Source of the DNA: Solirubrobacterales bacterium
GTDB taxonomy: Bacteria > Actinomycetota > Thermoleophilia > Solirubrobacterales > 70-9
Length of the DNA: 64,000 bases
Assembly (NCBI GenBank): GCA_035573435.1
Contig: DATMZR010000012.1
Coordinates: 124,001-188,000 of the forward strand
Reading direction: 5' to 3'
Part shown: one piece after another, positions 1 to 64,000 of the stretch
Numbering within the stretch: position 1 is the first letter of the stretch
How the letters are laid out: every line of letters begins with the position of its first letter
Notes under the pieces: generated by a model
What the model was told of the DNA's origin: nothing
Seen by the model: the letters and a program-made list of their open reading frames with translations, nothing else
Databases searched by the model: none
Translations under genes and position numbers: made by a program

Positions 1-71
1 GAGCGCTAACCTGGCTTGCACGAGGCCGGCTCACGCATAGCTCGCCTGCGACGGCTCGAGCATCCGGAGAG

Positions 72-887
72 ATGGCGCCCGACCACCCCCAGCTCCGCAA
101 GCTAGCGATCGTCCCCGCCCACAACGAGGAGGGGATGGTGGGCCGCGTGGTGCGCGAGATTCGCCGCCAGGCCCCCGAATTCGACGTCGTCGTGATCGAC
201 GACGGCTCCACGGACGAGACCGCGGCCGAGGCGGAGGAAAGCGGCGCGATCGTCCTGCACCACCCCTTCAACACCGGGATCGGCGGCGCGATGCAGTCCG
301 GCTTCAAGTACGCGCTGCGGCATTCCTACGACGTCGCCGCCCAGGTCGACGGCGATGGTCAGCACAAGCCCGCGCACCTGCACGATCTGCTGGCCAAGCT
401 GAGGACCACGGGCGACGAAGCCGACATGGTCTGCGGCAGCCGCTTCCGCGGGGATCCCGGGTACAAGGTGCCCATCGGCCGCCGGATCGGCAACCTGATC
501 TTCTCGGTCGTCCTGACCGCGATTTGCCGCCAGCGAATCAGCGATCCCACGTCAGGGTTCCGGATGACGAACCGCCGCGGAATCGAGCTGTTCGCGCGCG
601 ATTACCCCCACGACTACCCCGAGGTCGAGGCGATCCTGATGCTGCACGCTCACCGGCTTCGGATCCACGAGGTGCCGGTGCGGATGAACGCACGCGGCTA
701 CGGCCGGAGCTCGATCGACTACCCGCGCAGCGCCTACTACATGGCCAAGGTGCTCTTGGCGCTGTTCGTGGGGCTCTTCCGGCGACGGCCGATTCCGCAC
801 GACGCGGGCGTCGACCCGACCGAGGGTCGGCCGCTTGCGCCGAGCGCGACGGTGTCCGGAGCCGGCGGCAAGCCAGAGGCACGGTGA
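72..887 (+). CDS. GT2 glycosyltransferase, dolichyl/polyprenyl-phosphate sugar transferase type
   Basis: Family 2 glycosyltransferase of 271 residues, GT-A fold. The nucleotide-sugar site is visible as IDDGSTDET (residues 42-50) and the metal-binding DxD as QVDGDGQH (91-98), followed by CGSRFRG. This is the pattern of DPM1-like enzymes that load a sugar on a polyprenyl phosphate at the inner membrane face. A hydrophobic stretch near residues 230-245 followed by an arginine cluster suggests membrane association. The DUF2304 gene starts 2 bases downstream, so the two are probably co-translated, a pairing often seen in cell-envelope polysaccharide loci. The exact sugar donor and acceptor cannot be read from the sequence. 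Confidence 0.9.
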   Translation: MAPDHPQLRKLAIVPAHNEEGMVGRVVREIRRQAPEFDVVVIDDGSTDETAAEAEESGAIVLHHPFNTGIGGAMQSGFKYALRHSYDVAAQVDGDGQHKPAHLHDLLAKLRTTGDEADMVCGSRFRGDPGYKVPIGRRIGNLIFSVVLTAICRQRISDPTSGFRMTNRRGIELFARDYPHDYPEVEAILMLHAHRLRIHEVPVRMNARGYGRSSIDYPRSAYYMAKVLLALFVGLFRRRPIPHDAGVDPTEGRPLAPSATVSGAGGKPEAR

Positions 888-889
888 CG

Positions 890-1378
890 ATGTCCGTCTC
901 CTGGTTGGCGTTTGCCGCCACCCAGCTCGACAGCCGCATACGGATCGCGGCGGTCGTGGTGACCGCCCTGATGGTCGGCGTCGTGCTCGAGCTGGTCCGC
1001 CGTCGCCGGCTGGCGGAGCGCTACGCGCTGCTCTGGATGCTCGTTTCGGTGGCGCTGCTGGTGTTGGCGATTTGGAATCAGCTGCTCGCCTCCGCCGCCG
1101 ATCTGCTCCACATAGCGGTGCCCGCCAACTTCCTGTTCATCGCCGCCTTCGGCGTCGCTTTCGTGCTCCTGCTGCACTTCTCGGTCGCCACCTCGCGGCT
1201 CTCCGAGGAAACCCGGGTCCTGGCCCAAGAGGTGGCGCGGTTGGACGAGGAGCTGCGGGCGGCGCGAGCGGCTGAGGCGAACGGAGACGGCGCCGCGTCC
1301 GGCAGCTTGGAGCGGGCACCGGGTGGTGGGCGGCGTCAGGACGGCGATCCGAGCAGCCTCAGCACGACGGACCAGTAG
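890..1378 (+). CDS. DUF2304 family membrane protein
   Basis: Small membrane protein of 162 residues. The ATG at 890 is 2 bases after the stop of the preceding glycosyltransferase; the frame is open further upstream but that part only shadows the glycosyltransferase. Three hydrophobic helices are visible in roughly the first 100 residues, separated by short arginine-rich loops (LVRRRRLAERYALLW is typical of DUF2304), then a charged, coiled-coil-like segment (LSEETRVLAQEVARLDEEL) and a low-complexity tail. DUF2304 proteins usually accompany GT2 enzymes, and a helper role for the partner transferase is inferred. The last 43 bases overlap the end of the convergent gene on the other strand. Confidence 0.8.
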   Translation: MSVSWLAFAATQLDSRIRIAAVVVTALMVGVVLELVRRRRLAERYALLWMLVSVALLVLAIWNQLLASAADLLHIAVPANFLFIAAFGVAFVLLLHFSVATSRLSEETRVLAQEVARLDEELRAARAAEANGDGAASGSLERAPGGGRRQDGDPSSLSTTDQ

Positions 1379-2367
1379 GCCCGAAGCGCGCCGCGCAATG
1401 CGCGCGAGCGGCCGGCGCGACCGAGGTATGGGGAGGCGAGGTCGGGGGTGAACGGCCGGGCGAACTCCGCCGCCCCGATCGTCCGGCCCTTCTGGATCTG
1501 GCGGCGCTCGCGAAGCAGCCGCCCCAACGCACGCAGCGTGTCTCCCCAGGACAGCAGCTTCTGCCCCAACCAGCCGCCCGCGGCGGCGACCGGCACCAGC
1601 GCCAGCTCGGTGGCGACCAACACGGGGACGAGCAGCGCCAGCAGACTTGAAGGGTAGGTGCGAATCACGGTCGCCCAGCGATTTGCTTCCAGGCGGCGCC
1701 ACTTGGCCTGGCCCTTGGCGAACTCGTAGGCGTGTTCGACGCGCGCGGAGGGCTCCACTCCGAGTCGTTGCCCCGCGAGCCGCAGCCGCAGCGACAGATC
1801 GACGTCCTCGTGATAGAGAAAGAAACGCTCCGCGAAGCCGCCAATCCGTTCGAAGGTCGCCCGAGGGATGGCCAGGCAGGCGCCGGAGACGAACCCGGGC
1901 TCGGCCGAAACGACCCCGTCCGCCGGCACCGGCTCGCCCATTCCGCCGGCCCAGGCGATGCCGGTGAAGTGCACGGCCCCTCCCCGGGTGTTGACCACGC
2001 TGCCGGCCTCGGTCGTGACCAGCCCCTGCCAGGCGCCCCAGCCACGGCCGTCGGCCAGGGGGCGCTCGATCCCCTCGCGGAAGCCGGGTGCCGGAACGGC
2101 GTCAGGGTTGACGAAACAAAGCAGCTCGCCCGAGGCGATCGAGGCGCCGCGGTTGCAGCCGCCGCCAAAGCCGAGGTTCGCCCCCGCCTCGATGACGATC
2201 GAGTGAGGGGCCAGCTCGCTCACAGCGGCGGGGGTCCCGTCGGAGGAGTCGTTGTCGACCACCACGAGCTCGTCTCCCTCCTCGAGCTGCGCGACAATCG
2301 CCGGCAATGCTTCCCGCACCGCCTCGCGGTGGTTGTGGGTAACGATGACGACCGAGAGACTGCTCAA
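1336..2367 (-). CDS. GT2 glycosyltransferase, rhamnosyltransferase-like
   Basis: Family 2 glycosyltransferase of 343 residues starting with TTG. N-terminal SVVIVTHNHRE and VVDNDSSDGT form the nucleotide-sugar site; CFVNPDAVP is the DxD-equivalent, and FFLYHEDVDLSLRL carries the acidic catalytic motif typical of rhamnosyl- and galactofuranosyl-type transferases (WbbL-like). The C-terminal third has two hydrophobic segments (around LLALLVPVLVATELALVPV), pointing to membrane attachment, and a basic tail. It is convergent with the DUF2304 gene and overlaps its 3' end. A role in cell-wall or exopolysaccharide assembly is likely; donor specificity is unknown. Confidence 0.88.
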   Translation of the reverse strand: MSSLSVVIVTHNHREAVREALPAIVAQLEEGDELVVVDNDSSDGTPAAVSELAPHSIVIEAGANLGFGGGCNRGASIASGELLCFVNPDAVPAPGFREGIERPLADGRGWGAWQGLVTTEAGSVVNTRGGAVHFTGIAWAGGMGEPVPADGVVSAEPGFVSGACLAIPRATFERIGGFAERFFLYHEDVDLSLRLRLAGQRLGVEPSARVEHAYEFAKGQAKWRRLEANRWATVIRTYPSSLLALLVPVLVATELALVPVAAAGGWLGQKLLSWGDTLRALGRLLRERRQIQKGRTIGAAEFARPFTPDLASPYLGRAGRSRALRGALRAYWSVVLRLLGSPS

Positions 2368-2400
2368 AGCCGCGTAGCCGGCGGTCCGGGCCGCGAGAGC

Positions 2401-2790
2401 TCAGCCAAGCGCCTCGAGAACCTGCGCCGTATCGCCGAAGCTCTCCGCATCGGCGATCTTGCCGTCGCGGAGCTGATAGAGCCAGATCGCCGTGCCCTCG
2501 ACCGTGCCGCCCCCCTTGGCGCGACCCTTGGTCTTGGCTACGACGACGACGTGGTTGTCGTCGGCCCCGAGGACCTTATGAGGGGTGGCGTTGAACACCT
2601 CGAAGCTCGCGTCGAGCTTGGCCAGGAAGTCCTGAAATCCCTCCGGGCCGGTGAACGTGCCGCCCCATGGCAACGACTCGGGCACCCTCGTCTCCGCCGA
2701 CGGAGCAATCGTGTCGAGGACCGCATCGATGTCACCGCGCCCGAACGCGTCCCACGCGCCCTGGACCACGTCCACGTTGTCCTGCGCCAT
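2401..2790 (-). CDS. SnoaL-like / NTF2-fold protein
   Basis: Protein of 129 residues with the layout of SnoaL-like NTF2-fold proteins: an N-terminal helix (VQGAWDAFGRGDIDAVLDTI), a middle segment with PWGGTFTGPEGFQDFLAKL, then alternating strands ending in YQLRDGKIADAESFGDTAQVLEAL. Family members range from polyketide cyclases to ketosteroid isomerase-like enzymes and many have no known role. It stands alone between a glycosyltransferase and the tRNA-Thr gene on the opposite strand. Two more SnoaL-like genes lie in this window (17.8-18.2 kb and 33.8-34.2 kb). Function not assigned. Confidence 0.8.
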   Translation of the reverse strand: MAQDNVDVVQGAWDAFGRGDIDAVLDTIAPSAETRVPESLPWGGTFTGPEGFQDFLAKLDASFEVFNATPHKVLGADDNHVVVVAKTKGRAKGGGTVEGTAIWLYQLRDGKIADAESFGDTAQVLEALG

Positions 2791-2881
2791 GCAGCTTCTT
2801 CCTCCTGGTCGTCCTTCGAACCCTCACCCTATGCGCGAACGCGACCGGGGTCAACCGTGGCGCTCCTAGAATGCGGGCGGC

Positions 2882-2955
2882 GCCGGAGTAGCTCAGTTGG
2901 CCAGAGCACCGCTCTCGTAAAGCGGGGGTCACGGGTTCGAATCCCGTCTCCGGCT
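2882..2955 (+). tRNA. tRNA-Thr (anticodon CGT)
   Basis: Complete cloverleaf readable by eye: acceptor stem GCCGGAG (2882-2888) pairs with CTCCGGC (2948-2954), D stem GCTC/GAGC, anticodon stem CCGCT/AGCGG closing loop CTCGTAA with anticodon CGT at 2916-2918, and T arm ACGGG-TTCGAAT-CCCGT (2931-2947). CGT reads ACG, so the isoacceptor is threonine. No CCA is encoded. It is divergent from the SnoaL gene and convergent with the response regulator gene. Confidence 0.96.
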
Positions 2956-2989
2956 CTTCGTCCTCTACCCGGTCACCTCGGAGCCGTTG

Positions 2990-3700
2990 CTACGCGGACT
3001 CCTCCGCCAACCGGTAGCCGACGCCGCGAACCGTGAGCACGAGCTTCGGGTCCTGGGGGTCGACCTCGATCTTCTGGCGGAGGTTGGAGATGTGCACATC
3101 GCAGGCGCGCACGTCGCCCGAGAACTCCGACTGCCACAGCTCCTCCATGATCTCGAGCCGGCTGAACACCTGCCCGGGGCGCTCCGCGAGCAGACGCAGG
3201 ACCTGGAACTCCGATCGCGTCAGGTTCACGGGCTCGCCACGGACGGTGACCAGGTGGCGGGCGAGGTCGATCCTCACTTGTCCCGCCTCGATGGTCTTGC
3301 TCTCCCGCCCCGACACGGTGCGGTCCAACTCGCGGCGGCGCAGCTGGGCCCGAACCCGGCCCAGCAGCTCGCGCACGGAGAAGGGCTTCGTCACGTAATC
3401 GTCAGCGCCGACCTCGAGGCCCACGACCTTGTCGACCTCCGCATCCTTGGCCGTCAGCAGGATGATCGGCACCGGGCTGCGGGCGCGGACGTCACGGCAG
3501 ATGTCCAGGCCGCTACGGCCCGGCATCATGATGTCCAGGATCAACAGGTCGAAGCCGGGCGCGTCGCTGCCGAGCTTTCGATCCGCATCGTCCCCGTCCT
3601 CGGCGAGCGTGACGTCGAACCCCTCCTGCTGGAGCGCATAGCCGACGGCGTCCCGAACCGAGGGCTCGTCGTCCGCGATCAGAATTCTGCCGTCGCTCAT
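2990..3700 (-). CDS. OmpR/PhoB-family response regulator
   Basis: Response regulator of 236 residues. Receiver domain (about 1-120): acidic pocket DDE at 10-12, phospho-acceptor D56 in LLILDIMMP, switch T83 and K105 in the TKPF loop. C-terminal winged-helix DNA-binding domain (about 140-236) with LTRSEFQVLRLLAERPGQVFSR and VRGVGYRLAEES, the OmpR/PhoB signature. The start ATG at 3700 follows the stop of the sensor kinase gene by 5 bases, so the pair forms a cognate two-component system. The regulon is unknown. The gene ends about 35 bases from the convergent tRNA-Thr. Confidence 0.96.
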   Translation of the reverse strand: MSDGRILIADDEPSVRDAVGYALQQEGFDVTLAEDGDDADRKLGSDAPGFDLLILDIMMPGRSGLDICRDVRARSPVPIILLTAKDAEVDKVVGLEVGADDYVTKPFSVRELLGRVRAQLRRRELDRTVSGRESKTIEAGQVRIDLARHLVTVRGEPVNLTRSEFQVLRLLAERPGQVFSRLEIMEELWQSEFSGDVRACDVHISNLRQKIEVDPQDPKLVLTVRGVGYRLAEESA

Positions 3701-3705
3701 CGCAA

Positions 3706-5445
3706 TCACGCCACCGGGGTTGGGGCCCTTTGTGCAACCGGAAGCCGCACCCAGAAGGTGCTGCCGGCTCCTTCCTTCGACTCCACCCCCATCTCCCCTT
3801 CCATTACGTCCACCATCCGCTTCGCAATCGCGAGCCCCAGGCCGAAGCCCTCGTGCACCAGGGAGCCCGAGCCTCGGTAGAAGCGCTCGAAGATTCGATC
3901 CACCTCGTCCGCGGCGATTCCGCTGCCGGTATCCGAAACCTCGATCAGCACGTGGTCGTCTCCGTGGCGATGGGCCCGAACGGCGACCGCGCCTGGCGGC
4001 GGCGTGTTCTTGTACGCGTTCGTGAGCAGCCCGATGAGGACCTGGCGAAGGAGCACGGGATCGGCGCGGGCGGCGACGTCGGGCTCCACCTCGAGCCTCA
4101 CCTCGATGCCAGCGGGCGGGGCCACCGCCTGGGCGGCCTCCTCGACCGTGATCCCCACGTCGAGCGCCTCTGTGGTCTCCTTCCCAACGGCCTCGATCCG
4201 GGCCAACGTGAGCAGGGAGTCGGTGAGGCGGGTGACCCGTTCGACGTCCTCCGAGAGCCGGGCGAGGAAGTGTTCCCGTGCGCTCGGATCGTCCTTGGCG
4301 CCGGCGCGCAGGACCTCGATCGCGCCCGACATGCCGGCGATCGGGTTCCGCAGCTCGTGGGCCGCATTGGAGACGAACTCGCGCTCCGCGAGCTCGCGGC
4401 GCAGCCCGGCGGTGCGATCTCGCACCACCGCCAGCGCGGCGTCCTCCGCCGGCAGATAGCGGATCCCAACGGCGTAGACCCGGTCGCCTAAACGTAGGCC
4501 GTCGTGCTGCGCTGCGCCTCGCTCGGCGGCGCGGCGCAGCCACGGAACGAGCCCCACGATGACCTTTCCGTCGGACCCGATCAGGGACGCGGCCGCTCGA
4601 TTCGAGAACCGCACCTCCGCCTGCGGGCCGACGACCATGACCGCGTCGTCGAGGGCGTCGAAGATCGCCGACAGGCGGTCGCGCTCGGACGACAGGGCGT
4701 TGAAGGTCTCGCGGAGAGCGATCCGCATCGTCTCCAGCGCCATGCCGAGATCCGCGATCTCGTCCCTGCCGCCGGTTCCCTGGAGCGGCTCGTCGAGCCT
4801 TCCCTCAGTGATCCGGGCAGCGCTGCCCGCCAGCCGCTTGACCCGCGTGGTGATCGCCGTGGCGATCAGAAAGCCGATCACCACCGCGACGGCGACCGCG
4901 ATCGCGGCCGCGGTCAAGCGATCGCCCCGAATCGCGTCGATGGTTCGGTCGATCTCCTCCGGCCGATCCGCCCGGGCAAGCAGGGCACCCGAGAAGCGGT
5001 CGTTTCGAGGGATCGGCTGCGACACGACGGTGACGACATCCGGAAGCCGCTCGACGGCTCGTGAGCCGCGCAGCGCCTCTGCAATCGCTGCTTGCCGACC
5101 AGGGACCTCGCCGAGCTCCACGCCTCTGGACACGCGCGGCGTACGCAGGCGGCCCTGCGCATCGAATGCCCAGGCTGAAAACCCCGGATCGTTGACCGAC
5201 TCGATCTGCGTCGCAGCGTTCGTCCAGTGATGCGCACCGATCCGATCGGCGACGCGCACGGTGCGCCCGATGGTGACGTTGGAGGCCTCTTCGCCTGCCG
5301 CCTCGTCGCTGGACCCTGTGACCAGCAGATAGGAGAACCCGGCGGCGATCGAGGCCACGGTGGCGAAGCCGAGGGTGAGGTACAGGCGGACGCCGAACGG
5401 TCGCCGCGACTGGGCGACCGTGTTTGGCTGGCCCATCGCGGCCAT
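3706..5445 (-). CDS. HAMP-PAS sensor histidine kinase
   Basis: Membrane sensor kinase of 579 residues. Transmembrane helices at about 20-43 and 176-199 bracket a roughly 130-residue extracytoplasmic sensor region; a HAMP linker (200-255), a PAS-like domain (260-345), a HisKA dimerisation domain with H-box EFVSNAAHELRNP (phospho-acceptor H363) and a HATPase domain with N-box LTNAYKN (N476, N480) and G-box DTGSGI / FGLGLAI follow. The overall arrangement resembles PhoR-type kinases. It lies 9 bases after holB and 5 before the response regulator, all on the minus strand, so it may be transcribed with replication genes topA-tmk-holB. The signal it senses is unknown. Confidence 0.95.
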   Translation of the reverse strand: MAAMGQPNTVAQSRRPFGVRLYLTLGFATVASIAAGFSYLLVTGSSDEAAGEEASNVTIGRTVRVADRIGAHHWTNAATQIESVNDPGFSAWAFDAQGRLRTPRVSRGVELGEVPGRQAAIAEALRGSRAVERLPDVVTVVSQPIPRNDRFSGALLARADRPEEIDRTIDAIRGDRLTAAAIAVAVAVVIGFLIATAITTRVKRLAGSAARITEGRLDEPLQGTGGRDEIADLGMALETMRIALRETFNALSSERDRLSAIFDALDDAVMVVGPQAEVRFSNRAAASLIGSDGKVIVGLVPWLRRAAERGAAQHDGLRLGDRVYAVGIRYLPAEDAALAVVRDRTAGLRRELAEREFVSNAAHELRNPIAGMSGAIEVLRAGAKDDPSAREHFLARLSEDVERVTRLTDSLLTLARIEAVGKETTEALDVGITVEEAAQAVAPPAGIEVRLEVEPDVAARADPVLLRQVLIGLLTNAYKNTPPPGAVAVRAHRHGDDHVLIEVSDTGSGIAADEVDRIFERFYRGSGSLVHEGFGLGLAIAKRMVDVMEGEMGVESKEGAGSTFWVRLPVAQRAPTPVA

Positions 5446-5454
5446 GAGGGAAGT

Positions 5455-6621
5455 CTAAGCGTCTCTTAACAGGGCTTCCAGGCGAAACACGAGCGCCTCC
5501 AGCGCCAGCTCCTCGCCGACGTTGACCTGCAGCCGCCTGCGGGTCTCCATCACGAGCTCCGCTCCGGCACGCACCCGACGCGTATCGAGACCCTCAGGCG
5601 CGTGGGCTGACGCGGCCCGAAGACGGTCGACGCGATCGGAGTTCCAGACCAGGACGTCGGCACCTTCGGCGACGGCGGCGAGGTCGCGCAGCCAGGCGGC
5701 CATCAGAGCCAGCCCGAGGTCGAGCGCCTGGGTGCGGGCACGGCGTGCGGCCCGTCTCGTTGCCTCCTCGGCCTCCCGCGAGCGGCGCCGGGCCCCTCGA
5801 GTTCCACCCTCGCCTGCCTCGGCGGCCAAGTCCTCGAAGCGCCCCCGCGCCGCCTCAGCCGCCTGGTCGCCCGCTGCCTCAGCGGCACCGAGCATGGTCT
5901 GCCATGGGGCACCGGCGAGCTCGCCGGTGAGCGCCGCCGCGATGCACGCTTCGGCCGCGTTGCGAAGCTCCCGCCCCTCGCCACCCAGTAGGAACGCCGC
6001 CCGATCGGTGTCGCCGCCGCTCAGCCGCGCAGCGGCCCGGCGCTCAGTGTCGACACCCCCCAGCCCGAGCTCCGAGAGGCGCAGCTCGACAGCCTCGTCG
6101 GTGAGGGGCGCGAAGCGGACGGCCTGGCAGCGTGAGCGGACCGTCTCCAAGAGCGCCGCGGGCTCAGACGTGATCAAGGCCAGGTGGGCGAAGGGCGGAG
6201 GTTCCTCCAACGTCTTCAGCAACGCGTTCTGGCTCTCGTCCGCCATCGCCTCCGCCGCCTCGATCACGAATACGCGGCGTGCCGCCTCGAACGGCCGGTA
6301 GACGGCCGCCACGATCACGCGCTCGCGCACCTCGTCCACGAGATGCTGGGTGCCCTGGGGCGCCAGCCAGACCAGGTCCGGATGCGGTGAGGGATCCGCC
6401 AGCGCCCGCCGGCGCACGTCGTCGGGGTCGGAAGCCCCGCCGGTCAGGAGCTCGGCCGCGAACGCCCGCACGGCGGCGCGCTTGCCCGACCCTGGCGGGC
6501 CCGCGAACAGGTAGGCATGAACCGGAGCGACGAGGGCCGCCGCGAGGGCCGCCTGCGCCCCCGCCTGATCGGCGGTGGCCTCCCGAAGCGTGCGGGGAAT
6601 GTCAGCCGCCGCGAGCGGCAA
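5455..6621 (-). CDS. holB: DNA polymerase III subunit delta'
   Basis: Clamp-loader subunit of 388 residues (AAA+). The P-loop GPPGSGKRAA lies near residue 41, the sensor/arginine region DESQNALLKTLEEPPPFAHLAL is diagnostic for the DnaX/HolB family, and TVRSRCQAVRF carries the SRC motif. The cysteine zinc module of many DnaX/HolB relatives is not obvious. A long alanine/glutamate-rich stretch (about 215-300) looks like an insertion or flexible linker before the C-terminal collar. The TTG start at 6621 gives a 20-base overlap with tmk, a classic tmk-holB pair. Translational coupling to tmk is likely. Confidence 0.93.
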   Translation of the reverse strand: MPLAAADIPRTLREATADQAGAQAALAAALVAPVHAYLFAGPPGSGKRAAVRAFAAELLTGGASDPDDVRRRALADPSPHPDLVWLAPQGTQHLVDEVRERVIVAAVYRPFEAARRVFVIEAAEAMADESQNALLKTLEEPPPFAHLALITSEPAALLETVRSRCQAVRFAPLTDEAVELRLSELGLGGVDTERRAAARLSGGDTDRAAFLLGGEGRELRNAAEACIAAALTGELAGAPWQTMLGAAEAAGDQAAEAARGRFEDLAAEAGEGGTRGARRRSREAEEATRRAARRARTQALDLGLALMAAWLRDLAAVAEGADVLVWNSDRVDRLRAASAHAPEGLDTRRVRAGAELVMETRRRLQVNVGEELALEALVFRLEALLRDA

Positions 6622-7228
6622 CGTGGCCCACCGCCTCCATCACCCGGGCGTGCACGTTGTCCGGGCTGCCATCTCCGTCCACCACCGCAATCCGCTCAGG
6701 GTGACGGGCGACCAGGTCGTCATACGCGACAGCGACCAGGCGCTGGAATTCGATTCCCTGCTCCTCAAAGCGATCTATGCCGTCGGCGCCACCCCGCGCC
6801 AGGCGCTGCTGACCGCGGGCCTCGGCGTTCTGGGGATCGGTCCGCAAGAGCACCGTGACGTCGGGCACGCACCCGGCGATCGCGATCTCGTTCAAGCTCT
6901 CCACGAGCTCCGTTCCGAGGCCTCGCGCGACGCCCTGGTAGGCGACGGTGGAGTCGACGAACCGATCGCACACGACGTCCCGCCCGGCCTCGAGGGCCGG
7001 CCGCACGAGCTGCGCACAGAGCTCGGCCCGCGCCGCACAGAACAGGAGCAGCTCGGTCCGGGGGTCGAGCTCGATGGCCGGATCCTTCAGGAGCGCACGG
7101 ATCCGCTCGCCTGCATCCGTCCCGCCCGGCTCCCGAAGCAGGAGCGTCTCCGGTCCCAGCGCCTCGGCGAGCAGCACGGCCTGGGTGGTCTTCCCCGAGC
7201 GGTCGATCCCCTCCAGGGTGACGAACAC
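6602..7228 (-). CDS. tmk: dTMP kinase (thymidylate kinase)
   Basis: Thymidylate kinase of 208 residues, phosphorylating dTMP to dTDP. P-loop EGIDRSGKTT (residues 6-15), LLREPGGTDAGERIR, the DR(Y/F) dTMP-binding motif VVCDRFVDSTVAYQG and the late lid region RGGADGIDRFEEQG are all visible. I chose the GTG at 7228, which puts the P-loop at the usual distance and sits 8 bases after the topA stop; the open frame upstream only shadows topA. It overlaps holB by 20 bases. With nrdJ and the ThyX-like gene it belongs to the dNTP supply genes of the window. Confidence 0.95.
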   Translation of the reverse strand: MFVTLEGIDRSGKTTQAVLLAEALGPETLLLREPGGTDAGERIRALLKDPAIELDPRTELLLFCAARAELCAQLVRPALEAGRDVVCDRFVDSTVAYQGVARGLGTELVESLNEIAIAGCVPDVTVLLRTDPQNAEARGQQRLARGGADGIDRFEEQGIEFQRLVAVAYDDLVARHPERIAVVDGDGSPDNVHARVMEAVGHVAARGG

Positions 7229-7236
7229 GCCCGGGA

Positions 7237-9513
7237 TCAGCTCTTCGTGCTCGAGCCCGCCCGTCGTACCCGCTGCGTCTTGGGGGAGGGCTTTCGCGGG
7301 CGGCGGCGCTTCGCGCCGCCCCCGGCCGCGGGTGCAGTCGTGGGCTTGGCGCCATCCCCTGTCGCCGCGTCGCCGTTCGCATCGGCGGCCTCCCGAGCCG
7401 CGCGAGCCGCCTCGCGCTCGGCACGCCGGCGCTTCATCTCCTGCATGGAGGGACAGTCGTCGTTCAGGCACAGGTCCCAGGAGCGGCCGCGCGGTGGGTT
7501 CACCTTGAGGCGCGGGGTCTGGCCGCAGATCGAGCACCGCTCCTCGAGCCTGTACACATCGCCCCGCTGGGGCAGCGGGAAGGTCTGGTCGCAGGAGTTC
7601 GGCCCATCGTCGGGGTCCCATCCCTGGCAGCCGACGAACCGCTTCCCCGACTTCCGGGCCCGGATCACTCGCAGCATGTTCGGCGAGCCGTCCTCGTGGG
7701 TCCGGCCGGCCTCCTCGCAGACCTTGCAGGGACCGAGGATCCGGTCCTCGTCCACACCCGCCCAGATCACCTTCGCCAGGTCCTCGCGCTGACCCTCGAC
7801 GTCGGTCGTGGTCGAATGCAGCATCTCGCGGCTGAGGCTCAGCACCTCGTCCTTGGAGGTCTGGCCGGCGGCGATCTGGTCCATGTCCTTCTCCAGCTCC
7901 GCGGTCATCTCCGGCGTGGCCATGCGAGGGACGTACTTCTTGAATGCCTCGTACATCGCCATCCCGGTCGCCGACGGGACGGGTGGGTTGGCGTACACAT
8001 AGCCGCGGTCGTACAGCTTCTGGATGATGTCGGGACGGGTGGCCTTGGTCCCCAGGCCACGCTCCTCCATCAGCTCCACCAGCTTCCCCTGGCCGATCCG
8101 AGACGGCGGCTGGGTCTCCTTGTCGACCACCCAGGGATCGCCGTCGAGGGCCAGCTCCTGGCCTTGCTCGAGCTTGGGGATCTCCTCGTCGCTTGAGCGG
8201 GCATAGGTGTAGATGGCCGCGAAGCCGGGATCGGTGACAACCGAACCGCGCACGAAGTAGGTCTCGGATCCGGCCTCGATGTCGGCGCGGGTCGACTCGA
8301 CCGCCATCGGCGAGCCGAAGGTGGCCAGGAAGCGGCGGGCGATGAGCTCGTAGACGCGCTGTTTGGGTCCGTCGAACGCCCCCGGGTTCACCGCCTGGGT
8401 GGGGTAGATCGGCGGGTGGTCGGTGGTTTCCTTGCGACCGCGGGTGGGCACCAGGTCGCCCCGGTCGAGCAGGGAAGCCGCGGCATCGAACTCGGGGACG
8501 CGGACCAGCGAAGTGACCAGCTCGCGGACGGGGAGCGAGCTCGGATAGACGGTGTTGTCCGTGCGCGGGTAGGAGACGAAGCCGTCCATGTACAGGTCCT
8601 CGGCCAGCTGCATGGCGCGCTTGGGGGTGATCCCCAGCCGGCTCGAGGCCTCGGCGGTGAAGGCCGTGGTGTTGAACGGAGCTGGGGGCTTTCTCTGGGA
8701 GCGCCTGGCGCTCACCTCCTTGACGACGCCGGGGCTCTTGGTCCCCGCCAGCGCCGCGTCGGCCTCCTTCTTCTCCCAGAACCGGTCGGTCGCATGGTGA
8801 GTTTCGAAGGCGCCGTCGGGGTGCTGGAACCGTGCGAACACCTCCCAGTAGGGCTTCGCGACGTGCGCGCGGCGCTCGAGCTCGCGCTCGACGATCAGGC
8901 CCAGGGTGGGACTCTGCACACGCCCGACCGAAAGGAAGTTGGAGCCGAAGCGGCGAGTCGCCAACGACACAGCGCGCGTCAGCGTCGCGCCCCACAACAA
9001 GTCGATGTCCTGCCGGGCGGCGCCGGCGTAAGCCAGGTCGAAAGAGAGCTGGTCGAGATTGCCGAAGGCACGCTCGATCTCCTGCTTGGTGAGGGCCGAG
9101 TAGCGGGCTCGCTCGACGCTCTTCTCGAGCTCTGGCTTCACCTCCAGGATCACGTCCAGCGCCTCGAGGCCGATCAGCTCGCCCTCGCGGTCGTAGTCCG
9201 TGGCGATCACCACGCTGGTCGCGTCCTTCGCGACCTTGCGGATCGCCCGCAGCACGTTCTTGTCGGTCGGCTCCTTGATCAGCTCGGCGTCGATCAGGTC
9301 GTGGAGGTCGGTCTGCTGCCAGTTCGAGTACCCATCGGGGAACGAGGGGTTCATGACGTGGCCCTTGAGCCCGACCGCAAGGTGCTCGCCCGCGTCGTCG
9401 GACCACGTGTAGTAGGGGACCTTGTAGGCCGTGTCCGCAGCCGCCTTGCCGCCGCTGAGGATCTCGGCGATCTTCTTCGCTGAGTTGTTCTTCTCGGTGA
9501 CGATCAGTCGCAT
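7237..9513 (-). CDS. topA: DNA topoisomerase I, archaeal-type (type IA)
   Basis: Type IA topoisomerase of 758 residues that relaxes negative supercoils by a 5'-phosphotyrosine intermediate. The Toprim domain starts [17 protein letters not shown] with the catalytic glutamate at residue 7 and the acidic cluster ATDYDREGE (104-112). Active-site tyrosine is Y315 in [14 protein letters not shown]. The C-terminal 200 residues carry paired-cysteine zinc modules (CKVC, CSIC, CLNDDC) and a lysine/arginine-rich tail. The opening sequence (TEKNNSA rather than the bacterial VESPAKAKT), the [15 protein letters not shown] segment and the length match archaeal TopA proteins better than standard actinobacterial TopA. 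It heads the minus-strand run topA-tmk-holB-kinase-regulator. Confidence 0.95.
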
Positions 9514-9587
9514 CAGAGTCCTCCGATGATCGGCACGATCGTTGTTCTTGGACGAGGCGGAGACGATGCCCCGCCCATCGGACGGCG

Positions 9588-9697
9588 AGGGTAGCAGGGG
9601 TCAGGCGACCCGCCGGCGAGGCGGCAACTCAGCCCGTAGGGCTGGGTTCGGTGCCCGGGCGCAAGGATCCGCGGCGCCGCACGGCGGCCTCTACCCT
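9588..9697 (+). promoter_or_regulatory. candidate structured leader RNA (SAM-riboswitch-like) ahead of precorrin-2 dehydrogenase
   Basis: AGGGTAG (9588-9594) is exactly complementary to CTACCCT (9691-9697) and would close a domain of about 110 nt. Inside are a GGGTC-aggc-GACCC hairpin (about 9598-9612), GGCAAC (9623-9628), a perfect CAGCCC-gta-GGGCTG hairpin (9630-9644) and GGTGC (9650-9654). GGCAAC, then a hairpin, then GGTGC is the order of conserved core pieces in SAM-I/SAM-IV riboswitches, but I could not fold the P2 helix convincingly. The gene 88 bases downstream is a YlnF-like sirohaem enzyme; SAM control of such sulfate-assimilation genes is known in Bacillus. Confidence 0.33.
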
Positions 9698-9785
9698 TTG
9701 GTCGATGCCCGCTCAGGCCTTTGCCGGCAAGGAATGCGTCTGCCAGCTCCGCAGGGGAATCTGCGATCAATCGTGCGTGCGGGAC

Positions 9786-10457
9786 ATGCTCTCCACCCCC
9801 CTTTACATCGCCTGCCTGCGCCTGTCCGGACGCCCCTGTCTGGTGGTCGGGGGCGGCGAGGTGGGCCTCGAGAAGGTCGAGGGCCTGCTCGCCTGCGACG
9901 GCCAGGTCACGCTGGTGGCTCCCGAGGGAGTGGACGAGCTTGCCGACTACGCGCGCGGGGGCTCGATCCGCTGGGAGCGGCGTGAGTTCCGCGGCTCCGA
10001 CCTCGACGGAAGTTTCCTGGCCGTCGCCGCAACCAGCGACACCGAGGTCAACATCTCCGTCTACGAGGGAGCGGAGCGGCGAGCGATGCTCTGCAACGTG
10101 GTCGACGTGCCGCCACTCTGCAACTTCATCCTGCCGGCGATCGTGCGCAGCGGCCCCCTGGCGATCGCGATCTCCACCGCCGGGGCCTCCCCGGCGCTCG
10201 CCAAGCGGCTGAAGCGCGAGATCGCCGAAGCGTACGGGGAGCCCTACGCGCGCCTCGCGATGATCCTCAACGAGGCCCGCGGCTGGGCCAAGGCCACGCT
10301 TCCGACCTACCAGGACCGCAAGGAGTTCTTCGAGGGAATCGTCAACGGCGACCCCGACCCCGTCGAGTTGGTCCGGGAGAGACGCGAGGACGAGCTCGCG
10401 GCGCTGATCGAGGCCGCCAAGGAGAGCCACGCGGCGGCGGCCTCGGGGTCCGGCTGA
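9786..10457 (+). CDS. precorrin-2 dehydrogenase / sirohydrochlorin ferrochelatase-type protein
   Basis: Single-module sirohaem synthase of 223 residues, equivalent to the N-terminal (Met8p/YlnF/CysG-B) part. The NAD-binding loop [15 protein letters not shown] (21-35) and FLAVAATSD, followed by [18 protein letters not shown] and [20 protein letters not shown], are family hallmarks. It oxidises precorrin-2 to sirohydrochlorin and may insert iron, giving sirohaem for sulfite or nitrite reductase. I chose the ATG at 9786, which starts directly at the conserved [22 protein letters not shown] block; the frame is open upstream but the extra residues are cysteine-rich and not family-like. The SUMT methyltransferase domain is absent. 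Confidence 0.9.
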
Positions 10458-10461
10458 GCGA

Positions 10462-11235
10462 TCAGCCGGCGGGCAGCGCGTAGATCGCGACGGCCGCGAA
10501 GTGGGCCGCTGCGGCCGCGATCACCAGCAGGTGAAAGATCTCGTGGTACCCGAAGACCGCCGGGTTGGGGTCCGGGCGTTGGCGCGCGTAGATCACCGCG
10601 CCCGCCGTGTAGAGGGCGCCTCCGATGGCGATCAGGGCGCCGGCCCCGAGCCCCGCGTTGACGACGATCCCCGGAACGCCGAGGGCGCCGATCCAGCCGA
10701 CCGCGATGTAGACCAGCGCTGTGGCCCACTTCGGTGCCTCGACCCAGACCAGCTCGACGACGATCCCCGCAGCAGCTCCCGCCCAGACCGCAATCAGTAG
10801 CGCATTCGCGAGGGTTCCATGGAGGACCAGGACCGCGAACGGGGTCACGGTGCCCGCGATCAGCAGGAAGATCATCGAGTGGTCGAGGCGCCGCATCCAG
10901 CGGCGGATCTCGGGGCGGCGCCAGTTGATCCGGTGATAGAGGGCGCTCACCCCGAGCAGCGCCGACAGCGAGGCGGCGTAGATCGCCACCGCGGCCGTCG
11001 CCCGCGCGGTCGGTGCGGCGAGCACCAGGATCGCCCCGGCGATCACGGAGACGAAGAAAGCCCACTCATGGGAGACGCCGCGCAGGCGCGGCTTCTGGCG
11101 GGCGATGAACTCGTCCGCGGCGGTCTTCGCGTCAGCGACGCGTTCCGAGGCGACGGCAGCGGCGTCGGCCACCCGCTCCGAGGCCGCCGCGCGGGCGTCG
11201 GCCACCCGCTCCTTTGCGCGGTCCCGCCGGGTCAT
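10462..11235 (-). CDS. PAQR / hemolysin III family membrane protein
   Basis: Seven-helix membrane protein of 257 residues. Family signatures are SHEWAFF in the first helix, SALYHRINWRRPEIRRWMRRLDHS, and HEIFHLLVIAAAAAHF in the last helix; the Ser/His/Asp/His residues are those that bind zinc in PAQR/YqfA proteins. Ahead of the first helix is an approximately 55-residue charged segment with three 11-residue repeats (ERVADARAAAS type), probably a helix or coiled coil. I chose the ATG at 11235; an upstream GTG-type start would add cysteine-rich residues without similarity. It converges with the sirohaem gene, with 4 bases between the stops. Transport or hydrolase role unproven. Confidence 0.88.
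   Translation of the reverse strand: MTRRDRAKERVADARAAASERVADAAAVASERVADAKTAADEFIARQKPRLRGVSHEWAFFVSVIAGAILVLAAPTARATAAVAIYAASLSALLGVSALYHRINWRRPEIRRWMRRLDHSMIFLLIAGTVTPFAVLVLHGTLANALLIAVWAGAAAGIVVELVWVEAPKWATALVYIAVGWIGALGVPGIVVNAGLGAGALIAIGGALYTAGAVIYARQRPDPNPAVFGYHEIFHLLVIAAAAAHFAAVAIYALPAG
11129..11212 (-). repeat. 33-bp tandem repeat inside the PAQR gene
   Basis: GCGTCGGCCACCCGCTCC occurs at 11162-11179 and 11195-11212, with a diverged copy GCGTCAGCGACGCGTTCC at 11129-11146; the period is 33 bases. On the minus strand each copy encodes an ERVADA-type 11-residue unit, so copy number may vary between strains and alter the length of the N-terminal helix. Confidence 0.75.
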
Positions 11236-11297
11236 GGAGCGCGAGCCTAGCGAACCGGCGACGGAGCACACTGCACATCTCACACTCACGCACCCCG

Positions 11298-11313
11298 ACC
11301 CTACATCTAGCGT
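11298..11313 (+). promoter_or_regulatory. possible NrdR box
   Basis: ACCCTACATCTAGCGT agrees with the NrdR consensus acaCwAtATaTwGtgt at 12 of 16 positions, including the palindromic core CTA....TAG. It lies about 32 bases upstream of a TAGAAT -10 element and upstream of nrdR-nrdJ, where auto-regulation by NrdR is expected. A convincing second box at the usual three-turn spacing is not visible, so the call is weak. Confidence 0.3.
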
Positions 11314-11344
11314 TCCCGAAACGGAAGGAAACCGCCATCCCTAG

Positions 11345-11350
11345 TAGAAT
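11345..11350 (+). promoter_or_regulatory. candidate -10 element for nrdR-nrdJ
   Basis: TAGAAT matches TAnaaT. A transcript starting 7-8 bases downstream would begin at or next to the ATG at 11358, i.e. a leaderless mRNA, a common arrangement in actinobacteria. No good -35 hexamer is visible. Confidence 0.3.
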
Positions 11351-11357
11351 CATGGAG

Positions 11358-11849
11358 ATGGTGTGCCCCGGCTGCCAGTCCCCGACGCGCGTGCTGGAGA
11401 GCCGCCGCGCCCCGAATGGCGGCTCCGTTCGCCGACGACGCGAGTGCTCGCGCTGCGGCCACCGGTTCACGACGTTCGAGCGCCGCGAGCCGGAGCCCGT
11501 GCATGTGGTCAAGCGCGACGGCCAACGTCAGCGCTTCGATCGAACGAAGCTCCGCGCTGCGCTTCTCAACGCCGCCCACAAGCGACCGGTGTCCGCGTCC
11601 GACATCGAGGAGATCGTCGATCGGATCGAGACCGTCGGCACGGAAGGGCCCGGGGAGCTCTCCTCGGAGCGGGTCGGCGAGCTCTGTCTTGCGGAGCTCC
11701 GCGAGCTCGACTGGGGTGCCTACCTGCAGTTCGCCGGAACGCTGCCGTCCCAGCCGGACTCCGAAACGTCCGGAGTCCCGCCGGTTCCATCCGGTCCAGG
11801 CGCGAGGATTCGAAGTTCCCCCCGAATGCCGCTTGAAGGGAGCACTTGA
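11358..11849 (+). CDS. nrdR: transcriptional repressor NrdR
   Basis: NrdR regulator of 163 residues controlling ribonucleotide reductase genes in response to ATP/dATP. It opens with MVCPGCQSPTRVLESRR and CSRCGHRFTTFER, the zinc ribbon, followed by an ATP-cone (VVKRDGQRQRFDRTKLRAAL through LAELRELDWGAYLQFAG). I chose the second ATG (11358) because MxCPxC is the universal NrdR start; an in-frame ATG lies 6 bases upstream. The last about 35 residues (after LPSQPDS) are proline/serine-rich and unlike the usual NrdR C-terminus. Its stop overlaps the nrdJ start (ATGA), so repressor and target are coupled. Confidence 0.92.
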   Translation: MVCPGCQSPTRVLESRRAPNGGSVRRRRECSRCGHRFTTFERREPEPVHVVKRDGQRQRFDRTKLRAALLNAAHKRPVSASDIEEIVDRIETVGTEGPGELSSERVGELCLAELRELDWGAYLQFAGTLPSQPDSETSGVPPVPSGPGARIRSSPRMPLEGST

Positions 11850-14686
11850 TGGCTAAAACCGCTGCAAAGGACGTACAGACTCGCGAGACGGGATTGACGG
11901 TGGAGCGCCGCTTCACGAGGCCCGGCGTCCACCCGTTCGACGAGGTCGAGTGGGAGATCCGCGACGCCGTGATCGGCGACCCGGAGAACCCCGCGTTCGA
12001 GCAGCGCCAGGTCGAGTTCCCGAGGAGCTGGTCGCAGAACGCGACCAACATCGTCGCCCAGAAGTACTTCCGCGGCAAGCTCGGCTCCCCCGAGCGCGAG
12101 CGCTCGGTGAAGCAGATGATCTCCCGCGTCGCGGGGACGATCGCCGGCTGGGGGCGCGAAGGCGGCTACTTCGCAAGTGATGAGGATGGCGACGCCTTCG
12201 AGGCCGAGCTGACCCACATCCTGCTCCACCAGAAGGCGGCCTTCAACAGCCCGGTGTGGTTCAACGTGGGGTTCGAGGACAGGCCACAGTGCTCCGCCTG
12301 CTTCATCCTCTCCGTCCAGGACACGATGGAGTCGATCCTCGACTGGAACACCAAGGAGGGGATGATCTTCCGAGGCGGCTCCGGTTCCGGCATCAACCTC
12401 TCGAACATCCGCTCCTCGAAGGAGCACCTGTCCAAGGGCGGCCTCGCCTCCGGGCCGGTCAGCTTCATGCGCGGCGCCGACGCCTGGGCGGGAACGATCA
12501 AGTCCGGCGGCAAGACGAGGCGCGCGGCGAAGATGGTCGTGCTCGAGGTCGACCATCCGGACGTCGAGGACTTCATCTGGTGCAAGGCGCGCGAGGAGGA
12601 GAAGGCAGCAGCACTGCGCGACGCCGGCTTCGACATGCGCCTCGACAGCGATGCCTTCCACTCGATCCAGTACCAGAACGCCAACAACTCGGTGCGGGTC
12701 AGCGACGAGTTCATGCAGGCGGTCGAGGAGGACGGCGACTGGGAGCTCACGGCACGCGTCGACGGCCACACCGTCAAGACGATCAGGGCGCGCGAGCTCA
12801 TGCACCAGATCGCGGATGCCGCCTGGCGGTGCGCCGATCCCGGCGTTCAGTACGACACGACCATCAACCGCTGGCACACCGACCCGGCGACGGGCCCGAT
12901 CACGGCCTCCAACCCGTGCAGCGAGTACATGAGCATCGATGACTCGGCCTGCAATCTCGCCTCCCTCAACCTGATGAAGTTCCGCACCGGCGAGGGGGCC
13001 TTTGCGATCGAGGACTTCTGCCACGCGGTCGACGTCGTCTTCCTCGCCCAAGAGATCATCGTCACCCCATCCAGCTATCCGACCGAGATGATCGGCCGGA
13101 ACGCCCGTGCGTTTCGCCAGCTGGGGCTGGGCTACGCGAATCTCGGTGCCCTGCTGATGGCGGATGGCGTCCCGTACGACTCCGACCAGGGTCGCGCCAC
13201 GGCGGCCGCAATCACGGCCTTGATGACTGGGCGGGGCTATCGCAAGTCCGCCGAGGTGTCCGGCGCGATCGGTCCGTACGACGGTTACGAGCTCAACCGC
13301 GCGCCGCACAACCAGGTGATGAGGATGCATCGCGACGCGGCCTACGCAATCGACGAGTCGATGTGTCGCGACGAGGGGCTGCTCGACGCCGCCCGCCGGA
13401 CGTGGGACGAGACCGTCGCCCTCGGTGAGGAGCACGGGTACCGCAACGCGCAGGCGACGGTGCTCGCGCCCACCGGAACGATCAGCTTCCTGATGGACTG
13501 CGACACGACCGGGATCGAGCCGGACTTCTCGCTGGTGAAGTTCAAGGAGCTGGTCGGCGGAGGCCAGATGACGATCGTGAATCGCACCGTGCCGATGGCG
13601 CTGCTCACGCTCGGCTATTCGGAGTCCCAGATCGAGCAGATCGAGGCCTACATCAACGAGAAGGGAACGATCGTCGGCGCCCCCGAGCTCGAAGACGAGC
13701 ACCTACCGGTCTTCGACGTGGCGGTCGGTGAGCGGGCGATCTCGCACACCGGCCACATTCAGATGATGGCCGCGGTCCAGCCGTTCATCTCGGGCGCGAT
13801 CTCGAAGACCGTGAACCTGCCCGAATCGGCGACGGTCGAGGACATCGCCGACGCCTACACCGAAGGCTGGAGGCTGGGCCTGAAGGCGCTGGCGATCTAT
13901 CGCGACGGATCGAAGACCGCGCAGGCGCTCAGGACTGACGCCGGGGAGAAGAAGCAGACGCCCACGGGTTCCGGGACGGAGGCCGGGTCCGGGCCGGAGA
14001 TCCAGCAGCCGGTCCGCCGCCGGATGCCCCGCGAGCGCGAGTCGATCACCCACAAGTTCTCGATCGCCGGCCACGAGGGCTACATCACGGCCGGCAAGTA
14101 CGAGGACGGCTCGGTGGGCGAGATCTTCCTTACCGACATCGGCAAGGAGGGCTCGACGCTGCGGGGGATGATGAACGCGTTCGCCACGGCAATCTCGATC
14201 GGCCTTCAGTACGGGGTGCCGCTGGAGGTCTTCGTGCGGAAGTTCAGCTACATGCGCTTCGACCCGGAGGGGATCACCAACAACCCGGAGATCCCGTTCG
14301 CGAAGTCCATGCCCGACTACCTCATGCGCTGGCTGGCTAGCCGCTTCATCGACGACCCCGACGTGCTCGAGGAGCTCGGCATCCTCACCGCCGAGATTCG
14401 CTCGCGCCGCGAGGCTCAGCAGACCCTGCTGCTCGACGACGGCGCCGAGCAGCCCGGGAACGGAGCCCACGAGGGAAACGGCTCGAACGGTTCCCACGAG
14501 AGCACGAGCGCGAGCTCGGACTCAGTTCCGCCCACCGCGGCACTCACGGACTCGCCACCGGTGATCCCGGCCCAGCTTCAGGGGCGCGAGCTGGGGCCCG
14601 CCTGCGAGCAATGCGGCGGCATGATGCAGCGCACCGGCTCCTGCTACACCTGCTCGAGCTGCGGGAACAACACCGGCTGCGGGTAG
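11849..14686 (+). CDS. nrdJ: adenosylcobalamin-dependent (class II) ribonucleoside-diphosphate reductase
   Basis: Class II ribonucleotide reductase of 945 residues, making dNDPs without oxygen dependence by a cobalamin radical. Visible landmarks: CSACFILSVQDTMESIL, FRGGSGSGINLSNIRSS, the active-site loop ASNPCSEY, QATVLAPTGTISF with DCDTTGIEPDFSLVKFK, and the C-terminal cysteine cluster CEQCGGMMQRTGSCYTCSSCG that re-reduces the active site. The ATG at 11849 overlaps the nrdR stop by one base and has GAAGGG upstream. A serine/glycine-rich linker (GAHEGNGSNGSHESTS) precedes the C-terminal module. No class Ia/Ib enzyme is seen in the window. Confidence 0.97.
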   Translation: MAKTAAKDVQTRETGLTVERRFTRPGVHPFDEVEWEIRDAVIGDPENPAFEQRQVEFPRSWSQNATNIVAQKYFRGKLGSPERERSVKQMISRVAGTIAGWGREGGYFASDEDGDAFEAELTHILLHQKAAFNSPVWFNVGFEDRPQCSACFILSVQDTMESILDWNTKEGMIFRGGSGSGINLSNIRSSKEHLSKGGLASGPVSFMRGADAWAGTIKSGGKTRRAAKMVVLEVDHPDVEDFIWCKAREEEKAAALRDAGFDMRLDSDAFHSIQYQNANNSVRVSDEFMQAVEEDGDWELTARVDGHTVKTIRARELMHQIADAAWRCADPGVQYDTTINRWHTDPATGPITASNPCSEYMSIDDSACNLASLNLMKFRTGEGAFAIEDFCHAVDVVFLAQEIIVTPSSYPTEMIGRNARAFRQLGLGYANLGALLMADGVPYDSDQGRATAAAITALMTGRGYRKSAEVSGAIGPYDGYELNRAPHNQVMRMHRDAAYAIDESMCRDEGLLDAARRTWDETVALGEEHGYRNAQATVLAPTGTISFLMDCDTTGIEPDFSLVKFKELVGGGQMTIVNRTVPMALLTLGYSESQIEQIEAYINEKGTIVGAPELEDEHLPVFDVAVGERAISHTGHIQMMAAVQPFISGAISKTVNLPESATVEDIADAYTEGWRLGLKALAIYRDGSKTAQALRTDAGEKKQTPTGSGTEAGSGPEIQQPVRRRMPRERESITHKFSIAGHEGYITAGKYEDGSVGEIFLTDIGKEGSTLRGMMNAFATAISIGLQYGVPLEVFVRKFSYMRFDPEGITNNPEIPFAKSMPDYLMRWLASRFIDDPDVLEELGILTAEIRSRREAQQTLLLDDGAEQPGNGAHEGNGSNGSHESTSASSDSVPPTAALTDSPPVIPAQLQGRELGPACEQCGGMMQRTGSCYTCSSCGNNTGCG

Positions 14687-14703
14687 GAAAGAAGGCCCGC
14701 GAG

Positions 14704-14722
14704 ACGCTTATGGGATAAGCGT
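14704..14722. terminator. bidirectional hairpin between nrdJ and sigma factor gene
   Basis: ACGCTTAT-GGG-ATAAGCGT is a perfect 8-bp inverted repeat with a 3-base loop, followed by TTTG on the plus strand. It lies 18 bases after the nrdJ stop and contains the stop codon of the convergent sigma gene. The short T tract makes it a modest intrinsic terminator, plausible for both converging transcripts. Confidence 0.5.
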
Positions 14723-16060
14723 TTGCGCTGGCCCGAGCTTGGGCGGCAGGGAATGCCGATCGCTCAGCCTTGGAGCCTGAACGTCCGACAGGCCCGTCCC
14801 CTCCCCCAGCCGAGGCACAGGGGGCACGTCGCTCTTCGGTGGCCTGACCGAAGCAGCAGCCGCAGAGGCGGCGTCCGACACGGCACTTGTGGTCGAGGCG
14901 ACCGCCGCAGTGGCTGCCGATGCTCCAGCAGCCGCCGCCCGGGTTGCGTCGCCAGTGGCACGCGTGACGGAGCGCCCGAGATCCGGGAGGTCCCCGAGGG
15001 ACGACTTGCCGGCCGTCGCGCCCTGCCCGTGACCCGAATGGGCCCTCGCCGTCGAGCCCGCAGCGGTGCCCACCGCCGGCTGAGCTCCCGCGGTGGGCCT
15101 GGCGGCTGACGACCCGCTTGGGGATGCAGCTTGGGAGGTGGTCGCCGACCCGCCGGCGTCGGCCGTCTGGCCGTGGCCACCGAGATCCATCTTGGCCACG
15201 CCCACGGCACCAGCCGCGACGATGGCCGCTGTCGCGACGCCCACGGCGGCCTGGGCGCCGAGGGCGCCTCCCAGACCGGTGGTCGCAGCGCTGACCACGC
15301 CGCTGAACGTGAGGCCGGAGCCCCCCGCCGCCGCGGCGGTGCCCGGCGTGCCGGCGACGCCACCGGCGGTACCGCCGCTGCCCGAGCTGCCTCCGAGCTT
15401 GAGCTTTGCCGGGAGCAGCCTTCGGAGCAGCGCCAGCAGTCCGAGCGGCGCGAGCGCTCCGCGCCCCTGGCTCGACTGGGCCAGCGACATGCGCGCCCGG
15501 ACCAGCAGAGACTTGACGGAGGGAAGCGTGGTGCCCATCGTCTGGGCGATGTCCGCATAGGAGAAGTCGTCGATCTCGCGGAGGACGAGGGCCGTGCGCT
15601 GCTTAGTTGGCAGCTGGTGGACGTCGGCGACGATCGCCCGCAGCTCCTCGCGCGTTTCGACCTGCTCGAAGGTCGAGACCCCGTGCTCGTAGGGATGGAT
15701 GTCCATGGAATCGACCCCGACCGCGCTGGGCTTTCGCAGGTGGTTCACGCACTGGTTGCGGGCGATCCGGTAGAGCCAGGGGCGTGCGTTGATCGGGCGG
15801 CTGTCGGCGAGGATCGCGGCATGCGCCGCAGCGAACACCTCCTGGAGGACGTCCTCGGCGTCCTGCGGAGAGCCGAGCAGCCGTCGGCAGAAGGCGAAGA
15901 GGCGCGCCTGATATCGCTTGAAGAGGAGCTCGAAGGCGCGCTCGTGTCCCTCGCGCATCAGTGCGACCAGTCGCTCGTCCGTCTGGAAACGCAGCAGAGG
16001 CGTCCGGCGCGAGACGGCGCCGTTGGGACTGGGGCTTGTGGTGAGAGAGGCGGCCTCCAT
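14708..16060 (-). CDS. ECF sigma factor with membrane-anchored low-complexity C-terminal tail
   Basis: Extracytoplasmic-function sigma factor of 450 residues. Region 2 (about 36-110) includes FKRYQARLFAFCRRLLGSPQDAEDVLQEVF and RPWLYRIARNQCVNHLR; region 4 (about 140-195) includes LPTKQRTALVLREIDDFSYADIA and SVKSLLVRARMSL. Unlike normal ECF proteins (about 200 residues) it continues with a basic stretch, a Gly/Ala/Ser-rich linker, a hydrophobic helix (about 266-289) and about 160 further Ala/Ser/Pro-rich residues that would lie outside the membrane. The tail may let the sigma factor sense envelope state directly. No anti-sigma gene is adjacent. The ATG at 16060 follows a comparatively AT-rich upstream region. 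Confidence 0.9.
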   Translation of the reverse strand: MEAASLTTSPSPNGAVSRRTPLLRFQTDERLVALMREGHERAFELLFKRYQARLFAFCRRLLGSPQDAEDVLQEVFAAAHAAILADSRPINARPWLYRIARNQCVNHLRKPSAVGVDSMDIHPYEHGVSTFEQVETREELRAIVADVHQLPTKQRTALVLREIDDFSYADIAQTMGTTLPSVKSLLVRARMSLAQSSQGRGALAPLGLLALLRRLLPAKLKLGGSSGSGGTAGGVAGTPGTAAAAGGSGLTFSGVVSAATTGLGGALGAQAAVGVATAAIVAAGAVGVAKMDLGGHGQTADAGGSATTSQAASPSGSSAARPTAGAQPAVGTAAGSTARAHSGHGQGATAGKSSLGDLPDLGRSVTRATGDATRAAAAGASAATAAVASTTSAVSDAASAAAASVRPPKSDVPPVPRLGEGTGLSDVQAPRLSDRHSLPPKLGPAQTLIP

Positions 16061-16177
16061 ACGACCGTTATCGGAAGAACGCGTTAAGACCTAGAGGACC
16101 CATATCAAGCTTCGTAAAGAGACCTAATACCCGGCGGACCGCGCCGCAATCCTCCTGCATTCGATGCAATCTCGTGG

Positions 16178-17221
16178 CTAGCCAGGCTTCCGGGCCTCGT
16201 AAAGCGTCTGGCCGGGTATTCGACGGATCCTGATCCGGCGCGGCTTGGAGAAGCCGGCCTCCGCAAGCCAGGCGGCCAGGTCGTCCGGGTTGTACGTGGC
16301 TGCAGCCGAGGTGAGGTAGAAGAACAGCCCGAGGAACGCCGAGGCATCCGCCCGCGCACCTTCCTTCGGCGTGAACAGGTCCAGCACCGCGAACGTGCCG
16401 CCGGGCTTGAGCGCGTCGTGGATCCGACGGAACAAGGTGACGTTCTGCTCGGGACTCAGGTGGTGGATCAGGTTGAAGCAGAGCGCCCCGTCGTAGGGGC
16501 CGGCGAGATCGACCTCGAACGCGTCGCCCTCGCGGTGCTCGACGCGCTCGGACATGCCGTGCTCGGCGAGGATCTGCCGGCCCACGGCCGCGCTGCCGGG
16601 GAGGTCCACGATGGTGGCCTTGAGCCCTGGATGGCGGCGGCACAGCTCCGCCGAGAACCAGCCGTGACCGCCGGCCACGTCGAGCAGCGCGGTCGGCTCC
16701 GTCGGCAGCCTCAACGCTTTCGCCACCTCCGGCGCAGACAGCCGCGCGAGCTCGAACTGCCCCCGGATGTAGGTCTGCCAGCCGGGGTCCCCGGGCGGTC
16801 GATCGTGCAACTCGATGCTCTTGCCCGTCCGGACGATGTCCTCGAGCTGTGACCACCAGTCCCAGTACTCACCGCAGTCCTGGATGAAGGTGCCCATATA
16901 AGTGTCGGACGCGGGATCCAGCCAGCGGCGCGCATTCTTCGTCAGCTCGTAGCGGCTACCGTCGCGACCCACGTGCCCGAGCGCGTGCAGGGAGTCGAGC
17001 AGCAGGCGCGTGCCTGCCGGCGTCAGCTCCAGCTCGCTGGCCAGCTCATCCGCCCGGGACGGCCCCTCTGCGAGCCGTCCGAAAACCCCAAGCCGCACGC
17101 CGGCAATGACCGAGCGTGCCATCGGCATCCCGAACATCGCCTCCCCGACCGGACGCGGGGCGAGGTTTAGTCGCAGGGCCAGCCACTCGGTCGGGTTCTC
17201 GGGCCGCAGATCGGGGCGCAC
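16178..17221 (-). CDS. SAM-dependent O-methyltransferase (family 2 type)
   Basis: Methyltransferase of 347 residues with a GTG start. The N-terminal about 110 residues form a winged-helix dimerisation domain (LGVFGRLAEGPSRADELA, LTPAGTRLLLDSLHALG). The SAM site is LLDVAGGHGWFSAELC, followed by ATIVDLPG and a GDAFEVDLAGPYDGALCFNLIHHL segment, as in plant-type and antibiotic O-methyltransferases. The substrate is unknown and no biosynthetic cluster surrounds it; it lies alone, divergent from the tautomerase gene with about 85 bases between starts. The gap of about 117 bases to the sigma factor start holds no further gene. Confidence 0.85.
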   Translation of the reverse strand: MRPDLRPENPTEWLALRLNLAPRPVGEAMFGMPMARSVIAGVRLGVFGRLAEGPSRADELASELELTPAGTRLLLDSLHALGHVGRDGSRYELTKNARRWLDPASDTYMGTFIQDCGEYWDWWSQLEDIVRTGKSIELHDRPPGDPGWQTYIRGQFELARLSAPEVAKALRLPTEPTALLDVAGGHGWFSAELCRRHPGLKATIVDLPGSAAVGRQILAEHGMSERVEHREGDAFEVDLAGPYDGALCFNLIHHLSPEQNVTLFRRIHDALKPGGTFAVLDLFTPKEGARADASAFLGLFFYLTSAAATYNPDDLAAWLAEAGFSKPRRIRIRRIPGQTLYEARKPG

Positions 17222-17305
17222 GGCGGAAAGATCATGTCAGGACGTCGAGCAGCGGCGGGCGTATGCTCCGGCGACGAGCTACCGACCGGCCCAGGAGGTT
17301 TGCCC

Positions 17306-17755
17306 ATGCCGATGATCGAGTTCACCTATCCGAAGGGCGCGATCGCCCCCGACGCGCGCGAGGAACTGCTGGAGGAGCTGGCTACGAAGATGCTCGCTGC
17401 CGAGAAGGCGCCCGACACCGAGTTCTTCCGCTCGATCACCTGGGTCTACGCGAACGAGATCGAGCCCGACGCCTTGGCGGTCGGCGGCCGTCCCGGTGGG
17501 GAGCCACGCTTCCGCGTCCTGGTCACGGTCCCCGAGGGAGCGCTCTCGGACCGCCGCAAGGGCATCCTCGTCGACTCGGTGAACCAGGCCGTGCTGCGCG
17601 CCGCCGGACTCGACGAGAGCGAGGGCATTCGAGTCTGGACCGTGATTCGGGAGGTCCCGGACGGAAACTGGGGCGCCGCAGGCCAGCAGGTCCGCTACCA
17701 GCAGCTGGTCGAGGCGGCCGCCGCGGAGCGCGAGAAGGCCGGGGCTCCCGCCTAG
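17306..17755 (+). CDS. tautomerase (4-oxalocrotonate tautomerase superfamily) protein
   Basis: Protein of 149 residues. The start ATG at 17306 has a strong ribosome site AGGAGG (17293-17298) and gives MPMIEFTYP: removal of Met exposes the catalytic proline required by this superfamily, which supports the choice. Two beta-alpha-beta units are visible (1-60 and 68-130), so it is the fused-repeat type rather than the 60-residue 4-OT form. The second unit starts RFRVLVTVPEGALSDRRK without an amino-terminal-type proline, so only the first unit is likely catalytic. The physiological substrate is unknown. Confidence 0.85.
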   Translation: MPMIEFTYPKGAIAPDAREELLEELATKMLAAEKAPDTEFFRSITWVYANEIEPDALAVGGRPGGEPRFRVLVTVPEGALSDRRKGILVDSVNQAVLRAAGLDESEGIRVWTVIREVPDGNWGAAGQQVRYQQLVEAAAAEREKAGAPA

Positions 17756-17764
17756 CCCGACAGC

Positions 17765-18230
17765 TCACCGAGCCTCAACGTCCCGGAGCGCCTTCTCCGG
17801 GTCGCCATAGATCTCAAACCGCACCGCCTTCCCTTCCCGGAATTCCCATACATGGGCCGCGCGGGCCTCGACCTCGGCGCCGCTTCCCCTTCCTCGCCCC
17901 CAGAGGTCCACGATCACGACCAGCTTGTCGCCCGAGCCGGCGTAGTCCACGGGCTCGATGCGGAAGCTTTCCCAGGCCTCCCTCGAATCGCTCCTGCTGG
18001 CGCAGGACCCCTTCGTGGCCCCGGTAGACGTGGCGTTCGGGGACCTCCTCGCCCTCGGTCCATTCGATCTGGGGGTCCATGCACTCGAGCCACGCGGTGA
18101 CCCCATCGCGGTTGACCAGCTCGTAGCCGGCACGGAGCGCGTCGAGGGTGGCCTCGCGCTCCCCGGAGTCGAGCGCCGCGAACAGCCGGCGGAAGATCTG
18201 TGTGGCGCTCTCGGACGACATCTCGCGCAC
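17765..18230 (-). pseudogene. SnoaL-like gene interrupted by a +1 frameshift
   Basis: Two frames together encode one SnoaL/NTF2-like protein. The first half (from 18230) reads SSESATQIFRRLFAALDSG...YRGHEGVLRQQERF; the second half, in another frame, reads REAWESFRIEPVDYAGSGDK and ends with YGDPEKALRDVEAR. Dropping one G from the minus-strand run TTCGAGGGAGG (about 17978-17986 on the plus strand) joins them as ...ERF-REAWESF..., which aligns with the intact paralogue at 33755-34150 (YRGVEGVRQMLADFDQDWEF). It is either a recent natural mutation or a sequencing error; both halves keep coding character, so decay is not advanced. Confidence 0.8.
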
Positions 18231-18233
18231 CGT

Positions 18234-19079
18234 CTACACAACCCGGTTCGGGGGCTCTGCGCCTCCAAGCACGGCGAGGACGTTTTCGGCCACCAAGCGA
18301 GCCATGCCGTCGCGGGCCCGCTTCGTGGCGGAGCCGATGTGAGGCAACAGCACGCACCGAGGCGCGCGGAGGAGTTCGGCGGGCACCTCGGGCTCGTGCT
18401 CGTACACGTCGAGGCCGGCGGCGCCGATCTCACCGTCGCGCAGCGCCCGCGCCAGCGCCCTCGATTCGACAAGTGGCCCGCGCGAGGTGTTGACGAGGAT
18501 CGCCTGGGGCTTCATCTGCGCAAGCTCCCGCGAGCCGACCAGACCCGCGGTCTCAGTGCTCGCCGGAAGATGGAGGCTGACCACGTCCGCGCGGCTGAAC
18601 ACCTCCTCCAGGGCCACGCGCCGAACGCCCAGCTCGCGCTCGGCATCCTCCTTCCTGGTCCGGCTCACATAGAGGACCTCGCCCGCAAAGCCCGCGACCA
18701 GCTCGGCGTACCGCCGCCCGATGCGGCCGAGCCCGATCACCCCGAAGGTCGCCCCCGTCAGCTCGAGGCCAAGGTAGGCACCGGGGTCCCAACCTCGCCA
18801 CCGACCGCCTCGCAGGTCGGCCTCGGCCTCGCTCATCCGGCGAGCTGCCGCCAACGTCAGAGCCAGCGCCAGCTCCGCGGTTGCGTTGGTGAGCACGTCG
18901 GGCGTATTGGTGACCGCGACTTCGCGAGCCCGGCATGCATCCAGGTCCACGTTGTCGTAGCCGACCGCGAAGTTGGCGACCACCCGAAGCTGCGGCCCGG
19001 CCGCCTCCAGCAGCGCCTCGTCGACCGCCACCGGGGGGTCGGCGACGATCGCGTCGACGCCCGGCGCCAGCTCGAACAA
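18234..19079 (-). CDS. D-2-hydroxyacid dehydrogenase (glyoxylate reductase/PGDH family)
   Basis: NAD(P)-dependent 2-hydroxyacid dehydrogenase. Signatures: NFAVGYDNVDLDACRAREV, the Rossmann loop FGVIGLGRIGRRYA, the catalytic arginine in LVNTSRGPLVES and the catalytic histidine in LLPHIGSAT. The coordinates begin at the first conventional start (TTG, 19079), giving 281 residues, but family-like sequence continues in frame upstream to about 19181 (PTVLVARRLPPAGTELLAG, then IREGGLDVTREEL). No ATG, GTG or TTG exists there before a stop codon; a CTG at 19205 is the only near-start, giving 323 residues, the normal length. The true start is therefore unresolved. Likely substrate glyoxylate or hydroxypyruvate. 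Confidence 0.88.
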   Translation of the reverse strand: MFELAPGVDAIVADPPVAVDEALLEAAGPQLRVVANFAVGYDNVDLDACRAREVAVTNTPDVLTNATAELALALTLAAARRMSEAEADLRGGRWRGWDPGAYLGLELTGATFGVIGLGRIGRRYAELVAGFAGEVLYVSRTRKEDAERELGVRRVALEEVFSRADVVSLHLPASTETAGLVGSRELAQMKPQAILVNTSRGPLVESRALARALRDGEIGAAGLDVYEHEPEVPAELLRAPRCVLLPHIGSATKRARDGMARLVAENVLAVLGGAEPPNRVV

Positions 19080-19262
19080 CTCCTCCCTGGTGACATCGAG
19101 GCCGCCCTCCCTGATGGTGCACCGGCCGGCCAGCAGTTCCGTCCCGGCCGGCGGGAGCCGGCGAGCGACGAGGACAGTTGGGGTCGGGCTCGAGGGCGGC
19201 GTCAGGCGGAGCCACGGTAGCCGAGTCGGGCTCGCGGTGGCCTACGATCGCTGGGGCTGCCA

Positions 19263-20756
19263 ATGACACGTACCTACTACCTGCCGGTCCTCGTGTTCGT
19301 CGTCGGATCGGCCAGCCTTGGGGCGGAGATCGCCGCGGCACGACTGATGGCGCCTTTCTTCGGCGCCTCGACCATCGTGTGGGCGAACACCATCGGGGTG
19401 GTGCTCGTGGCGCTGTCGGTTGGATACTGGATCGGAGGCAGGCTCGGCGACCGGTATCCGCATCTGCGCGGGCTCTGCCTGTTGGTCATGGGCGCCGCCG
19501 TCCTGCTGGCCGTGGTGCCGTTTGTCGCCCGGCCGTTCTTCGACGTCTCGGTGGACGCGCTCGACTCCGTCTCGGCGGGTGCGTTCGTGGGCTCGCTGCT
19601 GGGTGTGCTCGTCCTGGTCGCTGTGCCCGTGATCCTGCTTGGAGCCTGCTCGCCCTACGCACTGCGCCTGGCGGTCCCGGACGTGGAGCACTCGGGCCGG
19701 GTCGCCGGGCGCCTTTATGCGATCTCGACTGCCGGCTCGCTGCTCGGGACCATGCTCGCCGCCCTGGTCCTGATCCCCTTCGCCGGCACCCAGCGCACGT
19801 TTCTGGCCTTCGCCGCGGCGCTGGCGCTGGTCGCCGCCCTGGGCATGGGCTGGCGATTCCTCGCCGTCCCAGGGGCACTGATCGCCGCTTTCGCCCTTCC
19901 GGTTGGCACGATCAAGGCGGCTGGGGACGGACGGGTTCTGTATGAGCAGGAGAGCGCCCTCCAGTACATCCGGGTGGTCGAGGAGCCGGACGGCGTTCGC
20001 GTGTTGCAGCTCAACGAGGGACAGGCCAGGCACTCCGTGTACCGGCCCGGCTCCTACCTCACCGGCGGATATTGGGACGGGATGCTGGTGTTGCCGTTCG
20101 CGACCCTCGAGCGGACCCCGCGGCGGGTGGCAATCCTCGGCAACGGCGCCGGCACGACGGCGCGGGCATACGGCCACTTCTTCCCCGGCGCCCACCTCGA
20201 CGGGGTGGAGATCGACCCGGAGCTCGAGGAAGTCGGCCGGCGCTACTTCGACATGGGCAGCAACCCGAACCTGACCGTCTTCAATGAGGACGCTCGGCCC
20301 TGGCTGCGCCGGTCCGAGAGCGGCTACGAAGTAATCATCGTCGACTCCTATCGCCAGCCGTATGTCCCCTTCTACCTGGCAACCCGCGAGTTCTTCGACC
20401 TTGTGCGTGACCGCCTCGCGCCCGAGGGCGTTGTGGTCGTCAATGTCGGCCACCCGGAGGGAAACGATGACCTGGAGACGGTCATCGGGAGGACGATGTC
20501 GGCGATCTTCCCCAGGGTGCTCCGCGATCCGTTCGACGACTCCAACACGCTGCTCGCCGCCAGCGAGGAGGCGGCGTCGTCCGGCCGGTTGCACGCTTCG
20601 ATCAACAGGCTTCCGGTGGGCCTTCGGCGGCTGGCCGAGACCGAGGCGGAAAAGGTCGGACCACCACTTCCCGGCGGCAGCGTCTACACCGACGATCGCG
20701 CGCCGGTCGAGTGGCTGGTCGATCGGTCCATCCTCGGCTACGCAGCGGACCGATGA
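19263..20756 (+). CDS. fused membrane / spermidine synthase-like protein
   Basis: Protein of 497 residues. The N-terminal about 215 residues form seven or so hydrophobic helices, beginning LPVLVFVVGSASLGAEIAAARLMAPFFG, the pattern of the membrane-fused spermidine synthases. The C-terminal half has the aminopropyltransferase Rossmann fold: VAILGNGAGTTARAYGHFFP, HLDGVEIDPELEEVGRRYF, NEDARPWLRRSESGYEVIIVDSY. The GNGAG loop and VEIDP acidic residue bind the nucleoside; the proton-abstracting D/E after VDSY is not obvious, so polyamine synthesis is unproven. It is divergent from the hydroxyacid dehydrogenase gene. Confidence 0.85.
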   Translation: MTRTYYLPVLVFVVGSASLGAEIAAARLMAPFFGASTIVWANTIGVVLVALSVGYWIGGRLGDRYPHLRGLCLLVMGAAVLLAVVPFVARPFFDVSVDALDSVSAGAFVGSLLGVLVLVAVPVILLGACSPYALRLAVPDVEHSGRVAGRLYAISTAGSLLGTMLAALVLIPFAGTQRTFLAFAAALALVAALGMGWRFLAVPGALIAAFALPVGTIKAAGDGRVLYEQESALQYIRVVEEPDGVRVLQLNEGQARHSVYRPGSYLTGGYWDGMLVLPFATLERTPRRVAILGNGAGTTARAYGHFFPGAHLDGVEIDPELEEVGRRYFDMGSNPNLTVFNEDARPWLRRSESGYEVIIVDSYRQPYVPFYLATREFFDLVRDRLAPEGVVVVNVGHPEGNDDLETVIGRTMSAIFPRVLRDPFDDSNTLLAASEEAASSGRLHASINRLPVGLRRLAETEAEKVGPPLPGGSVYTDDRAPVEWLVDRSILGYAADR

Positions 20757-20780
20757 AAGGCGAGGCCGAGTAGTGAGGAA

Positions 20781-21617
20781 CTACATCCGGCGCTCGTCGA
20801 TCAACAACGTCTGGGCAGCGCGTCCGATCGGCCCGCGCCCGTCGTAAAGCGCCGTATCGGCGAGCCCGATGCCGTCTGGTTCCGGAATCGTGACCGAGTC
20901 GAGGCAGACCCACTCACCCGCGAGCGGGCGATGGAGATGGACCGTGAGGTCGACGTTGATGAACAGGTAGCGACCCCACTCCAGCGTGGCGCTGACACCG
21001 TTTCCCGAGTCGGCGGCCACCAGGACCCGCTCAAGCGGCGACGGCTCCTCGCCCGCGATGAGCGGTTGGCGCATCCGCATCCAGACCAGCGCCGGGCCCA
21101 GGACGCCGAAATCGCCCTGCACGAACCGGTATTCCATCGCTGTGTGGTAGCCGACGTCGTGGCCGGTCGGCGGGAAGATGCCGGGGCGCGCCTCCTCCGC
21201 CCCGGGTGGAGCGAAACCGGGCCGAAGCGTGGACGGAGAGGTACCGATCAGGCCCGGGCCATCCCCGCTGGTCAACCCGGCAGGCAGCTCGATCTCCGTC
21301 AAGCGCAACCGCCAGGCGGTCGCCCGGATCACCTCGCCGTCGGAGTCGGACAGGCTCGCCTCGACCAGCTCGACGCTGCGGCCCGGCCGCACGACGCGCG
21401 CCTGAACCCGCAGCGGGGCGATCGGCACCGGACGCAAGATCTCGAACGTGATCCTCCCCACCTGCCGATTCCCATGGTCTTCGAGTCGCTCGATCTCACG
21501 CCCGATGAGGGCGGCGGGTGGCCCAGCGTGTTGTGAGTCCGGGTCCCACGGCCCCCTGGTCAGCTCGGTGGGGTCGTAGGCATCCCCCCGCTGAACGAAG
21601 AATGCCTCTTCGGCCAT
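20781..21617 (-). CDS. acyl-CoA thioesterase family protein (double hot-dog)
   Basis: Protein of 278 residues similar in layout to TesB-like, two-hot-dog thioesterases: first repeat with GPWDPDSQHAGPPAALIGREIE and GRITFEILRPVPIAPLRVQARVVRPGRSVE, second with PLERVLVAADSGNGVSATL, NVDLTVHLHRPLAGEWVCLDSVT and a C-terminal GIGLADTALYDGRGPIGRAAQTL. Members hydrolyse acyl-CoA esters; chain-length preference is unknown. I chose the ATG at 21617, at the conserved beginning (AEEAFFVQRGDAYDPTEL); the longer open frame runs into the msrB promoter region. Divergent from msrB. Confidence 0.83.
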   Translation of the reverse strand: MAEEAFFVQRGDAYDPTELTRGPWDPDSQHAGPPAALIGREIERLEDHGNRQVGRITFEILRPVPIAPLRVQARVVRPGRSVELVEASLSDSDGEVIRATAWRLRLTEIELPAGLTSGDGPGLIGTSPSTLRPGFAPPGAEEARPGIFPPTGHDVGYHTAMEYRFVQGDFGVLGPALVWMRMRQPLIAGEEPSPLERVLVAADSGNGVSATLEWGRYLFINVDLTVHLHRPLAGEWVCLDSVTIPEPDGIGLADTALYDGRGPIGRAAQTLLIDERRM

Positions 21618-21678
21618 CGGCCGGATCGTATGCGTAATTCCTGGCCTCGCCGTGCGGCTAAGCTGGTAGGAGACTTGG

Positions 21679-22119
21679 ATGGACCCGAATCGACGAGGTA
21701 GCCAAATGGAGAAACTCAAGAAGTCGGATGCCGAGTGGGAGCAGGAGCTGACACCCGAGCAATACGAGGTGCTGCGTCGCAAGGGCACTGAGCGCGCCTT
21801 CACAGGCGCCTACTGGGACGAGAAGGCCGACGGCGTCTACAGGTGCGCGGGCTGCGGCCAGGAGCTGTTCGGCTCCGATACGAAGTTCGACTCCGGCACC
21901 GGCTGGCCCAGCTTCTGGGACCCGGTCGCCGACGAGAAGGTCGAGACCCGCCCCGACAACAGCCTCTTCATGCGCCGGACCGAGGTCGTCTGCGCCCGCT
22001 GCGGCGGCCACCTCGGACACGTCTTCGACGACGGCCCGAACCCAACGGGACAGCGCTACTGCATCAACTCCTGCGCGCTCACCCTGGACCCGGGGGACAG
22101 CGAGGAGAGCGGCGAGTAG
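21679..22119 (+). CDS. msrB: peptide-methionine (R)-S-oxide reductase
   Basis: MsrB of 146 residues, repairing methionine-R-sulfoxide in oxidised proteins. Two zinc CxxC pairs (CAGCG and CARCG), [11 protein letters not shown], the [21 protein letters not shown] catalytic region with the active cysteine in RYCIN are visible. An additional cysteine follows at INSCAL, where most MsrBs have a serine or alanine. The ATG at 21679 has GGAG (21669-21672) six bases upstream; a second ATG nine codons later has no comparable site. Convergent with serS. Confidence 0.96.
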
Positions 22120-22140
22120 CGGGCTGCTGCTCGCCCTCGC

Positions 22141-23415
22141 CTACGCGCTTCCGCCGATCCGGGCCGGTGCTCCCGCGTCGCGGAGCGCGCTCGGCAGGTC
22201 AACCGAGCCATCGGGGCGTTGGCGGTTCTCGAGCAGCGCGATCAGAGTTCGGCCCACGGCGACAGCGGTGCCGTTGAGCGTGTGAGGATGCAGAGGCTGA
22301 GCTTGCGGCTCCGGGCGGAAGCGCACGCCGAGGCGCCGCGCCTGATAGTCGGTGGTGTTCGAGCAGGAGGTCACCTCGCGGTAGCGCTCCTGGCTCGGGA
22401 TCCAGGCCTCGCAGTCGAACTTGCGCGCCGCCGCGGCTCCAAGGTCGCCGGCGGCGATGTCGACGACTCGATAGGGGATCTCGAGCGCCTGGAGGATCCG
22501 CTCCTGGATCGCCAGCAGGTGCTCGTGCTCGGAGCCCGACTCATCGGGGCGAACGAACGAGAACATCTCCACCTTGTCGAACTGGTGCACGCGGAAGATC
22601 CCGCGCGTGTCCTTGCCGGCGGCTCCGGCCTCCCGCCGGAAGCAGGTGGAGAGCCCGGCATAGCGATGCGGCAGCGCTTCAGCGCCCAAGATCTCGTCCG
22701 CGTGGAGCGCCGCCAGTGAGACCTCCGACGTCCCGACCAGGAATAGGTCGTCGCGCGGAATCTCGTAGATCATCTCCCGCTCCCCCGGGAAGAAGCCGGT
22801 GCCGTAAAGCGGGCCCTCGCGGACGAGCACCGGCGGGACCACCGGAACGAACCCCTCGCCGCCCACAAGCTCAATGGCGAGGCGCACCAGGGCCAACTCG
22901 ACCAGCACCAGATCGCCCAGCAGGTAGGCGAAGCGCGAGCCGGAGGCCTCGCCCGCCTTCTCCATCTCGATCCAACCGTTGGCGAGGCCCAGGTCGAGGT
23001 GGTCGCGGATCTCGAACTCGAACTGCGGGCGTTCGCCGACCTCCCGCAAAACCACAGCGTCGTCTTCCGTAAGCCCTTCCGGAGCCTCTGGCTCCGGAAG
23101 GTTTGGAAGTTTGGACAGGAGCTCGTCGCGCTTCGCCTCGACCTCGGCCAGTTCCGCTTCGAGCTCCTTCACCTCAGAGCTGACCTGGCGCATCTGGGCG
23201 ATCAGGGGCTCGGCATCTTCACCGGAGCGCTTCGCCGCCGCGATCTGCTCGGAGGCCCGGTTCTGTCGGGCCCGCCGCTCCTCGACCTGTGGGAGCACCT
23301 CGCGGCGACGCTCGTCCAGGCCGAGCAGCTCGTCGAGGGCCTCGGCGGCGCCGCGACGCGCCAGTGCGGCCCGGGCGGGCTTGGGATCTTCGCGGATGCT
23401 CCGAAGGTCGAGCAT
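22141..23415 (-). CDS. serS: seryl-tRNA synthetase
   Basis: Class II aminoacyl-tRNA synthetase of 424 residues. The N-terminal long coiled-coil arm (about 30-105) binds the serine tRNA variable arm; motif 2 lies in LSTCFRREAGAAGKDTRGI with the FRVHQFDKVEMF extension, and motif 3 in LNGTAVAVGRTLIALLENR. I chose the ATG at 23415, which yields the canonical MLDLRSIREDP start; the frame is open upstream but the sequence there is not SerRS-like. Length is normal. The cytochrome c gene ends 28 bases upstream on the same strand. Confidence 0.97.
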   Translation of the reverse strand: MLDLRSIREDPKPARAALARRGAAEALDELLGLDERRREVLPQVEERRARQNRASEQIAAAKRSGEDAEPLIAQMRQVSSEVKELEAELAEVEAKRDELLSKLPNLPEPEAPEGLTEDDAVVLREVGERPQFEFEIRDHLDLGLANGWIEMEKAGEASGSRFAYLLGDLVLVELALVRLAIELVGGEGFVPVVPPVLVREGPLYGTGFFPGEREMIYEIPRDDLFLVGTSEVSLAALHADEILGAEALPHRYAGLSTCFRREAGAAGKDTRGIFRVHQFDKVEMFSFVRPDESGSEHEHLLAIQERILQALEIPYRVVDIAAGDLGAAAARKFDCEAWIPSQERYREVTSCSNTTDYQARRLGVRFRPEPQAQPLHPHTLNGTAVAVGRTLIALLENRQRPDGSVDLPSALRDAGAPARIGGSA

Positions 23416-23443
23416 CAATGGCAGATGGGGCGGGCTCGCTCGC

Positions 23444-23854
23444 CTACTGGGAGCCCGATCCCGCGCCCGATCCCTCGCTGACTTCGTCGCCGGCGTATTC
23501 GGAGACGAACTTCGCGACGCGGATCGCGTCACCGCCGGTGACGATGTTCTGGGGCATGATTGCGCCCGAGAACCCGCCGTTTCGAATCGCGAAGAGCACG
23601 TCGTCGACGCTCTCGTCGCGTTGGTCCAGATTCGGACCCTGCACGCGGAGCGCCCGGTTGGCGGTTCCCTGGGTTCCTGCCGCCTTCAGCGTGTGACAAC
23701 CCGAGCAGCGCTCCGAGAACAGCACCGCGCCTCGGTGGGCGGGATCCTCCGGGGACACCGAGATCCCCTCGGTTCCGCACGCGCTGAGTGCCAATGCCGC
23801 CGTGGCTGCCGCCGCGAACGCGAGGACGGAGGTCGGGGTCAAGCGGCCGGGCAC
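23444..23854 (-). CDS. c-type cytochrome lipoprotein
   Basis: Secreted mono-haem cytochrome c of 136 residues. A GTG start at 23854 gives a signal peptide (PTSVLAFAAAATAALALSAC) ending in an LSAC lipobox, so the protein should be lipid-anchored outside the membrane. The haem site is CSGCH and the axial methionine is probably in AIMPQNIV, as in small cytochrome c oxidase-linked or c551-type domains. The C-terminus is Gly/Ser-rich. No partner oxidase is in the window, but Complex I is 1.1 kb away on the other strand. Electron transfer at the outer face of the membrane is inferred. Confidence 0.88.
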   Translation of the reverse strand: MPGRLTPTSVLAFAAAATAALALSACGTEGISVSPEDPAHRGAVLFSERCSGCHTLKAAGTQGTANRALRVQGPNLDQRDESVDDVLFAIRNGGFSGAIMPQNIVTGGDAIRVAKFVSEYAGDEVSEGSGAGSGSQ

Positions 23855-23903
23855 GCGGGCGCCATCATACTTTCCGCTTCGTGACAGCGAGCCTCGAACG
23901 GTG

Positions 23904-24392
23904 ATGTCCGCCACGGTCGAGCCGGCCGCTCTGCGCGCCGCGATGTCGGGCTTCCCGACGGCGGTCACGGTGGTCACGGCCATCGGCCCCGGGGGGCCTG
24001 CGGGCGCGACCGCGAACGCCGTTGCCTCGCTGTCGCTGGAGCCGCCGCTGATGCTCGCCTGCCTCGACCTGGGCTCCCGCACCCTGGTCGCGGTCGAGCA
24101 CGCCCGGCGCTTCGGGGTCAATGTGCTCGCGGGTGACCAAGCCGAGCTCGCCCGGCGCTTCAGCACCAAGGACCCTCACCCGGAGAAGTGGGACGGCGTC
24201 CCTTGGGAGGAGCGGGCCGGAACCCCAAGGATCGAGGGAACGCTGATCTGGCTCAGCTGCGAGCTGCGCGACGTGCACGACGGCGGCGACCACTCGATCG
24301 CCACCGGGCGGGTACTTGACCTCGAGCAATCCGACGGCGGGCCACTGATCTTTCATCACGGTGAGTACCGACCGCTCACCGACGACGCCTGA
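23904..24392 (+). CDS. flavin reductase-like (FMN-binding split barrel) protein
   Basis: Protein of 162 residues of the flavin reductase domain family. Landmarks: AMSGFPTAVTVVTAIGPGGPAG, TANAVASLSLEPPLMLACLDLGSRT, FGVNVLAGDQAELARRF and GRVLDLE near the end with HHGEYRPL. Such proteins reduce FMN/FAD with NAD(P)H for partner monooxygenases or act as oxidoreductases. The ATG at 23904 was preferred; the upstream extension covers the cytochrome promoter. No obvious monooxygenase partner is adjacent. Divergent from the cytochrome gene. Confidence 0.85.
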   Translation: MSATVEPAALRAAMSGFPTAVTVVTAIGPGGPAGATANAVASLSLEPPLMLACLDLGSRTLVAVEHARRFGVNVLAGDQAELARRFSTKDPHPEKWDGVPWEERAGTPRIEGTLIWLSCELRDVHDGGDHSIATGRVLDLEQSDGGPLIFHHGEYRPLTDDA

Positions 24393-24403
24393 GGTTCTGG
24401 CGC

Positions 24404-24829
24404 CTAGCCCGCGGTGGTGGCGGCGCGCAGGGCAAGCAGGAAGATGACCAGCGCCGAGACCGCCATGATCCCGGTCTCGCGGCGGACGATGGCCAGGGCG
24501 GTCATGCGCTGGCGGTCCTTCGGCAGCGACTCGAAGTCGAGGCCCGTCAGCTCGCGCTCAGCCGCTCCGGCGCGGGCCGCCTCGGCGAGCAGCGCGACGA
24601 AGACCGGCAGCACCCCGTATAGGTAGTGGAGCCCGTTGCCCTCATGGCCCGAGATCAGCAGGATCGCCCCCAGGCCCACCTGCAGGACCGCCGCCGCCTG
24701 GGCGATGCGGAGCGCGTACCAGAAGCCGACCGATGGCTGGCGACGAAGCCAGGCGGTCCCGCCCCAGGCCCCGGCGACCAGGTTGGTGGCGATGACCGCG
24801 ATCCCGACCACGAGATGGACGACGACCAT
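24404..24829 (-). CDS. conserved four-helix membrane protein, unknown function
   Basis: Small membrane protein of 141 residues with four hydrophobic segments (about 3-21, 37-56, 63-82, 116-136) and a charged cytoplasmic loop (RAGAAERELTGLDFESLPKDRQR). The ATG at 24829 starts directly in the first helix; the open frame upstream has no membrane or other recognisable character. Convergent with the flavin reductase gene, divergent from nuoA. I do not recognise the family and assign no function. Confidence 0.65.
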   Translation of the reverse strand: MVVVHLVVGIAVIATNLVAGAWGGTAWLRRQPSVGFWYALRIAQAAAVLQVGLGAILLISGHEGNGLHYLYGVLPVFVALLAEAARAGAAERELTGLDFESLPKDRQRMTALAIVRRETGIMAVSALVIFLLALRAATTAG

Positions 24830-24905
24830 CGGGCTCAGACCGTCGGCCTCGAAATCCGCTTGCTGATGCGGAAGATCACTATGTAGCAACCTGCCACAAA
24901 GTCGG

Positions 24906-24911
24906 TATATA
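24906..24911 (+). promoter_or_regulatory. candidate -10 element for the nuo operon
   Basis: TATATA, followed by AC, stands out in a GC-rich background 11 bases before the nuoA GTG. A start site 6-9 bases downstream would give a nearly leaderless transcript. A matching -35 hexamer is not clear, so support is limited to position and base composition. Confidence 0.28.
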
Positions 24912-24922
24912 ACTCGGCTGCC

Positions 24923-25282
24923 GTGCTGCGCAGCTACCTCCCAGTGATCGTGTTCGCCGGCCTCGGGGTGATCGTGGGAGGAGTGCTGGCGATGGTCAAC
25001 GGGCTGGTGGGCCCTCGGCGGCCGAGCAGGGTGAAGAGCGAGCCGTATGAGTGCGGGCTCCCCACCGAGGTCTCGCGGACCTTCCGCTTCGGGATCAGCT
25101 TCTACATGATCGCGATGCTTTTCATCCTGTTCGACATCGAGGTCGTCTTCCTGTACCCGGTCGGCGTGATCCTCAACGCGGCGCACTCCATCTTCGTCTT
25201 GGTGGAGATCGGGATCTTCGTGTTGCTGCTCCTGGTGGCCCTGGCGTACGTCTGGCGAAGGGGTGCGCTCGATTGGAGGTGA
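24923..25282 (+). CDS. nuoA: NADH-quinone oxidoreductase subunit A
   Basis: Complex I membrane subunit of 119 residues with three helices. Family motif [10 protein letters not shown] (the cysteine lies on the Q-site loop) and [26 protein letters not shown] are unmistakable. GTG start. First gene of an operon in which nearly every junction overlaps or abuts; the stop overlaps the GTG of nuoB (GTGA). Together with NuoH and NuoJ-K it shapes the entry of the quinone site. Confidence 0.97.
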
Positions 25283-26010
25283 GGCGGGAGAAGCTGCGCG
25301 GGCTCTCGCCGCTTGAAGAGCCGCGGTCGCCCGCCGAGCTTCGCGTCCGGCAGCTTCGCGCCCGCGACCTCTTGCGCGGCGACCTGGAGGGCGCCGCCCT
25401 CGAGCGACACGTCACCGAGTCGGTCTTGACCACGACGCTCGACCGGGCGACGCGATGGGGACGCGCCAACTCGATCTTTCCCGCCACTTTCGGACTGGCC
25501 TGCTGCGCGATCGAGATGATGTCGATGGTCAGCCCGCGCTACGACATCGCGCGGTTCGGCGCCGAGAACCTGCGCGCCTCGCCCAGGCAGGCCGACATGC
25601 TGATCCTCTCGGGCCGTGTCGCGATCAAGATGGCTCCGGTCATCCGCCGCCTGTACGACCAGATGCTGGAGCCGAAGTGGGTGATCTCGATGGGCGCCTG
25701 CTCGTCCTCGGGCGGCATGTTCGCCAACTACGCGGTGGTCCAGGGAGCGGACAAGTTCATGCCGGTCGACATCCACATCCCGGGGTGCCCGCCGCGCCCG
25801 GAGGCCCTCCTGTACGGGTTCAACAAGCTGCAGCGGATGATCGTCGGCAATCCGGATCCCGGCTGGCGCCGCCGCTACAACGCCATCGGGACCGAGGAGT
25901 GGGCCAGGCCCGTCACCGGCACCGCTTCGAGGGAAGAGGCCGAGGCCTACGCCGCTGCCCGGGAGCAGTCCGTCGCCCGTCACGCCGAGCTGGCCGGGGA
26001 AAGCACCTGA
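25279..26010 (+). CDS. nuoB: NADH-quinone oxidoreductase subunit B
   Basis: Peripheral-arm subunit of 243 residues that holds the terminal iron-sulfur cluster N2. Its cysteines are visible in [21 protein letters not shown] and [13 protein letters not shown]. The GTG at 25279 overlaps the nuoA stop; the N-terminal about 50 residues are arginine-rich and longer than in many NuoB proteins, and the C-terminus has an alanine/glutamate-rich extension. ATGA overlap with nuoC. Confidence 0.97.
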
Positions 26011-26585
26011 TGCCGGACGCCCCCGGCCTCGAGCTGATCGCCCAGGACCTCGACGGCGCCGCGGCCGGCTCGGTCCTGGGCACCTACCACGAGCACGGGC
26101 AAGCGTGCCTGATCGTCGACCCGGAGCGAATCCTCGCCGTCCTCGGCTGGCTCCGCGACACCCCGGGCCAGGAGTACCGCTTCCTGGCCAGCCTCCACGG
26201 CGTCGACTACTTTCCGGCGCAGCCGCGCTTCGGCGTCGTCTACGAACTGCTCAACATGCCGCGGGTGGAGCGGCTGCGGGTCCGTGCGGCGCTGGCTGAC
26301 CCTGGCCTTGACCCAAGCGAACCCGGTCGCCCCCGGACGCAAAGCGGAGGAGGCGACCGGCTCCCTGAAATGGATAGCTGTGTCCCGCTCTTCCCCGCCG
26401 CCGAGTACCAGGAGCGGGAGGTCTACGACTTCTTCGGCATCGTCTTCCACGGCCACCCCGACCTCAGGCGCATCCTGATGCCCGAGGACTACGTCGGCTG
26501 GCCGCAGCGCCGCGACTTTCCGATGGGGGGCGAGCCGGTGATCTTCACCCGCGACGAGCGCGAAGTTCCGCGCTGGTTCGAATGA
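26010..26585 (+). CDS. nuoC: NADH-quinone oxidoreductase subunit C
   Basis: 30-kDa-type subunit of 191 residues in the peripheral arm, next to the quinone site. The signature WLRDTPGQEYRFLASLHGVDYFP and EYQEREVYDFFGIVFHGHPDLRRILMPEDY are clear. Between the two conserved blocks there is a polar insert of roughly 20 residues (PSEPGRPRTQSGGGDRLPEM) not present in typical NuoC. ATGA overlaps at both ends with nuoB and nuoD. Confidence 0.95.
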   Translation: MPDAPGLELIAQDLDGAAAGSVLGTYHEHGQACLIVDPERILAVLGWLRDTPGQEYRFLASLHGVDYFPAQPRFGVVYELLNMPRVERLRVRAALADPGLDPSEPGRPRTQSGGGDRLPEMDSCVPLFPAAEYQEREVYDFFGIVFHGHPDLRRILMPEDYVGWPQRRDFPMGGEPVIFTRDEREVPRWFE

Positions 26586-27847
26586 GCGATCTGGGCCGAG
26601 ACGTCATCTCGCGCACCGACGCCCAGGTGATCGGCAGCTCGCCGGTCGAACGGACGGCCGCCGGACAGGCGCTGGCGCCCGAGCAGGAGCTGATGACGAT
26701 CAACATGGGGCCGCACCATCCGGCCACGCATGGTGTGCTGCGGCTGCTGGTCAGCCTCGAGGGGGAGGTGGTCCGGGACCTGAAGCCGATCGTCGGCTAC
26801 GTCCACACCGGGATCGAGAAGAACTGCGAGGACAAGTCCTACTGGAAGGCGATCCCGTTCGTGGAGCGGATGGACTACCTCTCGTACTTCTTCAACATGG
26901 AGGCGTTCGTCGGCTGCGTTGAGCGTCTGCTCGAGCTGGAGATCCCACCGCGCGCCAAGTACCTGCGCGTGATCCATCTGGAGCTGAACCGGATCCATTC
27001 GCACCTGGTCTGGCTCGGCACTGGTGCGCTCGATCTCGGCGCGATGTCGATGTTCTTCTACTGCTTCCGGGACCGTGACCAGATCCTCGACCTGTTCGAG
27101 CTCTCGACCGGGCAACGGATGCACACCCGGTACTTCCAGGTGGGAGGTGTGTTCGAGGACATCCCGGTCGGCTTCGAACGCAAGGCCCGCGCCTTCTGCG
27201 CCGAGATGCCCTCCCGGATCGACCAGTACGAGGCGATCCTGAACCGGAACGAGATCTTCCTGCGGCGGACCAGGAACGTCGGGGTCGTCCCGCGCCAGCG
27301 ACTGCTGGACCTGGGGGTCACGGGGCCGCTGCTGCGCGCCGCCGGAGAGCCCTGGGACCTGCGTAAAGTCGCTCCCACCCTCGCTTACGACGACTTCGAC
27401 TTCCAGATCCCGGTCGGCACCGTCGGCGACGGCCACGACCGCTACCGCGTGCGAGTGCGGGAGATGCGCGAGTCGGTGCGGATCATCGAGCAGGCTCTCG
27501 ACGGGCTCCCCGAGGGCCCGTGGATCGCCGACGACCGCAAGGTGGTGCTCCCGCCACGCGACGAGCTCTCGACTTCGATGGAGGCCTTGATCCACCACTT
27601 CAAGCTGGTCACGGAGGGCTTCCGGGTGCCCCCGGGCGAGGCCTACCACGCCGTGGAGGGGCCGCGCGGCGAGCTGGGCTGCTTCGTGGTCGCCGACGGC
27701 TCGGCGAAGCCCGCGCGAGTGCACATTCGCGACCCCTCGTTCGTGAACCTTCAGGCTCTTCGCGACATGTCCGTGGGCGGCTACGTCGCCGACCTGATCC
27801 AGAACCTGGCGATGCTCGACCCGATCCTCGGAGGCATCGATAGATGA
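26582..27847 (+). CDS. nuoD: NADH-quinone oxidoreductase subunit D
   Basis: 49-kDa-type subunit of 421 residues forming the quinone-reducing site with NuoB. Motifs: INMGPHHPATHGVLRLLVSLEGE (quinone-pocket histidines), GYVHTGIEKNCEDKSYWK, HLELNRIHSHLVWLG and the late VEGPRGELGCFVVADGS with C-terminal PILGGIDR. The first about 35 residues are a variable extension. Overlaps nuoC and the nuoEF fusion by 4 bases each. Confidence 0.97.
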   Translation: MSDLGRDVISRTDAQVIGSSPVERTAAGQALAPEQELMTINMGPHHPATHGVLRLLVSLEGEVVRDLKPIVGYVHTGIEKNCEDKSYWKAIPFVERMDYLSYFFNMEAFVGCVERLLELEIPPRAKYLRVIHLELNRIHSHLVWLGTGALDLGAMSMFFYCFRDRDQILDLFELSTGQRMHTRYFQVGGVFEDIPVGFERKARAFCAEMPSRIDQYEAILNRNEIFLRRTRNVGVVPRQRLLDLGVTGPLLRAAGEPWDLRKVAPTLAYDDFDFQIPVGTVGDGHDRYRVRVREMRESVRIIEQALDGLPEGPWIADDRKVVLPPRDELSTSMEALIHHFKLVTEGFRVPPGEAYHAVEGPRGELGCFVVADGSAKPARVHIRDPSFVNLQALRDMSVGGYVADLIQNLAMLDPILGGIDR

Positions 27848-29790
27848 CAGACCTCCCGGAGATCCGCCCCACCAACGAGATGTCCGCGGAGGAGCGGCAC
27901 AGGCTGGTCGAGTCGATGAAGCCCGAGGACGCGGAGACCGTACCCGAGCTTCATGAGGTCGACGTCCCTGACGAGCTGCGGGAGGCCATCGAGAGCGCGA
28001 TGTCGCGCTACCCGCAGATTCGCTCCGCCGCCCTTCCCGCCCTCTGGGCCGTGCAGCGCACCTATGGCTGGTGCAGCCCGGAGGGAATCCGCCAGGCCGC
28101 GGCCGTGATGGGAGTGACTCCTGGCTACCTGGAATCGCTCGCGACCTTCTACGACCTGTTTCGCACCACGCCGGTCGGGCGCCACCAGGTGCTCGTCTGC
28201 CACAACATCTCCTGCTGGCTGCGGGGAGCGGACGCCCTGCTGGACGCCTTCTGCGAGGCCGCCGGCGCGGATGCCCACGAGGCGGACCACGGCGGCGTCA
28301 GCTCCGCCGACGGAGAGGTGTTCGTGAGGAGCTTCGAGTGTCTCGGCGCCTGTGACCTCGCCCCGATGGCCTCGATCGACGAGCGCTACTACGGTCCGCT
28401 CGACGCCGGTGACGCGCAGGGTGCGGTGGAGCAGCTTCGCTCCGGCGCAGAGGTGCTGCCGCACAAGGCGCTGGCCGGCCGCCCCGCGGCCGGCGGCCCG
28501 GAGCCCGGAGCCGATCCCGAGACGCGGATGCTCTTCAAGCGCATCGACGAGCCCCGCCTGGCCTCGATCGAGGCGTACCGCGACCTGGGCGGCTACCGCT
28601 CGCTGGAGCGGGCCATCCGCGAGCCCGAGGAGCTGCTCGGCGTGCTCGAGGAGGCCGGCCTGCGTGGCCGCGGGGGCGCCGGATTCTCAATGGGGAAGAA
28701 GGCGTCGTTCCTGCCCCGCGGCGAGAGGTCGAAGTACCTGTGCTGCAACGCCGACGAGTCCGAGCCGGGAGCTTTCAAGGACCGCGAGCTGATGCAGAAG
28801 AACCCGCATCAGCTGATCGAGGGGATCGCGATTGCGGCGCTGGCCGCCGGCGCCGGTTGGGGGTTCGTGTTCATCCGGGGCGAGTACGCAGCCATCGCCG
28901 ACATCCTCGAGCGCGCCGTCGCCGAGGCGTACGAGGCCGGCTTTTTGGGCGAGGACATCCTGGGCTCCGGCCACCGGGTCGAGGTGGTCGTTCACCGTGG
29001 TGCCGGCGCCTACATCTGCGGCGAGGAGACGGCCCTGCTCGACGCGCTCGAAGGAAAGCGGGGCAACCCGCGCCTCAAGCCGCCGTTCCCGGCGATCCAG
29101 GGCCTCTACGGAGGGCCGACCCTGATCAACAACGTCGAGACCCTCTCGAACGTGCCCCACATCGTGGCCAACGGCGCCGAGTGGTTCAAGGGGTTCGGTA
29201 CCGAGCAGTCGCCCGGCACCAAGGTCGTCTCGGTCTCGGGCTGCGTCAAGCGGCCCGGCAACTACGAGGTCGAGCTCGGGATCTCCACACGGGAGCTGAT
29301 CTACACGCTCGCCGGTGGGCCGCCCGATGGGCGGCAGGTCAAGGCTTGGTTCCCCGGCGGCTCCTCGGCGCCCGTCCTGACCGCCGCCGAGCTCGACCTG
29401 CCGTACAGCTTCGAGGCGATGGCGGACGCGGGATCCATGCTCGGCTCTGGGTCGATCATCGTCGCCGACGACTCAACCTCGATCCCCGAGCTGGCGCTGC
29501 GCACGGCGCGCTTCTACCACCACGAATCCTGCGGCAAGTGCACCCCCTGCCGCGAGGGCACCAACTGGACGGTGAAGATGCTCGAACGGGTGATCTCGGG
29601 CGAGGCGACCCCCATGGACCTCGACATCGTCGCCTCGGTGCAGGAGAACATCATCGGCCACTGCCTGTGCGTGCTCGGCGACTCGATGGCCATGCCGGTC
29701 GGCAGCATGGTGGCCAAGTTCCGGAGTGAGTTCGAAGAGACGATCGCCCGCGCCCAGGCCAGGGACGAAGTTGGGGTGCAAGCGGCATGA
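27844..29790 (+). CDS. nuoEF: NADH-quinone oxidoreductase subunits E and F fused
   Basis: A 648-residue protein joining NuoE and NuoF, normally separate. NuoE part (about 1-205): thioredoxin-like fold with [2Fe-2S] ligands CHNISC and CLGAC. NuoF part (from about 225): RGRGGAGFSMGKKASFLP (FMN/NADH site), CNADESEPGAFKDRELM, GAGAYICGEETALLDALEGKRG, then ESCGKCTPCREG and IGHCLCVLGD supplying the N3 [4Fe-4S] cysteines. The linker (GRPAAGGPEPGADPETR) is short and flexible. No frameshift is needed; the frame is continuous. It overlaps nuoD and nuoG by ATGA. The NADH dehydrogenase module is otherwise complete. Confidence 0.96.
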   Translation: MTDLPEIRPTNEMSAEERHRLVESMKPEDAETVPELHEVDVPDELREAIESAMSRYPQIRSAALPALWAVQRTYGWCSPEGIRQAAAVMGVTPGYLESLATFYDLFRTTPVGRHQVLVCHNISCWLRGADALLDAFCEAAGADAHEADHGGVSSADGEVFVRSFECLGACDLAPMASIDERYYGPLDAGDAQGAVEQLRSGAEVLPHKALAGRPAAGGPEPGADPETRMLFKRIDEPRLASIEAYRDLGGYRSLERAIREPEELLGVLEEAGLRGRGGAGFSMGKKASFLPRGERSKYLCCNADESEPGAFKDRELMQKNPHQLIEGIAIAALAAGAGWGFVFIRGEYAAIADILERAVAEAYEAGFLGEDILGSGHRVEVVVHRGAGAYICGEETALLDALEGKRGNPRLKPPFPAIQGLYGGPTLINNVETLSNVPHIVANGAEWFKGFGTEQSPGTKVVSVSGCVKRPGNYEVELGISTRELIYTLAGGPPDGRQVKAWFPGGSSAPVLTAAELDLPYSFEAMADAGSMLGSGSIIVADDSTSIPELALRTARFYHHESCGKCTPCREGTNWTVKMLERVISGEATPMDLDIVASVQENIIGHCLCVLGDSMAMPVGSMVAKFRSEFEETIARAQARDEVGVQAA

Positions 29791-32195
29791 AACCGGAGCG
29801 CCCCCGGATCAACTTCATCGTCGATGGGATCGAGGTGCCGGCCGAGGAGGGGACGATGCTCGTCGACGCGGCCAAGCACGGCGACGTCGAGATACCGGTG
29901 TTCTGCTACGAGCCGAAGCTCGGCGAGCCGGTCGGCGCCTGCCGGATGTGCCTGGTGGAGATCGAGGGAATCCCGAAGCTCCAGACCGCCTGCTCGACGC
30001 CCGTCCGCGACGGGATGGTCGTCTACACCCGCACCGACCGCGTCAAGGCGGCCCAGGAGGCGGTGGTCGAGTTCCTGCTCGTCAACCATCCCCTGGACTG
30101 CCCGGTCTGTGACAAGGGCGGCGAGTGCCCGCTGCAGGACATCGCGATGGGCTGGGGGCCGGGCAGGAGCCGGGCCATCGACCCCAAGCGCCACTTCCAG
30201 AAGCCGATCCCCCTGTCGCCGCTGATCAAGATCGACCGCGAGCGATGCATCCTCTGCTACCGCTGCGTCCGCTTCAGCCAGGAGGTGGCCGAGGACGAGC
30301 AGCTTCAGCTCCTGGAACGCGGCGCATCGACGTTCGTGGGCACGTTCCACGACCGCCCCTACATCGCTCCCTTCCACGGGAACATCATCGAGCTCTGCCC
30401 GGTGGGGGCGCTGACCTCGGACGCCTACCGGTTCCGGGCTCGGCCCTGGGAAATCGAGGATGCCGGCTCGATCTGCACGCTGTGCCCGAGCCAGTGCAAC
30501 GTGCTGCTGACCGTGCGCGACGAGCGGATCGAGCGCGTGCTAGCCCGAGACAACGGGGCGGTGGACGACGGATGGCTGTGCGACAAGGGGCGGTTCGGCT
30601 ACCAGATGGCGGAGTCCGGGGACCGGATCACGGAGCCGCTCGTCCGCCAGGGCGGCGAGCTCCGCCCCGCTAGCTGGGAAGGGGCCCTCGAGGCCGCGGC
30701 GGCTGCCCTTCACCAGGCCGGTGAGCGGACGGCCGCGATCGTCGGCGGGCAGTCCTCAAACGAGGAGGGCTACCTGGCTCAACGGATCCTCCGCCGGGCT
30801 CTCGGCTCTCCGCACGTCGACTCTCAGGGCGGCCCGCCGCTCGACCGCAGGCGCGCCATTCGGCTGGCACAGCCCGAGCTGGCCGCGAGCGTCGGCGACC
30901 TCGGCTCAGCCGAGGCGATCCTGGTGCTCGGTTGCGACCCGCTGCACGCTATGCCGATCCTCGACCTGCGGATCCGTAAGTGCGTGCGGCGCCACGGAGC
31001 CGCGCTGGCCGTTGCCACCGACAGGCCGAGCGCTTTGGACGGTGGCGCTGACGAGACGGCTCGCTATGCGCCCGGTGCCGCCGGCCGCTTGGGCTTCACG
31101 ATCGCGCTCGCGGCGGCGGCCGGGGTCGAGGGCTATGAGGCGGCCTCCGGCGAGTTGGGCGCCGACGCGGAGCGGGTCGCCGGGGTGCTGCGGCCGGGCG
31201 CGACCGTGATCGTCTGGGGCGGGGAAGCCGACCACTCCCTGGTCGACCTGGCCGGCAAGCTGGACGCGAAGCTCCTCGAGGTCCCCGCCGAGACCAATTC
31301 GCGCGGCCTGCGCGAGGTGGGCTGCCTGCCGGACGCGGGCCCGGGTCTCGCGGACGCGGGTCCCGGGCGGAACGTCGCCGAGATCCGGGGCGCCCTGGCC
31401 GACGGCGACCTCGATGCCGCGCTGCTCCTCGACGCGGACCCCATCCGGGACTTTCCTGGCGGGCCCGAGTGGAGCGAGGCTCTCGGCAAGGCGGAGTTCG
31501 TGCTTGCGGTCTCGATGTTCGAGAACGCGGCGACCAGACACGCGGACGTCGTCTTTCCGGCTGAGTTCTACGCCGAGAAGGAGGGCACCGTCACGCACCC
31601 CGACGGCCGCCTCCAGCGCCTTCGTCCCGGCGTCCCCCACCCGGGGCGCGTGCGGCCGATCTGGCAGGTGCTCGTTGAGCTCTCGGCACTGCTCGGCGAG
31701 GAGACCGGAATCGACTCGGCGCCGGAGGCGCTCGAGGCGATCGCCTCCGAAGTTCCGTTCTACGCCGGGATCAGCACAGAGGAGATCGGCGGCCAGGGCG
31801 TGCGCTGGCAGGACCGGACTCCGGCGTCGGCGTTCCCGGACGCGGAAGCGGCGCCTGGCGTGGCGCCGCCTCCCGGTCCGGCAGGTGACGGCGGGCTGCG
31901 CGTCGGGACCTACCGTGATCTTTGGGCCGCGGAGGTGACGGATCGCAGCCCGGCGCTGCGTTTCCTGGCGCCCGAGCAGGCACTCGAGATCTCGCCCGCT
32001 GATGCCGACCGTCTGGGCCTGGGGGGCGGCGACGAGGTCGACGTGCGCTCCAACGGAACGAGCCTGCGAGCCCGCGTCGCGATTCGCGAGCGGGTGCGGC
32101 CTGGCAGCGGATTCCTGATCGATGGACTTGGCGATGGGGCAGGTGAACTTCGCGGCGAGCTCGCCGAGATTTCCACAGCCGGAGGGTCGGAGTGA
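29787..32195 (+). CDS. nuoG: NADH-quinone oxidoreductase subunit G
   Basis: Largest peripheral subunit, 802 residues. The N-terminal ferredoxin-like part carries [2Fe-2S] cysteines ([17 protein letters not shown]...TACSTPV), the [18 protein letters not shown] and [11 protein letters not shown] clusters. A further [12 protein letters not shown]...WLCDKGRF set matches the off-pathway N7 site. The rest is a degenerate molybdopterin-oxidoreductase domain ([29 protein letters not shown]) with a C-terminal beta-barrel. A small repeat PDAGPG/ADAGPG occurs near residue 515. GTGA overlap with nuoH. Confidence 0.96.
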
Positions 32196-33193
32196 CGCTT
32201 CCGCTGGCCGAGGTGGGATTTGCCGAGGCAACCTGGATCCTGGTCGTGAAGTCGATCGTGATCTTCGCCGCCGTGTTCGCCATCGCTCCCGTGCTGACGG
32301 TGATCGAGCGCAAGGTCCTGGGGCGCTTCCAAGCGCGGTATGGCCCCAACCGGGTCGGGCCCTTCGGGCTGCTGCAGCCCCTCGCCGACGCGGTCAAGCT
32401 GATCACGAAGGAGGGCTACAGGCCCGACAACGCGGTCCCGATCCTGTGGGCGGTCGCCCCCGCAATCGTGATCTTCACCGGCGTCGCGACCTTGGCGATC
32501 ATCCCGTTCGGGAACGTCAAGGACGGGGTCGGCTTCTACGGCATCGACGTCTCGATCGGCATCCTCTACTTCTTCGCCTTCGGCTCGATCGCGTTCTACG
32601 GGTTGCTGCTCGGCGGCTGGGCCTCGGGCTCCAAGTACAGCTTCCTGGGCGCGATGCGCTCGGCGGCCCAGCTGATCTCGTACGAGATCTCGATGGGGCT
32701 CGCGCTCCTGGGGGCGATCATGATGGCGGGCTCCCTGTCGCTCGTCTCGATCGTCGAGGCGCAGGACTCGATCTGGTACGTGATCCCGCAGATCGTCGGC
32801 TTTTTGATCTTCATGGTCGCCGGATTCGCGGAGGCCAACAGAGCCCCGTTCGACCTTCCGGAGGCCGACGCCGAGCTGGTCCAGGGGTACCAGACCGAGT
32901 ACGGCGGGATGCGCTACGGCTCGTACGCACTGGCCGAGTACATCGAGATGTTCGTCGTCTCCGGGGTGGCGGTGACCTTCTTCTTGGGCGGGTGGCACGG
33001 CCCCGGCCCCGGCTGGCTCGACCCGATCTGGGTGCTGGTGAAGATCCTCGCGCTCGTGTTCGTCTTCATGTGGGTGCGGGCGACCGTGCCGCGAATCCGC
33101 TACGACCAGCTGATGTCGCTGGGCTGGAAGGTGCTCCTGCCGCTCGCCACCCTCAACGTGCTGGTCACTGCCGTACTGGTGACGACAACGTGA
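32192..33193 (+). CDS. nuoH: NADH-quinone oxidoreductase subunit H
   Basis: Membrane subunit of 333 residues with eight or so helices that joins the proton-pumping arm to the quinone site. Motifs [52 protein letters not shown] and [18 protein letters not shown]...[11 protein letters not shown] are invariant family hallmarks. GTG start overlaps the nuoG stop and the stop overlaps nuoI's GTG. Confidence 0.97.
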
Positions 33194-33735
33194 GCCAGGA
33201 GTTTCCGTATCTGCCCGATGAGTCGGTGGTCGCCGTGCAGCGGGGGCCGCAGCCCGGCGGGGCCGGGGGCGCGTACCGCGCGTTCGGCGAGACGTTGCGC
33301 GGCCTGAAGACCACCTTCGCCCGGATCGTCGAGGGGCCGGTGACCATCCAGTATCCGGAGGAGAAGACCCCGGTGTACCCCCGCTTTCGAGGCCGCCACA
33401 AGCTGCACCGCTTCGAGGACACCGGACTGGAGAAGTGCGTCGGCTGCTCTCTGTGCGCGGCCGCCTGCCCCGCAGACTGCATCCGGGTCGTCGCCGCCGA
33501 GAACGACCCCGACCATCGCGTCTCGGCCGGCGAGCGCTACGCCGAGATCTACGAGATCAACCTGGCTCGCTGCATCTTCTGCGGCTACTGCGAGGTCGCC
33601 TGCCCCTTCGACGCGATCACCATGGGGCACGAGTACGAGCTCGCCGACTACAACCGCGAGGACCTGGTCTTCACCAAGGAGATGCTGCTCGCGGAGCCCG
33701 TCGAGCGCACCCCGCTGCGCCGGGAGGGCGAGTGA
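33190..33735 (+). CDS. nuoI: NADH-quinone oxidoreductase subunit I
   Basis: TYKY-type ferredoxin subunit of 181 residues with two [4Fe-4S] binding repeats, [15 protein letters not shown] and [15 protein letters not shown], holding clusters N6a and N6b. [15 protein letters not shown] precedes the first cluster as usual. GTG start at 33190 overlaps nuoH's stop; the open frame extending upstream of it is a shadow of nuoH. The usual next gene, nuoJ, is displaced by a SnoaL-like gene. Confidence 0.96.
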
Positions 33736-33754
33736 GCGGGATACTGGGTTCACA

Positions 33755-34150
33755 GTGTCCGCCCAGAACGTTCAGGTCATCCGCCGGATGGTCGAGGCCT
33801 TCAACGATCGGGACCTCGACGCGCTGGCCCAGTACATGGAGGCCGACGCCGACCTCTATCCGATGCGAGCACAGCTCGAGGGAAAGGCTTACCGCGGCGT
33901 CGAGGGCGTGCGCCAAATGCTCGCCGACTTCGACCAGGACTGGGAGTTCGTTCACATGGATGCCGAGGATTTCCGCGACGCCGGTGACCAGGTCGTCTTG
34001 CTGGGACGACTCCAAGCCCGCGGCCGGGCGAGTGGCGTGGACCTCGACGTGCCCATGGGCTTCGTCTGGAAGCTCCGCGAGGGAAAGGTCGTGTACGCAA
34101 GGAGCTTTTCCGAGCAGGCCGACGCGCTGCGGGACGCGGGCCTCGGATAG
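33755..34150 (+). CDS. SnoaL-like / NTF2-fold protein inside the nuo operon
   Basis: Protein of 131 residues with SnoaL-like layout: VIRRMVEAFNDRDLDALAQYM, YRGVEGVRQMLADFDQDWEF, and a C-terminal VWKLREGKVVYARSFSEQADALRDAGLG. GTG start at 33755, 19 bases after nuoI; nuoJ begins 24 bases after its stop, so it is read in the same direction within the operon. NTF2-like proteins are not Complex I subunits, and no assembly-factor signature is visible. It is related to the two other SnoaL-like genes of this window, especially the frameshifted one at 17.8-18.2 kb. Function unknown. Confidence 0.82.
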   Translation: MSAQNVQVIRRMVEAFNDRDLDALAQYMEADADLYPMRAQLEGKAYRGVEGVRQMLADFDQDWEFVHMDAEDFRDAGDQVVLLGRLQARGRASGVDLDVPMGFVWKLREGKVVYARSFSEQADALRDAGLG

Positions 34151-34174
34151 GACCCCCGCCGGAGCGGCGACCTG

Positions 34175-34714
34175 ATGGTTCAGGTCGCCTTCTTCGCCGG
34201 AGCGATCGGCGCCCTCGCCGGAGCGATCGGCGTGATCGCGCTGCGAAATCCCTTCTACAGCGTCCTGGCGCTGGTGGTCCACCTGGTGGCCCTGGCAGGG
34301 CTGTTCCTGCTGCTCTATGCGCAGTTCGTCGCCGCGGCGCAGGTGGTCGTGTACGCGGGCGCGGTGATGGTGCTGTACGTCTTCGTGGCCGCCTACGTGG
34401 GCGCCGTCGAGGAGCCGATCTGGGAGCCGATCCCGGGCCAGCGATTCCTGGCCCCACTGCTCGCCGTGGCGCTCTTCACCGAGCTTTCTATCGCGATCCT
34501 GGGCAGCTCCCTTTCGGGGATCGACACCGAGGGGCCGACCGTGCCGGCCGGCTTCGGCTCTCCGGAGGCGATCGGCACCCTGCTCCTGGAGCGCTTCCTG
34601 ATCGTCTTCGAGGCGGCCTCGATGCTGCTCCTCGTCGCTGCTGTGGGCGCCATCGTGCTGGCGGGCCGAACGCGTTCGGACCCTCGACCCGACCTCGGCG
34701 AAGAAGGGTCATAG
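34175..34714 (+). CDS. nuoJ: NADH-quinone oxidoreductase subunit J
   Basis: Membrane subunit of 179 residues with five helices. RNPFYSVLALVVHLVALAGLFLLLYAQFVAAAQVVVYAGAVMVLYVFV is the conserved TM3 region containing the pi-bulge used in coupling, broken here only by description. The loop after helix 3 is longer than average (WEPIPGQRFLAP). Stop is immediately followed by the GTG of nuoK. Its DNA begins with a short repeated motif encoding GAIGALAGAIG. Confidence 0.95.
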   Translation: MVQVAFFAGAIGALAGAIGVIALRNPFYSVLALVVHLVALAGLFLLLYAQFVAAAQVVVYAGAVMVLYVFVAAYVGAVEEPIWEPIPGQRFLAPLLAVALFTELSIAILGSSLSGIDTEGPTVPAGFGSPEAIGTLLLERFLIVFEAASMLLLVAAVGAIVLAGRTRSDPRPDLGEEGS

Positions 34715-35014
34715 GTGGACATTTCCTGGTACCTCGTCCTCTCCGCGCTGCTCTTCGCGATCGGCGCCGGTGGGGTGCTGATCCGGCGCAGCCCTCTGGT
34801 GATCCTGCTCTGTCTCGAGCTGATGCTGAACGCGGGGAACCTCGCCCTGGTCGCCTTCGCCCGCCAGCACGGCGATCAAGACGGTCAGGTGTTCGCGTTG
34901 ATCGTCATGGTCGTCGCTGCCTGCGAGGTGGTGGTCGGGCTGGGCCTGATCGTGGCGATGTTCAGGCGCCGGCTGCCTTTGAACGTCGATGAGATGAGGG
35001 ACCTGCGCGGGTGA
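34715..35014 (+). CDS. nuoK: NADH-quinone oxidoreductase subunit K
   Basis: Three-helix antiporter-like subunit of 99 residues (NuoK/MnhC family). The membrane glutamates of the proton path are visible in [18 protein letters not shown] and [24 protein letters not shown] start directly after the nuoJ stop; four-base overlap with nuoL. Normal length. Confidence 0.96.
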
Positions 35015-37017
35015 ACGCGACGACGTACGCCTGGCTGGTGCTGGCCTTCCCGCTCGCGGGCTGCCTGGTGAACGCACTCGGCTGGCGCCGGCTTCCGCCC
35101 CGAGCCGCGGGCTGGATCGGGACAGCCGCGATCGCGCTCGCCTTCGTGAACTCGATCGCGGCGCTGGTGGCCCTGCAGGACAAGCCCGCTTCGGGCCGCG
35201 AGCTCACCTCCTCCCTCTGGACCTATGCCTCGGCGGCGGGCCTCGACATCAAGGTCGGCATCCTGGTCGACCCACTGTCGGTGTTCATGATCCTCGTGGT
35301 CACCGGCGTCTCCACGCTGATCCACCTCTACTCGATCAGCTACCTCGAGTCCGATCGCGGCTACGCCCGCTACTTCAGCTATCTCAACTTCTTCGTCTTC
35401 TCGATGCTGCTGCTCGTCCTGGCCGGCAACTTCGTGCTCTTGATCGTCGGCTGGGCATTCGTGGGCTTCGCCTCCTACGCACTGATCAGCTACTGGTATC
35501 GCCGGAACACCGCCACCAAGGCGGGCATGAAGGCGTTCGTGATCAACGTGATCGGCGACATCGGCCTGGTGCTCGCCGCCTTCTTCATCTTCCGGGAGCT
35601 GGGGACGTTCGACTACCTCGCCATCTTCTCCGCCGCGCCCCAGCAGTTCACGACCAACGAGGGCGTCGTGGTGGCGATCTGCCTCCTGATGCTGGTCGGG
35701 GCGTTCGCGAAGTCCGCGCAGTTGCCGCTCCACACCTGGCTTCCAGATGCGATGGAAGGCCCCACCCCCGTCTCCGCCTTGATCCACGCGGCCACCATGG
35801 TCACGGCCGGCGTCTACCTGATCGCCCGCATGCATCCCCTCTTCCTCGAGGCTCCCACAGCCGCCGATATCTCCGCCTTCCTCGGCCTGGCCACATTGAT
35901 CTTCGCGGCGACCGTGGCGCTCGCGGTCACCGACCTGAAGCGGATCATCGCCTACTCGACGATCAGCCAGATCGGCTACATGGTGATGGGCGTCTCGATT
36001 GGGGCCTATGCGGCGGGCCTGTTCCACCTGATGAGCCACGCGTTCTTCAAGGCCCTCCTGTTCATGGCAGCCGGGTCGGTGATCGCGGCGATGGCGGGCA
36101 CGCAGAACATCGATCGGATGAGCGGCTTTCGCCGCGCGCTGCCGTTCACGTCCGGACTCCTGATCGTCGGTGCCCTGGCGCTCGCGGCCTTCCCCGGCAC
36201 GTCGGGGTTCTTCTCCAAGGACGAGATCCTGGCCTTCGCCGGCGAGCGCGGCGGCTTCTACTGGATCCTTGCCATCGGCGGCTACGTGGGCGCCTTCTTG
36301 ACCGCCGTCTACGCCTTCCGGATCGTCTTCCGGGTCGTCTATGGAGAGCCATGTCCTGAGGCTCGGGAGCTCGAACAGGGACATCAGGCTCACGCGGAGC
36401 CGCAGAACCCGCTGACGGGGGAGAAGGAGGACACGGACGTCGGGTTCCCGGGCCCGGTGCACAACATCGCCGAGCGCGCGCGACCCATGGCGATCGCGAT
36501 GGCGATCCTGGGCGCGGGGGCGCTGTTCGGCGGTTACATCCAGGTACCGGGGGTGGATCACGTTCTGGACACGTTCCTGGAGCCGACCTTCGAGGACTCG
36601 CCCCTGTCCAGGATCCACGTGCCGACCGCGACCGCCTGGGCCGACCTCGGGATCGGCGGGGCGCTCAGCCTGCTGGGCATCGCCACCGCCTACTACGTCT
36701 ACAGGGTCGCCCCGCAGACCCCCGAGCGGCTGCGACGCAGGGCTCACGCCGTCTACACCTTCCTGGTCAACAAGTGGTACTTCGACGAGCTCTACGACAC
36801 GCTCGTCTACCGGCCGGTGATCGCGACCGGCCGCTTCGCGAACGCGGTGCTGGAGCGGGTCGTGGTGCAGGGGATCGTCGCCGCGACTGTGGACGCGGTC
36901 CGCGGGGTCAGCGTGATCGTGCGCGGCGCCCAATCCGGATTCGTCCGCGCCTACGCCCTGCTGCTGGTCGGAGGGTTCGCCGCCCTGGGCCTCTACTTCC
37001 TGATCGTCAGCTCGTGA
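35011..37017 (+). CDS. nuoL: NADH-quinone oxidoreductase subunit L
   Basis: Antiporter-like proton-pumping subunit of 668 residues, about 16 helices. Core motifs: [72 protein letters not shown] (pump lysine) and [15 protein letters not shown]. The region after residue 440 contains a hydrophilic insert and then the long lateral helix and final anchor typical of NuoL. GTG start overlaps nuoK. Confidence 0.97.
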
Positions 37018-37036
37018 TGGCGCCGGAGGCAGGCAC

Positions 37037-38569
37037 GTGATCCAGGTGATGCTGTGGCTGCCGGTGGCCGTGGGCCTGGTCTGCTTCGTGGTGCCGCGGA
37101 GGGCGGTCTCGATCTCGGCGGTGCTCGGTTCCGGCATCGTGCTCGGGCTCGCGATCGCGTTGGTGGCGAGCTTCGACGCGGCAGAAGCCGGCCTTCAACA
37201 CACGGTTTCGGAGAGCTGGATCCCCGATCTCGGCGTCCGCTACGAGCTCGGGGTGGACGGGATCAGTCTGTTCCTGATCCTGCTGACTGCGCTCCTTTGG
37301 GCGGGGGCAACGGTCTTCTCGAGCTTCCGGCTGCCCGATCGGCCACGCATCTACTTCTTCATGCTCGGGCTCGGCGAAACGGCCACCCTTGGCGCCTTCC
37401 TGGCCCAGGACCTGCTGCTGTTCGTCCTCTTCTTCGATCTGATGCTGGTGCCGTTCTGGTTCTTGATCGGCACGTTCGGGGGCGAGAACAGGATCGCCGC
37501 GACGACCAAGATGATCGTCTACACGCTGGTGGGCTCGCTGCTGATGCTCGTGGCCGCGATCGCCACCGCGATCCTCGCCTCGGATCAGGTGGGTCAGTTG
37601 AGCTTCTCGCTCGCCGACCTGCGCGCCCACACGCTCTCGAGCGGAAGCCAGGAGTGGATCTTCCTGTTCTTCGCAGCGGCCTTCCTGATCAAGATGCCGG
37701 CCGTCGTCGTACACGGCTGGCTGCCGGACGCTTATCGGGCCGCGCCGCTGCCGGTGCTCGCGCTCCTGGCCGGGGTGCTCTCGAAGGTCGGGGCCTACGG
37801 CTTCCTGCGGGTCGCGCTGCCCCTCTACCCAGATGCCACCTCCACCTATCAGGAACTGATCCTGCTGGTGGGCGTCGCCAGCATCCTCTACGGGTCGGTG
37901 ATGGCGTTCACGCAGACGAACGTTCGCCTAATCGCCGGCTACTCCTCCATCGCCCAGCTCGGCTTCATCACGATCGGGATCTTCTCCCTACGACCCGACG
38001 GCGCCGACGGGGCGGTGCTTCAGATGGTCAACCACGGCCTGGTGGTGGCTCCGATCTTCCTGATCATCGCCCTGCTGTGGGAGCGCTCGGGGAGCGAGGA
38101 CCTGACCCGGCTCGGCGGCCTGGCGATGCGGGCGCCGGTTCTCGCCGCCTTGTTCCTGATCGTCACGCTGGCGACCCTGGCGATGCCCGGGTCCGCGAAC
38201 TTCATGGGCGAGTTCTACATCCTGATCGGGGTCTTCCAGGCCAAGATCGTCTACGCCTTCGTGGCCGTCGTCGGGGTGGCACTCGCGGCCTTCTATGCGA
38301 TTCGCCTCTTCCAGCGCACCATGCACGGCCGGCTCGCGGACAACGCCGAGTCGCGGGAGATCGGTCTGCGCGACGCGATGGTGCTGGTGCCGCTCGTCGC
38401 CTGCATCGTCGCCCTGGCCCTCTACCCGGGACTGATTCTGAGCCGGGGCCAGGCCGCCGTGGAGGACAAGGTGGCGGCCGTGACCTCGGACCCGAAGCCC
38501 GCGCCCGCCCCTCCCTCGACCCGCGCTGAGTCGGGCTGGACAGGCCGCGCCCCGGGGGGTGATGGGTGA
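37037..38569 (+). CDS. nuoM: NADH-quinone oxidoreductase subunit M
   Basis: Antiporter-like subunit of 510 residues. Motifs: YELGVDGISLFLILLTALL, FFDLMLVPFWFLIGTFGGEN (conserved Glu region), KMPAVVVHGWLPDAYRAAPLPVLALLAG, AYSSIAQLGFITIGIFSL and ANFMGEFYILIG. GTG start 19 bases after nuoL, the widest gap among the nuo L-N genes. A low-complexity proline tail ends the protein. Overlaps nuoN by 4 bases. Confidence 0.96.
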   Translation: MIQVMLWLPVAVGLVCFVVPRRAVSISAVLGSGIVLGLAIALVASFDAAEAGLQHTVSESWIPDLGVRYELGVDGISLFLILLTALLWAGATVFSSFRLPDRPRIYFFMLGLGETATLGAFLAQDLLLFVLFFDLMLVPFWFLIGTFGGENRIAATTKMIVYTLVGSLLMLVAAIATAILASDQVGQLSFSLADLRAHTLSSGSQEWIFLFFAAAFLIKMPAVVVHGWLPDAYRAAPLPVLALLAGVLSKVGAYGFLRVALPLYPDATSTYQELILLVGVASILYGSVMAFTQTNVRLIAGYSSIAQLGFITIGIFSLRPDGADGAVLQMVNHGLVVAPIFLIIALLWERSGSEDLTRLGGLAMRAPVLAALFLIVTLATLAMPGSANFMGEFYILIGVFQAKIVYAFVAVVGVALAAFYAIRLFQRTMHGRLADNAESREIGLRDAMVLVPLVACIVALALYPGLILSRGQAAVEDKVAAVTSDPKPAPAPPSTRAESGWTGRAPGGDG

Positions 38570-40131
38570 GCTTCACCGCCCCCCACGTCGACTACGCGGG
38601 GCTCTCCCCTGTGATCACGCTCACTGCCGGGATCTGCGTGGTGCTGCTGACCGGCCTGCTCGGCGAAGGGCGCCAGCGGGTCGCGGTCTCGATCGTCTCA
38701 CTGGCCACCCTCGCCACCGCAGCCGGCCTCTGCATCTGGCAGTGGGGCGAGCGCAAGGACCTGGTGGCCGGAGCCCTGCGGCTTGACGAGCTCGGACTGG
38801 CCGGCGCGCTGATTGCGATCCTCGCCGCCGCTGTCGTGCTTCCACTGTCTTGGCGGGAGCCGGCCGCCGAGCGTCCGGGGTCCGAGCCCCGCCACGGGGA
38901 ATTCCAGGCGCTCGTGCTCTCCTCGGTACTCGGGATGGTCCTGCTGGCCCAGGCTCAGAACCTGGTTTCGTTCTTCGTTGCGATCGAGCTGCTCTCGGTC
39001 CCCCTCTACGTTCTATGCGGCTCGGCACTCCTGCGGAAGGAGTCGCTCGAGTCGGGCCTCAAGTACCTGATCGTCGGCTCGCTCGGCTCGGCGACATTGC
39101 TCTACGGCCTGGCCTTCGTCTATGGCGGCTCGGGATCCACGGACTTCAGCGGCATCCGCGACGGGATCGGGGCGGGGCTCGCCGACGACCCGCTGGTCCT
39201 GATCGGGATCGCGTTGGCCGCAACCGGGCTGGCCTTCAAGATCTCGATCGCGCCCTTCCACCAGTGGACGCCCGACGTCTACCAGGGGGCTCCGACGCCG
39301 GTGACCGCCTTCATGGCCGTGGCAACCAAGGCGGCGGCGTTCTGTGTGTTCGTGCGCTTCTTCGAGGTCGCGCTGGGCCCGGCCGTCGACAACTGGCAGC
39401 CGGCGCTGGCGGTGCTTGCTGCGATCTCGATCGTGGTCGGGAACATCGGCGCGCTCGGCCAGGACTCGCTGAAGCGGCTGCTGGGCTACTCCGGCATCGC
39501 CCAGGCGGGCTACATGCTGGTGGGCCTGGTCGCGGCCACCGAGCTTGGGGTGAACGCTCTGATCTTCTATCTGGCGGCCTACGCGTTGATGAACCTGGCC
39601 GCCTTCTGCGTGATCGTCGTCCGCGAGCGCGAGACCGGACTCGGCGACGACATCGCGGCGGTGCAGGGCCTGGGCGGCGATCGCCCCGAGCTGGCCTGGC
39701 CGCTGACGATCGCGATGCTGGCGCTGGCCGGGCTGCCGGCGACGGCCGGGTTCATGGGCAAGCTCTACCTGATCGAGGCGGCCGTCGACGCGGACTACAC
39801 CTGGCTCGGGGTGGCGATCGCGATCGGGACGATGATCTCGCTCGTCTACTACCTGCGGGTGGTGGCCGCCGTCTGGATGCGGCGCGCGCCGGAGCCCATG
39901 GGACACGAGCCGACGGGAATGCCCGCAATGGCCGGGGGCTCGCCGGAGGCCGACCGGCAGGGCGCCACACCGAGCGCGGCACCGCGCCCACCGCCGGGCA
40001 CCCGCTGTCCGGCGATCGTGGTCCCCGCCGGGGTGCTCGCCGCGGCGACGATCTTCTTCGGTGTCTTCCCCTCGCCGCTGGTGGACTGGGCCTCAAATGC
40101 AGGTCAGGCGCTGGCGGCGTTCATCCCCTGA
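38566..40131 (+). CDS. nuoN: NADH-quinone oxidoreductase subunit N
   Basis: Last gene of the operon, 521 residues, 14 or so helices. Family motifs: FFVAIELLSVPLYVLCGSALL, ESGLKYLIVGSLGSATLLYGLAFVYG, FKISIAPFHQWTPDVYQGAPTPVTAFMAVATKAA, LLGYSGIAQAGYMLVGL. A hydrophilic loop rich in Pro/Ala (about 445-480) precedes the final helix. The following gene is convergent, 14 bases away, and no clear terminator hairpin was seen between them. Confidence 0.96.
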   Translation: MSFTAPHVDYAGLSPVITLTAGICVVLLTGLLGEGRQRVAVSIVSLATLATAAGLCIWQWGERKDLVAGALRLDELGLAGALIAILAAAVVLPLSWREPAAERPGSEPRHGEFQALVLSSVLGMVLLAQAQNLVSFFVAIELLSVPLYVLCGSALLRKESLESGLKYLIVGSLGSATLLYGLAFVYGGSGSTDFSGIRDGIGAGLADDPLVLIGIALAATGLAFKISIAPFHQWTPDVYQGAPTPVTAFMAVATKAAAFCVFVRFFEVALGPAVDNWQPALAVLAAISIVVGNIGALGQDSLKRLLGYSGIAQAGYMLVGLVAATELGVNALIFYLAAYALMNLAAFCVIVVRERETGLGDDIAAVQGLGGDRPELAWPLTIAMLALAGLPATAGFMGKLYLIEAAVDADYTWLGVAIAIGTMISLVYYLRVVAAVWMRRAPEPMGHEPTGMPAMAGGSPEADRQGATPSAAPRPPPGTRCPAIVVPAGVLAAATIFFGVFPSPLVDWASNAGQALAAFIP

Positions 40132-40145
40132 CGGCAGCTCGAGAA

Positions 40146-41894
40146 TCAGGTGGGGACCTGCTCGCCGAACATCTCAGGCAGGCGTCCGGCCAGGGCGAAA
40201 TCGCCCTCGAGCTCCAGGGCGCCCTCCAGCAGGAGCTTCGGCGCAAACGCCTCGCGGGCAGCCAGCCGGACGAAGTCGGGAACGCTGGTTCGCAGGGTGA
40301 GGGCGGGCTCGGCCGCCGCGCCGCGCCGCACCGCCGCCCGGCCGTCGCCGATCCGGAGCGTCCAGCTCTGCGGCCCGTCGCGACCGTTCAGCTCGTAGGC
40401 GATCTCGCCCTCGAATCCACGCGTCGCCTCGGGAACGAAGGAGCGCTCCATCCCCTTGAAGATGATCGCCAGCCCGGGCCCACGATCGAAGAGCCGGTGG
40501 AGCTGCTCGTCGCTGCGACCGCGAACCAGGCCTGCGAAGGCCGTTTCCGTGACCCGGGCTGCCAACTCGCGCGCCGACAGGAATCGCCCGGGGCCGCCGT
40601 CTTGCGCCGCCCCCACCCGAGCCGCGGTCTCCGCATGCGCGGGCGCGGGCTCACGATCGGGCTTGACGACGTAGTCCGGATCCGACACGCGCGCGGGGGC
40701 CCGCCGGGCCATCGCAAGCTCCAGCGCCTCCTCCAGCCGCTCGCCCTTGGCGCGCTCGCGCTCAGAGGCGCGCTCCATGAATCGCGGCAGGACATCGGCC
40801 GCGATCAGCTCGATGCTCTCGCAGATGTGCTCGTGACGGTTGGCGCCGGCCTGCAACACGAAGATCACCTGGTCCACGCCGGCGGTCTCGTAGCGCTGGA
40901 TCAGGTCGGCCACCTGGTCAGGGGTCCCGATTGCCCCGCGGAGGCTGCCCAGCCCCTCCTGGAGGAGCCGGACGCCCAGCGGCGCGTCGTCGGGGGTGAC
41001 GATCTCCCGGGCGAAGCCGACTTCGGTGCGCCGCTCCTGGAACTCCTGCCACACGTTCGAGCGGCCGGGGCGGTGCTCGCCGAAGGCGTAGTAGTAGGCA
41101 AGCGAGAAGCCGAAGAAATGGGCGCCGTCGATGCCGCGTTCGATCGCCGTCGCCTCGTCACGGTGGCACATCATCGGCAGCACCACGGCGACGTTGGGGT
41201 TGACCGCGAATCCCCCCGGCACGCAGCGATCCGAGGCAATCAGCTCGTAGTAGGAGTCGACCCACTCCTTCGCGGCCTCGGGCTCGACGAAGGAGAAGGA
41301 CAGGGCTCCCAGCCCCCGTTCCGCCGCCGTCAGGATCGTGTCGCGGCGGCTACACGCCACCCAGAGCGGCGGGTGGGGGCGCTGCTTCGGCTTTGGAACC
41401 ACGTTTCGGGGCGGCATCGACACCCAGCGCCCGTCGTAGCCGGCAAACGGCTCCTCCACAAACATGCGGGTGATCGCGTCCAGGGACTCCTCCCACTGGG
41501 CTCGCTTGTGCTCCCGGTCCACTCCGAAGCCGCCGAGCTCAATCTGCGAGCTTCCTTCGCCGGTGCCGAACTCGACCCGCCCGCCGGAGAGCAGGTCCAG
41601 CGTCGCCACCCGCTCGGCCACGCGCGCCGGGTGGTTGACGGCCGGCGGGATCTGCACGATCCCGTGGCCGAGGCGGATCCGGCTCGTCCGCTGGCTGGCG
41701 GCGGCGAGGAAGACCTCGGGAGCGCTGGAGTGCGAGTACTCCTCCAGGAAGTGGTGCTCGACCTCCCAGACGTAGTCGAACCCGACCCTGTCGGCCAGTT
41801 CCACCTGCTCGAGGGCGTTGGTCAGCAGCGTGGCCTCATCCGGCTGCCCAGGGGCGTGGGGCAGCTGGTGCTCATAGAAGAGGCCAAACCTCAC
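40146..41894 (-). CDS. LLM-class flavin monooxygenase fused to an SCP2-like sterol-carrier domain
   Basis: Protein of 582 residues. The N-terminal about 390 residues are a bacterial-luciferase-like TIM barrel (FGLFYEHQLPHAPG, LGHGIVQIPPAVNHPARVAERVATLDLLSGGRVEFGTG, KQRPHPPLWVACSRRDT). After a charged linker, the C-terminal about 140 residues resemble an SCP2 lipid-binding domain (FKGMERSFVPEATRGFEGEIAYEL, WTLRIGDGRAAVRRG, LTLRTSVPDFVRLA, ELEGDFALAGRLPEMFG). F420 or FMN cofactor and substrate cannot be decided. I chose the GTG at 41894, typical for LLM proteins; an ATG at 41939 would extend it across the start of the divergent transporter gene. Confidence 0.85.
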   Translation of the reverse strand: MRFGLFYEHQLPHAPGQPDEATLLTNALEQVELADRVGFDYVWEVEHHFLEEYSHSSAPEVFLAAASQRTSRIRLGHGIVQIPPAVNHPARVAERVATLDLLSGGRVEFGTGEGSSQIELGGFGVDREHKRAQWEESLDAITRMFVEEPFAGYDGRWVSMPPRNVVPKPKQRPHPPLWVACSRRDTILTAAERGLGALSFSFVEPEAAKEWVDSYYELIASDRCVPGGFAVNPNVAVVLPMMCHRDEATAIERGIDGAHFFGFSLAYYYAFGEHRPGRSNVWQEFQERRTEVGFAREIVTPDDAPLGVRLLQEGLGSLRGAIGTPDQVADLIQRYETAGVDQVIFVLQAGANRHEHICESIELIAADVLPRFMERASERERAKGERLEEALELAMARRAPARVSDPDYVVKPDREPAPAHAETAARVGAAQDGGPGRFLSARELAARVTETAFAGLVRGRSDEQLHRLFDRGPGLAIIFKGMERSFVPEATRGFEGEIAYELNGRDGPQSWTLRIGDGRAAVRRGAAAEPALTLRTSVPDFVRLAAREAFAPKLLLEGALELEGDFALAGRLPEMFGEQVPT

Positions 41895-41913
41895 GCGGGG
41901 CGAGGATAGTCCG

Positions 41914-42837
41914 ATGGCGGCAATCGTGTCGGCGATCATCCTGGCGACGGCCGGGGGAGCCTGGGCGGAGCATCGCTACGGCGGGCGCGCCGGGGTCGCT
42001 GCGCGCCGGGCACTGCTCTTCGTGCTCTACGTGGTGCTGCCGCCGATCACCTTCTTCAATCTCACCCGGGTCGAGTTCGACGCCGACGTCGGGCTGGGGA
42101 TCGGGCTCGCGTACCTGGCGCTGGCGCTCGCGGCGTTGATTGCCTGGTTCGTGGCCTCGCGGCCGCTGGGCCTGCCACGCCCCGCCGTCGGCTCCGTGAT
42201 CTGCTGCACACTGGTGGCGAATACCGGCTATCTCGGCTATCCGCTGGTCGCCGCTCTGCTCGGCTTCGACGAGCTGTCCGAGGCGGTGGTCTACGACGTG
42301 CTGGTCTCCGCACCGGCCCTGCTCGTCGGCGCGTTCTCGGTTGGCGCCGCGTTCGGCGAGCGCGCGGGCGAGACCCCGAGGCAGCGAGTGGCCGCGTTCT
42401 TTCTCCGCAACCCGGCGCTCTACGCGGCCGCGCTGGCGCTGGTCGCCCCGGACTCGCTGGCGCCGGACGTCCTCGTGGACGCCTCGCGGATCGCGATCGT
42501 GGCCGTGCTTCCGCTCGGATTCTTCGCCGTCGGCGCAGCGCTCGCCGAGCAGGCCGACGAGGGCGCGATTCCGGTACCGCCGCCGCTCGACGCCGCCGTC
42601 GCGACGACTGTGGCGCTGCGCTTGGCGGTTGCGCCCGGGCTGCTCGCCCTGCTCGCCCTGCCGCTGATCGACCTACCGGGACCCTACCTGCTGCTCGCCG
42701 CCATGCCCTGCGGCATCAACTCGATGATCGTCACCCACGCCTACGGCCTGGACCTGCGGATCTCCGCCGCCGCGGTGGCCTGGTCGACGGCGGTCGTGGT
42801 GGCGGCGGCCGTCGGCTCGGTGACCATTTTTGGCTAG
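41914..42837 (+). CDS. AEC-family (auxin efflux carrier-type) transporter
   Basis: Membrane transporter of 307 residues with ten hydrophobic helices in two five-helix repeats. Family cues: LLFVLYVVLPPITFFNLTRVEF in the second helix, CTLVANTGYLGYPLVAALLGFD with the unwound crossover region, and AMPCGINSMIVTHAYGLD near the end. Such carriers export organic acids or amino-acid derivatives; the substrate is unknown. Starts only 19 bases from the LLM start on the other strand, so the two share a very compact divergent promoter region. ThyX-like gene follows 46 bases later. Confidence 0.82.
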   Translation: MAAIVSAIILATAGGAWAEHRYGGRAGVAARRALLFVLYVVLPPITFFNLTRVEFDADVGLGIGLAYLALALAALIAWFVASRPLGLPRPAVGSVICCTLVANTGYLGYPLVAALLGFDELSEAVVYDVLVSAPALLVGAFSVGAAFGERAGETPRQRVAAFFLRNPALYAAALALVAPDSLAPDVLVDASRIAIVAVLPLGFFAVGAALAEQADEGAIPVPPPLDAAVATTVALRLAVAPGLLALLALPLIDLPGPYLLLAAMPCGINSMIVTHAYGLDLRISAAAVAWSTAVVVAAAVGSVTIFG

Positions 42838-42883
42838 GACACCCCGGTCCAGGCCGGCCGGGACGCCGACTACGATCCAGCGC

Positions 42884-44473
42884 ATGCGCTACCCGGTCGA
42901 GTCGTTCACCGCGGATGAGGAGGCGCTCCTGCGTCGCCACTTCACCAATCTCGACCGCCCGGTCTTCTGCCTGGTCAACCTGCCCGAGACGGTGAAGGGC
43001 GCGATGTTCGCGCGCTACTCGCGCTACGCGGGCTCGGTGCGAAGGCTGTTCCTGGACGAGTTCGCAGGCGACTTGCCCGAGGGCTCTCGGCCCTTCGACG
43101 GCGTCGAGGGCGAGCGCGCCGCGCAGCTGTATGAGCGGGTCTTCATCGGCTACGGCGACGACTCGATCGGCCAGGTGGGAGGCGCGCATCTGGCCTGCGA
43201 GTGGGTCTCGAACATCCTCACCAAGGTCCTCCAGCGCGGCCGGCTTGCCGCCTACCTGGAGCAGTCAACGCGCTACATCCCCTACGACCAGCCGATGGAG
43301 GAGGGCGGCGGCTATCGCTACTACCGCGACGAGCGGCTGGGCGAGCCCTACCGGGCCGCGATGGACGAGCTGTTCCGCGTCTACTCCCGCAGCCTGGAGT
43401 CGGTTCAGTCGTGGGCTGCCGAACGATGGCCGCGGGCCCAGGAGCCCGAGGACGCTTGGCGCCGCTCGATCCGCGCCAAGTCGCTCGACCTGCTGCGGGG
43501 TGTGCTGCCTGCGTCGACGCTCAGCCACGTCGGCATCTTCGCGTCCGGCCAGGCCTACGAACAGCTCCTGCTCCGTCTGATGGCTTCCCCGCTGCCGGAG
43601 GCGCGCGAGTACGGCGACATGATCCTCACCGAGCTCGCCAAGGTGATCCCGAGCTTCGTCGGGCGGATCGAGCGGCCCGATCGCGGCGGCGAATGGATCG
43701 ACTACCTGCGCGAACGCCGGCGGGCCACCGAGCGCGCGGTGGCGCGGATGGGACTGGACCATCCGACCCAAGGCGATGCGCCCTCGGTCGAGCTGGTCCG
43801 TGTCGAGGGCAATGAGCAGGATCTCCTGGCCGCCTCGTTGTTCGAGTCGGCGAGCGCGTCCGAAGCCGAGATCCGCGACAGGATCGACGTCCTGGACCCG
43901 CTGGAGCGCGCCGAGCTGATCGCCGAGCTGGCAGGTGAGCGGCGAAACCGTCGCCACCGCCCTGGCCGCGGCTGGGAGGCGGTGCGCTACCGGTTCGAGA
44001 TCGTCTCCGACTACGGTGGCTTTCGCGATCTGCAGCGCCATCGGATGCTGACCTGCCAGTGGCAACGCCTGGGGCCGCATCTGGGCGCGGCGATCCCGGA
44101 GGAGGTGCGCGATGCGGGCGCCGGGCCGGAATACGAGCGGGCCCTGGAGATCTCGCGGGGGGAGTTCGAGCGGCTCGAGGCGGAGGGGCTTGCCGAGGCG
44201 GCGCCCTACGCTCTCTGCCTCGGCTACCGGATCCGCTATGTCCTCGATCTCAACGCGCGGGAGGCCATGCACGTGATCGAGCTTCGCTCGGGCCGCGAGG
44301 GACACCCGACCTACCGCGCTGTCGCCCAGGCCATGCACGAGCGCATCGCGGCTGTCCACCCCGCGATCGCCGGGGCGATGGTTCACGTGGATTCCTCTCG
44401 CGAGCCGCGCCTGGAGCGCATCCTGGGCGAGATCCGCACCCACCGAAAGCGCCTGGCCGCGGCTCGCGGCTGA
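42884..44473 (+). CDS. two-domain ThyX-like flavin-dependent thymidylate synthase protein
   Basis: Protein of 529 residues, about twice ThyX length, with two ThyX-like halves. Canonical ThyX has RHRxxSxNExSxRY. In the first half residues 118-131 read RGRLAAYLEQSTRY, keeping E, S and RY but with Gly for His. In the second half residues 384-395 read QRHRMLTCQWQR, keeping RHR but losing the N-E-S part. Each half also has a helical segment with conserved aromatic residues. Active sites of ThyX form between subunits, so the halves might complement each other, or the protein may no longer make dTMP. The ATG at 42884 was chosen; the open frame extends a few codons further. No thyA or ordinary thyX is in the window. 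Confidence 0.82.
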   Translation: MRYPVESFTADEEALLRRHFTNLDRPVFCLVNLPETVKGAMFARYSRYAGSVRRLFLDEFAGDLPEGSRPFDGVEGERAAQLYERVFIGYGDDSIGQVGGAHLACEWVSNILTKVLQRGRLAAYLEQSTRYIPYDQPMEEGGGYRYYRDERLGEPYRAAMDELFRVYSRSLESVQSWAAERWPRAQEPEDAWRRSIRAKSLDLLRGVLPASTLSHVGIFASGQAYEQLLLRLMASPLPEAREYGDMILTELAKVIPSFVGRIERPDRGGEWIDYLRERRRATERAVARMGLDHPTQGDAPSVELVRVEGNEQDLLAASLFESASASEAEIRDRIDVLDPLERAELIAELAGERRNRRHRPGRGWEAVRYRFEIVSDYGGFRDLQRHRMLTCQWQRLGPHLGAAIPEEVRDAGAGPEYERALEISRGEFERLEAEGLAEAAPYALCLGYRIRYVLDLNAREAMHVIELRSGREGHPTYRAVAQAMHERIAAVHPAIAGAMVHVDSSREPRLERILGEIRTHRKRLAAARG

Positions 44474-44507
44474 ACCTCGTTTGCCCGAGATACGTATGCT
44501 CGAATAA

Positions 44508-45287
44508 GTGGTTCCGCACCGGCAGAGGGGGAGCACGCTGCTGATCGCCGTTGGCCTCTTGATGGTCTGCCTGGCGATCCCTGCAACGCTTGTCGGTGCC
44601 CAGGCTCCCGCTCCGGCTCCCCCCGCCGACGTCGCCACGACGCCTCAGGATCCGGCCGAGGCCCCAGCGCCACAGCCACAGCCGTCGGAGGTCCCCCCGC
44701 CGGACACGCAGGAGACGCCGGACCCGACCACGACACCGCCTGCCCCCACGGAGCCGGACGAGACGACGACGCCGGCGCCCGCACCTGCCGCCCAGGTCAG
44801 GGCCGCAAGCTCGGCATCCGTGGCGATCCTCGATGGCAACTCGCAGAGCGCCTTTCGCTTCTCGCCGAATTCCCTCACCGTCAACACCGGCGACACCGTC
44901 ACCTGGACCAACAACGGTGCCGAGCCGCACGACGTCACGGGGGATGGCCTGGCATCGGGGACGCTGGACTCGGGCCAGGGCTACTCGCACACCTTCGCGA
45001 CCGCCGGCACCTACAGCTACATCTGCTCGATCCATCCGTTCATGAAGGGATCCGTGACGGTGCAGGGCGCGAGCTCGGGAGGCGGCGGAGGGTCGACCGA
45101 CTCCACCCAGGATCCGTCCGCGTCCACCGGGACCGGTTCGGAGTCCAGCGCGGTCACCTCACCGGATGCGGCCGGGAGCTCGACACAGCTCCCCTCGACC
45201 GGCATGCCGGTGCTGCCCCTGCTGGCCGTCGGCGTGGGGCTCCTGGTCGCGGGGGCGCTGTTGCGCCGCCGCGCCCTCCTCAGCTAG
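44508..45287 (+). CDS. secreted cupredoxin with LPXTG-like cell-wall anchor
   Basis: Exported protein of 259 residues, GTG start. Signal peptide (LLIAVGLLMVCLAIPATLVGAQA), an approximately 80-residue proline/threonine-rich stalk, a plastocyanin/pseudoazurin-like domain (about 100-185) with copper ligands His in AEPHDVTG and Cys-His-Met in YICSIHPFMKG, a Gly/Ser/Thr-rich linker, then LPSTG 32 residues from the end, a hydrophobic helix and RRR. This is the order of a sortase substrate. An electron-carrier role at the cell surface is inferred from the copper site. Its last 8 bases overlap the convergent DJ-1 gene. Confidence 0.85.
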   Translation: MVPHRQRGSTLLIAVGLLMVCLAIPATLVGAQAPAPAPPADVATTPQDPAEAPAPQPQPSEVPPPDTQETPDPTTTPPAPTEPDETTTPAPAPAAQVRAASSASVAILDGNSQSAFRFSPNSLTVNTGDTVTWTNNGAEPHDVTGDGLASGTLDSGQGYSHTFATAGTYSYICSIHPFMKGSVTVQGASSGGGGGSTDSTQDPSASTGTGSESSAVTSPDAAGSSTQLPSTGMPVLPLLAVGVGLLVAGALLRRRALLS

Positions 45288-45843
45288 CCGCCACGGGCTC
45301 CGAGGCCTCGACGGCCACGGCGATCAGCGCCCTCATGAACGCGGGCAGATCGGGCGGACGGCGCGAGGAGATCAGGTTGCCGTCGACGACGACCTCCGAG
45401 TCCTCCCACTGGGCGCCCGCGTTTCGCAGGTCGTCGGCGATCGCCGGAACCGAAGTCACGCGGCGGCCCTCGACGATCCCGGCCGAGATCGGCACCCACC
45501 CCGCGTGGCAGATGAAGGCGATCGGCTTGCCCTGGGCATGGAGGCCCCGGACCAGCGCCTTGACGCCCTCGTCGGTGCGCAGCTTGTCCGGGCCGTAGCC
45601 GCCTGCGATCACCAGCATGTCCAGGTCGTCGGGCACCAGATCTGCGGCCGACTCGTCGATGGTCAGCTCGATCCCCTTCTTCCCCCTCACGGTCTCCTCG
45701 CCGTCGGCTCCGATCCAGCCGACGGTCGCCCCCGCCTCCTGAAGCCGGTAATACGGATAGATGGCCTCGGCATCCTCGAACAGGGGGCCGACCATCACCG
45801 CGGCCCGCTTGCCCGCCAGCGGCTCGTGCTCATCGTGGGTCAT
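45280..45843 (-). CDS. DJ-1/PfpI-family protein
   Basis: Class I glutamine amidotransferase-like protein of 187 residues. The nucleophile elbow is AFICHAGWVPIS with the reactive cysteine, preceded by the acidic residue in the LFEDAEAIYPYYRLQ region and MLVIAGGYGPDKLR. This resembles PfpI/YhbO proteins, assigned to protease, deglycase or stress functions in different studies. The ATG at 45843 has AAGGAG seven bases upstream. Lies between two unrelated genes; convergent overlap of 8 bases with the cupredoxin gene. Confidence 0.9.
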   Translation of the reverse strand: MTHDEHEPLAGKRAAVMVGPLFEDAEAIYPYYRLQEAGATVGWIGADGEETVRGKKGIELTIDESAADLVPDDLDMLVIAGGYGPDKLRTDEGVKALVRGLHAQGKPIAFICHAGWVPISAGIVEGRRVTSVPAIADDLRNAGAQWEDSEVVVDGNLISSRRPPDLPAFMRALIAVAVEASEPVAAS

Positions 45844-45892
45844 CGTTATCTCCTTCCGTCCCTGGCCATCGTACGCCGCGGGTTTGGTCCGC

Positions 45893-46936
45893 TCAGCGTC
45901 GGCGCTTGCGCTTGCGCTTTTGCGACCCGGGCTGTCCGCCGCCGGCCGGCACCTCGGTCGCCTGGCCCTCGATGGCCTCGCCGCTGGGCTCGGATTCCGG
46001 GCTCGGCTCCTCCCCCGGCCTAGGCCAGGGAATCGCCTCGCCCGCCTCCCACGCCGGCGGGCGTCCGCCCGGCACGCGAGCGACCACAAGCAGCCCGAGA
46101 TATCCGAACCACAGAGCAAGCAGCACAGGCGCTGGGGGGAGGAGGATCAGGGAAACACCCAGCGCCATTCCAAGGGTGCCGAAGAAACGGGTCAACAGCC
46201 CGGCGCGAAGTGCCTGAAGCGGGACATAGACCATCGCGACGATCATCCCGAGCAATGCCGGGAAGAGCAGGCTGCTTCCCACCGTCACCCCGCCGGAGTC
46301 GTCCAGCAGCCCCTCGGCGAACGCGTCCGGAGGGGCGCCGTCGGCGTCGTCCTCGTTGTCGATCCCGGCGGCGTCGACATCCTGAATCAAGCGATCCTCG
46401 GCCTCTGGCTTGAATTTGGTCGAATAGAAGCTGCCGTCGGCCTGCTCGACCTCGAGCGTGTCCGAGTCCGTGTGGAACGTGACCTTCTCGATCGACCGGG
46501 GGTCGCGCGCGACCTGGCGATCGAACTCCGACAACGGTCGGCTCTGCTCTTCACCTGAGCGCTCGACGAAGTCCGAGGACACGGTCGAGACCGCCAGGCC
46601 GTTGACGATGCCCTGCGCGCCGAACAGGACCGGGCCGATGAAGCAAAAGGCCACCAGCGCACCTTGGACTCGGGGATTCCGGGCCTGGGCAGCTCGAAAC
46701 AGGTAGAGAAGCGGAATCGTCCAGAGGAGGAACCCGATGCCGGTCAAGACCGAGGAAACCGACAGGGCGCTCGCATGGTCGTGGAAGGCCTGGAGCTGAT
46801 CGGCGGTTTGGTCGTCGCCCGGGATGCTGGTCCTGAAGATCAGCCCGATCACGATCAAGGCCGTCGCGGCTACGGCCGCGATGGCCGTCGGGCGTGCCCA
46901 GCGGCGCTCGCGCTCGATGATCCGCTCGCGGCCCAA
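45893..46936 (-). CDS. membrane protein of unknown function
   Basis: Integral membrane protein of 347 residues with a TTG start. Helices are visible at about 17-36, 56-80, 92-115, 219-240, 250-270 and 275-290; between helices 3 and 4 is a soluble, acidic domain (about 120-215) with VERSGEEQSRPLSEFDRQVA and FYSTKFKPEAEDRLIQDVDA. The C-terminal 65 residues are Pro/Glu/Gly-rich and end in a strongly basic QKRKRKRRR. No catalytic motif is evident. The start is 21 bases from the divergent ACT gene, so the start region is tight. Family not recognised. Confidence 0.7.
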   Translation of the reverse strand: MGRERIIERERRWARPTAIAAVAATALIVIGLIFRTSIPGDDQTADQLQAFHDHASALSVSSVLTGIGFLLWTIPLLYLFRAAQARNPRVQGALVAFCFIGPVLFGAQGIVNGLAVSTVSSDFVERSGEEQSRPLSEFDRQVARDPRSIEKVTFHTDSDTLEVEQADGSFYSTKFKPEAEDRLIQDVDAAGIDNEDDADGAPPDAFAEGLLDDSGGVTVGSSLLFPALLGMIVAMVYVPLQALRAGLLTRFFGTLGMALGVSLILLPPAPVLLALWFGYLGLLVVARVPGGRPPAWEAGEAIPWPRPGEEPSPESEPSGEAIEGQATEVPAGGGQPGSQKRKRKRRR

Positions 46937-46957
46937 AGTCGGCGTATGTTACGGGCG

Positions 46958-47491
46958 ATGGCCGAGTTCGCCGTGACCGCGATTGGCCGCGACCGTCCCG
47001 GGATCGTCGCGGCGATCAGCGCGGCGTTACTCGACTTGGAGGGCAACATCGAGGACTCGCAGATGGCGATCCTCCGCGGCCACTTCGCTGTGATGCTGAT
47101 CGTCAAGCTGCCCGATGCGACCGAGCCGGCGGACCTCGAGGCGACCCTCCAGCAGGTCCGCCACGATCTCGACCTGGAGGCGATCGCCGTGAATCGCGTC
47201 GACGAACTGGGCGTCGCGGCCGCTCGCCCGTCCCATGTGATCACGGTCTACGGCGCCGACCATCCGGGCATCGTCCACGGGGTCAGCGCTGCGCTCGCCG
47301 AGCGCGGGGTGAACATCACGGGTCTGGAAACGCGGCTCGCGGGTGCCGCGGCCTCTCCGCTTTACGTGATGATCATCGAGGCGGCCATCAGCGAGGCTGC
47401 CGAGGCTGACCTGGAGACGGCGCTGGGCGAGGTGGGCGCCCAGGCAAACGTCGAAGTGAGCATACGTCCGCTCGCAGCCGAAGCGCTGTAG
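46958..47491 (+). CDS. tandem ACT-domain protein (GcvR-like)
   Basis: Protein of 177 residues with two ACT domains: first FAVTAIGRDRPGIVAAISAALLDLEGNIEDSQ, second SHVITVYGADHPGIVHGVSAALAERGVNITGLET. The arrangement matches GcvR/YkkB-like ligand-sensing proteins that bind small molecules such as glycine without a catalytic domain. I used the ATG at 46958; an ATG four codons earlier is possible. Peptide deformylase starts 7 bases downstream, so they are likely co-transcribed. Ligand and target are unknown. Confidence 0.84.
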   Translation: MAEFAVTAIGRDRPGIVAAISAALLDLEGNIEDSQMAILRGHFAVMLIVKLPDATEPADLEATLQQVRHDLDLEAIAVNRVDELGVAAARPSHVITVYGADHPGIVHGVSAALAERGVNITGLETRLAGAAASPLYVMIIEAAISEAAEADLETALGEVGAQANVEVSIRPLAAEAL

Positions 47492-47497
47492 TGGCCA

Positions 47498-47995
47498 GTG
47501 GCCGCGCGCGAAGTACTCGTCTACCCCCATCCGATGCTGAAGCAGGTGGCAGCGCCCACCCCGGCAACGGAGGCCGAAGCCATTGGACGCGACCTGATTG
47601 ACACCATGCGGTCGTTCGATCGCTGCGTCGGGCTGGCCGCCCCGCAGATCGGCGAGCTCGCACGGATTGCGACGGTTGACGTGCGAGGGCACCCGAAAGC
47701 CGATAGTGACAACGGGCTGCTCGTGCTCGTCAATCCACGGATCGTGGAGCGTGAGGGCTCCGAGGTCGCCCGCGAGGGCTGCCTCTCGATTCCCGACCTG
47801 ACCGCCAATGTGCGCCGCGCCACGTCGATAGTGGTCGAGCACGCCGGTGGGGCGGTCCGATGCTTGGGATTCGAGGCGCGCTGCGTCCAGCACGAACTTG
47901 ACCACCTCGACGGGATTCTCTTCCTGGACAGGGTCGAGTCGCTGGTGGACGACGTCTTTCGTCGCCGCGTCTACGCGGAGAAGCCGGAAAGCTAG
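47498..47995 (+). CDS. def: peptide deformylase
   Basis: Metalloenzyme of 165 residues removing the N-formyl group from nascent proteins. All three motifs are intact: GLAAPQIG (motif 1), EGCLSIP (motif 2, metal cysteine) and QHELDHLDG (motif 3, metal histidines and catalytic glutamate). GTG start. The C-terminal helix is normal. Co-directional with the ACT gene 7 bases upstream. Confidence 0.96.
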   Translation: MAAREVLVYPHPMLKQVAAPTPATEAEAIGRDLIDTMRSFDRCVGLAAPQIGELARIATVDVRGHPKADSDNGLLVLVNPRIVEREGSEVAREGCLSIPDLTANVRRATSIVVEHAGGAVRCLGFEARCVQHELDHLDGILFLDRVESLVDDVFRRRVYAEKPES

Positions 47996-47999
47996 CGCG

Positions 48000-48227
48000 C
48001 TAGTCAGCCGTTTCGCGCGTCCGGCCCGTGTCGTCGCGACCCGGGACGGCGCCGAGCTCGTATGCCTCCGCCGGTGCACGGATCGGGTAGTAGTCGCTGT
48101 CGCCGGGAGCGAGCGTTCGAGACACGCGGTCGCCGACGTTGAGCACCAGATCGAGCACCGGAGCGGCCAGGCCGATCATGGCCTCGACGCGAGCACGCCA
48201 GATGCGCTGCTGGGGCGTCTCGTGCAC
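48000..48227 (-). CDS. small hypothetical protein
   Basis: A 75-residue protein starting with GTG at 48227, 9 bases after the stop of the CBS-domain gene on the same strand. Sequence begins HETPQQRIWRARVEAMIGLAAPVLDLVLNVGDRV: a helix with a mildly hydrophobic face, then an acidic, proline-containing end. No motif recognised. The reading frame is maintained without stop between two well-defined genes, and its spacing to the CBS gene favours a real, possibly co-translated, gene. Confidence 0.5.
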   Translation of the reverse strand: MHETPQQRIWRARVEAMIGLAAPVLDLVLNVGDRVSRTLAPGDSDYYPIRAPAEAYELGAVPGRDDTGRTRETAD

Positions 48228-48236
48228 GTGCCCTTG

Positions 48237-48683
48237 CTACCCCCGCTCGTGGAAGAAGAAGCCGGGGAGCGCTCCCTCGATCACTTCCTGGGTCATCCGC
48301 TGCGCAACCTCGAGGTCGCCGGTCCTGACCGCGATGTCATCGAGGGTCACGATTCCCGCCAGCTCGCCGTCCTCGACGACAGGCAGGCGCCGGATCCTGT
48401 GCTGCACCATCAGTGCCGCCGCCTCCTCCAGCTCCATCTCCGGCTCGCCGGTGACCAGAGGTCGGGAAGCATGCTCGCGGACCGGCTCCGAGCCGGGCCG
48501 GTCTTCGGCCAAGGCGCGGATTGCCAGGTCCCGATCCGTGATCATCGCCACCGGCTCGCCCTCGGGATCGCAGAGCACCACGGAGCCGACATTGTGGTCA
48601 CGCATCAGCTGCCCGACCTTGAGCACGTCCGCGTCGAGCCCGGCCGTGACGACGCCGCTGGTCATGATCTGGCGGAGGTGCAT
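48237..48683 (-). CDS. CBS-domain pair protein
   Basis: Protein of 148 residues consisting of two CBS domains: the first with MTSGVVTAGLDADVLKVGQLM and VVLCDPEGEPVAMITDRDLAI, the second with ELEEAAALMVQHRIRRLPVVEDGELAGIVTLDDIA. Such stand-alone pairs bind adenosyl ligands and regulate partners or act as energy sensors. I placed the start at the ATG at 48683 (HLRQIM); the frame is open upstream. Short C-terminus ends in FFFHERG. Partner unknown. Confidence 0.88.
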   Translation of the reverse strand: MHLRQIMTSGVVTAGLDADVLKVGQLMRDHNVGSVVLCDPEGEPVAMITDRDLAIRALAEDRPGSEPVREHASRPLVTGEPEMELEEAAALMVQHRIRRLPVVEDGELAGIVTLDDIAVRTGDLEVAQRMTQEVIEGALPGFFFHERG

Positions 48684-48781
48684 CGGGCCCGTACCGTAAC
48701 GCGCGGTTCCCGCCGGTGGCCGCACAGCGCCTTGTGCCCCGGGGTCGTGGGCCGAAAGGTGTCGCTCAATAGGATCCTTCG

Positions 48782-49894
48782 ATGGCCGAAACCCCCCAGC
48801 AAACGGGGCCAATCGCCGTCTACGGGGCAACGGGCTACACGGGTCGGCTGGTCGCCGCGGAGCTTCGGCGCCGCGGCGCTGAGACCGTGCTGGCCGGACG
48901 GAACCGAGCGAAGCTGGAGATACTCGCCGAGGACCTCGGCGGCGAGATGACCGTGAAGGACGCGACGCTCGACGACCCCGCAGCGCTGCGGGCTCTGCTG
49001 GAACCGTGCGCGGCAGTGATCGCCTGCGCTGGCCCCTTCAACCTGCACGGAGAACCGGTGCTGGCCGCCGCGATCGAGGCCGGAGCCCACTACCTCGACA
49101 CGACCGGTGAGCAGCCGTTCATGCGAAAGGTCTTCGAGGGCTACGGCCAGGACGCCGACCGGGCGGGAGTGGCGCTGGTCACCGCGATGGGGTTCGACTA
49201 CGCGCCGGGGGACATGATCGCCGCACTGACCGCCGAGGGAATGGGAGCGCTCGACGAGATCGTGCTCGCATACGCGGTACGTGGTTTCGGCGCCACCCGG
49301 GGCACGGCGCTGTCAGCCCTGGGGATGATGGCCGGTGGCGACTCGGAGTGGCGTGATGGAGAGCTGGCCACCGCGGGCAGGAGCGTCGGCGGAGGCAGTT
49401 GGGACTTTCCGGAGCCGATCGGCCGCCAGCGGATGCTCCGGTACCCAGCCGGCGAGCACATCACCGTGCCGCGGCACGTCGAGACCGAACGCGTGCGAAC
49501 GCTGCTCACCGCCTCGACGATCATCTCCCTGCCGCTCGTTTCCCGAGTGGCGCCGCTGGCCATGGTGCCTTTCCAGCTCTCGATGCGAACCCCGCTGCGG
49601 CGGGCGTTCGGGACGCTCATTGCTCGTCTGCCGGAGGGCCCAAGCGAAGAGAGCCGCCGGAGCTCCAGCTTCACGATCGTCTGCGAGGGGCGCCGGGGCC
49701 GTCGCACGCAGCGGGGAACGGTGACCGGCGGTGACCTGTACGGGCTCACCGCCCGCACGACCGTCGAGGGAGCGCTTCGCTGCGCGGCGCCGGGCTACGA
49801 CCGCACAGGGGCCCTGGCACCCTCGCAGGCGTTCGATCCGCGGGACTTCCTGGGCAGGCTTCGCGAGTTCGGCGTCGAGTACGAGGTCGAGTGA
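48782..49894 (+). CDS. saccharopine dehydrogenase-like / trans-acting enoyl reductase family protein
   Basis: Rossmann-fold oxidoreductase of 370 residues. NAD(P)-binding loop AVYGATGYTGRLVAAEL (near residue 13), VTAMGFDYAPGDMIAAL and KFVVEL-like central strands follow the layout of saccharopine-dehydrogenase-fold proteins that include mycobacterial trans-acting enoyl reductases; the C-terminus has EGRRGRRTQRGTVTGGDLYGLTARTTVEGAL. The exact substrate is not evident. Stop overlaps the start of the next gene (GTGA). Upstream gap of about 98 bases is shared with the divergent CBS gene. Confidence 0.85.
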   Translation: MAETPQQTGPIAVYGATGYTGRLVAAELRRRGAETVLAGRNRAKLEILAEDLGGEMTVKDATLDDPAALRALLEPCAAVIACAGPFNLHGEPVLAAAIEAGAHYLDTTGEQPFMRKVFEGYGQDADRAGVALVTAMGFDYAPGDMIAALTAEGMGALDEIVLAYAVRGFGATRGTALSALGMMAGGDSEWRDGELATAGRSVGGGSWDFPEPIGRQRMLRYPAGEHITVPRHVETERVRTLLTASTIISLPLVSRVAPLAMVPFQLSMRTPLRRAFGTLIARLPEGPSEESRRSSSFTIVCEGRRGRRTQRGTVTGGDLYGLTARTTVEGALRCAAPGYDRTGALAPSQAFDPRDFLGRLREFGVEYEVE

Positions 49895-50538
49895 GCGCCT
49901 GCCCGGCCTGCGGCAGCCCGTTGTTCGGGTGGCTGGTGATCGAGTCGCACGAAGATGACGGCGCCGGCGAGCCGATCGTGCTCGAGCGGTGCGAGCGCTG
50001 CCGGCTGGGCGTGGCGGCCGGCTTGGCGCCCTCAGACGCAGCCTCGGAGTTGCTCGGCTCCGCCCGCCAGATCTCGGAAGGCAAGCTCGAGCTGCGGGTG
50101 GCGAACCGGGCCAGCGTCCAGGCGTCGCTCGGCGGCAGGCATTGGGCGGCGCTAGAGCCGAAGCGGCGCCTCTACCCGACGCCGCAGTCGCTGCGACCGC
50201 TGGCTGCGGCCGCCGGCCTCGAGATCGAGGAGGTCCGCTTCCCGCGCCGTCGTCGGGGGCAGGTCTGGATGTGGCAGACGATCATCAACGCTTTCACGTT
50301 CCACGAGAACTTCCCCGAGGAGGTTCGTGCCGGCAACCTTCGCCCCCGTGGCACCCTCGGCCACCTCAAGTTCGGGATCGACGCCGCGGTGACGGTGCTC
50401 GCGGCGATCCCGGTCGCCGTGGTCTCCGCGCCCCTGGAGCTATTCAGCGCCCTGCTCGGCAGGGGCGGCGAGCTCACGGCGGCGGCCCGGCGAAGCGAGA
50501 CTCCCAGCGATGGAGGCCGACGGCCGCGGTCACCGTAA
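49891..50538 (+). CDS. zinc-ribbon protein of unknown function
   Basis: Protein of 215 residues beginning with a probable zinc ribbon CPACGSPLFGW...LERCERCRLG (CxxC...CxxC). The middle carries RRLYPTPQSLRPLAAAAGLEIEEVRFPRR, similar to the fragment before the last strands of class I methyltransferases, and a hydrophobic helix near residues 170-190 (AAVTVLAAIPVAVVSAPLELF). The Rossmann SAM loop is absent, so a methyltransferase call is not warranted. GTG start overlaps the preceding gene and the two are probably translationally coupled. Confidence 0.6.
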   Translation: MSACPACGSPLFGWLVIESHEDDGAGEPIVLERCERCRLGVAAGLAPSDAASELLGSARQISEGKLELRVANRASVQASLGGRHWAALEPKRRLYPTPQSLRPLAAAAGLEIEEVRFPRRRRGQVWMWQTIINAFTFHENFPEEVRAGNLRPRGTLGHLKFGIDAAVTVLAAIPVAVVSAPLELFSALLGRGGELTAAARRSETPSDGGRRPRSP

Positions 50539-50545
50539 CGGGTGG

Positions 50546-51355
50546 CTAGAGCGCCTGACTCCTCCAGAGCCGCTTGGCGAGCGGCAGGACGAGCATTCGC
50601 GGGGTATGCTGGCCCGTGAGCGCGCCCGCGCGGTTCAAGAGGCCGGGGACGATGGCGCGCTTCCCCTTCTCCGCCGCGTCCACCGCCGCCTTCGCCACCG
50701 CCTCCGGAGACATCCAAAAGACATCCGGAAGCTGCTCCTCGGCCTGCTCGATGCCGGCCGCCTGCATGAACTCGGTCTTCACGGGCCCGGGACAGACCGC
50801 CGTCAGGGTCACCCCGGTTCCCTTCAGCTCCTCGTGCACCGCCTCGCTGAGGCTGAGTACGAATGCCTTGGTCGCCGCGTAGGTGGCGGTGCCGGGAATC
50901 GGCTGAAAGGCGGCCGTCGAAGCGATGTTGATCACCGCACCTCGACCGCGCGCGACCATCGCCGGCAGGTAGCGCGTCTGGAAGTCGAGCAGCGCCTCGC
51001 AGTTGATTCGGAGCATCGCCATGAGTCGCTCCCGGTCCAGGTCGAACACTTTTTCGGCGGTCCCGAAGCCTGCGTTGTTGACCAGGATCTCGACCTCGAG
51101 GCCCAGGCTCTCGACCTGCGCCACGAGTCGATCGCGGGCCGCCGCATCGCCGAGGTCGGCGGCGATCACCTCGGCCCGAACCCCGTGGCGCTCGCGCAAC
51201 TCGCCGGCGAGGGCGTTGAGTCGCTCCTCGCGCCTGGCTACCAGGGTGACGCCATGCCCGCGCGAGGCCAGCTGGCGCGCGATCGCCTTGCCGATGCCGG
51301 CCGAGGCGCCGGTGACCAGCGCGGTTCCCGAGGCCGAGGGTGGGGGAAGCGCCAC
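50546..51355 (-). CDS. short-chain dehydrogenase/reductase
   Basis: Classical SDR of 269 residues, GTG start. NAD(P)-binding TGASAGIGKAIARQLA (about 15-30), a basic pair in VARREERL suggesting NADPH, NNAGFGTA, catalytic Ser in NIASTAAF and Tyr-x3-Lys in TYAATKAF. CPGPVKTEFMQAAG follows as expected. Substrate unknown; members with this length include acyl-reducing and mycolate-reducing enzymes. Converges with the zinc-ribbon gene, 7 bases apart. Confidence 0.9.
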   Translation of the reverse strand: MALPPPSASGTALVTGASAGIGKAIARQLASRGHGVTLVARREERLNALAGELRERHGVRAEVIAADLGDAAARDRLVAQVESLGLEVEILVNNAGFGTAEKVFDLDRERLMAMLRINCEALLDFQTRYLPAMVARGRGAVINIASTAAFQPIPGTATYAATKAFVLSLSEAVHEELKGTGVTLTAVCPGPVKTEFMQAAGIEQAEEQLPDVFWMSPEAVAKAAVDAAEKGKRAIVPGLLNRAGALTGQHTPRMLVLPLAKRLWRSQAL

Positions 51356-51408
51356 AGCCGCAGGCTATATGAGCCCGCCGGCCCAGCCCGGCCACTAATA
51401 TCGTCGCG

Positions 51409-51681
51409 ATGGAGGGAAGCGAGGGCTTCAACATCTTCGGCGACCCGGACGAGATCCGCGCACGCCTCGGCGAGCTTGCCGAGCAGATGCAGGGCGCACA
51501 ACGGGTGGCCTGGGCCGACAACGCGATTAAGCTCGCCGTCGACATGACGGTCGCGGCCATCAACCGGCTCGACCTGACCGGCGGCAGCGACGAGCAGGCG
51601 GTGCAGGTTCGGGACGCGATCCGGATCGTCTTCCCCGAGGCGGTCACCCTCGTGCGCGAGGCGCGCGAGGGGCTCTCCTAA
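51409..51681 (+). CDS. small conserved-looking protein, unknown
   Basis: A 90-residue acidic, mainly helical protein (FNIFGDPDEIRARLGELAEQMQGAQR, then AIKLAVDMTVAAINRLDL and DAIRIVFPEAVTLVREAREG). No cysteines, no signal peptide, no known motif. ATG start at 51409, divergent from the SDR gene. Regular amphipathic helices and normal codon character make it a credible gene. No function assigned. Confidence 0.6.
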   Translation: MEGSEGFNIFGDPDEIRARLGELAEQMQGAQRVAWADNAIKLAVDMTVAAINRLDLTGGSDEQAVQVRDAIRIVFPEAVTLVREAREGLS

Positions 51682-51744
51682 GCGGTCACGCCTTCGTCAC
51701 CCGGCGTGCGCTTCGCCGGCGTAATCGGCGCCTAGCCTGGCCGT

Positions 51745-52392
51745 GTGCGCCGCCACCCCGAACACGGCGCTGCGTCGGTCGAGCACGTGGGGCTCGTCAT
51801 GCTGGTCGCCCTGCTGCTGCTGGCGGCCATCTCGGCGGTCGCGGCGGGGCCGCCGGAGCAGGGGGGCCGTGAACTCGGGGCGACGATCGCCCGCAAGCTC
51901 CGCTGTGCTCCGCGCCTGCCGGGGCCCTGCTGGCGAGATCCGCTGACCGAGGCCTACGGGAGGCCTGTCGCCGGAGTGGTGCGCGCCCTCGCGCCCCAGC
52001 CGCTCGCCCTCGCGGCGGCCTCCGGGTTGGCGCTGATGCCCGTGGACTTCCGATACTGCCGGCGCGAGAGCTGCGCGGTGCCCGGTGAGCGCGCGGACCT
52101 GACGCAGTCGAACCGCCGCGTGACCGCCTTCACCTCGGTGGTCGATCGACGCCGGGCCGGCGGGCAGGTCGAGATCACCTATTGGCTGTACAGGCCCGGG
52201 CTCGGCTGGACGCGCACCGTGCGCCACGCGAGCGCGGCGGACGTAGCCAGTCATGCCTCCACTCCGCTGCTCGAGACGGCGAACCCCCGCCTGGTCCCCC
52301 TCGAGACCCTGCCAGGGCGCAACCACTACACCTTCCGGGGGGCCGAGCGCCCACCCTGGCAGTGGGCGGTGCCGGGCGCCTACCCGGGGTGA
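51745..52392 (+). CDS. exported protein with Flp/TadE-type prepilin N-terminus
   Basis: Protein of 215 residues, GTG start. The N-terminus RRHPEHGAASVEHVGLVMLVALLLLAAISAVAAG resembles the class IVb (Flp/TadE) leader, with a glycine before AASVE, the conserved glutamate and a hydrophobic helix. The rest is outside the membrane and includes cysteines (LRCAPRLPGPCWRD, FRYCRRESC) that could form disulfides, and a C-terminal TRTVRHASAADVASHAS region. No tad assembly genes are nearby, so it is either a solitary pseudopilin-like protein or a membrane-anchored secreted protein. Another GTG starts 2 bases earlier in a different frame. Confidence 0.6.
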   Translation: MRRHPEHGAASVEHVGLVMLVALLLLAAISAVAAGPPEQGGRELGATIARKLRCAPRLPGPCWRDPLTEAYGRPVAGVVRALAPQPLALAAASGLALMPVDFRYCRRESCAVPGERADLTQSNRRVTAFTSVVDRRRAGGQVEITYWLYRPGLGWTRTVRHASAADVASHASTPLLETANPRLVPLETLPGRNHYTFRGAERPPWQWAVPGAYPG

Positions 52393-52410
52393 CGGACCCA
52401 GGCCCCCGCG

Positions 52411-53334
52411 CTACCAGTGAGCGTCGTGGTGCTCCATGACGCCGAGCCCCTGCTCGAGCTCGAGACCGCCCGGAAGCGTGCCCGAGAAGCTCCCGAAGGG
52501 CTGACGGTACGCGTAGCGGACGAGCAGCATGTTCTGTTGCTTTCGCCGCTCGCACTCGCCCTCGAACTTCAGGCGGGACCCGTCGTCGAAGGCGATCGCC
52601 TCCAAGCCCTCGAACTCGACCGGGCCGGGCTCATAGGGCTCACCCGCCACCCAGATCGCCCGCTCGGAGCGCTGGGGCGGGTCGTTGATGCCGCTGACCA
52701 GGTTCCAGCCGACAGAACGCCCATCCGCTGTGCGGCCGACGCCGGCCGACCAGCTCCATACCGTGTGGCGCGGGTGGTAGCCGGCCGATTCGTCCTCCAT
52801 CCCGCGCGCCTCCACCCTCCAGCGACGCTGCCCGACGCGAACGTCGCAGTTCACCGGGACGTCGGCGCGCTTTCGTGTCCATACGTACTCGCCCTCGCCG
52901 TTGGGGCACACCGACTCGATCCACCGGCCGGCGCCCGAGCGTAGGAACGCCCGCACCTCGCCGTCGGCCTGGCTCGCCTCGATTCGCACCTGCGAACCCT
53001 CGTCGGGGGCGTAATCGATGAGCCCTACCTCGTGGTCTGGCGCCTCGGTCCACACCTCCCCGCGCCCGCCGGGCAGTCGCAGGCGGGTCCGCTCCCACAT
53101 CTCGCCCCCCTCGCGGTCCCAGATGGCCCAGAACGTCTGTCCCAGCAATCCCACTTGAACCCGCGCCGCGCAGAGCAGCAGCTCGTCGCAGTAAGCCCCC
53201 AGGTACCGCCAGCGCTTCAGTGACCGACCACCGCGGCGTCGCGGCATCCGGTCGGGAGGCAGCGGCAGATCCGGACGGCCGGGCCCGGGCCCCCTCCACG
53301 GCAGGTCCGGGCTAGCGACGAAGTCGCGGTTCAT
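52411..53334 (-). CDS. DUF2804 family protein
   Basis: Protein of 307 residues with a beta-rich, two-lobed sequence typical of DUF2804: RWRYLGAYCDELLLCAARVQVG, TFWAIWDREGG, ERTRLRLPGGRGEVW, WTRKRADVPVNCDVRVGQRRW, HTVWSWSAGVG, GWNLVSGINDPPQRSERAIWVAGEPYEPGPV and GSRLKFEGE. The family is of unproven function, with a calycin-like fold suggested for relatives such as hydroxyneurosporene synthase. Its ATG overlaps the stop of the biotin carboxylase gene, implying coupling. The first 20 bases carry a near-copy of a motif seen in the 61-kb repeat region (see findings). Confidence 0.75.
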   Translation of the reverse strand: MNRDFVASPDLPWRGPGPGRPDLPLPPDRMPRRRGGRSLKRWRYLGAYCDELLLCAARVQVGLLGQTFWAIWDREGGEMWERTRLRLPGGRGEVWTEAPDHEVGLIDYAPDEGSQVRIEASQADGEVRAFLRSGAGRWIESVCPNGEGEYVWTRKRADVPVNCDVRVGQRRWRVEARGMEDESAGYHPRHTVWSWSAGVGRTADGRSVGWNLVSGINDPPQRSERAIWVAGEPYEPGPVEFEGLEAIAFDDGSRLKFEGECERRKQQNMLLVRYAYRQPFGSFSGTLPGGLELEQGLGVMEHHDAHW

Positions 53335-55106
53335 TCGATCTTTGCGATCGCGTCGCCCGCGGCCACGGAGGCGCCCTTACTGACCGCGAGCTGGCTGATC
53401 TTGCCGGGACGGTGCGCGGTGATCTCGTTCTCCATCTTCATCGCCTCGATGACGCAGATCAGGGCGCCGTCCTCTACCTCGTCGCCCTCGCTCACCGCAA
53501 CCTTCAGAACGGTTCCCTGGATCGGAGAGACGAGCATCTCCGTGGCGCTCGGTCGCGGACCATCTCCGGCGGCACGTTCGCGACGGGGTGGCCGGCGCAG
53601 CCCTGTGCCGGCGCCCGGGTCCGCGCTCGCACCGGCGGCCCCGATCACCCTGACGCTGTGCAAGCGCCCGTCGACCTCGACCTGGTACGTGCGCTCCATC
53701 CCCTCGGGCTCGGCGGCCTGATCGGGCCCGGCATCCGCGGAGGGCTCAGGCGAGGGCTCGAGCGACTTCAGCCACTTGCGGTCACCGATCAGGTCCCGGC
53801 AGGTTTCGGCATTACGCCACTGGTCGGTGACCAGAATCGCCTCGTGGAACGGGACCAGGGTCACCAGGCCGCCGATCTCGTATTCGCCCAGGGCCCGCAG
53901 CATCCGGGCGGTCGCCCGCTCCCGATCGGTGTCCCAGGCGATCAGCTTGGCGATCAGCGGGTCATAGAGCGGGGTCACCTCCGAGCCGGCAGCCACCCCG
54001 GAGTCGACCCGCACGCCCGGGCCCCCCGGCTCGCGGTAGGAGGTAATCGCGCCCGGTGCGGGCGCGAAGTTCTTGTGCGCGGCCTCGGCGTTGATCCGGC
54101 ACTCGATCGCGTGCCCGCGAAGCTCCACGTCGGCCTGGCTCACCGAGAGCTCCTCCCCGGCCGCGATCAGGATCTGCTCCCGAACGATGTCGATACCCGT
54201 GACCAGCTCGCTGACGCAGTGCTCGACCTGCACTCGGGTGTTCATCTCCAGGAAGAAGTACTCGTCGCCGGTCTGTAGCCCCTCCACGGTGCCCGCCGAG
54301 CGGTACTCGACCGCCTTGGCGGCGTCCGTGGCGATCTTGCCGATCCTTTCCCGCATCCCCTCGTCCACGTGCGGCGCGGGCGACTCCTCGATCAGCTTTT
54401 GGTGGCGGCGCTGGATGGAGCAGTCGCGCTCCCCGAGGTGGACCACGTTGCCGTGCGCGTCGGCAAGCACCTGGACCTCGACGTGCCGGGGGTCATCCAG
54501 GTAGCGCTCCAGATAGACGCTCGGGTCCGAGAAGAACTTCTCGCCCTCGCGCGAGGCCCCCTCGAACGCGTCCTCGAGGTCCTTCTCGGAGGCGGCGACC
54601 CGAAAGCCCTTGCCGCCGCCCCCGCCGGCGGCCTTGCAGGCCACCGGGTAGCCGATCTCCTTGGCTTGGCGCTTGGCCTCCGCGACGCTTTCGACCGGCG
54701 AAGTCGTCCCGGGGACAATCGGGACGCCCGCCTCGGCCATCAGCTCGCGGGCGCGCGTCTTCGATCCCATCGCCTCGATCGCGCTCGCAGGCGGCCCGAT
54801 GAAGGTCACGCCGGCGTCCTCGCAGGCCGCGGCGAACTGGGCGTTCTCGGCCAGGAACCCGTAGCCGGGATGGACCGCCTCTGCCCCCGCGTTATCCGCC
54901 GTCTCCAACAGCCTGTCCACGCTCAGGTAGCTCTCGGCCGGCACCGGCGGCCCGAGCAGATGGGCCTCATCTGCCTCGCCCACGTGTGGCGCTGCCCGGT
55001 CAGCCTCCGAATAGACGCCAACCGAGATGATCCCCATCTCCCTCAGGGTCCGCATCACGCGGATCGCGATCTCGCCCCGGTTGGCCACCAGGACCTTCTC
55101 GAACAT
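53331..55106 (-). CDS. acetyl/propionyl-CoA carboxylase alpha chain: biotin carboxylase plus BCCP
   Basis: Biotin-dependent carboxylase subunit of 591 residues (AccA3/PccA type). Biotin carboxylase part (1-450): FEKVLVANRGEIAIRVMRT, VHPGYGFLAENAQF, an ATP-grasp loop KAAGGGGGKGFRV, ERDCSIQRRHQKLIEE and the EMNTRVQVEHCVSE active site. A linker of about 90 residues and then the biotinyl domain with the carrier lysine in VIEAMKMENEI. It supplies carboxyl-biotin to a separate beta subunit, which is not in this window. ATG start, 15 bases after purA. Confidence 0.95.
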   Translation of the reverse strand: MFEKVLVANRGEIAIRVMRTLREMGIISVGVYSEADRAAPHVGEADEAHLLGPPVPAESYLSVDRLLETADNAGAEAVHPGYGFLAENAQFAAACEDAGVTFIGPPASAIEAMGSKTRARELMAEAGVPIVPGTTSPVESVAEAKRQAKEIGYPVACKAAGGGGGKGFRVAASEKDLEDAFEGASREGEKFFSDPSVYLERYLDDPRHVEVQVLADAHGNVVHLGERDCSIQRRHQKLIEESPAPHVDEGMRERIGKIATDAAKAVEYRSAGTVEGLQTGDEYFFLEMNTRVQVEHCVSELVTGIDIVREQILIAAGEELSVSQADVELRGHAIECRINAEAAHKNFAPAPGAITSYREPGGPGVRVDSGVAAGSEVTPLYDPLIAKLIAWDTDRERATARMLRALGEYEIGGLVTLVPFHEAILVTDQWRNAETCRDLIGDRKWLKSLEPSPEPSADAGPDQAAEPEGMERTYQVEVDGRLHSVRVIGAAGASADPGAGTGLRRPPRRERAAGDGPRPSATEMLVSPIQGTVLKVAVSEGDEVEDGALICVIEAMKMENEITAHRPGKISQLAVSKGASVAAGDAIAKIE

Positions 55107-55121
55107 GACGGGGCAGTCTAT

Positions 55122-56462
<1,341 letters not shown>

Positions 56463-56490
56463 TCACGCGGCCGGGCCGCCCGTCCACGAG

Positions 56491-56811
56491 TCAGACGCGG
56501 GTGGGCTCCAGCATCTCGGCTATCGCGCGGCTTACGCCGACGTCACCGATGGTGGCCTCGACCCGCTCGATCTCGATGCCCTCGAGGTCCTTGGCGACGA
56601 AGTCGGCCGCAAGCTCGACGGACCGCTCCGCCGCCTCGCGATCGTGGCAGGAGGTGATCGTGAGGAGGATGCCGTGGCCGCAGTCGAGCAGCTGGTAGCC
56701 GACGAACCCCGGCATGCCCTCGATGCGGGGGGCGAATGTCTGGTCGACTCTGCGTATCAGCTCGTCCATCTGCTCCTCGTCGACCGTGTACTTGCGAACG
56801 CTGGTGAACAT
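56491..56811 (-). CDS. antibiotic biosynthesis monooxygenase (ABM)-like small protein
   Basis: Protein of 106 residues with the ferredoxin-like ABM-domain layout: strand-helix MFTSVRKYTVDEEQMDELIRRVDQTFAP, then GMPGFVGYQLLDCGHGILLTITSCHDREAAE and a C-terminal helix/strand. A few such proteins are haem-degrading or quinol monooxygenases, but the residues for either activity are not evident. One cysteine pair is present. Co-directional with purA, about 60 bases upstream of its start. Confidence 0.65.
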   Translation of the reverse strand: MFTSVRKYTVDEEQMDELIRRVDQTFAPRIEGMPGFVGYQLLDCGHGILLTITSCHDREAAERSVELAADFVAKDLEGIEIERVEATIGDVGVSRAIAEMLEPTRV

Positions 56812-56856
56812 GAACCCTCCAATCGTTCCCGCGGTACCCGGGGCTACCCTACCCGC

Positions 56857-57603
56857 CTACGCGACCCGGTAACGGAGATCGTCGCCGAACAGGGGCAACG
56901 GATCGCCGCAGATCTCGACCAGCCGGGAGACGGTGCGCGGCCCGATCTGCTCCTCGAGCGCGGCCTGGTCGAGGTTGGTGGTGACGACCATCGATCGCTG
57001 GGCCTCGTAGCGCTCGTTGACGATCGCGTAGAGCTGCTCGAGCACCCAGTCGCTGCGGTTCTCGACGCCCAGGTCGTCGACGTGGAGGAGATCGACTGAG
57101 GTCAGGCGGTCGAAGAACTCCAGGTAGGACTCGCCCGCCTCGGCGTCGTACGTGCGGCGGATTCGCGCCAAGAGACGCGGCAGTGAGTAGATCGCGACGG
57201 TGCGCTGTGCCTCCACGGCCGCCTTCGAGGCGAGCATCGCAAGGGTGGTCTTGCCGGTACCGACGTCACCCATGAGCCACATCCCCTCCCCGCCGTCGAG
57301 CCGCTCGCCGATCTGCTCGACGAACTCCTTGACCGCCTCGTAGACGGGGGCCTGAGCCCGGTTGTGGGCCATGTCGGAGATCGGTGGCCGCTCGAGGCTG
57401 ACGCCCCGGTACTTCCGCGGGATCGCGGAAGCCACGCCGCGCGCCCGCCGGCGCGCCATGCGGCGCTCGCGGCAATCGCAGGGGCGCGCCACGTCCTCGG
57501 GGCCGAGGATCCAGCCCGAGCCGTCACAGACACCGAGCGGGCAGGCCGGGTGGGCAGCGTCGTCAGCGGCCGATAGACGGACGGGTCGCGGCGCCGAGGT
57601 CAC
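56857..57603 (-). CDS. DnaC/DnaI-like AAA+ helicase-loader protein
   Basis: AAA+ ATPase of 248 residues, GTG start, with a four-base overlap with the end of dnaB. An N-terminal zinc-like module (CPLGVCDGSGWILGPEDVARPCDCRERR) precedes IPRKYRGVSLERPP, as in DnaI/DnaC and IstB relatives. Walker A is MGDVGTGKTTLA, Walker B LLHVDDLGVENRSDW, sensor 1 MVVTTN and the arginine finger follows RTVSRLVEICG. The position just after dnaB supports a role in loading the replicative helicase, a protein more typical of enterobacteria, Firmicutes and phage than of most actinobacteria. Confidence 0.88.
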   Translation of the reverse strand: MTSAPRPVRLSAADDAAHPACPLGVCDGSGWILGPEDVARPCDCRERRMARRRARGVASAIPRKYRGVSLERPPISDMAHNRAQAPVYEAVKEFVEQIGERLDGGEGMWLMGDVGTGKTTLAMLASKAAVEAQRTVAIYSLPRLLARIRRTYDAEAGESYLEFFDRLTSVDLLHVDDLGVENRSDWVLEQLYAIVNERYEAQRSMVVTTNLDQAALEEQIGPRTVSRLVEICGDPLPLFGDDLRYRVA

Positions 57604-59000
57604 GCCTCCTCGGCCAGATCGATCAGCGGCGGCCCCTCACCCGCTCTCTGCTCCACCGGGCGCTCGCTGCCGCCAGCCCTGTCCACAAACCGCGGGTACT
57701 GCTCGAGGAAGACGACCGGCACGTCGCCGGTGGGGCCGTTGCGGTGCTTCGCGATGATCAAGTCGGCTTCGCTGGGATCGGCATCCTCGTCGTACTTCGC
57801 GGCCCGGTAGATGAAGGCGACCACGTCCGAGTCCTGCTCGATCGACCCCGACTCGCGTAGGTCCGAGAGGATGGGCCGCTTGTCCGGCCGCAGCTCCGGC
57901 GCCCGCGAGAGCTGCGAGACGCCGATCACCGGCAGCTTCAGCTCGCGGGCGAGGATCTTCAGGCCACGACTGACCTGGCCGACCTGCTCGACCCGGTTGA
58001 CTCGCGGGTCCTCGGGCCGCATCAGCTGCATGTAGTCGACGATCACCAGGCCCAGGCCACCCTCGCTGGCCGCGAGGCGGCGAGCCTTGGCCCGCAGCTC
58101 GAGCAGGCTGAGGTCGGAGGAATCGTCCAGCCACAACGGTGCCTGCTCCAGCTCGTTGCAGGCACGCACCACTCGCGGCCAGTCGCGCGCCGCGACCTTG
58201 CCTTTGCGCAGCCGGTCACTCGGGATCCGGGACCGGCAGCCGATGAACCGATGTGCGAGCTCTGCCTCCGACATCTCCAGCGAGAAGAAGGCGACGGGCA
58301 ACCCACCCTTGGTGGCGACGTTCTCGGCGATGTTGCAGACCAGCGCAGACTTTCCGAGCGATGGGCGCGCCGCCAGCACGATCAGGTTCCCTGGTTGAAA
58401 CCCGCCGAGCAGGTTGTCCAGGTCGCGGAAGCCCGATGGCGTCCCGGTGACCTCCCGGTCGCCCTTGGCCAGGGCCTCCAGGCGGTCGATCTCCTCCGCC
58501 AGCACCTCGGCGACACGCCTGAAGTCGCTGGCGCGCTCCTCGTGGGCGACCCGGAACAGGAGGCTCTCGGCCCGTTCGACGAGCTCGTCGGGCTCCCCCT
58601 CCCGCTCGTTGACCGAGGTCTGGATGCGCTGGGAGGCCTCGAGCAGGCGGCGGAGCAGCGAGTTCTGCTTGACGATCTGCGCGTAGTGGCGCGCGTTGCC
58701 AGGCGCCGGCACCGTGGACGCCAGCTCGGAGACCTCGTCCTTCCCCCCGGCCTCAGCGAGCTCCCCCTGCTGGGTCAGGTACTCGGTGACGGTGAGCGCG
58801 TCGACCGGCTCGCTGCGCTCATAAAGACCCTTGACGGCGCGAAAGACGATCCGATGGCGTTCGCGGTAGAAGTCCTCGTCGCGCAACCGGACGTCGAGGA
58901 TCACCGGGGCGATGGCGCCCTCGGAGACCATCATCGCTCCCAGGACGGAAGCCTCGGCCTCCAGGTTCTGGGGCGGCACGTGTGTCTGTGTCTTGGCCAT
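57600..59000 (-). CDS. dnaB: replicative DNA helicase
   Basis: Replicative helicase of 466 residues. N-terminal dimerising domain (PPQNLEAEASVLGAMMVSEGAI, YERSEPVDALTVTEYL), a linker and a RecA-type motor with GTPSGFRDLDNLLGGFQPGNLIVLAARPSLGKSA as Walker A region, FFSLEMSEAELAHRF, IVDYMQLMRP (Walker B) and the LSDLRESGSIEQDSDVV loop. No intein is present. I chose the ATG at 59000 (AKTQTHVPPQNLEAE); the open frame begins earlier without similarity. The 171 bases up to rplI hold no gene. Last 4 bases overlap the loader gene. Confidence 0.96.
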   Translation of the reverse strand: MAKTQTHVPPQNLEAEASVLGAMMVSEGAIAPVILDVRLRDEDFYRERHRIVFRAVKGLYERSEPVDALTVTEYLTQQGELAEAGGKDEVSELASTVPAPGNARHYAQIVKQNSLLRRLLEASQRIQTSVNEREGEPDELVERAESLLFRVAHEERASDFRRVAEVLAEEIDRLEALAKGDREVTGTPSGFRDLDNLLGGFQPGNLIVLAARPSLGKSALVCNIAENVATKGGLPVAFFSLEMSEAELAHRFIGCRSRIPSDRLRKGKVAARDWPRVVRACNELEQAPLWLDDSSDLSLLELRAKARRLAASEGGLGLVIVDYMQLMRPEDPRVNRVEQVGQVSRGLKILARELKLPVIGVSQLSRAPELRPDKRPILSDLRESGSIEQDSDVVAFIYRAAKYDEDADPSEADLIIAKHRNGPTGDVPVVFLEQYPRFVDRAGGSERPVEQRAGEGPPLIDLAEEA

Positions 59001-59171
59001 CTGCTCGCCGTGGACCCCGCCGAGACGTCCCGGCGCGCCGTTCGCCTTGCCCGTGCGGGAGAACCCCATGGGCCGAGGATGCGCCCCGCCCCGGACGGGA
59101 CGCGAGCAAATCACAGGCGCCGGCCCATCGCCGCACGCGTTCCCGCGATTTACGGAAGGAGAATTTCGGCC

Positions 59172-59624
59172 CTATTTCTCTTCGGCGACGATCGTCTTGA
59201 TCCGCGCCGTCGCTCCGCCCCCGACCTCGATCTCGACCATGTAGGTGCCCAGCTCACGAATCGGGTCCTCCAGGCGGATCCGCTTCCGATCGACTCGCAG
59301 CCCGCGCGCCTCCGAGATCGCATCGGCGATCTCCTTGGTGGTCACGGATCCGTAGAGCTTTCCGTCCTCGCCGGCGCGGTGCTGGATCGTCAGCACCGTC
59401 TTGGCGAGCAGCGAGGCGTTCTCCTCGGCCCTCTCCGCCGCCTCGCGGGCGGAGCGCTCTGCGACCTCCGCGCGCCGGCGAGCCTCCTCGAGCGCGCCCG
59501 CGGTCGCCGGCTGGGCCAGCTTGCGTGGCAGCAGGTAGTTCCGAAGGTAGCCGGGAGAAACGTCGATCGCCTCGCCGGCCTTGCCGAGACTCTCGACGTC
59601 CTTGAGCAGGATCGCCTGCGCCAC
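59172..59624 (-). CDS. rplI: 50S ribosomal protein L9
   Basis: L9 of 150 residues. The N-terminal signature LLKDVESLGKAGEAIDVSPGYLRNYLLPRKLA is complete; a long central helix (LEEARRRAEVAERSAREAAERAEEN) links to the C-terminal domain with LYGSVTTKEIADAI. GTG start overlaps the last base of the rpsR stop. Part of the conserved rpsF-ssb-rpsR-rplI-dnaB block. Confidence 0.97.
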   Translation of the reverse strand: MAQAILLKDVESLGKAGEAIDVSPGYLRNYLLPRKLAQPATAGALEEARRRAEVAERSAREAAERAEENASLLAKTVLTIQHRAGEDGKLYGSVTTKEIADAISEARGLRVDRKRIRLEDPIRELGTYMVEIEVGGGATARIKTIVAEEK

Positions 59625-59908
59625 TACCGCTCGCCGACGTAGGGCAGCAGGGCGATCTCGCGTGCCCGCTTCACGGCCAGCGCGAGCTGCTTTTGATGGC
59701 GGCGCGAGAGACCCGTGACGCGACGCGAACGGACCTTGCCGCGGTCGGAGATGAAGCGCCTGATCGTGCCCAAGTCCTTGTAGTCGATCCGCTCGACGTT
59801 GATCCGCGTGTACTTGCGCGGTCGAAAGCGGTCTGCACCGCGCGGCCGCCTGCGCCCTCCACCGGGCGCCCCGGGTCCCCCCATCGTCGGGCTCCGGCGT
59901 CGGGCCAT
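59624..59908 (-). CDS. rpsR: 30S ribosomal protein S18
   Basis: S18 of 94 residues. Core [63 protein letters not shown] contains all expected motifs (split here by description only in part: [13 protein letters not shown] and [11 protein letters not shown]). The first 25 residues are Gly/Arg/Pro-rich and longer than in E. coli. ATG start at 59908; open frame upstream is not ribosomal. Overlaps rplI by one base. Confidence 0.96.
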
Positions 59909-59955
59909 CAGCCTCGCGCTCCCTTGTGGCTCTGTGCTCTCATCTACTTCGCAGG

Positions 59956-59982
59956 CGCGCCGCCTCCGAGGAGGGCGGCGCG
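59956..59982. other. strong hairpin between ssb and rpsR
   Basis: CGCGCCGCC (59956-59964) pairs perfectly with GGCGGCGCG (59974-59982) around a 9-base loop. It lies between ssb and rpsR on the operon's coding strand side. There is no T tract, so an intrinsic terminator is unlikely; a processing site, attenuator or mRNA-stability element are options. Confidence 0.45.
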
Positions 59983-60047
59983 AAGGAGGGGATGATAGCC
60001 AGGCCGTGGCCTGGCTCACGCCCGGGGGCGGGGTTGAGCTGCCTTGG

Positions 60048-60521
60048 TTAGAACGGGATGTCGTCGTCCTTGGCGCCGACGCTGGCGGTCTCAGCCTCAA
60101 AGTCCGAGGTGTCGGCGGGGACGTCGGACTGCGGCGGAGCGCTCCCGTTGCCGGGTGCCTGGCCGTCGCGGGAGCCGAGGAACTGGACCGAGTCGGCGAT
60201 TATCTCCACCGCCTGGCGCTTGCCGGTCCCATCCTGGGCTTCCCATTCGCGCCACTCCAAGCGGCCGTCCACGGCCACCGGACGACCCTTGGACAGGTAG
60301 GTGGCGCAGTTCTCGCCCTGCGCGCCCCACACGGTGACGTCGAAGTAGTTCGGCTTGTCGACCCAGTCGCCGCTGGCTGGGTCCTTCCGGCGACTGTTCA
60401 CGGCCACGCGGAGCTTGCAGACGGAGTTCCCGCTCGGCAGGCTGCGCAGCTCGGGATCACGGGTCAGGTTCCCGGTGATCACGACGCGATTTACGTTTGT
60501 GGCTGCCACGTTTCGTCGCAC
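60048..60521 (-). CDS. ssb: single-stranded DNA-binding protein
   Basis: SSB of 157 residues. OB fold with [54 protein letters not shown] and [13 protein letters not shown]; a flexible Gly/Pro/Gln tail ends in the canonical acidic tip DDDIPF that recruits partner proteins. GTG start with GGAAGGGG-like ribosome site upstream; an internal GTG five codons later is possible. Placed in the rpsF-ssb-rpsR order, on the minus strand. Confidence 0.96.
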
Positions 60522-60625
60522 CCCTTCCTCAATCGTTAATGCTTCCCCAGTCTAAGCACGGGACCGGCGACTTCTCGCCCCCCCGGCGGTATCGAAAGCC
60601 CGCAACTAGCGGCTTGCGAGACGGC

Positions 60626-61141
60626 TCACTGGGACTCCTCTTCGGGCTCGGAGTCCTTTTCGGGGGCCGCCTGGTCTGATTCTTCGGGAGGCTCCTCCGT
60701 CGGCGCCTCATCCTCCTGGGCCGATTCCGGCGCCGGCTCGGCGGCCGGCTGGGCGGCCTCCTCGCGATCGGGCGCGGTCTGCGGGCGGCGGGCGCTCCGA
60801 GCCGGGGCCGCGGCGCTCATGGCGGCCGGCGGGGCGATCCCAGGCGAACGCGGGTCGACCTTGAAGATCCGAAAGCGCAGGACCCCGTCGGCGATCCGCA
60901 GGTTGTGGTTCAGGTCGTCGAGCAGCCCTCCATCCGTTTCGAACCGGAAGAAGCGATAGTCCGCCTCGGTGCGCTGCTCGATCTCGTAGGCGAGCTTGCG
61001 CATACCCCAGGCTGTGTCCTGCTTCAGGGAGCCGCCGGACTCGATCCGCGTCCGCGCCTCGGCGGCGATCTCCTCCCGGCGTTCCTCCGGGATGTCGGGA
61101 TCGAGCATCAGGACCAGCTCGTATTCGCGGGAGGGAGTCAA
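60626..61141 (-). CDS. rpsF: 30S ribosomal protein S6 with long acidic C-terminal tail
   Basis: S6 of 171 residues, TTG start. The ribosomal core (1-100) is intact: REYELVLMLDPDIPEERREEI, WGMRKLAYEIEQRTEADYRFFRF and LNHNLRIADGVLRFRIFKVDP. After about residue 105 the protein continues with a basic Ala-rich segment and a strongly acidic tail (EEAAQPAAEPAPESAQEDEA, then EEPPEESDQAAPEKDSEPEEES), longer than the polyglutamate-modified E. coli tail. First gene of rpsF-ssb-rpsR-rplI-dnaB. Confidence 0.95.
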   Translation of the reverse strand: MTPSREYELVLMLDPDIPEERREEIAAEARTRIESGGSLKQDTAWGMRKLAYEIEQRTEADYRFFRFETDGGLLDDLNHNLRIADGVLRFRIFKVDPRSPGIAPPAAMSAAAPARSARRPQTAPDREEAAQPAAEPAPESAQEDEAPTEEPPEESDQAAPEKDSEPEEESQ

Positions 61142-61152
61142 AACGGCGGACG

Positions 61153-61158
61153 ACTATA
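61153..61158 (-). promoter_or_regulatory. candidate -10 element for the rpsF operon
   Basis: On the minus strand TATAGT lies 12 bases before the rpsF TTG; a start site 6-8 bases downstream would give an almost leaderless mRNA. No good -35 hexamer is visible at 16-18 bases. If real, the tandem repeat further upstream lies outside the transcript. Confidence 0.28.
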
Positions 61159-61185
61159 ACGCCCCTGCTCGCCCGAGCTAGCGAC

Positions 61186-61375
61186 GTAGTCGCGGTAGCC
61201 ATGTGTAGACCTGCCGGGTGAGGTCGGCGCCCTAACCCGCCGAAAGCGGACGCGAAGCGGAGCATTTCGGCGGTTCATATGTAGTCGCGGTAGCGACGTG
61301 TGGACCTGCCGGGTGAGGTCGGCGCCCTAACCCGCCGAAAGCGGACGCGAACCGGAGCATTTCGGCGGATTTATG
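61186..61375. repeat. tandem 95-bp repeat (two copies) with conserved hairpin
   Basis: Copy 1 is 61186-61280 and copy 2 is 61281-61375, about 88% or more identical. Each contains a 9-bp inverted repeat CCGCCGAAA...TTTCGGCGG (61237-61245 with 61265-61273; 61332-61340 with 61360-61368) enclosing GCGGACGCGAAxCGGAGCA, plus GTCGC-GGTA-GCGAC-like pairing at the junction. Differences are few: GAAGCGG/GAACCGG, ATGTGTAG/ACGTGTGG and the ends. It lies between rpsF on the minus strand and the 61414 gene on the plus strand. Small open frames across it look spurious. Confidence 0.85.
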
Positions 61376-61413
61376 AGGGGGCGTCGTGACGGGCCGCGGG
61401 GTTGTAGGGCGCG

Positions 61414-61917
61414 ATGGGCAGCCGATCCCGCATCCGCTGGCAAAAGGTCGCGAAGCTCGCCCTCGGCGTCGGCGGGTCCGTGGCGCTTTTCCTGGTCCTG
61501 CCGAGCCTGATCCGCCGTCCCGAGCCACCGCCGCTCGAGCCGGACATCGGGCTTACCTCTGTCACGGCATCCCGGGAGCCCATGCGCCCCAAACGCCGTT
61601 CCGCGTCCCAGCCCCACCGCCGCACGGGCCACGGCCGAGAGGAAACCGGCAATCGACCTCGGCGAGGCTTCCGCCGGGAGCCGCAAGGGGACGGGTCGGA
61701 AGGCGGGAGGGTTGTCCACAGCCCTCACGCTCTTCGCCCGGAGGTCCCGGGTCCGGCGGACTCGTCGGACACCACCTTCCCCGCTCCCGCCGCTCCGCCG
61801 GTCCCCGTGCCCGTCGTCGCCGTGACTCCTCCCTCCACGCCGGCGCCGGACCCGCCCCCGGCCCGAGCACGGACGTCGCGGGCGCCCGCCACGTCGGAGT
61901 TCGGATTCGAGCGGTGA
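61414..61917 (+). CDS. membrane-anchored proline-rich protein
   Basis: Protein of 167 residues. One N-terminal hydrophobic helix (about 11-32, KLALGVGGSVALFLVLPSLI) follows a basic start, then the rest is Arg/Pro-rich: RRPEPPPLEPDIG and a C-terminal APAAPPVPVPVVAV...STPAPDPPP. This is like stalk or periplasm-spanning linkers (TonB/TolA type) but no defined domain exists. ATG start 38 bases after the tandem repeat. It precedes the secreted protein gene by 28 bases and may be read with it. Function unknown. Confidence 0.55.
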   Translation: MGSRSRIRWQKVAKLALGVGGSVALFLVLPSLIRRPEPPPLEPDIGLTSVTASREPMRPKRRSASQPHRRTGHGREETGNRPRRGFRREPQGDGSEGGRVVHSPHALRPEVPGPADSSDTTFPAPAAPPVPVPVVAVTPPSTPAPDPPPARARTSRAPATSEFGFER

Positions 61918-61945
61918 TCGAGCGGGCCCACGAGTGCGAGTAACG

Positions 61946-63460
61946 ATGCCGAAAACCACCTCGATCGGTCGCCGTACCGCCGGTGCGCTGCTGGCGGCGG
62001 GTTGCGTGGCGCTGAGCACGGCGGCGCCCGCCGCCGCTGGCAGCTACCGCGCCGCCGTCTGCCACGCCGGTTTGGGGGCCGGGCGCGCGGAGGCCGTATT
62101 TGGGCGGAGCTCGCGCCACTATCTCGACCGGGCTTCGTGCGCGGCGAGCGGCCCCGGCCTGTCGGTGAGTCTCGCGCGAGGGCGCGCCCCCAACGGCAGC
62201 TGGGGAGCGTGGTCGATCCGGGCTCCACGGGGTACGGCCATCTCGCGACTGAGCGTCTACGCCGCCGGGCGGCGTGGCGCCGGCGCGATCCCGGAGCTCG
62301 GGCTCGGCAACCCCGGCGGGCAGCTGACACCGCTCGCCACACCCCGACGCGAGCTCCAGCGGGTGACCTGGTCGGGTCCAGGCGTTCGGGCCATCGCGGC
62401 GCGCCTACGCTGCCTGCGCACGTCCGGCTGCGGCGACCGGGCGGAGGCCCGGGTGCGCATCAAGCGCTTGGTCGCGCGGCTGGCGGATCGCATCGCGCCG
62501 ACCCTGAGGCTGAAGGGCTCGCTCTTTGCGCCCGGAAGCAGGCGCGGCCCACAGACGATCGAACCGTTCGCGGCCGACGTCGGCGGCGGCATGCGGCGGT
62601 TACTGGTGCAGGTGAACGGCGGACCGGTCACCGCACGAACAGTGTCCTGCAGCCTCGCCGGCCCGATCGCGCTCCGGCTTCGTCCCTGTCCCGCCCGAGC
62701 CCGCGCCAGCTTCCGGGCGGCCACCGTCTCGGCGCCGTTCCGCCAGGGCCCGAACCTGGTGCGGGTCTGCGCGGCCGACTACGCGCCGAGCACCGCCGCC
62801 AATCGCACCTGTGCGAAGCGGCGGGTCAGGATCGACAACCTCTGCCCGGTCTCGGAGGTATCGCGCGGCGCCAGGCTCCGCGCCCGTCTACGCCGCCGGG
62901 GATCGAGCGCCGTCGTGGCAGGCCGCCTGCTCGACCGCGCCGGGCGGGGGGTCGCCGCCGCCAGCGTCTGCGTGGCCACCCGCGTCCCCATGCGTGGGGC
63001 CACCGAGCAGGTGGCGTTGACCCCTGTGACCGATGCCATGGGGGGCTTCCGGGCCACGATCCCGGGCGGTCCCAGCCGCGAGGTCCGGGTCGCCTATTGG
63101 CCGGACCACAGCGGCGCGCTCGAGCGCCACCTCGTCCTTCGCGTCCCGGTCCGCCCGCACCTCGTGCTGCGGCCTCGCCACCCCCTGCGCAACGGCGACC
63201 GGCTCCGTTTCAAGGTTGTGCTGCCCGGGCCGGCGCCCGCTGGGCGCCGCGTGCAGATCCAGGCGCGGGCAGGACGGCGCTGGCTCGACCTGCGCCAGGG
63301 CCGCACTGGAGGCCGAGGGATCTACCGCACCAGCTACCGCTTCCGCGCGACGACCGGGCGTCGCAGATACGCCTTTCGCGCCGTGGTGCCGAAGCAGGGC
63401 GGCTACCCCTACGAGGGCGGCCGGTCCAGCGTCGAGCACGTCACTGTGGTCGGGAATTAG
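61946..63460 (+). CDS. secreted protein of unknown function, Ig-like C-terminal repeats
   Basis: Exported protein of 504 residues. Signal peptide RRTAGALLAAGCVALSTAAPAAAG with likely cleavage before SYRAAVC. The N-terminal about 170 residues contain paired cysteines and NGSWGAWSIRAPRGTAISRLSVY, a beta-rich module; the C-terminal half shows strand patterns with VVAGRLLDRAGRGVAAASVCV and a last module ending RRYAFRAVVPKQGGYPYEGGRSS, like bacterial Ig or CARDB-type stalk domains. No catalytic motif is identified. The ATG at 61946 was chosen over a GTG 12 bases upstream because it leads straight into the signal peptide. Cell-surface role inferred. Confidence 0.7.
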   Translation: MPKTTSIGRRTAGALLAAGCVALSTAAPAAAGSYRAAVCHAGLGAGRAEAVFGRSSRHYLDRASCAASGPGLSVSLARGRAPNGSWGAWSIRAPRGTAISRLSVYAAGRRGAGAIPELGLGNPGGQLTPLATPRRELQRVTWSGPGVRAIAARLRCLRTSGCGDRAEARVRIKRLVARLADRIAPTLRLKGSLFAPGSRRGPQTIEPFAADVGGGMRRLLVQVNGGPVTARTVSCSLAGPIALRLRPCPARARASFRAATVSAPFRQGPNLVRVCAADYAPSTAANRTCAKRRVRIDNLCPVSEVSRGARLRARLRRRGSSAVVAGRLLDRAGRGVAAASVCVATRVPMRGATEQVALTPVTDAMGGFRATIPGGPSREVRVAYWPDHSGALERHLVLRVPVRPHLVLRPRHPLRNGDRLRFKVVLPGPAPAGRRVQIQARAGRRWLDLRQGRTGGRGIYRTSYRFRATTGRRRYAFRAVVPKQGGYPYEGGRSSVEHVTVVGN

Positions 63461-63477
63461 GGCGGCTACCGGCTCCG

Positions 63478-64000
63478 CTAGACCGCCGCATGCGTTCCGC
63501 TCTTGGCCCGGAGGTCGGCGAGCTGCTCCTCGATCCAGACGCCCGGGTCGCGCTCGCGCACGATCTCCCGGAGCCGCTTGGCACGCAGCGCCCGCTCCTC
63601 CGGCTCCATCGTCAACGCCCGGTGAATGCTGTCGGCCTGCTCCTGGATGTCGAAGGGGTTGACGCTGAGTGTGCAGTCGCCCAGCTCCTCGTGTGCTCCG
63701 GTGTTCTCGGACAGCAGCACGACGCCGTCGCGGGTATTCACCGCCGGCGCCTCCTTGGCGACCAGGTTCATGCCGTCGAACAGGGAGTTCACCATCAGCA
63801 GGTCGAAGTGCTTGTAGCGGGCGACAGCCTCGTAGAAGTTCTCGTAGATCCGGAGGTCGATCGGCATCCAGTCCGTGGTCCCGTGGCGATGGTTGACCAC
63901 CGCGACCACGGCCTCGATGCGATCCAGGTACTCGGCGTACTCGGGCACGTCCGTCCGCGACGGCTGCAGGTGGGCGATGAAGGTCACCCTCTCGCGGAAC
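63478..64000 (-). CDS. otsA: trehalose-6-phosphate synthase, partial (3' end of gene)
   Basis: C-terminal about 173 residues of a GT20 glycosyltransferase, continuing beyond the right edge of the window. Diagnostic segments: VTFIAHLQPSRTDVPEYAEYLDRIE, VARYKHFDLLMVNSLFDGMNLVAKEAPAVN (nucleotide-sugar donor site) and LLSENTGAHEELGDCTLSVNPFDIQEQADSIHRAL. It transfers glucose from UDP- or GDP-glucose to glucose-6-phosphate, or to a related acceptor; related enzymes make glucosylglycerol phosphate, so the acceptor is not fixed by this fragment. The true start lies outside the window. Confidence 0.9.
   Translation of the reverse strand, partial: FRERVTFIAHLQPSRTDVPEYAEYLDRIEAVVAVVNHRHGTTDWMPIDLRIYENFYEAVARYKHFDLLMVNSLFDGMNLVAKEAPAVNTRDGVVLLSENTGAHEELGDCTLSVNPFDIQEQADSIHRALTMEPEERALRAKRLREIVRERDPGVWIEEQLADLRAKSGTHAAV

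What the first reader, a model, noticed from the sequence alone, without database searches (positions are those of the whole stretch)
42884..44473. Two-domain ThyX-like protein with complementary, partly degenerate ThyX motifs
The 529-residue protein has two ThyX-like halves. The first half keeps the ExSxRY end of the RHRxxSxNExSxRY motif (residues 118-131) and the second keeps RHR (385-387), each lacking what the other has. ThyX active sites form between subunits, so this may be an internal duplication that split the active site across the fusion, or a neofunctionalised flavoprotein. Which of these holds is not decidable by eye.
Basis: partly seen in the sequence, partly recalled or inferred. 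Interest (0 to 1): 0.62.

Follow-up and report, generated by a model that had tools for sequence, protein, structure and literature searches.

The report
Fused double ThyX with split active site
This bacterium probably makes the DNA building block thymidylate with two ThyX enzymes fused into one chain, each half keeping only the part of the active site that the other has lost; hundreds of related bacteria, and some plasmids and phages, carry the same arrangement, but I found no published description of it.

Summary
Window 42884-44473 (+) encodes a 529-aa protein made of two ThyX domains. Both match Pfam Thy1, and both AlphaFold2 halves match solved ThyX chains (C-half Z 17, N-half Z 12.6). The complementary loss is conserved: in 126 of 126 relatives the N-half keeps ExSxRY and the C-half keeps RHR plus the Arg that contacts dUMP; the reverse occurs in none. 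In MtbThyX those two sets come from different subunits (A and C) of one active site. The likely enzyme is a dimer mimicking the ThyX tetramer, with two live composite sites instead of four. It is probably the genome's thymidylate synthase: no ThyA, other ThyX, DHFR or thymidine kinase was found, while dcd and dut are present. In 296 Actinomycetota genomes, 88 carry this form and 120 ordinary ThyX, with no overlap. DHFR is present in 31 of 31 strong-ThyA genomes but 2 of 88 with this form. Relatives occur on Bacillota plasmids and in phages, one beside a dCMP deaminase gene. RefSeq calls plasmid-borne members 'FAD-dependent thymidylate synthase'; I found no paper describing the split. Not shown: activity, the dimer, or that the motifs meet in space.

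The parts
42884..44473 (+). Double-ThyX gene, 529 aa
   Evidence: AF2 model pLDDT 89.6, pTM 0.88
42884..43753 (+). N-terminal ThyX-fold half (residues 1-290)
   Evidence: Own AF2 model, pLDDT 86.3; Z 12.6, rmsd 3.8 over 194 residues to MtbThyX 3gwc; best unrelated chain Z 4.4
43775..44404 (+). C-terminal ThyX-fold half (residues 298-507)
   Evidence: Z 17.2, rmsd 2.4 over 192 residues to T. maritima ThyX 5ior
43010..43024 (+). N-half ARYSR (residues 43-47): my assignment to the folate loop, Ser46 at the place of T. maritima Ser30
   Evidence: SR conserved in all phyla sampled; T. maritima alignment from own knowledge; Ser30 role from PMC11940539
43154..43165 (+). N-half GDDS (residues 91-94): Ser94 = MtbThyX Ser71; Asp92 at the place of T. 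maritima His53
   Evidence: Ser94 126/126; position 92 Asp in 122 and His in 4 of 126; mapping
43235..43276 (+). N-half degenerate ThyX motif RGRLAAYLEQSTRY (residues 118-131): Glu126, Ser128, Arg130, Tyr131 kept; His of RHR lost
   Evidence: 126/126 for all four; mapping to MtbThyX 95-108 by hhalign
43961..43978 (+). C-half PGRGWE (residues 360-365): Arg362 at the place of MtbThyX Ser71 (FAD phosphate), Glu365 at Glu74
   Evidence: Arg362 123/126, Glu365 122/126; mapping
44036..44044 (+). C-half RHR (residues 385-387), FAD/dUMP contact = MtbThyX 95-97
   Evidence: 126/126
44252..44287 (+). C-half NAREAMHVIELR (residues 457-468): Arg459 = MtbThyX Arg190 (FAD), Arg468 = Arg199 (dUMP; T. maritima Arg174)
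   Evidence: Arg459 122/126, Arg468 126/126

Best explanation
This is the cell's flavin-dependent thymidylate synthase, built as a fused, asymmetric ThyX. Two chains (four ThyX domains) take the place of the ordinary ThyX homotetramer. The C-half acts as the flavin-holding subunit, with RHR and the Arg that contacts dUMP. The N-half supplies the dUMP loop ExSxRY and the folate-side residues. Each working site joins a C-half to one or two N-halves, so there are two live sites per dimer and the two reciprocal sites are dead. Chemistry is inferred to be that of ThyX: dUMP + CH2-THF + NAD(P)H to dTMP + THF. Shown: two ThyX folds (as predicted models), the partition of residues, its conservation, and phyletic replacement. 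Inferred: dimer geometry, number of live sites, activity.
For: Motif partition 126/126 against 0/126. In MtbThyX one site takes R95/H96/R97 and R199 from subunit A, S71/R190 from B and the 103-108 loop plus R87 from C (PMC6514825): the A set is in the C-half, the C-role loop in the N-half. Both halves fold as ThyX. Own genome: no thyA, no other thyX, no DHFR, no thymidine kinase, but dcd and dut. In 296 genomes: 88 double, 120 ordinary ThyX, overlap 0; ordinary ThyX or strong ThyA in 1 of 88. DHFR in 31/31 strong-thyA genomes, 2/114 ordinary-ThyX genomes without strong thyA, 2/88 double. Neighbours: dCMP deaminase in phage Tunturi_5, dCTP deaminase on a Euzebya plasmid.
Against: Score is below the NCBIfam thyX cut-off. 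His53 (folate/flavin contact) is Asp in 122/126, and Arg87 of the dUMP site is Asn in 116/126. The role-B residues do not fall in one half: Ser71 is kept in the N-half, Arg190 in the C-half of most members, so which half plays B is unresolved. Phyletic counts are not corrected for shared ancestry.
Confidence: 0.78

Rival explanations
1. It is a flavin-dependent nucleotide methylase of another kind (a UMP or modified-pyrimidine methylase like PolB), and dTMP comes from elsewhere.
For: PolB (4p5b) has the ThyX fold and also matches; the sequence lies below the thyX equivalog cut-off; two active-site positions differ from the canonical ones.
Against: No ThyA, other ThyX or thymidine kinase in a 97% complete genome; mutually exclusive with ordinary ThyX in 88 against 120 genomes; DHFR profile like that of ThyX users; neighbours that make dUMP or its precursor in two mobile elements.
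Confidence: 0.1
2. Only one half is catalytic (the C-half, the better match to ThyX); the N-half is a degenerate scaffold or regulator.
For: The C-half matches solved ThyX better (Z 17 against 12.6) and keeps RHR, Arg190 and Arg199 equivalents.
Against: The C-half lacks the whole dUMP loop in 126/126, and exactly that loop is invariant in the N-half; a scaffold would not need Ser128/Arg130/Tyr131 invariant across phyla.
Confidence: 0.06
3. The partition is real but all four sites remain partly active, or the chain works as a monomer with one site in cis.
For: R120 of the N-half is kept in 122/126 and an Arg aligns with Arg199 in 99/126.
Against: The His of RHR is absent from every N-half and the dUMP loop absent from every C-half; ordinary ThyX sites need three chains.
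Confidence: 0.06

Closest known systems
ThyX / flavin-dependent thymidylate synthase (M. tuberculosis 3gwc, T. maritima 1o26, H. pylori 3n3y)
   Same: Fold of both halves, RHR and ExSxRY motifs, genomes without folA
   Different: One 529-aa chain instead of single-domain chains of about 220-250 aa; each motif in only one half; His53 to Asp in most members; expected two sites instead of four
T. thermophilus Thy1 with an extra C-terminal domain (6j61)
   Same: An enlarged ThyX that matches both halves
   Different: 270-aa construct with a single ThyX domain
PolB, UMP/dUMP methylase (4p5b)
   Same: ThyX fold
   Different: Single domain; works in polyoxin biosynthesis
PHROG phrog_36506 (phage 'thymidylate synthase', 491 positions)
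   Same: Similar length; matches P0001, Tunturi_5 and the B. licheniformis member
   Different: A family name only; I found no account of a split active site

Membership tests
ThyX / Thy1 superfamily (PF02511) | Match to the Thy1 profile above the gathering score | tested here: met
   110.2 bits against 24.8, two stretches; each half over the cut-off on its own
ThyX / Thy1 superfamily (PF02511) | ThyX fold | tested here: met
   C-half Z 17, N-half Z 12.6 on confident predicted models
Canonical ThyX (TIGR02170 equivalog) | Score over the curated cut-off | tested here: not met
   50.7 against 87.9 bits
Canonical ThyX (TIGR02170 equivalog) | Complete RHRxxSxNExSxRY-type motif within one domain | tested here: not met
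   Split between halves in 126/126; canonical proteins from the phylum carry both parts in one domain
Canonical ThyX (TIGR02170 equivalog) | Homotetramer with sites shared by three chains | not testable with these tools
   Single-chain models only
Flavin-dependent thymidylate synthase (function) | FAD-dependent dTMP formation from dUMP | not testable with these tools
   Indirect only: sole synthase candidate, phyletic replacement
ThyA (PF00303) | ThyA profile match | tested here: not met
   No ThyA in the genome; protein matches only Thy1

The most novel reading that the evidence does not exclude
The two sites that lost catalysis have been kept as binding sites with a new use, for example to sense dUMP, dTMP or a folate and regulate the two live sites. 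That would make this an asymmetric, allosteric thymidylate synthase, with C-half Arg362/Arg459 and N-half Asp92-Asp93/Arg120 conserved for that purpose.
Probability: 0.12. Interest if true: 0.78.

Novelty: new variant of a known kind. Interest (0 to 1): 0.6.

Why it matters
An essential enzyme appears to have moved from four identical sites to a fused, asymmetric form in which each half does only part of the job, and this form has replaced ordinary ThyX and ThyA in about 30% of the sampled Actinomycetota. It offers a natural test of which ThyX subunit contributes which step, because flavin-side and dUMP-side residues sit in separate halves of one gene and can be mutated independently. It also means that the thyX equivalog model can miss a common thymidylate synthase.

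Tried and rejected
phmmer of the single protein against PDB sequences found nothing; a family profile found ThyX chains only weakly (E 0.014, C-half). Direct N-half against C-half profile comparison gave no significant match, so a recent internal duplication is rejected. I checked the weak single-domain thyX hits in G009, G039, G051, G075 and G162 as possible split halves: they are a different ThyX. Literature searches for two-domain, tandem or fused ThyX found nothing in the open-access library; key papers such as Leduc 2004 are not held, so absence of a description is not proven. The tree joins long branches and was used only for the monophyly of each half. A scan of the phylum leaves 64 genomes with none of the three synthase classes at strong score, so 'no synthase found' is not proof of absence.

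Full report
What is there. Window 42884-44473 on the + strand is an open reading frame of 529 codons. Both halves match Pfam Thy1 (as separate genome hits 59.6 and 49.3 bits). The whole protein scores below NCBI's thyX cut-off. The neighbours (Mem_trans-type transporter, luciferase/SCP2 protein, plastocyanin-like protein) say nothing about function.

Who has it. Relatives occur in 88 of 296 sampled Actinomycetota genomes, most full length at about 530 aa and 41-80% identity (a few hits are fragments). A named scan found at least 572 relatives; the best 80 are nearly all named as Solirubrobacterales, Acidimicrobiia or other Actinomycetota. The tools gave the window no name; its closest named relatives are Solirubrobacterales. 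Outside the phylum: plasmids of Paenibacillus and B. licheniformis (528 and 565 aa), a plasmid assigned to Parabacteroides distasonis (539 aa, 42% identity), phage Tunturi_5 (518 aa, beside a dCMP deaminase), Vibrio phage XC31 (461 aa) and one viral contig. RefSeq names the plasmid-borne ones 'FAD-dependent thymidylate synthase'.

Structure. AlphaFold2 with 68 sequences in the alignment gives pLDDT 89.6 and pTM 0.88. Residues 298-507 match T. maritima ThyX at Z 17.2, 2.4 A over 192 residues. The N-half, modelled alone (pLDDT 86.3), matches MtbThyX at Z 12.6, 3.8 A over 194 residues, while unrelated chains reach only 4.4.

Which half keeps what. Profile alignment to canonical ThyX fixes the residue mapping (R362, E365, R459 and R468 of the C-half correspond to Mtb S71, E74, R190 and R199). 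Counts over 126 relatives: N-half E126, S128, R130, Y131 all 126/126, RHR 0/126; C-half R385, H386, R387, R468 all 126/126, ExSxRY 0/126. In MtbThyX one active site is made of R95-H96-R97 and R199 from subunit A, S71 and R190 from B, and R87, Q103 (backbone), S105, R107, Y108 from C (PMC6514825 section 3.1). So the A set survives in the C-half and most of the C set in the N-half: the two partial motifs are those that meet in one ThyX site. R87 itself is Asn in most N-halves. The B set is divided: Ser94 (S71) in every N-half, Arg459 (R190) in most C-halves, with Gln223 in most N-halves but Arg in the two Bacillota members and Tunturi_5. Which half plays B is therefore open.

Function from genome context. 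The own genome (97.4% complete) has no ThyA, no other ThyX, no DHFR and no thymidine kinase that the searches could find, but has dCTP deaminase and dUTPase. Across 296 genomes the double form and ordinary ThyX never co-occur (88, 120, overlap 0). Only G199 also has a strong ThyA, and it lies on a contig with an intron endonuclease and a DHFR gene, as if foreign. Absence of DHFR fits enzymes that leave THF rather than DHF (established knowledge): DHFR is found in 31 of 31 strong-ThyA genomes, 2 of 114 ordinary-ThyX genomes without strong ThyA, and 2 of 88 double genomes. These counts are not independent of phylogeny, but the form is swapped within families: f3 and f45 each hold double genomes plus an ordinary-ThyX genome (G143, G172).

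Evolution. In a tree of 42 rows each half forms one clade (100/99 and 99/93), with the Bacillota members as one pair within each half. This fits one old fusion before the spread among phyla and phages. Long branches and midpoint rooting leave open whether the halves arose from one duplication or from two different ThyX genes; they do not match each other directly.

Conclusion. Best reading: a fused, asymmetric thymidylate synthase whose dimer copies the ThyX tetramer and has two composite live sites (0.78). Superfamily membership, predicted fold, residue partition and phyletic replacement are shown. Geometry, stoichiometry and activity are inferred and need the experiments listed. It is not a canonical ThyX (cut-off and single-domain motif tested, not met), but it probably works like one.

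Noticed in passing
L061, L062, L063, L064, L065 (genomes G009, G039, G162, G051, G075): A single-domain ThyX of about 300 aa whose motif order looks circularly permuted: LNTHRAFSRNSASSRAIP comes first, CARVSYLTHDG and HWSPLEHVATP come last. It is the only synthase candidate found in the three genomes of genus g30, whose family otherwise uses the double ThyX.
   Followed up: partly
L161 (G199:C39) 466-2390: A ThyA gene interrupted by about 1 kb holding a GIY-YIG group I intron endonuclease ORF (TIGR01453), with a DHFR gene downstream, resembling the T4 td arrangement; probably a phage or foreign contig. No Rfam intron match.
   Followed up: partly
L162 (G015:C2) 703-1365 and similar hits in about 46 Actinomycetota genomes: A 220-aa methanogen-type ThyA (TIGR03283, 87 bits against a cut-off of 174.55). 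Similar weak ThyA hits are the only synthase signal in about 40 sampled genomes, none of which showed DHFR.
   Followed up: partly
window 40146-41939 (-): A 597-aa fusion of a luciferase-like monooxygenase with a C-terminal SCP2 sterol-carrier domain.
   Followed up: no
window 44508-45287 (+): A plastocyanin-like protein with a Pro-rich stalk and a C-terminal LPSTG plus membrane segment, like a sortase signal.
   Followed up: no
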